Of a stretch of DNA of 23,122 nucleotides, positions 1 to 23,122 are shown in pieces. The stretch lies in IMG/VR virus record IMGVR_UViG_3300035670_001285, positions 1-23,122 of that record; one strand, given 5' to 3'. This DNA is from a virus. The notes beneath the pieces were generated by a model. It had not been told where the DNA came from. It saw only the letters and a program-made list of their open reading frames with translations, and searched no databases. The stretch's first letter is position 1. Each line of letters opens with the position of its first letter. A program made the position numbers and the translations under genes.

Positions 1-1
1 A

Positions 2-124
2 ACGGACATGGAACTATTTATGAAAAAGAATGGATGGGAAATTTGGAAGAGCGATAACGTACATCAACCAAATTCTGTCTGCTACAACTGTAAAAGTATG
101 GTTGAGAGCCAAATAAAAAAATAG
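2..124 (+). CDS. Small CxxC protein, 5' end cut by the window
   Basis: The second frame is open from the window edge to a TAG at 122-124 and encodes about 40 residues. They contain a CYNC pair typical of small zinc-binding phage proteins. An ATG at 8 could be the start, but no ribosome binding site can be checked because the upstream sequence is missing, so I treat it as partial. The stop lies 14 nt before the next ATG, with the SD of the next gene (AGGAGCG) overlapping this stop, which suggests they are co-transcribed. No family is recognised and no function is proposed. Confidence 0.45.
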   Translation, partial: TDMELFMKKNGWEIWKSDNVHQPNSVCYNCKSMVESQIKK

Positions 125-138
125 GAGCGTGAAGCGGA

Positions 139-351
139 ATGAATAAAATATCTAACGAATGTTTCAAATGCAGAAGTCGATTCTGTTCGACAGGAATAAT
201 TAGTGTTGCTGATGCAGGGGAAAGTTTTAATGAGATTGCCTGCCCTAAGCACACTAGCGAGCTATATAGGAGAGCTGATGAGGTATTAGGGAAAGACAAC
301 GGTGTTTATAGATTGCATGTTAGTTCATCAAGCACATTGTCTAGAAAATGA
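139..351 (+). CDS. Small putative zinc-binding protein, function unknown
   Basis: This encodes 70 residues, starting at an ATG preceded by an SD-like AGGAGCG about 10 nt upstream. The N-terminal half carries a CFKC pair (residues 8-11), a further Cys in RFC and a CPKH pair, a spacing that could bind one zinc ion. The preceding partial gene also has a CxxC pair. The C-terminal third is polar and serine-rich. It belongs to the run of short accessory genes before the late region. No family is recognised. The start and reading frame are well supported; the metal-binding idea rests only on the Cys/His pattern. Confidence 0.55.
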   Translation: MNKISNECFKCRSRFCSTGIISVADAGESFNEIACPKHTSELYRRADEVLGKDNGVYRLHVSSSSTLSRK

Positions 352-379
352 TGAAAGAAAAAGTAAAGGAGCTGGAAGA

Positions 380-649
380 ATGATACCCAAAGAAAAATTC
401 ATTAAAAACTGCGTCCTTAATGGATATGCGAGTAAAAAAAGAGCCGCAGAGTATGCTGAATCAAAAACCCAACTTACTGAAGAAGATTATGCCGAAGTAT
501 TTCGTCAAAACGAACGGGCGAATGACGTTAAAAATGGTGCGCTAAAAATTGTCCCAACCATAGATAGTGATTATTTAATTAATTCGCTAGGTCAAAAGCA
601 ACCGTCGTGGAAGAGAGATATAGATTTAAACAGAGGATTGAGAATGTGA
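380..649 (+). CDS. Hypothetical phage protein
   Basis: This encodes 89 residues from the ATG at 380, which follows AAAGGA with a 9-nt spacer. The frame is open back to 302, but that longer version would overlap the previous gene by 50 nt and its ATG has no SD, so the shorter start is preferred. The protein is charged and mostly helical, with a basic N-terminal part (IPKEKFIKNC, KKRAAEYAESK) and a more acidic middle. The next gene starts 12 nt after the stop, behind a strong GAGGGGGAAGAGG region. No family is recognised. Confidence 0.55.
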   Translation: MIPKEKFIKNCVLNGYASKKRAAEYAESKTQLTEEDYAEVFRQNERANDVKNGALKIVPTIDSDYLINSLGQKQPSWKRDIDLNRGLRM

Positions 650-661
650 GGGGGAAGAGGA

Positions 662-856
662 ATGGCCGAAAAAATAAACCACCCCAAACACTACAAAGGC
701 AATCAATTCGAAGCAATCGAGCAGACGATTAGAGACAAACGAGAAGAGGAATTAGGTATAGTCGCACACAGAAAAGACCGAACACCGTGGCTAGTGACAA
801 TGACACTGGACGATTGGATGGAGATATATAAGCGGTATTTAATTACCCTAGAGTAG
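662..856 (+). CDS. DUF3310-like N-terminus joined to an unrelated C-terminus
   Basis: This encodes 64 residues behind the strong SD GAGGGGGAAGAGG. The first about 20 residues (KINHPKHYKGNQFEAIE) match the start of DUF3310 phage proteins, whose family opens with NHPxHY...EAID. The family would continue with a helical core through about 60-80 residues, but here the text switches to HRKDRTPWLVTMTLDDWMEIY. That resembles the C-terminal end of other small phage proteins, though I cannot name the family with certainty. The product is therefore probably an in-frame fusion left by a deletion, and may or may not be functional. The methyltransferase gene follows 68 nt downstream. Confidence 0.5.
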   Translation: MAEKINHPKHYKGNQFEAIEQTIRDKREEELGIVAHRKDRTPWLVTMTLDDWMEIYKRYLITLE

Positions 857-924
857 ACAAAGAGCACCCAAATACAGTTGAATCAGCGGAATCAACTGAA
901 CAAGGGATATAGAGGAGGAAGAGC

Positions 925-1722
925 ATGGACGAGGTACTATTTGAACCAATCGAAATTAAAGAAGCTAAGCAACCAAAAATAGAACTATATCACGATAATT
1001 TACAGAATTACAAGAGGTATAACATACCGCCCGCACAACTAGTCATTGCTGACATACCCTATAACATTGGCAAAAATGCCTATGGATCAAGTTTGGAATG
1101 GTATAACGGCGGAGACATCAAGAATGGGGAAAGCAGCAAAGCCGGGAAGAACTTTTTCAACAGTGATGAGAACTTTAACATCGCAGAATTTATGCACTTC
1201 GCAAACAAGCTGATCAAGAAAGAACCTAAGAAAACAAATTCTGCAGGCGCAATGATTGTCTTTTGCGCCTTTGAACAAATGCATATGCTCATTGAATATG
1301 GCAAGAAACATGGGTTTAAAAACGCCTACCCATTAGTATTTACAAAAAAAAGCAGCGCACAAGTGCTAAAGGCGAATATGAGAATTGTGGGAGCGACAGA
1401 ATACGCAGTTGTTCTTTACAGGGATAAGTTACCTAAATTTAATAACGGCGGTGCAATGGTGAAGAATCATTTTCCGTGGGTAGTCGATAACAGCGTACCA
1501 AAAATACACCCGACTCAGAAGCCGATTCCGGTATTAAAGCGACTCATTGAAATATTCACTGATGAAGGGGATGTCGTCATTGATCCGTGTGCAGGTAGTG
1601 GTTCAACTCTGAGAGCAGCCGCCGAAATGGGAAGACATGCTTATGGCTTCGAGGTTTATAAAGAGTTTTATGATTTGGCTCAAAAGGAAATGTTGACGAA
1701 TATCGGAATGAACCTATTTTGA
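925..1722 (+). CDS. Phage DNA methyltransferase (N4-cytosine or N6-adenine), beta-class order
   Basis: This encodes 265 residues starting behind AGGAGGA with a 6-nt spacer. It should transfer a methyl group from S-adenosylmethionine to an exocyclic amino group of cytosine or adenine in DNA. The catalytic motif IV appears near the N-terminus as DIPY (43-46, a DPPY variant). HPTQKP lies at 195-200 and the SAM-binding motif I as DPCAGSGST (220-228). This order, motif IV before motif I, is the beta class. No restriction endonuclease is visible beside it, so it is best read as an orphan methyltransferase protecting phage DNA from host restriction. The Ile in DIPY is a mild departure from DPPY. Target base and recognition site cannot be read from sequence. 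Possible scars lie on both sides of this gene. Confidence 0.9.
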   Translation: MDEVLFEPIEIKEAKQPKIELYHDNLQNYKRYNIPPAQLVIADIPYNIGKNAYGSSLEWYNGGDIKNGESSKAGKNFFNSDENFNIAEFMHFANKLIKKEPKKTNSAGAMIVFCAFEQMHMLIEYGKKHGFKNAYPLVFTKKSSAQVLKANMRIVGATEYAVVLYRDKLPKFNNGGAMVKNHFPWVVDNSVPKIHPTQKPIPVLKRLIEIFTDEGDVVIDPCAGSGSTLRAAAEMGRHAYGFEVYKEFYDLAQKEMLTNIGMNLF

Positions 1723-1737
1723 GAAAGGAGCAGACTC

Positions 1738-1977
1738 ATGAACAACACCAAATACCACTTCTACAAGCAAGGAGCCGACCCAGAGTTACCCGGTTTACGT
1801 TACTCAGACGCATCACACGGCATATGGGGCTATTTAGCCCCTCAGAGCCTTAAATGGTATCTAGGGTATAAAGACATTCAGACAATGGAAAACGAGCTGA
1901 AACAGGCAAAAACGGACGCTAGAAACGGCATACGAGGGCGGCGAACCGTTAGACAATCATTTAACAGTAGATACTAG
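1738..1977 (+). CDS. Hypothetical phage protein
   Basis: This encodes 79 residues from an ATG 7 nt after AAAGGAG, only 15 nt after the methyltransferase stop, so the two are probably co-transcribed. The N-terminal half is rich in Tyr, Trp and Gly (YHFYKQGADPELPGLRYSD, then GIWGYLAPQSLKWYLGY). The C-terminal part is a charged helix ending in a basic RGRRTVRQSFNSRY tail that could bind nucleic acid. No family is recognised. It is complete and has no transmembrane segment or Cys/His metal site. Confidence 0.5.
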   Translation: MNNTKYHFYKQGADPELPGLRYSDASHGIWGYLAPQSLKWYLGYKDIQTMENELKQAKTDARNGIRGRRTVRQSFNSRY

Positions 1978-1987
1978 GAGGGGCAAC

Positions 1988-2128
1988 ATGGAACGATTTG
2001 TATATGAAATACACGAAGGAGACGAATTGATCAGCCGTGGAGATGTGGATAAGATTCAAGCTATAAGAAGGTGTTATGGGACAGTGAAGCTCCTAAGAAA
2101 AAATATTTCGATGAACTATTCCGCGTGA
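1988..2128 (+). CDS. Short ORF of 46 aa, probably ending in frame-shifted foreign sequence
   Basis: This ORF starts at an ATG with an excellent SD (AGGAGGGG, 1976-1983). The first about 25 residues (MERFVYEIHEGDELISRG...) look like a normal acidic phage protein. The last about 18 residues (basic, GTVKLLRKN...) come from reading a methyltransferase-like segment in the wrong frame (see 2053-2163). The ORF is therefore probably the 5' end of a real gene joined out of frame to the remnant of another. It may still be translated because its initiation region is intact. No function is proposed. Confidence 0.4.
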   Translation: MERFVYEIHEGDELISRGDVDKIQAIRRCYGTVKLLRKNISMNYSA

Positions 2129-2163
2129 GTAAGAATCAGATAATGTGGGGAGGAGATGGTTAG
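2053..2163 (+). pseudogene. Remnant of a second DNA methyltransferase
   Basis: The frame from 2053 to the TAG at 2161-2163 is open after a TAA at 2050 but has no start codon of its own. It reads KKVLWDSEAPKKKYFDEL and then FRVSKNQIMWGG. This is very close to a conserved block found just after the DPPY motif in many phage DNA methyltransferases (typically KEYFDELFRVSKNQIIWGGNYF). Motif IV, the SAM-binding motif and everything C-terminal are missing. The fragment overlaps the 46-aa ORF in another frame, and the next gene starts directly after its stop. I recognise the block from memory of the family; a profile search would settle it. Confidence 0.55.
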
Positions 2164-2406
2164 ATGAAAGCTAGAAAGAAACCAGAACCGAATAAGATTT
2201 TCAGACTTAACGACAATGATCTATCGTTCTTCAAACTGGAAGAGCTCCCAAACAACTGCGGAACTCAACCGTTGATACATTTACAAGAAGTGGGTTGGTT
2301 ACCACTACCAGATGAAAACAGAACAGTTACAAGGTTTTGGAACGATTTAGAAAAGTACGGATTTATCTATGCTGAGAAAGAATTCAAAGAAAATCGGGGT
2401 GATTGA
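2164..2406 (+). CDS. Hypothetical phage protein
   Basis: This encodes 80 residues beginning at an ATG that directly follows the stop of the methyltransferase remnant. The SD GGAGGAG (2150-2156) lies inside that remnant, 7 nt upstream, so the start signal of this gene overlaps the fossil coding sequence. The protein has a basic N-terminus (MKARKKPEPNK), an aromatic middle and an acidic, helical C-terminus. The TGA is immediately followed by the ATG of the HTH gene, which suggests translational coupling. No family is recognised. Confidence 0.5.
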   Translation: MKARKKPEPNKIFRLNDNDLSFFKLEELPNNCGTQPLIHLQEVGWLPLPDENRTVTRFWNDLEKYGFIYAEKEFKENRGD

Positions 2407-2625
2407 ATGACGTACACAAAAGAGAAAGTCGCTGAAATCTATGCGAAGAACATCCGTGAAGAATTATCCGAGCGTGGCTGGACAGTAGCTGAGCTAGCAA
2501 GAAGAATGGGGATATCTGAACCAAGAGCCAAGTCGCTATTGGAACGAGGTACGCTAACTCATGACCTCGTTTCAAAATTGTGTAACGTTTTTGATGTTGA
2601 TCCGTGGGTGCTGTTTACAGAGTAG
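2407..2625 (+). CDS. Small helix-turn-helix (Cro/XRE-like) DNA-binding protein
   Basis: This encodes 72 residues, abutting the previous stop and preceded by a GGGGTG stretch that can serve as SD. Residues 26-50 (TVAELARRMGISEPRAKSLL) fit a helix-turn-helix of the Cro/XRE type: a first helix, the turn around MGIS, and a recognition helix starting at EPRA. It is followed by the usual helical end (LVSKLCNVFDVDPWVLF). It is short enough to be a single DNA-binding domain. Its position in an accessory run, away from any divergent promoter, argues against it being the main lysogeny repressor. It may control the late switch or antagonise a host regulator; that is inference. Confidence 0.75.
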   Translation: MTYTKEKVAEIYAKNIREELSERGWTVAELARRMGISEPRAKSLLERGTLTHDLVSKLCNVFDVDPWVLFTE

Positions 2626-2633
2626 GAGTAAAA

Positions 2634-2855
2634 ATGAAAATAATTAGAACTTACGAAATGGAACACGAAGAAAGTGACGAACTTATAGCCGAAAATGTTG
2701 AGAGCAAATACGCTGAAACAATAGCTGAGTTTTTAAATACTACAATACATGATTGGTGGGGCTATGAGTTTAAAGTAGTTGAAGATGATTATGAAATATA
2801 TATAGCTCCATTAGACAAATACAAATTAGACGAAAATGGCAGATGGAAAGGATAA
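2634..2855 (+). CDS. Small acidic hypothetical protein
   Basis: This encodes 73 residues from the ATG at 2634, which follows the SD TAGGAG about 8 nt upstream. The frame is open to 2604, but that longer form would overlap the HTH gene and has no SD. The protein is strongly acidic (EHEESDELIAE; KVVEDDYEIYIAPLD) with a central WWGYEF aromatic patch. Such small acidic proteins in phage accessory regions are sometimes nucleic-acid mimics or inhibitors of host enzymes, but nothing specific shows that here. No family is recognised. Confidence 0.5.
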   Translation: MKIIRTYEMEHEESDELIAENVESKYAETIAEFLNTTIHDWWGYEFKVVEDDYEIYIAPLDKYKLDENGRWKG

Positions 2856-2869
2856 ATAGGAGTGAGAAG

Positions 2870-3157
2870 ATGGAACAAGAAAATGAGTTAGAAAAATTAT
2901 TCAAGAAACGGTTAGAACTGAAAGAAGAAATAAAGCGCTATGAATATGTTCTATCTGAAATGGAAGAAAAATTTATAAGTGTCATGGTTTATGTGGGCTC
3001 TTCTTATAATCTCCATGATTTTCATGACCCATACATCAAGAAAAAGATGAAGGAATCACTTAAAACAAAGATATATCTAATCAACCACGACATCAAGAAG
3101 GTTCAGAAGAGGATTGCGCAGGTTGTGCAGGAGGAAGACAATAAAGGGAGACAGTGA
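2870..3157 (+). CDS. Coiled-coil hypothetical protein
   Basis: This encodes 95 residues starting at the ATG at 2870 behind AGGAG. An in-frame ATG at 2843 would overlap the previous gene and has no SD. Residues 1-40 (ELEKLFKKRLELKEEIKRYE) and about 60-92 (KKKMKESLKTKIYLINHDIK) are highly charged with heptad-like spacing of Leu/Ile, suggesting a helical hairpin or coiled coil, with a Gly/Ser/Tyr-rich linker (VYVGSSYNLHDFHDPY) between. The stop directly abuts the ATG of the small membrane protein gene. No family is recognised. Confidence 0.55.
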   Translation: MEQENELEKLFKKRLELKEEIKRYEYVLSEMEEKFISVMVYVGSSYNLHDFHDPYIKKKMKESLKTKIYLINHDIKKVQKRIAQVVQEEDNKGRQ

Positions 3158-3298
3158 ATGCTTAGAGATATTGCAGCGGTACTTATTGGTGGGCTACTGG
3201 GACACGGTATTTACATTATTGTTCGTGAAATGTGGTTAATCCCTATGATTGAAAGAAGAGATAAAGGATTAGCAAATCGCCTAAAAGATAGGAAGTGA
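3158..3298 (+). CDS. 46-aa single-pass membrane protein
   Basis: This short gene has a clear SD (AAAGGGAG, 3143-3150) and an ATG directly after the preceding TGA. Residues about 4-22 (DIAAVLIGGLLGHGIYIIV) form one hydrophobic helix long enough to cross the membrane. A charged C-terminal tail follows (ERRDKGLANRLKDRK), expected to stay in the cytoplasm by the positive-inside rule. Small one-helix proteins in this position are common in Bacilli phages and mostly uncharacterised. A holin is unlikely because there is no endolysin gene beside it and lysis genes normally follow the tail genes. Confidence 0.6.
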   Translation: MLRDIAAVLIGGLLGHGIYIIVREMWLIPMIERRDKGLANRLKDRK

Positions 3299-3302
3299 GC
3301 GA

Positions 3303-3491
3303 GTGGCGGAATTCGAAAGATTAGACATAGGCATAGATGAAATTACAGGCAAGCCAGAAAAGAACTGCTTGATTATCGTTTCTGATGGGAAAGTGAAAAA
3401 AATGAATGTCCCCGACTTTGCTCAAATTACTTTACGCTCACAAGACGGGAAGATTCAAGTAGTTGAGACAACTACAAAGGAGAAGTTCTGA
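3303..3491 (+). CDS. XtrA/YqaO-like small phage protein
   Basis: This encodes 62 residues starting at GTG (3303), with AGGAAG about 8 nt upstream inside the end of the previous gene. The pattern is an N-terminal ERLDIGIDEITGKPEKN, then a hydrophobic strand LIIVSDGKVKKMNVPDFAQ, then a strand with QDGKIQVVE. It resembles the XtrA/YqaO proteins of PBSX-type elements of Bacillus, which also sit just upstream of a sigma-like late regulator. The shared position strengthens the call. The role of XtrA is unknown. A promoter and terminator follow directly. I am fairly but not fully sure of the family. Confidence 0.5.
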   Translation: MAEFERLDIGIDEITGKPEKNCLIIVSDGKVKKMNVPDFAQITLRSQDGKIQVVETTTKEKF

Positions 3492-3496
3492 AAACC

Positions 3497-3525
3497 TTGC
3501 TATGATGGGGATAGTAAGATATAAT
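3497..3525 (+). promoter_or_regulatory. Sigma-A-type promoter upstream of the late regulator
   Basis: TTGCTA (3497-3502) and TATAAT (3520-3525) are separated by exactly 17 nt. The -10 matches consensus fully and the -35 at four of six positions. Transcription would start near 3532. The first stable structure downstream is the terminator at 3572-3624, so most transcripts from here may be only about 95 nt long. Confidence 0.65.
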
Positions 3526-3571
3526 AAGGGTAACGAAACAAACAAACTGAATAAGTCTGACTGGAAAAACC

Positions 3572-3628
3572 AGAGGGCATTTTATGTTTACCAAATCGGT
3601 AGGCGTAGAATGTCCTCTTTTTTTGTTT
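3572..3628 (+). terminator. Rho-independent terminator or attenuator before the sigma-like gene
   Basis: AGAGGGCATT (3572-3581) pairs with AATGTCCTCT (3609-3618), ten pairs with one G-U. An inner TACC/GGTA stem (3589-3592 with 3598-3601) closes the apical loop. A run of seven T residues follows (3618-3624), then GTTT. A small CTGG/CCAG hairpin (3561-3573) overlaps the base of the stem and could compete with it. The SD of the next gene (AAAGGGGGG, 3629-3637) starts right after the T run, so readthrough is needed to express it from the promoter at 3497. Confidence 0.75.
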
Positions 3629-3642
3629 AAAGGGGGGATAAC

Positions 3643-4149
3643 ATGGCATACCGACAAGAGAGAATCAGGGAATATGAAAGAGACCTTAAGAATCTACGTA
3701 GACAACAAAGTGCTACTGAGGACGAAAGCGAAAAGAAAATTCTAGGCAGTATGATATCCAGCACCGAGTATGCCTTGTTCTGGCTAAAGAATCGCCATGA
3801 GCGTATGACAGGAGAAAGCTATAAAGATAATCGCCTAAACTACAAACAGCGTGAGCAATTGTGGGGGGATATAGATGATGCAATTTCCTACTACAACATT
3901 ACCCACTCGCCAGAAGCCGAAAAACAGCCCGTAGACACGTTTTCGATGGTTGTTGAAGATTTCCTTTCTCTCTTAAGTAAAAACGAACGAGAGGCGTTTA
4001 TTTTAACCAGAGTGAGCTTATACACCCACGAAGAGACAGCGCAAGCGATGAACATCTCTATTGGATCAGTTAAGCAATATGTAAGCAGAGCGAAAGAAAA
4101 AATCGAGAAAGCGAAGAAATTCGGGCTACAAACGAGCTTGAAAGTGTAG
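3643..4149 (+). CDS. Sigma-70 region 4-like late transcription regulator
   Basis: This encodes 168 residues. The C-terminal third (about 105-157) has the layout of sigma factor region 4: a helix ending LSKNEREAFILTRV, then a helix-turn-helix THEETAQAMNIS / IGSVKQYVSRAKEKI that reads the -35 element. The N-terminal part (RIREYERDLKNLRR, SSTEYALFWLKNRHERM, YKQREQLWGDIDDA) is helical and lacks sigma region 2, so it probably acts as an activator or partial sigma rather than a complete factor. The Xpf protein of PBSX and related phage proteins have this architecture, length and position before the terminase genes, and switch on late genes. Its SD is AAAGGGGGG. A terminator sits directly upstream, so its own synthesis is probably limited by readthrough. 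Confidence 0.8.
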   Translation: MAYRQERIREYERDLKNLRRQQSATEDESEKKILGSMISSTEYALFWLKNRHERMTGESYKDNRLNYKQREQLWGDIDDAISYYNITHSPEAEKQPVDTFSMVVEDFLSLLSKNEREAFILTRVSLYTHEETAQAMNISIGSVKQYVSRAKEKIEKAKKFGLQTSLKV

Positions 4150-4208
4150 GATTGAATTCTTTGTCAACCAAAAGCAACTAATAAGTGAATACTATAAAAA
4201 GTGTATTG

Positions 4209-4249
4209 AAAACAGCTCATGGGTTTCGCTACTGCCTATGGGTTGTTTT
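4209..4249 (+). terminator. Long intergenic hairpin, possible terminator
   Basis: The sequence from 4209 to 4223 pairs with 4235-4249: fifteen base pairs including three G-U pairs, around an 11-nt loop. The 3' arm ends in TTGTTTT, so the T run forms part of the stem rather than a free tail. It may stop transcripts of the regulator gene or protect the 5' end of a late transcript. The 127 nt between the two genes hold nothing else that I can support. Confidence 0.45.
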
Positions 4250-4276
4250 GAGTATACACAGAAAGAGGTGGAGCGT

Positions 4277-5023
4277 ATGCAAATTGAGATGATGCACATT
4301 AGTCAGGTTACACCATACGAACATAACCCTAGAATAAACGAAGCGGCAGTTGAGGTAGTCGCAGAAAGCATTTCAGAATTTGGATTTAAAAACCCTATCA
4401 TCGTAGATGAACATCACGTTATTGTTAACGGGCACACTAGGTTGAAAGCTGCAAAAAAACTTGGGTTAGAGACCGTCCCTGTAATCGTTGCTGACGATTT
4501 GACAGATGAACAAACTCGTGCATTTCGGTTAGTTGATAATAAAACAGCTGAATTTGCTATGTGGGATGAAGAAAAATTACAACAAGAAATAGATGATATT
4601 TTAGATATTGACTTAAATAAATTTGGTTTCGAAGAATTAATTGAAGAGGCTGAACAAGCTCTTGAAGAAGAGAATATATATACAGACAAAATTCAAAGTC
4701 CTCAATACGAACCCAAGAGGGATGAAAAACCATCTTTGTCGCAATTGGTAGATAAAGAGAAATACAAAGAATTAGAACGCCGAATACGATTAGCTGATCT
4801 ACCTGAAGACATTGAAGAATTTTTATTAATAGCTGCTACGAGGCATTATTTGTTTGATTATGGAGAAATTGCAGAGTATTACGCCCACTCCGATAAGCAA
4901 GTCCAAAAATTATTTGAAGATAGCGCTCTTGTTATTATCGATTTTGATGACGCGATTAAAAACGGATACGTTAAAACGGTCGAATCTTTGGACGAAATGA
5001 GTGTCGAAGATGAAGAAATATAA
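4277..5023 (+). CDS. ParB-domain phage protein
   Basis: This encodes 248 residues starting at the ATG at 4277 behind AAGAGGTGG. The frame extends to 4238, but that part runs through the intergenic hairpin. Residues 3-100 form a ParB/Srx-type domain: ISQVTPYEHNPRIN, SISEFGFKNPIIVD, and the key NGHTRLKAAKKLG (51-63) with the G-H-T-R box. Such domains bind or cleave nucleotides or DNA. In many phages the domain is fused to a DNA methyltransferase; here it is joined to a helical C-terminal domain (about 155-235) containing RHYLFDYGEIAEYYAHSDK and SALVIIDFDDAIKNGYV, seen in other Bacilli phages beside the next gene. It overlaps the glycosyltransferase-like gene by 14 nt, implying coupled translation and joint function. 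Confidence 0.8.
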   Translation: MQIEMMHISQVTPYEHNPRINEAAVEVVAESISEFGFKNPIIVDEHHVIVNGHTRLKAAKKLGLETVPVIVADDLTDEQTRAFRLVDNKTAEFAMWDEEKLQQEIDDILDIDLNKFGFEELIEEAEQALEEENIYTDKIQSPQYEPKRDEKPSLSQLVDKEKYKELERRIRLADLPEDIEEFLLIAATRHYLFDYGEIAEYYAHSDKQVQKLFEDSALVIIDFDDAIKNGYVKTVESLDEMSVEDEEI

Positions 5024-5864
5024 ATACGCAGTTCTTATACTCTCTCACGGGAGAGCAGGGAACGTTAAGACACTTAAAACATTAAAAAAGCATGGATATA
5101 CTGGCGACTGGTATATTGTTGTCGATGATATGGACCCAACAGTTCAAGAGTACGAGGATATATACGGTAAAGAAAAAATCGTAATGTTCAACAAAAAAGA
5201 ATATGCGAATAAAACAGATACGATGGATAATTTTCAAGACATGCGAATTGTTGTGTACGCTCGGAATGCTACGTTCGATATTGCTGAAAGTTTGGGATTG
5301 GATTATTTTCTTGTTTTGGACGATGACTACACATCTTTTGGCTTTCGTCGAGTGCGCGAAGGAAAGTTAGTTCAAATATATGCAAAACAGTTAGACAAAC
5401 TATTCGACACAATGTTCGATTTCTTAGAAGTGAGTGGAGCGAAAACGGTAGCTTTGGCGCAAGGCGGAGATTTAATCGGCGGAGCACAAGGATGGGCTGG
5501 GAAAGGCGGCATAAAGCGGAAGGCCATGAATAGTTTCTTTTGCAAAACTGACAGACCGTTTAAATTTCTCGGCACAATAAACGAAGATACAAATGCTTAT
5601 GTGAGATATGGGATTATCGGGGAATTATTTCTCACTATTGTCGAAGCGTCTTTAGACCAAACGAATACGCAAGAAAGTGATGGCGGTTTGACTGAAATTT
5701 ATTTAGACCAAGGAACGTACGTGAAATCCTTTTATACGGTTATGTTAGCTCCTCAAAGTGTGAAAATTCGAATGATGGGGAATAAGTTCAAAAGACTGCA
5801 CCATCATATCAACTGGAATAAAACGGTCCCGAAGATATTGAACGAAAGATATAAGAAAGAGTGA
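5010..5864 (+). CDS. GT-A-type glycosyltransferase-like phage protein (TAGT/GREB1-related)
   Basis: This encodes 284 residues from the ATG at 5010; a GTG at 5001 in the same frame is an alternative, and neither has a strong SD. The start overlaps the ParB gene, so translation is probably coupled. The N-terminus has a nucleotide-sugar-binding look: KYAVLILSHGRAGNV, WYIVVDDMD, VYARNATFDIAESLGLDYF. LVLDDDYTSF (102-110) supplies the acidic DxD-like triad that holds metal and sugar nucleotide in GT-A enzymes. FLGTINEDTNAYVRYG (187-201) could supply further active-site acids. I recall this pattern from the TET-associated glycosyltransferase (TAGT, GREB1-related) family, proposed to glycosylate modified DNA bases. 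No TET/JBP oxygenase or base-hydroxymethylating enzyme is visible here. The sugar and target are unknown. Confidence 0.65.
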   Translation: MKKYKYAVLILSHGRAGNVKTLKTLKKHGYTGDWYIVVDDMDPTVQEYEDIYGKEKIVMFNKKEYANKTDTMDNFQDMRIVVYARNATFDIAESLGLDYFLVLDDDYTSFGFRRVREGKLVQIYAKQLDKLFDTMFDFLEVSGAKTVALAQGGDLIGGAQGWAGKGGIKRKAMNSFFCKTDRPFKFLGTINEDTNAYVRYGIIGELFLTIVEASLDQTNTQESDGGLTEIYLDQGTYVKSFYTVMLAPQSVKIRMMGNKFKRLHHHINWNKTVPKILNERYKKE

Positions 5865-5868
5865 GTAG

Positions 5869-6429
5869 ATGGCAAAGAAAGGAGAATACAAAAAATGGTT
5901 AACCGAAGGCGGGCTGAAACAGCTAGAAGAATGGGCTCGCCTAGGTTTAACAGATAAAGAGATAGCGAATAATATCGGAGTTGTGGCCGACACATTATCA
6001 AATTGGAAAACTAAATATGAACCGATAAAGTCGGCCATTAAAAAGGGAAGAGCTCCTGTTGTGATTGAAATAATGAATGCGATGGTTAAACGAGCTACTG
6101 GTTACGAGTACGAAGAAAGCGATACGTATTTCGAGGAGCAAGCTGATGGATCTATGAAGCCTCGTGTTGTTAAAAAGAAAAGGCATTTACCTCCTGATGT
6201 CGGAGCGGGTAGTTTCTTATTGAAAAACTGGGCTCCTGAACAATTTAGGCGTATGTCTCCTGAATTTAAAGCGAAGATAGAGGCGGAAACAGAGAATTTA
6301 CGTATTGAAACAGCGCATAAAAAGCGGGAGCTTGAAGATGGCAATGGCAACGATGAAAAAATCATCATTGTCAACAATGCAGATGACGAACGTATGAAGA
6401 AGTGGGTGGAAGAAAATGGCGGTTTATAG
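5869..6429 (+). CDS. terS: Terminase small subunit
   Basis: This encodes 186 residues, starting 4 nt after the previous stop with GAAAGAGTGAG as SD. Terminase small subunits form rings that recognise the packaging site and recruit the large subunit. Residues 18-62 contain a helix-turn-helix (WARLGLTDKEIANNIGV, ADTLSNWKTKYEPIKSAIKKG), the DNA-binding domain of the XtmA-like family. The middle (IEIMNAMVKRATGYEYEES) and PPDVGAGSFLLKNWAPEQF are further family-like features. A charged helical segment (KAKIEAETENLRIE) would form the oligomerisation part. It overlaps terL by 14 nt, the usual arrangement. Confidence 0.9.
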   Translation: MAKKGEYKKWLTEGGLKQLEEWARLGLTDKEIANNIGVVADTLSNWKTKYEPIKSAIKKGRAPVVIEIMNAMVKRATGYEYEESDTYFEEQADGSMKPRVVKKKRHLPPDVGAGSFLLKNWAPEQFRRMSPEFKAKIEAETENLRIETAHKKRELEDGNGNDEKIIIVNNADDERMKKWVEENGGL

Positions 6430-7729
6430 CCCTCAGAAAGAAGTGCATGTTCATGACTTGTACGACCGTTTGAACCCTACTTTCTATCGGTTGTTACTAA
6501 CGGATAAGCCTAATAAATTGACAAAAGGTGGGCGTTCTGGAACAAAATCATCTGCTATTTCTGAAATCCTCGCTCAAAAAAAGGAAGTTTACCCTGAAAG
6601 TAACATTATTTGTTTTAGGCAGAAAGCGAACTCGTTGAAAATGTCGGTTTACAATCAGATTATGTGGGCATTAAACGAAGCTGGTGTTGCTGACCAATAT
6701 GAGTTCCGAAGCAACCCGATGACGATTCTTCACAAGAAGAGGCGTACGGGTTTTTACTTTATGGGAATGGATGACCCGCAAAAAGTCAAATCAATCAAAA
6801 TTGAAAATGGCTTTGTGTCTGACTTGTGGTTTGAAGAAGCGGATGCATTAAGAGGCCCTGAAGAAATAGATACGGTTCAAGACACGTTCATTCGTAATGA
6901 TTTGCCTCATGGATTAGAGGTTAATACATGGGTTTCATACAATCCTCCAAGAGGACAATATCACTGGATAAACGAGTGGGCAGCTAAGTTGCAAAGTGAC
7001 CCTGATTGGTACGTTCATCATTCAACGTATCTTGATGATGTAAGAGGATATAATTCACAGCAATTGTTACGAAAGATTGAAAATTACAAAAAGAACGACT
7101 ATGACTATTATCGCTGGCAGTATCTGGGAGAGATAATCGGGTTTGGTTCGAACGTCTATAACATGTCATTATTTAATCTTATTGACGAGTTGCCAGATGA
7201 TGATCCGATAGTGGATGTTGCATACAGCGCCGACGTGGGACACCAAACTTCCGCAACGATTGTTGGTTGTTTTGGAATTACGGCGAAAATGAACGTTATT
7301 CTCTTAGATACTTGGTATTACAGCCCTCAAGGAAGAGTGAAGAAAAAAGCACCTAGTGAGCTTTCTAAAGAAGTTTATGAGTTTGTTAAGTCAAAGGGCT
7401 ATGGCGTGTATAAATACACCATAGACAGTGCGGAAGGTGGGTTTAGGAATCAATATTATCTCGATTATGGAACTCGCTGGCATGGAGTCGCAAAGAAAGA
7501 AAAACATATCATGATTGACTATACACACGACCTGCTCGCGCAAGGTCGTTTTTATGTGCTCAACAACAAAAATAACAAAGTATTCCTGGAGCAGTGCAAA
7601 CGATACGAATGGGATGAAAAGACGATTCATAGTGATGCACCTAAGCCGATCAAAGAGGAAGACCACGCACCAGATTGCCTACAATACTTTTGTACAGACA
7701 ATTTGAGACGTTTGGGGCTTAAGCATTAG
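6416..7729 (+). CDS. terL: Terminase large subunit (PBSX/XtmB type)
   Basis: This encodes 437 residues. The protein is the ATP-driven packaging motor and cuts concatemeric DNA. The N-terminal ATPase has Walker A GGRSGTKSS (38-46), Walker B LWFEEAD (137-143) and the coupling motif WVSYNPPRG (172-180). The C-terminal RNase H-like nuclease carries the expected acids: D273 in YSADVGHQ, D337 in YTIDSAEGG, and D416/D420 in EEDHAPDCLQY. All key residues are present. Length and motifs fit the phage terminase family of PBSX and A118. The ATG overlaps the end of terS. Intrinsic packaging mode (cos or pac) cannot be read from the protein; A118 itself packages headful. Confidence 0.95.
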   Translation: MAVYSPQKEVHVHDLYDRLNPTFYRLLLTDKPNKLTKGGRSGTKSSAISEILAQKKEVYPESNIICFRQKANSLKMSVYNQIMWALNEAGVADQYEFRSNPMTILHKKRRTGFYFMGMDDPQKVKSIKIENGFVSDLWFEEADALRGPEEIDTVQDTFIRNDLPHGLEVNTWVSYNPPRGQYHWINEWAAKLQSDPDWYVHHSTYLDDVRGYNSQQLLRKIENYKKNDYDYYRWQYLGEIIGFGSNVYNMSLFNLIDELPDDDPIVDVAYSADVGHQTSATIVGCFGITAKMNVILLDTWYYSPQGRVKKKAPSELSKEVYEFVKSKGYGVYKYTIDSAEGGFRNQYYLDYGTRWHGVAKKEKHIMIDYTHDLLAQGRFYVLNNKNNKVFLEQCKRYEWDEKTIHSDAPKPIKEEDHAPDCLQYFCTDNLRRLGLKH

Positions 7730-7740
7730 TAAAATATTAA

Positions 7741-7778
7741 CACTGTTTTTGATATATCCCGTGTTTTTATCAAAAGTG
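7741..7778 (+). other. Intergenic hairpin between terminase and portal genes
   Basis: TTTTGATA (7747-7754) pairs perfectly with TATCAAAA (7768-7775) around a 13-nt loop, and CAC/GTG extends the base after a 3-nt bulge. No T run follows. It is the only structure in this 79-nt gap and may be an RNA processing or stability element, or chance pairing in AT-rich sequence. Confidence 0.3.
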
Positions 7779-7808
7779 AGTTAAGAAAGTGACAAAGGTG
7801 GTGGTTTG

Positions 7809-9341
7809 ATGTGGAACCAACTAAAACAATACGGAAGGGGGCTGCTTAGAAAATTGGGATTAATTAAAGAGTTAAAGAGCTTGAAAGAACATAAACAGAT
7901 TAATGTAGACGAAGAAGAATATAATCGCATTGATTTTAATAAGCGTTTATATCAAGGGCATGTTAAAGAATGGCACGACCTTCGTTATAAAGGAACGATG
8001 GGAATGATTGAGCGTCGACAGATGACTTTGAACATGCCTAAAGTGCTGGCGAAAAAAATGGCACGGTTAGTGATGAACGAAGGCGTCAACATTTCTCTTG
8101 CTAAAAACAGCGAAAAAGAGAACCAATGGGAGCTTGTAAAAGGTGTGTTCAACTCAAACAAGTTCATCAGAGAGTTTCAACGCTACCTTGAATACATGTT
8201 TGCGATGGGGGGCGTGGCTTTAGAAGTTTATCTCGATGGAGAAAAACCAAAGATAGCTTATGCGACCGCAGACGCCTTCTTTCCGTTGTCAAACGACACT
8301 GAACAAGTAGATGAAGCAGTTATCGCAAATCAATTCAAAGATGGCGAAAACTACTACACGCTCTTGAAATGGCACGAATGGGGCGATTTTACTGACGAAG
8401 AAGGCGAAACATATAACTATCGGATAAAAAACGAGTTATTTGTGAGTAAAAAGCGTGACGTTCTTGGAGAAAGAGAGTCGCTTTCGTCTTACTTTGAAGA
8501 TATGGAATCAGTTACTTATTTCAATCGTGAATCACCACTGTTTATTTATATCAAGCCAAACGAAGCGAACAACAAAAATATATCAAGTCCGTTGGGTATA
8601 TCCGTTTTTGAGAATGCCTATGACACGATTCGTATGCTCGACGTAATGTACGACTTTTGGTACAACGAGTTTCGGCTTGGTAAGAGACGTGTAGCGGTAC
8701 CTGAATATTTGGTTAAGACTGCGCACGATAGGAACGGTACTCCATATGTATACTTTGACGATTCCGAAGAATTGTTCGTTGCGATGAATTCTAGCGAAAT
8801 GGAAGACATGCAAATAAAAGACTTGACCGTCGACTTGCGTGTTGAACAAGTGGTCGATTCTATTCAAGCGATGCTGGACATGTTGAGTATGCAAGTCGGT
8901 TTATCCGCTGGAACGTTTACATTTACAAATCAAGGGATGAAAACAGCTACGCAAGTCGTATCAGAAAACAGCGAAACGTATCAGACACGAGCGAGTCATC
9001 TATCTGTTATCGAAGACGCTTTGCGCGATTTAATCGTTGCTGTATATGAAGTCGTAACGTTAGACGATGATGAAGATGATAAAAACGAACCATTAGACCG
9101 CATGGATATTTCAATCGATTTCAACGATGGCGTATTTACAGATTCGCAATCTTTATACAACTATTGGGCGCAAGGGTATAAAGACGGTCTAGTGCCGATG
9201 GAACAAGCGCTCAAGCGTATTTATAAGTTATCTGATGACGAAGCAAAAGAATGGGCGGAAGGATTGAGTCAAGACGGACAACGAAATGTGTTGACGAGAC
9301 GCCGAGCTTTAGCACAAGCAGAATTGGAGCTTGAACGATGA
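7809..9341 (+). CDS. Portal protein, A118 family
   Basis: This encodes 510 residues from the ATG at 7809, with AAAGGTGG 8 nt upstream; a TTG at 7806 is in frame but less likely. Portal proteins form the dodecameric channel at the head vertex through which DNA enters and leaves. The sequence has the A118-type portal layout: a basic N-terminal helix, WHDLRYKGTMGMIERRQMT and LNMPKVLAKKMARLVMNEG, a beta-rich middle (VALEVYLDGEKPKIAYATAD, AFFPL), then SSPLGISVFENAYDTIRMLD and AMLDMLSMQVGLSAGTFTF followed by the MKTATQVVSENSETYQ segment. Its acidic C-terminus overlaps the minor capsid start as ATGA. Position between terL and minor capsid protein is standard. Confidence 0.92.
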   Translation: MWNQLKQYGRGLLRKLGLIKELKSLKEHKQINVDEEEYNRIDFNKRLYQGHVKEWHDLRYKGTMGMIERRQMTLNMPKVLAKKMARLVMNEGVNISLAKNSEKENQWELVKGVFNSNKFIREFQRYLEYMFAMGGVALEVYLDGEKPKIAYATADAFFPLSNDTEQVDEAVIANQFKDGENYYTLLKWHEWGDFTDEEGETYNYRIKNELFVSKKRDVLGERESLSSYFEDMESVTYFNRESPLFIYIKPNEANNKNISSPLGISVFENAYDTIRMLDVMYDFWYNEFRLGKRRVAVPEYLVKTAHDRNGTPYVYFDDSEELFVAMNSSEMEDMQIKDLTVDLRVEQVVDSIQAMLDMLSMQVGLSAGTFTFTNQGMKTATQVVSENSETYQTRASHLSVIEDALRDLIVAVYEVVTLDDDEDDKNEPLDRMDISIDFNDGVFTDSQSLYNYWAQGYKDGLVPMEQALKRIYKLSDDEAKEWAEGLSQDGQRNVLTRRRALAQAELELER

Positions 9342-10081
9342 TATTTCAACAATTCCAAACCATTGAATGGATGATAGTGCAAGAAATTATACGTTTGCTG
9401 GCTTACGAAGAAGGCGAAGCGATTCGATCGTGGGCAAACCAGCGTATCAGCCAAACAGACGAACTTGTGGAGTTCGTTATTAGCGTGCTGTCGTCTAGTC
9501 GCTCACAAATTATGGAAGCAGTGGAAACGGATGTACAAGCAGCGTTTGAGTTGATTCAAGAGCATATGCGGCAAGAGTTCGATGTCGAAATAGAAATGGA
9601 TGACGAGCATGTCGGTCGAGTGGTTGAGTATTTGAACCGAGATGTCATGCGTGCGTTACCTGAAACGGCAGAAAAGTCGTACTTATCTATTATCGAACAT
9701 GTACGTGAGAGCGAAATAACGGACGATTCAGACCTTTCTACGGTTATAAGTACTATCTTATTGGAAGACCTCGAAAACGGTCTGAAAAGTGGGTTTATTC
9801 AATCAGACGGAGTGCGATGGTCGTTAGATAGGACGGTCTCGCATATCGAAAAAAGAATCTATCATGATACGTTTAATCGTGCGTTTGAACGTTTGCGATT
9901 TGCTGGTGTAGAGCTAGTGAGAGTGTTCAAGTTCGCTAATTGTCGAGACGCTTGCTTAACTTTGCAAGACAGCGGAATAATTTGCATTGTGCCAGAGAAC
10001 GAAGCGAGCGAAGAAGCAAGGCAGTATCCAAATATTTGGGATCCCTCTCATAAATACAGAGAAGCGGATGGTCACCGAGGT
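9338..10081 (+). CDS. Phage minor capsid protein 2, exon 1 (interrupted by group I intron)
   Basis: This exon encodes 248 residues, starting at an ATG overlapping the portal stop (ATGA). The protein belongs to the minor capsid protein 2 group, related in role to SPP1 gp7/MuF proteins that sit inside the head near the portal. The C-terminal part of exon 1 carries the family features FANCRDACLTLQDSG, YPNIWDPSHKY and GHRG. Unspliced translation would add only KPINAS and stop at 10102. The exon boundary after 10081 is inferred from P1 and P10 pairing of the intron and from restoration of the GHRG-INCRH motif with exon 2. The spliced product is 294 residues. The truncated unspliced form lacks the conserved Cys-Arg-His block and is probably non-functional. 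Confidence 0.88.
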
Positions 10082-10151
10082 AAACCAATTAATGCCTCGT
10101 AACAATGTGAACCTTATTACTCAAGGGTGTTCTATTATACGGTATCAATTG

Positions 10152-10180
10152 TAGACATAGGAACGATTGTTTGGTATAAT
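10152..10180 (+). promoter_or_regulatory. Promoter inside the intron, driving the endonuclease
   Basis: TAGACA (10152-10157, five of six to consensus) and TATAAT (10175-10180, perfect) have a 17-nt spacer, and TGG directly before the -10 makes it an extended -10 (TGnTATAAT). Transcription would begin near 10187, at the P4 strand, about 55 nt before the endonuclease ATG. Such a transcript lacks P1 and the 5' splice site, so it could serve translation of the endonuclease without splicing. Confidence 0.6.
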
Positions 10181-10241
10181 AGAGCTAACGGGGAAACCTC
10201 TAGAAGGCAATCCCGTGCTAAGACTTGAAAGGGTGGTTCAT

Positions 10242-10886
10242 ATGTCAACTGGTGTTTACAAAATCACGAATAAGTTAAACGGTAAGGTTTATATAGGGTC
10301 TAGTACAAATTTGGAGCAGAGGAAAATGGACCACTTTAAACCGTCAACTCTTGTTAGTCACAGAAGTCATTTGCCTCTTTACCAAGATATCAAATGTTAC
10401 GGGGTTGAAAATTTTAATTTTGAAGTGATTGAGTATTGCAAAGAAGATGAGTTGGTCCAAAGAGAAGACTTTTATCTATCTAAAGTTCAGGGATCTGATT
10501 GCTATAACTCTGTTTACAAATCGATAACGATGCATGATGAAGAGTTTTCCGAAGCTAATAGCAGAAGGCTCACTGAAATGAATAAACGTAAATGGAAAGA
10601 CCCTGAGTATAGAAGACAAAGATCCGAAACTTCAAAAGCATACCAAGCAACAGTTCCTTACGAGGAACGCGCTAAATCTATTGAAGGACTAAATAAGTAT
10701 ACAAACTCAATCAAACTACCAGTTGGACAATATGATAAAGAAGGAAACCTTATAGCTACATTCGAAGGAGTTCGTGAGGCTGAAAGAGCCATGAACTTAC
10801 CAAATGACACAATAGGCAAAGTGTGCCGAGGTGTGAAATATCGAAAAACAGCTGCCGGTTTCGTTTGGAAATACCTAGACAAGTAA
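10242..10886 (+). CDS. GIY-YIG homing endonuclease encoded in the intron
   Basis: This encodes 214 residues from the ATG at 10242, with AAAGGGTGG 5 nt upstream. The open frame continues to 10167, but that part is intron core sequence (P4-P5). The enzyme should cut the intronless allele and so spread the intron. The catalytic GIY-YIG domain (about 1-92) shows GVY (4-6), YIG (17-19), Arg27, His31, His40 and Glu75, at the same residue numbers as the catalytic residues of I-TevI. Residues about 103-130 (RRLTEMNKRKWKDPEYRRQ) look like a NUMOD3-type DNA-binding motif. The C-terminus (LPVGQYDKEGNLIATFEGVR, AERAMNLPNDTIGKVCRG) looks like NUMOD1/IENR-type. Base composition is somewhat more AT-rich than the flanking exons. 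All key residues are intact, so it is probably active. Confidence 0.92.
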   Translation: MSTGVYKITNKLNGKVYIGSSTNLEQRKMDHFKPSTLVSHRSHLPLYQDIKCYGVENFNFEVIEYCKEDELVQREDFYLSKVQGSDCYNSVYKSITMHDEEFSEANSRRLTEMNKRKWKDPEYRRQRSETSKAYQATVPYEERAKSIEGLNKYTNSIKLPVGQYDKEGNLIATFEGVREAERAMNLPNDTIGKVCRGVKYRKTAAGFVWKYLDK

Positions 10887-10911
10887 AGCGTAGAGACTAT
10901 CGAAAGCAATT

Positions 10912-10936
10912 AAGCATCCGTTATGGGTGCTTTTTT
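10912..10936 (+). terminator. Hairpin plus T run after the endonuclease gene (P7.1-like)
   Basis: AAGCATCC (10912-10919) pairs with GGGTGCTT (10925-10932), eight pairs with one G-U, followed directly by a run ending in TTTTTT (10931-10936). It looks like a rho-independent terminator for the endonuclease message. It also lies just 3' of the first P7 strand, where subgroup IA introns carry their extra P7.1/P7.2 stem, so the same element may be a structural part of the ribozyme. Confidence 0.55.
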
Positions 10937-11044
10937 AGTTAGTAGAGTAGGGCGGAAGATGAGTTGCCGTTCGAAGCGCATTGCACGCTGATATAGCGTG
11001 AAGATATAGTCCGATACTCACGGCGACGTGAGAAAACATAAATG

Positions 11045-11185
11045 ATTAATTGTCGTCATGCTTGGCATAATATTAACGCAGAAACAGACAGAACCAAAAC
11101 GTTGTACGAACGAGTGGATGAAATTGGGTTGCAATTAGAAATCTATCGTTTGAGATTTAAGAATATGCTTCGAAGATACCTGTAA
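11045..11185 (+). CDS. Phage minor capsid protein 2, exon 2
   Basis: This exon encodes 46 residues and the TAA. It has no start codon or SD of its own and becomes readable only when joined in frame to exon 1 (744 nt, a multiple of three). It begins with INCRHAWHNI, which completes the GHRG-INCRH motif conserved at the C-terminus of minor capsid protein 2 homologues. A charged helix follows (DRTKTLYERVDEIGLQLEIY, FKNMLRRYL). The conserved Cys-His cluster is thus encoded on both sides of the splice junction, a typical choice for homing introns, which favour the most conserved positions of a host gene. Confidence 0.85.
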   Translation: MNCRHAWHNINAETDRTKTLYERVDEIGLQLEIYRLRFKNMLRRYL

Positions 11186-11409
11186 AGGTGGTGGTGCCCT
11201 TGTTAATCGATGTTAACGACTAAGAAGGGAGTAGTGATCCAAATGCTGAAAAATGCTGTATCTCGCTTGTTTTGAGCGTTATCAATAACAAACCTCGCCC
11301 AAAGTTGCTGAAGGCGTTAAAAGCTGTAAATTTCGCTCGCTTAGGCGTTACATAAGCTAACCTACCGGAGTCGTTGCTCCGTTACAAAATCGAAAGGGGA
11401 AATTTAGTA
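11186..11409 (+). promoter_or_regulatory. 224-nt structured leader upstream of the scaffold gene
   Basis: No substantial gene fits here. The stretch holds two diverged copies of a unit of about 68 nt, several short hairpins (CGCT/AGCG at 11264-11267 and 11274-11277; CGGAG/CTCCG at 11366-11370 and 11377-11381) and tiny ORFs with SD-like sequences, such as an ATG at 11243 (MLKNAVSRLF, stop 11275). The CGGAG hairpin lies just before the scaffold SD (AAAGGGGA). It may be a regulatory leader adjusting the supply of scaffold and capsid. No known riboswitch or leader family is recognised. Confidence 0.4.
11251..11388 (+). repeat. Diverged tandem repeat, about 68-nt unit, two copies
   Basis: Copy A starts at 11251 (AAATGCTGTATCTCGCTTG) and copy B at 11319 (AAAAGCTGTAAATTTCGCTC). 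Both go on through GCGTTA, then AACCT, GTTGCT and GTTA at matching positions with small gaps. The order of shared words is the same in both copies, which supports duplication rather than chance. A shorter direct repeat (AAATGCTG at 11241 and 11251) precedes copy A. Confidence 0.5.
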
Positions 11410-12006
11410 ATGAATAGAAAATTTTTAGAAGAATTAGGCTTGGAGAAGGAAACTATCAACGCAATCATGGCACGTCATGGAAGTGCAGTAAACGAATTGC
11501 AGGATAGTGTTCAGTCACTTGAGAAAGAAAAAGAGCAGTTGGAAGAGCGAATCAAGCAACATGAAGCGCAGCTTGACGAATTAGAGAGCAATAGCGGTGA
11601 CAACGAACTCAAGAAACAAATTGAGGAACTTAAAGCAGCTAACGAACAGCTCAAAGAAGAAAAAGCTACAGAATTGGCCGAAATGCAACACCAACACAAG
11701 ATTAGTCTAGTTGTAAAGGACTTAGGAGCGAAAGACGAAGAGTTCATTGCCGCTAAATTGAATGATTTGGAGTTAAAAGACGGCGAATTAGTAGGTTTAG
11801 ATGATCGAGTGACCGAACTAAAAGAAAAACATCCGTTGTTGTTTGATGATGTTCAACCTGAACAGCCTAAACAGCCGAAGAAATGGAGTCAAGGTGGTTT
11901 GAACACTGTTTCGAACAGCGGCTTGACGAAAGCAGAAATTATGCAAGAAAAAGACGCAAACAAGCGTCAACGATTGATTCAAGAAAACAAAGAATTATTC
12001 CAATAA
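11410..12006 (+). CDS. Capsid scaffolding protein, GP20 family
   Basis: This encodes 198 residues from the ATG at 11410, with AAAGGGGA 9 nt upstream; an in-frame TTG at 11374 would run through the leader hairpin and is rejected. The protein matches phage minor structural protein GP20: an N-terminal RKFLEELGLEKETINAIMA, then a long coiled coil (about 30-105, with SLEKEKEQLEERIKQHEAQL). A compact domain follows around VVKDLGAKDEEFIAAKLNDL, and a Pro/Gln-rich linker leads to a C-terminal basic tail (EKDANKRQRLIQENKELF) expected to bind capsid protein. Scaffolds direct procapsid assembly and then leave. Its place directly before the major capsid gene agrees. No protease gene is present, as in related phages. 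Confidence 0.88.
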   Translation: MNRKFLEELGLEKETINAIMARHGSAVNELQDSVQSLEKEKEQLEERIKQHEAQLDELESNSGDNELKKQIEELKAANEQLKEEKATELAEMQHQHKISLVVKDLGAKDEEFIAAKLNDLELKDGELVGLDDRVTELKEKHPLLFDDVQPEQPKQPKKWSQGGLNTVSNSGLTKAEIMQEKDANKRQRLIQENKELFQ

Positions 12007-12022
12007 AGAGAGGACAATTTAC

Positions 12023-12973
12023 ATGACAAAATTATTAAAAATGGACATCCAGCACTTTGCTCCTCGAGCAGAGAACTATCCAGAACCAAATACGCAAATG
12101 CAGGAAAACTTTAGTAATTTAGACGCTCGTTCTATTGATTACACTTATCGCTTCGGCGAGAACTTTAGCAAATTTGTTGAAGCATTAGGTATTACTCGTC
12201 AAATTCCAGTGCAAGAAGGGTTTACATTAAAAATGTACACTGCCCCAGAAGTTGACTTGGCAGATGGAGATGTGGGAGAAGGCGAATTGATTCCACTTTC
12301 TAAAGTGACGCCTCAACCTGCTGATGAAATTGAAATCACGTTGAAAAAATATCGTAAAGTAACTACTGCCGAAGCTATTCAACGTTATGGACGTGATGAA
12401 GCGATTAACCGTACAGACGATGCGATGATTCGCGAGATTCAAAAAGGCATTCGTGATTATTTGTTTGACGTAATCAAAACACACGGAACAGAACAAGTAA
12501 ACTTGAACGCTGGTACATTGCAAGGTGCATTAGCTTCTGCTTGGGGAGCGTTAGAAGTCTTGTTTGAAGATGACGTGATTACCACTGTTGCGTTCGTCAA
12601 TCCTATGGATGTTGCGAAGGAAATTGCAAACAAAGAAATTACACTCGAAACTCAATTCGGGTTGCGTTACTACACTGATTTGACTGGAACGGTCGTTATG
12701 TTAAATAACACAATTCCACAAGGAACAGTATATGCAACTGCTGCGGACAATCTTCAAGTAGCGTATATTTCAGCTGGATCTGACGCTTTCCAAGAATTCA
12801 ACATGTATACGGATGAATTTGGATACATTGCTATGGCTCATGGACAACAGTTAGAAACGTTGTCTGTTCAAACGGTTGCAGCTTCTGGTGTATTAATCTT
12901 CCCAGAGCGTTTAGATGGAATGGTTAAGATTGAAATTGATGCACCTGCTGAAGCTCCAGATCCACAAGCATAA
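12023..12973 (+). CDS. Major capsid protein
   Basis: This encodes 316 residues, SD GAGAGGA 7 nt before the ATG. It forms the icosahedral shell and is probably HK97-fold. The N-terminus MTKLLKMDIQHFA is the short leader often seen in Firmicutes phage capsid proteins, and it is repeated at the start of the tail tube gene. The sequence then shows YTYRFGENFSKFVEALGITR, a charged beta segment (LIPLSKVTPQPADEIEITLK), the helix-rich stretch AEAIQRYGRDEAINRTDDAM, and VAFVNPMDVAKEIANKE with GYIAMAHGQQLETLSVQT near the end. Length and position after the scaffold fit A118-type capsid proteins. It is not followed by a CCC-T frameshift site, unlike the tail tube gene. Confidence 0.9.
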   Translation: MTKLLKMDIQHFAPRAENYPEPNTQMQENFSNLDARSIDYTYRFGENFSKFVEALGITRQIPVQEGFTLKMYTAPEVDLADGDVGEGELIPLSKVTPQPADEIEITLKKYRKVTTAEAIQRYGRDEAINRTDDAMIREIQKGIRDYLFDVIKTHGTEQVNLNAGTLQGALASAWGALEVLFEDDVITTVAFVNPMDVAKEIANKEITLETQFGLRYYTDLTGTVVMLNNTIPQGTVYATAADNLQVAYISAGSDAFQEFNMYTDEFGYIAMAHGQQLETLSVQTVAASGVLIFPERLDGMVKIEIDAPAEAPDPQA

Positions 12974-12986
12974 GGAGTGACAAAAC

Positions 12987-13157
12987 ATGGCTAAATTCAA
13001 AGTATTGAAGCCGTATAAAGATTTAGAAATCGGTCGAAAGTTAGAAAAAGACGAAGAAGTAGAAATGACAGTGAAGCGTTCAGAAGAAATTGCTAAAACT
13101 CTGAAAGAAAAGGGGTTCGAAGGCGATTTCTTAGAGCGCTTAGACAATAAGAAATAG
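12987..13157 (+). CDS. Small head protein of 56 aa
   Basis: This short gene starts 13 nt after the capsid gene, behind TAAGGAGTG. It encodes 56 highly charged residues: KFKVLKPYKDLEIGRKLEKD, EEVEMTVKRSEEIAKTLKEK and a GFEGDFLERLD end. The first part resembles a small beta-barrel-like opening, and the second a helix. Short proteins of this kind often follow the capsid gene in Bacilli siphophages and may decorate the capsid or join the connector; no function is shown for this one. Good start signals and lack of overlap make it a likely real gene. Confidence 0.65.
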   Translation: MAKFKVLKPYKDLEIGRKLEKDEEVEMTVKRSEEIAKTLKEKGFEGDFLERLDNKK

Positions 13158-13161
13158 AGTG

Positions 13162-13569
13162 ATGTCAATGCAGCAGCAATACATTACAGCAGAAGAATTC
13201 AAAGATTTTACTGGGGAAGAAGCGCCAGACAACTTTAAATATTTGGAAATGAGAGCGAGGGCTGAACTAGATACAGCTACTCGTTTTCATTTTCGCACAA
13301 ATGAGTTTACGGATGACTTCATTTCTCAGCAGTTCAAACAAGCAATGGTCGTTCAAGTACAGTTCTATATCGAAATGGAGACGACCTCATCCGAAGCGAT
13401 GAATGCTAAGCCAGATAGTGTGAGGATTGGAGATACAACCGTCTCTTACAACCGAAGCGGGAATGCCACCGAGAGAAGTCGACGTGATACGGCTCTTTCT
13501 CAAGATGCGGTTAACCTGCTTCGTGGTACTGGCTTGCTTTATCGAGGTGGTGTGCAATATGGTTCCTAA
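13162..13569 (+). CDS. Head-tail connector protein (adaptor type)
   Basis: This encodes 135 residues from the ATG at 13162 (GTG at 13159 and ATG at 13168 are also possible; the SD, AGAG or GAGTG, is weak). It fits the adaptor class of connectors that bind under the portal: an N-terminal acidic region (YITAEEFKDFTGEEAPDNFK), helices LEMRARAELDTATRFHF and FISQQFKQAMVVQVQFYIE, then SVRIGDTTVSYN and a C-terminal helix (LSQDAVNLLRGTGLLYRGG). The IGDTTVSY segment is typical of this group, where it precedes the last helix. It overlaps the next gene by 11 nt. Confidence 0.75.
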   Translation: MSMQQQYITAEEFKDFTGEEAPDNFKYLEMRARAELDTATRFHFRTNEFTDDFISQQFKQAMVVQVQFYIEMETTSSEAMNAKPDSVRIGDTTVSYNRSGNATERSRRDTALSQDAVNLLRGTGLLYRGGVQYGS

Positions 13570-13888
13570 AAACATGCTGAACGATTCCTTTGTCTATGAA
13601 GAATTTGAAGATGAAGACCGAAACGGTGTGCCAATCTACAAAGACCCTGTTGAAGTTGAACACGTGAAATTTGAGAAAAAGAAGGCATGGCACAGAGATA
13701 GTAATGAAGCAACGCTCAAACGAAACGGGCGATTGTTTTGCTACTCAGCTCACACCACGCCTTTTTTGAATTTCCAAGAAAAAGCACGTGTCACAGTGGA
13801 TGGTCAAGAGTACATCATAAACGCGGTAAATGAGTACGACGAGCCATTTTCTAAGAATCGCACTATCTATGAACTGAGTGTGATTTAA
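13559..13888 (+). CDS. Head-tail joining protein, Minor_capsid_1-like
   Basis: This encodes 109 residues from the ATG at 13559, with GAGGTGG about 9 nt upstream inside the connector gene. The open frame reaches back to 13427, but that extension lies in another frame of the connector gene and is ignored. The protein is small and beta-rich (FVYEEFEDEDRNGVPIYKDP, EKKKAWHRDSNEATLKRNG, ARVTVDGQEYIINAVNEYDE). It matches the position and size of the stopper-like protein (Minor_capsid_1 family) that plugs the connector after packaging. The stop abuts the next ATG. Confidence 0.75.
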   Translation: MVPKNMLNDSFVYEEFEDEDRNGVPIYKDPVEVEHVKFEKKKAWHRDSNEATLKRNGRLFCYSAHTTPFLNFQEKARVTVDGQEYIINAVNEYDEPFSKNRTIYELSVI

Positions 13889-14227
13889 ATGCTTATATCG
13901 CATGAATTAAAAGAAATAGAGCGCATGCTTGGTGACCGCAACAGAAAGAATGCCAACAGACGAGCGACAGGGAAGTTCTTGCAAAGGGCACAACCTTATG
14001 TACCTTTGGAACGAGGACCTTTGCGTTCTGTTGGTCGTGTTGTTGACCACGAAACAGTCGAATGGCGAGGGCTACCGTACGGAAAAGCACAATTCTACGG
14101 AAGTAATGGAATAGTGACCTTCCGTAATTATACAACGCCGGGAACGGGCCCACGCTGGGACTTGGTGGCAAAAGGAAACCATATGCGTGAGATTGAAGAA
14201 TCGTATGTGAGGGGGTTAGGACTATAG
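13889..14227 (+). CDS. Minor_capsid_2-like protein (tail completion/connector)
   Basis: This encodes 112 residues with its ATG directly after the preceding TAA, so translation is coupled. The layout matches Minor_capsid_2: an N-terminal helix (LKEIERMLGDRNRKNANRRA), FLQRAQPYVPLERGPLRSVG (the part where proteins of this class read vPmdtGxLrxS), then WRGLPYGKAQFYGS and the end TGPRWDLVAKGNHM. Proteins in this position join the head to the tail terminator. The gene ends GGACTATAG, and the next gene apparently starts at the ATA overlapping this TAG. Confidence 0.78.
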   Translation: MLISHELKEIERMLGDRNRKNANRRATGKFLQRAQPYVPLERGPLRSVGRVVDHETVEWRGLPYGKAQFYGSNGIVTFRNYTTPGTGPRWDLVAKGNHMREIEESYVRGLGL

Positions 14228-14622
14228 ACTTCGAAACACTAATTGGAGACTTCATTGAAGCTCAAAACCTAGGATTTCCGCTTAGGAACGACATCAACAG
14301 CGAAACCGAGTCTATTGCTCTGGCTCGCTTGCCTGGCGGAACAACCATTCGTGAATATTTTGACGGAACAAAAGACAAGCGCTTGAATTATCAAGTGCAA
14401 GGGAAAGTGAAGCCTGAAAACCGACAAAAAATGGTAGAAGGGCTTACTAAATTAACAGATTTGCTGAACGACCTCGAAGAGTTGGAAAGCTCTGACGGGT
14501 CGTTTGATTTTGTTCAAATAACAGTCGGGAATGAGTTGTATTTCTCGGATGCAAACGATGGATACACATATTTCCGATTAGACTTCCAACCAGAACTAAC
14601 AATTTATAAAAAGAGAGGATAA
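14224..14622 (+). CDS. Minor_capsid_3-like protein (tail terminator), apparent AUA start
   Basis: This encodes 132 residues if the ATA at 14224 is the start. The frame is open from 14197 but has no ATG, GTG or TTG until the TTG at 14329. Residues encoded before that (DFETLIGDFIEAQNLGFPLR, NDINSETESIALARLPGG) have the normal start of a minor capsid/tail terminator protein, so a start at 14329 would cut off about 35 residues. AGGGGG (14210-14215) lies 8 nt before the ATA, the ideal SD distance, and ATA overlaps the upstream TAG as ATAG. The rest (REYFDGTKDKRLNYQVQGKV, SSDGSFDFVQITVGNELYFS) fits the family. A sequence error or a start at TTG 14329 are the alternatives. Confidence 0.7.
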   Translation: MDFETLIGDFIEAQNLGFPLRNDINSETESIALARLPGGTTIREYFDGTKDKRLNYQVQGKVKPENRQKMVEGLTKLTDLLNDLEELESSDGSFDFVQITVGNELYFSDANDGYTYFRLDFQPELTIYKKRG

Positions 14623-14662
14623 TTTGCATGAAATTATTAAAAATGAATATTCAACACTTTGC
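14609..14662 (+). repeat. Start-region repeat shared by tail tube and major capsid genes
   Basis: The segment from AAAGAGAGG through TTTGC (SD, spacer, ATG and first codons) is nearly identical to 12005-12060 before and in the major capsid gene. It differs by a one-codon gap (ACA) and a few substitutions, most of them at third codon positions. Both genes encode KLLKM, then D or N, then IQHFA. Confidence 0.75.
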
Positions 14663-15119
14663 AAGACGTAAAAATGCGTTGCGCCAGCACTTAATTGCTG
14701 ATTTTGACCCAGCAAACCGTGATACAGTTCCGGCAGATGAGGACTTTAAAGAATTGTCTCACTGGATTACAGATATCGAAGATGGGTCTGACGAAACAGT
14801 CGATCCGTATGCCGACTACGCGGGGGATGGAACAGAAAAAGATGAAGTAACTATGTTTAAAGAAGCGTACGACGTAACTGGAACATACGACCCAGAAGAT
14901 GAAGCGCAAGCATTAGTTGCAAGCAAGAAACGTTTATTAGGAGATGGCCGTAAAGTATGGCACCGAATCATCTCTGCCGACGGAAACACTAGCGTGACGG
15001 GGGTGGCTACTTTATCAGCAATCGTTGCTGGTTCTGGTAACGCTGCAGAGTTTGAAGCGTTTGGTTGCCGAATTGCGTTTGATGAAATCGCGAAAGAAGA
15101 TACTCCTTCAACTCCCTAG
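14628..15119 (+). CDS. Major tail tube protein, with +1 frameshift extension
   Basis: This encodes 163 residues in the zero frame, SD GAGAGGA before the ATG. It builds the tail tube. It begins with the leader KLLKMNIQHFA shared with the capsid protein. It then has the acidic, Asp-rich middle (WITDIEDGSDETVDPYADYA), DEVTMFKEAYDVTGTYDPED, and the strand-rich end (RKVWHRIISADGNTSVTGVA, GSGNAAEFEAFGCRIAFDEI) typical of Bacilli siphophage tail tube proteins. The last codon is CCC followed by TAG. If the ribosome slips +1 it continues for 15 residues (SEPPEPEPEPEEPSA) to a TAA at 15163, giving 178 residues. The tail terminator gene precedes it; a transcription terminator follows. Confidence 0.88.
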   Translation: MKLLKMNIQHFARRKNALRQHLIADFDPANRDTVPADEDFKELSHWITDIEDGSDETVDPYADYAGDGTEKDEVTMFKEAYDVTGTYDPEDEAQALVASKKRLLGDGRKVWHRIISADGNTSVTGVATLSAIVAGSGNAAEFEAFGCRIAFDEIAKEDTPSTP

Positions 15120-15165
15120 TGAACCTCCGGAACCTGAACCGGAGCCTGAAGAACCATCAGCTTAA
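15114..15165 (+). promoter_or_regulatory. Programmed +1 frameshift site in the tail tube gene
   Basis: CCC TAG (15114-15119) offers a proline tRNA on CCC the overlapping codon CCT while the A site holds a stop codon. The +1 frame is open for 15 codons to TAA at 15163-15165, rich in Pro and Glu. CTCCGG (15125-15130) pairs with CCGGAG (15139-15144) around an 8-nt loop, starting 5 nt after the stop; CTGA in the loop could pair with TCAG at 15157-15160 as a short pseudoknot. Listeria phage PSA uses CCCU +1 frameshifting in its capsid and tail tube genes. Confidence 0.7.
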
Positions 15166-15172
15166 TACATTT

Positions 15173-15199
15173 GAGGAGTGGAAACACTCCTCTTTTTTT
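15173..15199 (+). terminator. Strong rho-independent terminator after the tail tube gene
   Basis: GAGGAGTG (15173-15180) and CACTCCTC (15185-15192) form a perfect 8-bp stem closed by a GAAA tetraloop, followed by seven T residues (15193-15199). It should lower expression of the tail assembly genes compared with capsid and tail tube, which are needed in many copies. No new promoter is evident before 15227, so those genes depend on readthrough. Confidence 0.9.
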
Positions 15200-15226
15200 G
15201 TACTTAAAAATTAGGAGCGTGACGAT

Positions 15227-15601
15227 ATGGGACTAAAAATTAAACTGCACCAGAATACTATCCCAATTGAATTTGAAGATCCAGAAACAGGAGAAATTGT
15301 TGAAACATTGCATTTCGACAAGACGGATGACGCAATCCAAAAACTTCGCAAACAAGACGAAGTTATTAAAGAATTGGCCGAAGAATTGGATGAGAAAAAT
15401 GCCGAACTGGAAGAGACGAAAAAACTTGTAAAAACATGTTTTGATGCGGTATTTGGAGAAAATGCATTCGAGAAGATTTACAAGATTAACCCTTCATGTT
15501 TGATTCTTTTGCAGTACTACATTTCAGCAGTGGTTTATATCCGTAAAGAAATGGATGACTTTGAAGGTGCAAAAGACCTAGAAAAATACATTACTGGGTA
15601 A
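15227..15601 (+). CDS. Tail assembly chaperone
   Basis: This encodes 124 residues behind TTAGGAGCG, right after the terminator. In this position siphophages carry the tail assembly chaperone that coats the tape measure protein (gpG-like role). The protein has an acidic N-terminal part (IPIEFEDPETGEIVETLHFD), a long charged helix (DEVIKELAEELDEKNAELEE) and a compact helical end (CFDAVFGENAFEKIYKINPS). Residue pattern, size and place fit the A118-type gene before Gp15. No slippery overlap to Gp15 is found: Gp15 has its own SD and a stop codon in its frame immediately upstream. Confidence 0.78.
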   Translation: MGLKIKLHQNTIPIEFEDPETGEIVETLHFDKTDDAIQKLRKQDEVIKELAEELDEKNAELEETKKLVKTCFDAVFGENAFEKIYKINPSCLILLQYYISAVVYIRKEMDDFEGAKDLEKYITG

Positions 15602-15614
15602 GGGAGATGGCTAA

Positions 15615-16178
15615 ATGCTACTCCATTACAGATTAGATGATGAAATTGAAATTGATGGTAAGAAGTACGTTGTTAATGCTTCTTTTGACGTGATTCTGCG
15701 CGTTATAGACCTTTTAGAAGAGAAACGCTTCTCTCCTATCACTCAAGTGAAAACAGCGCTCAAAATGCTTATAAATGACAATTTAGAGCATTACACGCAT
15801 GAAGAACGAATTGAATGCATGCAACAGATATTAGATCTATATGTCCAGATGAAAGAGCCTGTGACGTTAGACCGTGCGGGCAATCCAATGCCAACACCGC
15901 CGAAAGATGATTCTGGGGCGACTTATTCGTATACAGAAGATGCAGATTATATCTACGCAGCTTTCATGCAAACATATGGCATTGATTTGATTGAACAGCA
16001 AGGTAAATTGCATTGGGCGAAGTTTAAAGCGCTCTTGACGGGTCTGCCTGACAATACGATGTTCAGTGAAATCCTTCGTATTCGTGGTTGGGATCCAAGC
16101 AAGGAGAAAGAGAAGTACGCCACTCGTATGAATCGACTACAGAAGAAATACAAATTAAAAGGAAAGGAGGATGAATAA
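15615..16178 (+). CDS. Gp15 family tail assembly protein
   Basis: This encodes 187 residues with SD AAGGGAG 7 nt upstream. It matches the Bacteriophage Gp15 family of A118-like phages: RLDDEIEIDGKKYVVNASFD, a helical pair (VILRVIDLLEEKRFSPITQV; ALKMLINDNLEHYTHEERIE), YTEDADYIYAAFMQTYGIDL and LHWAKFKALLTGLPDNTMFS ending in the characteristic ILRIRGWDPSKEKEKYA and a basic Lys-rich C-terminus. Position between the chaperone and tape measure gene suggests it acts as the second chaperone (gpGT-like role); that role is inferred. Its stop abuts the tape measure ATG. Confidence 0.9.
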   Translation: MLLHYRLDDEIEIDGKKYVVNASFDVILRVIDLLEEKRFSPITQVKTALKMLINDNLEHYTHEERIECMQQILDLYVQMKEPVTLDRAGNPMPTPPKDDSGATYSYTEDADYIYAAFMQTYGIDLIEQQGKLHWAKFKALLTGLPDNTMFSEILRIRGWDPSKEKEKYATRMNRLQKKYKLKGKEDE

Positions 16179-19100
16179 ATGGCAAGTGACGGAACGGTTA
16201 CGATAAAAGTTCAAGCGAATGATAAAGATTTAAACAAACTTGTCAAAAGTGTGCAGAATCTTGCGAAACAATTGGATAGTTTGCCTTCCAATCCGTTCGA
16301 TGGTATCGCTCGTGGGGCTGTTCGTGCAAAAGATGCTTTATTCGGCGTTTCTGATGGGTCTGACGAAGTTTCACGCTCGTTGGATAGGATTGACTCATCA
16401 AATGTTGATGATGTCTCAAATAGCGCAAATAAAGCTGATTCAGAATTAGAACAATTATCCTTTACGGCGGATGAAGTAGATTCAAGCGTTAATAGCATAG
16501 ATAGCGATGCACTGGATGCATTAGGCACAAGCGCTGACCGTGCAGATGCCGACTTGGAAGGATTGAGCTTCACTGCTCAAGATGTGGACTCAAATATTTC
16601 TAACATTGACTCAAGAGCAATTGAATCAGTTGGAAACAGTGCCGACCAAGCCGATGGGAATTTGTTTGCGTTAAGTCACTCTGCAAACGATGTGGCTAAA
16701 GAAATTGACAACGTAGATGCAAGCAGCGTGGAAGATGTTGGGCGTAGTGCTGACCGTTCTTCATCAGAAATGGATGAAATGGGTAACAGTGCTGGACAAG
16801 CTGCGAAAGAAATTAACGAGATTGATGCTCGACCAATTGAAAACACAGAAAAAAGCTCTCGTAAGTTAAACACTTCATTCATGGAGCTGCTAAAAACAGT
16901 CGGTGTTGTGAAACTGGTAAGCGTTGGTTTTGATATGCTAACTGGTTCGATTGATGGAGCAATAGACCGTTTCGATACGTTCAACACTTTCCCAAGAACG
17001 ATGCAGGGCTTGGGATATTCTGTGGAACAAGCGGATCGCGCCATTCGCCGATTGGATGAAGGCACACGTGGTTTGCCAACTACTTTAGATGGAATCGTGA
17101 GAAATACCCAACGTATTGCGGCGGTAACTGGAGATTTAAACCTTGCAACAGAGACAGCGTTGGCATTAAATAACGCATTCTTAGCAAGTGGATCTAGCGC
17201 AGCAGATGCGGCACGTGGTACGGAACAATACGTTCAAATGTTGAGTAAAGGCGAAGCCGATTTACAGTCTTACCGTACGTTGCAAGAAACAATGACACTG
17301 GCATTGAACAAAACAGCAGAGTCTTTCGGATTTGCTGGAGAATCTGCACAGACGGATTTCTATGCAGCGCTTAAGTCCGGAGAAATTACTTTCCGCGAGT
17401 TTAACGCACGCTTAATCGAAATGAGCGAAGCTCAAGGCGGTTTTGCTGATTTAGCACAAACCAATAGTGAATCACTGCGTACAAGTTGGACAAACTTACG
17501 AACAGCGTTTGTGCGTAATACAGCTAACATCATAAGTAAATTAGATGAACTTTCCTATGCACTGACAGGCAATTCAATCGCTCAAAACGTTGACCGACTA
17601 CAAAAAGTTGTGAATACAGCATTTGGAGCAATCGGAACTGCTATTGATATGGTTAGCCCTATCGTTATTGCCTCCGCTGATGCATTCCGAATGTTATATC
17701 AGGCAACTGAGCCGCTACATCCGTTATTTATTGCTACTGCAGCAGGTATTGGTGCAATGATTATCCTTGCGAAAGTACAAACATGGCTAAGCGGAACAAC
17801 TATCGGTATTGCGGCTTATACATTTGCAACAGAGAAGATGAATGCAGCTACTCTTGCAAATATTGCCGTCCAAAAATATAACCTCATATGGGCGAAGGCG
17901 GCAACTACACAATTCTCTGTTCTTTCTGCGGCTATGGGAGCGAAAACTCTTGCCATAGGTGCTGCAACGAAAGCTTGGGGATTGTTATCTGGTGCAATCA
18001 CATTCTTAACTGGTCCAGTAGGATGGGTTATTGGTGCGATTGGTGCTGTTGCTGGAGGTTTAGTCTATCTATGGAGAACTATAGGACAGGCATCAGAAGA
18101 AATGGTTGAACTAACCGAAGATATTGACGACGCAAGCGATGCAACAAGGTCGCTGGCCGATAGCATTGACACTGCTTCGGAAAGTTATGCGACATCTCAA
18201 GCTAGAATGGAAGGGCAAACTAATTCTATTAAGACGTTGATGGCCGAAACTGAGCGATTATCTAAACAAGAACGTCTATCTGCAGCAGATAAGAAACTGC
18301 TTCAAGATAACATTGAAGAATTGAACAGCTCGGTTGAAGGCTTGAGTTTGGCTTACGACGAGGAGCAAGGTCGTTTGACTGCTTCTAACGAAGCAATGGA
18401 AGCAAGGCTTCGAATGATGGAAGAAGAGGAAAAAATGGCTGGCGCTCAAGAACGATTGAGAGAAATTAGCGAACAACGTGCCGAAGCCACAGCTCAACTG
18501 GAAGAAAACTCACGAAAATTAAATGAAGCGCAAGAAATGCTGGATGAATCAGGTACAAACTGGTTCGGAAAGAATAATGATCTGAAAGAATCCGTTGAAG
18601 AACTGAAAGAGGAAAACGAAAACCTCAAAAATGGATTGACTGAGCTTGGCGAAGAAGAAGAGCGAGTAAACGCTCAACGAACCGAAAGTGCTGAGGCTTA
18701 CGCAGAAGCGCAAGAAGTAGCCAACAATCAAGTCGTCACTTCTCTTGAACAATTATCCGACAAACAAAGAGAAGTAGCGGAAAGTATTCAATCTGAATAT
18801 CAAGGACTTGTTGCAGCGGCTCGTGATTGGTCGAATGAAATAGAGACCGAATACACCAAAGTTAATGCAGATGGAGAAGAATACGTCGCTAGCTCGAAAG
18901 AAGTATTTGAAGACCACAAGCGAGTGTTAGAAAACAACGTTGAAGCAATGCGTGAATGGTCTGAGAACATGGAAGCATTGTCAGAACGTGGGATTGATGA
19001 TGGACTCCTGGAACAACTTCGACAAATGGGGCCGGAAGGTCTACCGCTCGTGGAAGGATTCGTTAATGCATCTGATGAAGAACTTCGTGAAATGGAAGGA

Positions 19101-20423
19101 TTGTTCTCAGAAGCTGCCGAACTATCAAAAGAAGGTTTGATGAACGGTTTAGCGATTGAAGAAGGCTCCATCATTGAAGGTGCTGATGGACTGATCTTCA
19201 ACACGGGCGAAACTATGATTGAAGCAGTCGAACGAAGCGGTTTAGCAGATATTGTTCCGAACGCTTTGCAAGAATCCGAAACGGATATGGTTGAAGCTGG
19301 AAGAAATGTCGCTGAAGGAGCGGCACGAGGGATCGAGGAAGGTTCTGCAAGAGCATCTGCAGCTTCTGGGGATATGGCCTCAGACATTAACGAAGCGTTT
19401 GCTACTGAACTTGCTATTCATTCTCCTTCTCGTAAGTTTAAACAGCATGGTTCAGATATTGTTGCTGGTTTGCTCGCTGGTTGGAATCAAGAGAAACCGA
19501 AGATGTTGCAAGCTGTTACTAAATTCGCTACAGAATTAAGCAAAACGTTCAGTGACTCGATAAAGGATATCAATTCAAATTCGTTATCTGGATGGAAGTC
19601 ACTAACTGATACCATAACGAAACAACTGAAAGATGCGAATAATTCTGTGAAAACGGAACTTACTAGCATGTCTCAACAACTTCAAACATCTAACAACCAA
19701 ATGAACCAAGTTGCGTTACAAGGGACGACTCAAATGACTCGTACGTATCAACAATCGTATCGGGAAATTAATTCTATTGTAACGAGAGAACAACGAAACA
19801 TGGTTCAAACAACTACACAAAACGTTCGATTGCAGCAACAAATCACGCAAAATGGATACAGAGCTATGCGAAACATGGTTCAAAACGAAATGAATGGTGT
19901 TGTTAATGTTACTCGAACGGCAATGTCTCAATCGGTTGCGATTATGCAAAACACCGCAAGTCAAGCAAGATTAGCGGGTCAAAATATGGGGCTAGGCTTT
20001 AGAAATGGACTAGCTGGAACAGCTGGAAGCATTCAAGCAACTGCTAGAAACTTAGCAAATAGTGCAGCTAGCACAATCCAGCGTGCGTTAAGAATCAACT
20101 CGCCGTCACGTGTGACAATGGCTTTAGGTGAGTATACGGGTGACGGATTAGTTGAAGGGATGAAGCACCGACTAAGAGATGTCGAACAAATCGCTGGAGA
20201 AATGGCACAAAAAGCATTACCACAAATCGATGTTGGGCGTACTCTTGGGTTAGTTGGTGGCACGCATGCGGCGGCTTCTATAGTGAACAACAATCAATCT
20301 TACACGCTGAATGCCAATGGAAGCAGCGGAACAAGCGGATTGTCTAGAGATGAAATGGAGCGAATATTTAAAGAGTTTATTTGGTACATCCAACAAGGAG
20401 AAGGGGGTGCTTTAGATGGCTGA
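16179..20423 (+). CDS. Tail tape measure protein
   Basis: This encodes 1414 residues with SD AAAGGAGG. It sets tail length: at about 0.15 nm per residue this gives a tail near 210 nm (an inference from the family rule). Order: a short N-terminal region with TIKVQANDKDLNKLVKSVQN; five copies of a 36-residue repeat (about 67-225); a helical segment with LNTSFMELLKTVGVVKLVSV; the TP901-type central region containing TFNTFPRTMQGLGYSVEQA and TNLRTAFVRN; membrane-like segments near 505-530 and 600-625 (LFIATAAGIGAMIILAKVQT; TGPVGWVIGAIGAVAGGLVY); long coiled coils with KEELKEEN-type repeats about 660-900; and near the C-terminus two SPSR motifs (HSPSRKFKQHGSDIVAGLLA, NSPSRVTMALGEYTGDGLVE). It overlaps the Dit gene by 8 nt. 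Confidence 0.95.
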   Translation: MASDGTVTIKVQANDKDLNKLVKSVQNLAKQLDSLPSNPFDGIARGAVRAKDALFGVSDGSDEVSRSLDRIDSSNVDDVSNSANKADSELEQLSFTADEVDSSVNSIDSDALDALGTSADRADADLEGLSFTAQDVDSNISNIDSRAIESVGNSADQADGNLFALSHSANDVAKEIDNVDASSVEDVGRSADRSSSEMDEMGNSAGQAAKEINEIDARPIENTEKSSRKLNTSFMELLKTVGVVKLVSVGFDMLTGSIDGAIDRFDTFNTFPRTMQGLGYSVEQADRAIRRLDEGTRGLPTTLDGIVRNTQRIAAVTGDLNLATETALALNNAFLASGSSAADAARGTEQYVQMLSKGEADLQSYRTLQETMTLALNKTAESFGFAGESAQTDFYAALKSGEITFREFNARLIEMSEAQGGFADLAQTNSESLRTSWTNLRTAFVRNTANIISKLDELSYALTGNSIAQNVDRLQKVVNTAFGAIGTAIDMVSPIVIASADAFRMLYQATEPLHPLFIATAAGIGAMIILAKVQTWLSGTTIGIAAYTFATEKMNAATLANIAVQKYNLIWAKAATTQFSVLSAAMGAKTLAIGAATKAWGLLSGAITFLTGPVGWVIGAIGAVAGGLVYLWRTIGQASEEMVELTEDIDDASDATRSLADSIDTASESYATSQARMEGQTNSIKTLMAETERLSKQERLSAADKKLLQDNIEELNSSVEGLSLAYDEEQGRLTASNEAMEARLRMMEEEEKMAGAQERLREISEQRAEATAQLEENSRKLNEAQEMLDESGTNWFGKNNDLKESVEELKEENENLKNGLTELGEEEERVNAQRTESAEAYAEAQEVANNQVVTSLEQLSDKQREVAESIQSEYQGLVAAARDWSNEIETEYTKVNADGEEYVASSKEVFEDHKRVLENNVEAMREWSENMEALSERGIDDGLLEQLRQMGPEGLPLVEGFVNASDEELREMEGLFSEAAELSKEGLMNGLAIEEGSIIEGADGLIFNTGETMIEAVERSGLADIVPNALQESETDMVEAGRNVAEGAARGIEEGSARASAASGDMASDINEAFATELAIHSPSRKFKQHGSDIVAGLLAGWNQEKPKMLQAVTKFATELSKTFSDSIKDINSNSLSGWKSLTDTITKQLKDANNSVKTELTSMSQQLQTSNNQMNQVALQGTTQMTRTYQQSYREINSIVTREQRNMVQTTTQNVRLQQQITQNGYRAMRNMVQNEMNGVVNVTRTAMSQSVAIMQNTASQARLAGQNMGLGFRNGLAGTAGSIQATARNLANSAASTIQRALRINSPSRVTMALGEYTGDGLVEGMKHRLRDVEQIAGEMAQKALPQIDVGRTLGLVGGTHAAASIVNNNQSYTLNANGSSGTSGLSRDEMERIFKEFIWYIQQGEGGALDG
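16371..16853 (+). repeat. 36-residue (108-nt) repeat in the tape measure N-terminus
   Basis: An IDS/VDA triplet recurs at residues 71, 107, 143, 179 and 215, an exact 36-residue period. Each unit runs: IDS, then V-x-x-V, a NSADxADxxLxxLS core, and a SAxDV tail. Copies 1-4 are complete and copy 5 is cut short. Copies differ by many substitutions at the DNA level, so the duplication is old or the repeat is maintained at the protein level. Confidence 0.9.
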
Positions 20424-21123
20424 AATTATATTTAACGGTATAAGTAGCCAGTCATTTGGATTGGAACTTATCAATGAGGTTACTCATGAAATTGCAAGTA
20501 ACGATATTGAAACAGTCCCAATAGAAGGCCGTGACGGTGTTTTGCTTGTAGATAGACAAAGACTTAACCCAGTCGAAAAAGCATTCCCTATGGTGCTGAA
20601 AAACGAAGTATACGGCACTTCAAGCCGGATAAGTGAATGGCTAGGTGTGAAAGGCTGGAAAGATTTAGAGCTTTCTTGGGATCCTGATTATTTGTATCAA
20701 GCAACAGTGATTAATCAAATCAGTATAGACGAAGTAGTAAAGCAATTCGGGAAAGTCCGAGTTGTTTTTTTAGTTCATCCGATAAAAATGTTGAAGGATT
20801 CTCTAACAAGTAGGTCTTTAAGCAAAGGACAGACGATAGTAAATCGAGGGAATGTTGAAGCGAAACCCGTTATCACATTGAACGGGTATGGTGATACTGT
20901 TTTAACGATAAATGGACGGCGTACAGCGTTGGAAGATATCCAAGGAACAATCACCTTAGACATGCACAGAAACCTAGTATATAGCGGTAATTTGAGCGTA
21001 TGGGACAAGGTTCTGCGTGAAGCTAATACGCATAAACCATTCTTAGACGTGGGATCGAACGTGATTAATTGGACGGGCGATTTCACAGCAACAATAACAC
21101 CGTATGAAGGAGTGAGGCTATAA
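20416..21123 (+). CDS. Distal tail protein (Dit)
   Basis: This encodes 235 residues with SD AAGGAG inside the tape measure gene. Dit forms a hexameric hub at the tail tip to which Tal and receptor-binding proteins attach. The N-terminal domain has the Sipho_tail pattern: IIFNGISSQSFGLELI, VPIEGRDGVLLVDR, VEKAFPMVLKNE and SEWLGVKGWKDLELSWDPDY. The C-terminal half is a beta-rich galectin-like part (NRGNVEAKPVITLNGYGDTV, RRTALEDIQGTITLDMHRNL, FTATITPYEGVRL), which begins with the typical NxGNVEAKP motif. All parts are present and no extra carbohydrate-binding domain is inserted, so this is a classical short Dit. Confidence 0.92.
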   Translation: MAEIIFNGISSQSFGLELINEVTHEIASNDIETVPIEGRDGVLLVDRQRLNPVEKAFPMVLKNEVYGTSSRISEWLGVKGWKDLELSWDPDYLYQATVINQISIDEVVKQFGKVRVVFLVHPIKMLKDSLTSRSLSKGQTIVNRGNVEAKPVITLNGYGDTVLTINGRRTALEDIQGTITLDMHRNLVYSGNLSVWDKVLREANTHKPFLDVGSNVINWTGDFTATITPYEGVRL

Positions 21124-21124
21124 G

Positions 21125-23122
21125 ATGATTCCTGTTCTTTATAACAAAGACGAGAAGCAATTTCGTTCATACGGATTAGGAGAATTGTCTGATTTTGTCG
21201 AAACTCCCGATGTCAAACGTGAACGGAATGGCCAATATACTTTTTACATGAGGTACCAGCTAGACGGCGTTCTTGCGAATGAGCTAAAAGAAGGCATGAA
21301 GATTAAATCAAGTGCTGGACCTCGTACAGAATGGCAAACCTTCGAAATTAACCGTATTGTTGCCGATTCGCAACAGTTTATAGAAGTATACGCCAATCAT
21401 GTTTCCATGCGTACCCAGAAAGATGCGATTCGTCCAAGAGTAAACGGTCGAAACTTCAACGGACAACAATTGCTTGAGCTTTGGAGAAATAACTTAGTTG
21501 GAGACGACCATTGGGAAGTTTGGTCGGATATTACAACGCAAGTTAGTGTGGAATGGAAGATTGAGGACTACAACAACGCTCGTGAAGTGCTTGGCGGCAA
21601 AGAAGGTTCAATCCTTGACCGCATTGGCGGAGAATATGAATTCGACAACCAGACTATTCGTCTGTGGAGACAAATGGGGCGTACCGCTCCGATTGTACTG
21701 GAATATGGTCGAAACATTAAATCTGTCGTAAAAGAGAATCAAGAAGATTCAGTATATACAAGTGTCTATCCGTTCGCTATGTATACACCTGAAGGAAGAG
21801 AGACGATGGAAATCGTTACACTTCCAGAGTTCTATGTTGATTCGAATTATGTAGGAATGTACGACCACAGAAAAGTACAAGTTGTTGATTTTACTAGTGA
21901 GTTTGATAATGACAATCCGCCGACTGTCCAAGCAGTTCGTCAACTTGCCCAACAATTTATCGAAGCCAATGAAGTGGGAAGTCCTTGGCAAAACGTAAAA
22001 GTTGAATACCAGGACTTATCCAAGACTCTTGATTACAAAGATTTCCAAGTGATGGAAGAAGTCGAACTCAATGATGTTGTTCCAATTTTTTATCCAAAAT
22101 TGGATGTGATGAATAATAATGCCAAAGTTGTTGTAACTGTATGGGATCCAGTAAAAGAGGAATACAAGAACATTGAGCTTGGTGTTATTGGACAAAGAAT
22201 AGGCAATGTGTTGAACCGCGGGATCAATGAGCGACTCAACCAGATCGAAAGGGAGCAAGAACGCCAGCATGTTTATATTGTAAATGCTGCTGGGAATAGA
22301 ATTTGGTATTCCACTCCCCCAGATGATGTCGAACACAAAATTGGCGATTTATGGTTTGAAGAAAACGGACCATATACACGTTTGAGAATTTGGAACGGAA
22401 ATCAGTGGATGACGGAACTTGACACCGAAGACATCGATCAAATCGCTCAAGCCATCGAAGCCCAGCAAGAAGACATTAAGGACGCAAAATCCTCAGCGGA
22501 TGCAGCTAACCAGCAGATTAATGACGCGATTCAGAACGCTGGATTTACGAGTTTAACGGACACGATAAGCTATGTAGATAATTTAGCAAACACCGCAGAA
22601 GCGAATGCTCAAACAGCTATGACCTTAGCAACGGATTTAAGCGGACAAGTGAGTGATTTCGAGTTAACCGTAGACGGTTTCAATGCGACCATTCAACGAG
22701 TTGAAGCTGATTATGGTGAGTTAGAAGGCACTGTAAGCAGTCTAGGCGCAGATGTCAGTGCGGTCGCTGAGCAAATCACTAATCGAGTCTGGCAGACGGA
22801 TATTGATGATACTATGGAATTAATCACACACGTGGAAACAGAATGGCGTCAAACAGCTCAAGGGTTTGAACAATCGATTACTCAAATCGAGTCGGACGTT
22901 AATGGAAAAGCTAGCTTAGTGGCATTTAACACGCTAGAAAGCAAAGTTGACGGAACGATCCAACGTATCGGCGACGCTGAGGGGAATATTACTCAGATAG
23001 AAGCGAATGTGAACGGCTTGCAGACGACTGTTGCCAGTAAGGCTAGTCAGACAGAGGTTACACAGTTGGCTACTGGGTTTAATGTACTGAGTACAAACTT
23101 CAATAACCTTGAAATTGGTGGA
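21125..23122 (+). CDS. Tail-associated protein Tal (prophage tail endopeptidase family), 3' end cut by window
   Basis: The frame is open for 666 codons from the ATG at 21125 (SD GAAGGAGTGAGG) to the window edge. The N-terminal about 370 residues match the phage minor structural/Prophage_tail family: VLYNKDEKQFRSYGLGELSD, VKRERNGQYTFYMRYQLDGV, EGSILDRIGGEYEFDNQTIR, LWRQMGRTAPIVLEYGRNIK, SVVKENQEDSVYTSVYPFA. This part forms the trimeric gp27-like hub under Dit. From about residue 375 a long coiled coil or collagen-free fibre follows (INERLNQIEREQERQHVYIV, then ADAANQQINDAIQ and repeated VNG/VDG units), typical of a long tail fibre. A domain around GDLWFEENGPYTRLRIWNGN is a small beta module. 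No catalytic peptidoglycan hydrolase motif is visible in the part present. Confidence 0.9.
   Translation, partial: MIPVLYNKDEKQFRSYGLGELSDFVETPDVKRERNGQYTFYMRYQLDGVLANELKEGMKIKSSAGPRTEWQTFEINRIVADSQQFIEVYANHVSMRTQKDAIRPRVNGRNFNGQQLLELWRNNLVGDDHWEVWSDITTQVSVEWKIEDYNNAREVLGGKEGSILDRIGGEYEFDNQTIRLWRQMGRTAPIVLEYGRNIKSVVKENQEDSVYTSVYPFAMYTPEGRETMEIVTLPEFYVDSNYVGMYDHRKVQVVDFTSEFDNDNPPTVQAVRQLAQQFIEANEVGSPWQNVKVEYQDLSKTLDYKDFQVMEEVELNDVVPIFYPKLDVMNNNAKVVVTVWDPVKEEYKNIELGVIGQRIGNVLNRGINERLNQIEREQERQHVYIVNAAGNRIWYSTPPDDVEHKIGDLWFEENGPYTRLRIWNGNQWMTELDTEDIDQIAQAIEAQQEDIKDAKSSADAANQQINDAIQNAGFTSLTDTISYVDNLANTAEANAQTAMTLATDLSGQVSDFELTVDGFNATIQRVEADYGELEGTVSSLGADVSAVAEQITNRVWQTDIDDTMELITHVETEWRQTAQGFEQSITQIESDVNGKASLVAFNTLESKVDGTIQRIGDAEGNITQIEANVNGLQTTVASKASQTEVTQLATGFNVLSTNFNNLEIGG

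Follow-up and report, generated by a model that had tools for sequence, protein, structure and literature searches.

Phage head genes interrupted by a group I intron have a precedent in the Cluster J mycobacteriophage LittleE. The virion genes affected are its major capsid gene and, in BAKA, another siphophage of that cluster, a minor tail gene; both introns probably belong to group I, and their splicing was proven by RT-PCR (PMC3706429). The LittleE intron also carries a putative homing endonuclease gene, which is LAGLIDADG-like and antisense. In phages of Gram-positive hosts, group I introns interrupt a packaging gene, the terminase gene, in the Bacillus phages Silence and Moonbeam, where they carry an endonuclease gene, and in the Lactobacillus phage LL-H (PMC4599081, PMC4299906). 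The T4 td intron encodes the GIY-YIG endonuclease I-TevI and contains a promoter that does not depend on the gene it interrupts. According to the passages of the source that treat it, this is a late promoter, combined with a hairpin hiding the ribosome site and with autorepression, and those passages describe no terminator inside the ribozyme (PMC2988022).

We analysed a window of 23,122 bases, the whole of an IMG/VR record. Its positions 10082-11044 represent, with a probability of about 0.96, a mobile group I intron that interrupts the minor capsid gene of a siphophage, the host of which is probably Gram-positive; predicted splicing would join GHRG to INCRH. The intron shares its class and its kind of target with those of LittleE and BAKA, but lies in a different gene and in a phage of a different host. 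It likewise differs from the Silence, Moonbeam and LL-H introns in both gene and site. The initial annotation had called a structural head target noteworthy. Splicing was already demonstrated in 2013 for a siphophage major capsid gene and a tail gene (PMC3706429), and introns are also on record in terminase genes (PMC4599081, PMC4299906), which makes the target less unusual than supposed. The insertion site, on the other hand, was not found described: our literature search, with most subscription journals outside its scope, retrieved no report of an intron in a Phage_min_cap2 gene. The site thus appears to be an undescribed, recurrent homing target within a head gene that is widespread among phages, common to at least 14 viral or prophage loci, and unless the intron is corrected for, the minor capsid gene reads as a truncated protein.

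Splice sites and host gene of the predicted intron

The head module of the window comprises the genes for the large terminase (6416), an SPP1-type portal (7806), the minor capsid protein (9338) and the scaffold (11374), followed at 12023 by a gene that probably encodes the major capsid protein and lacks a Pfam match. The minor capsid gene is interrupted after GGT, within the most conserved motif of its family, GHRG|INCRH.

9338-10081, + strand: exon 1 of the Phage_min_cap2 gene, 248 codons, ending in ...GHRG
10082-11044, + strand: predicted group I intron, 963 nt, phase 0
11045-11185, + strand: exon 2, INCRHAWHNI..., 46 codons plus TAA

As the initial annotation had claimed, joining 10081 to 11045 keeps the frame and recreates the motif (...DGHRG-INCRHAWHNI..., 294 aa), with all coordinates confirmed. 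The last base of the intron is G11044, and the unspliced frame runs into a stop at 10100-10102, six codons past the 5' splice site, giving 254 residues that end in KPINAS. Such an early in-frame stop is a common arrangement (review PMC3984707). Joining the exons raises the Pfam score for Phage_min_cap2 (PF06152) from the 26.0 bits of exon 1 alone to 44.1 bits (+18), and that for PHROG_581, the minor head protein, from 38 to 60 bits (elsewhere stated as +21 bits); both gains stem from about seven added residues.

The six pairs of P1, including the U-G pair at the splice site (U10081.G10094), were recovered as annotated. The P10 pairing also stood, but its count of seven pairs (10087-10093 with 11045-11051) did not, as C10086-G11052 extends it to eight. 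By chance, P1-like 6-bp sites alone are frequent (187 on the + strand of the window), while a full 8-bp Watson-Crick P10 is possible at only 3 of 23,122 positions, or at 8 of them when G-U pairs are allowed, and the correct one falls at the protein-conserved junction. A short AT-rich P10 is nevertheless unconvincing by itself, and the case for the predicted intron rests on covariation and on the empty alleles. In the covariance-model search suggested with the initial annotation, the Rfam group I model RF00028 matches 10908-11033 on the correct strand (E 7e-4), but its 29 bits stay below the gathering score of 50 bits, probably because the endonuclease gene splits the core.

Even when joined, the protein is shorter than most of its relatives (294 aa versus 344-392 aa in six same-site phages). 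Exon 2 supplies 46 residues, compared with 85-114 in L010, L014, L017, L019, L021 and L022, and the minor capsid protein of the window lacks the usual C-terminal tail.

Same-site introns, empty alleles and the ribozyme core

Two search patterns, one linking the group I 3' core to the INCxH codons and one built for the 5' domain, revealed that 13 more loci, an Oceanobacillus prophage among them, are interrupted at this very base by a related intron (L010, L013, L014, L015, L017, L018, L019, L020, L021, L022, L025, L026 and L068; the 5' part is incomplete in L015, L020 and L025). L010 has the same sequence at the site as L027, so that one occupied allele lies in a named strain, Oceanobacillus neutriphilus CGMCC 1.7693. 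The L014 intron also occurs in L016 and L043, L018 is close to L080, and L026 belongs to Candidatus Gallilactobacillus. A variant of the 3' core, GACATAGTC, yielded only chance matches as a search pattern, and the candidates L009, L011, L012, L023 and L024 were likewise discarded as chance matches. In L025, a MAG contig, a CRISPR array upstream of 2881-2940 on the reverse strand is continuous with the endonuclease gene and the 3' part of the same-site intron; the assembly probably joined the two at a spacer that matches the intron's endonuclease gene exactly and would thus be directed against the intron.

Among the best 80 viral relatives, the junction motif is unbroken in 72 and split by an intron in two, the remaining six being left unclassified. 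The homologue alignment proposed with the initial annotation came out as predicted: the intronless proteins continue as GHRG[IV]NCxH through the junction, those of Enterococcus, Bacillus, Streptococcus and Lactobacillus phages having G-x-x-G-[IV]-N-C-x-H across it. In a wider alignment, G276, G279, N281, C282 and H284 (reference numbering), all near the junction, are among only 15 invariant columns. The empty allele of L101 and the occupied one of L022 share 75% DNA identity over 120 bases around the site. A search for close relatives with the joined protein found nothing.

The structure was derived with RNAalifold and arm-by-arm pair counts, omitting the endonuclease region, from nine introns (eight for P9, since the L068 intron lacks the P9 hairpin while keeping the other core helices). 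This yielded P1, P3, two helices between P3 and P4, P4-P5, P6, P7, P7.2, P8 and P9, of which the following, together with the P10 guide, are located in the window:

10076-10081 with 10094-10099, + strand: P1, 6/6 pairs; 53/54 cells paired, 3/6 positions compensatory across the same-site introns
10086-10093, + strand: P10 guide, pairing with 3' exon 11045-11052; 8 pairs, 46/54 cells
10103-10109 with 10977-10983, + strand: P3, 5' strand CAAUGUG; 63/63 cells paired, 3 compensatory positions
10129-10136 with 10178-10185, + strand: peripheral helix between P3 and P4; 72/72 cells paired, 5 compensatory positions
10189-10215, + strand: P4-P5 (P4, 10189-10192 with 10212-10215); P4 36/36 cells paired
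10895-10899 with 11007-11011, + strand: P7, invariant in all same-site introns and fully paired
10950-10955 with 10967-10972, + strand: P7.2; 53/54 cells paired, 4 compensatory positions
10984-10988 with 10996-11000, + strand: P8; 45/45 cells paired, 5/5 positions compensatory
11017-11022 with 11027-11032, + strand: P9; 48/48 cells paired, 4 compensatory positions

P1, P3, the long P3-P4 helix, P4, P7.2, P8 and P9 have two to five compensatory positions each, and their observed pairing was reached in 0 to 10 of 2000 shuffles. P7, being invariant, is uninformative on covariation. P10 covaries over the same-site set but is weaker (15 of 2000 shuffles reach the observed pairing), particularly in L017 and L019. 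Since P1 and P10 change along with the exon codons, the splice sites are tied to the ribozyme. Between P7 and the 3' strand of P3 lies the P7.1/P7.2 region that marks group IA, with a clear, covarying P7.2 and a P7.1 that is weak in members bearing a terminator-like hairpin; the predicted intron is accordingly placed in group IA, at a level above IA1/IA2. Comparison of the same-site introns thus establishes the predicted catalytic core and splice sites, and the original claim that a group I intron splits the gene exactly at GHRG/INCRH is borne out by homologues, same-site introns and covarying pairings.

From this anatomy and covariation, the ribozyme would fold in the pre-mRNA, exogenous guanosine would attack after U10081, and the freed exon 1 would then attack after G11044, joining GHRG to INCRH. 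The short head protein would also suit a decayed intron that has lost splicing, the phage either making do with the truncated product of 254 residues or being a defective prophage. We consider this very unlikely, as pairing is perfect in all core helices, the GIY-YIG reading frame is uninterrupted and the exon 2 residues lie within the most conserved motif of the family. Phage head genes split beside endonuclease genes do occur, and a free-standing homing endonuclease gene might have been inserted without a ribozyme, simply dividing the host gene into two proteins. Against this stand the flanking P1-P10, the core helices, the covariation with exon codons and the restoration of the conserved motif, in frame, by exact removal of the intron, which together make such an insertion extremely improbable.

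Endonuclease gene and putative transcription signals

The group I intron holds an endonuclease gene in its P6 loop and, outside that loop, promoter- and terminator-like elements.

10152-10180, + strand: sigma-A-like promoter, TAGACA-17-TATAAT with extended -10 (TGGTATAAT); 11/12 consensus bases, the -10 overlapping an arm of the peripheral helix
10242-10886, + strand: GIY-YIG/NUMOD1 homing endonuclease gene, 214 aa, in the P6 loop
10912-10936, + strand: intrinsic-terminator-like hairpin, AAGCATCC-GTTAT-GGGTGCTT plus T run, inside L7.1, 3' of the endonuclease gene

The encoded protein combines a catalytic domain (PF01541, 39.7 bits, E 6e-10) with a NUMOD1 DNA-binding module (PF07453, 26.4 bits, E 8e-6), both exceeding the cut-off; in the annotated phage collection, no endonuclease is as much as 60% identical to it. 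Its gene is antisense within the introns of L013, L015, L018 and L068. The start of the endonuclease gene (GGTTCATAT) might pair with ATGTGAACC in the P3 region, much like the I-TevI ribosome-site hairpin, but this pairing was dropped, as the other introns do not have it. The enzyme would cut intronless alleles at the conserved GHRG[IV]NC codons, and repair of the break would bring in the intron.

A strong sigma-A-like promoter lies upstream of the endonuclease gene in 10 of 11 same-site introns, as compared to 3 of 20 introns elsewhere, in the early-type genes for RecT, DNA polymerases A and III, an AAA ATPase and a PAPS-reductase-like protein (Fisher p 6e-5, a value that ignores the shared ancestry of related introns and so overstates significance). 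The terminator-like hairpin occurs in 7 of 14 same-site introns, in two unrelated sequences. That of the window recurs in L010, L017, L020, L021 and L022 with conserved arms and variable loops, and L026 has an unrelated hairpin and T run at the same place in L7.1. It is missing from all four antisense members and from L014, L019 and L025, which are forward-endonuclease introns without a terminator. Outside this site, none of 46 intron loci, a set with some near-duplicates, has such a hairpin in L7.1. Introns with the 5' signature GTGAACCYYATTRCYYARGGGTGT interrupt further phage genes, among them RecT, DNA polymerase A and III and tape-measure-like genes, and in each gene the insertion sites recur (L039-L095). 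They belong to the same ribozyme family and mostly carry GIY-YIG-like endonuclease genes, but these reside in early-type genes, mostly without an internal promoter and never with the L7.1 hairpin.

As the interrupted gene is a late one, the endonuclease gene is probably driven by its own sigma-A promoter. The L7.1 hairpin may, with less certainty, halt its transcript short of exon 2 and of the genes for scaffold and capsid. Tentatively, then, and at somewhat less than even odds, the ribozyme could harbour a whole transcription unit, consisting of the sigma-A promoter, endonuclease gene and intrinsic terminator, in which the L7.1 terminator keeps early endonuclease transcription out of the late capsid genes that follow, relatives reversing the endonuclease gene instead. 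The probability given above for the intron does not extend to this terminator step. If intact, the terminator would, besides, impede the late transcripts that have to pass it to yield the capsid mRNA.

The promoter- and terminator-like elements could also be by-products of the ribozyme helices (the AT-rich P3-P4 helix and the long P7.1) with no transcriptional role, a serious prospect that would affect the cassette only. In keeping with this, the -10 box overlaps a paired arm, same-site introns share descent, and the nine promoter-like sites in a 5.6 kb region are fewer than in shuffles. Yet the extended -10 is kept where the helix sequence differs (L014, L017), and two unrelated hairpins with T runs occupy the same loop. 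Moreover, the antisense-endonuclease introns L013, L018 and L068 use a different promoter (TTGCAA-17-TATAAT or TATGAT) directly upstream of that gene, so that the promoter trait appears to have arisen more than once. If the nested cassette is real, it bears on how intron-borne endonucleases can be expressed from late genes without disturbing them. The insertion site and the packing of promoter and terminator into the intron look undescribed, and the regulatory arrangement is possibly new.

Neighbouring and related elements

A noncoding element, GCCCAAAN(1-3)TGCTNAAGGCGTTAAAAGSTGYAAA, occupies 11286-11335 of the window, some 77 nt ahead of the scaffold frame. It also precedes scaffold-type genes of Staphylococcus, Streptococcus and other phages, mostly by 66-97 nt, and was found in 39 viral contigs (28 distinct copies, including that of the window), some with dissimilar scaffold proteins. 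It has no Rfam match and is perhaps an undescribed scaffold-gene leader RNA. In Streptococcus phage Str-PAP-1 (L217, 2495-3974), the annotated tape measure is divided around two genes for homing endonucleases, one with a GIY-YIG match and the other with an HNH match, perhaps reflecting another unrecognised intron pair.
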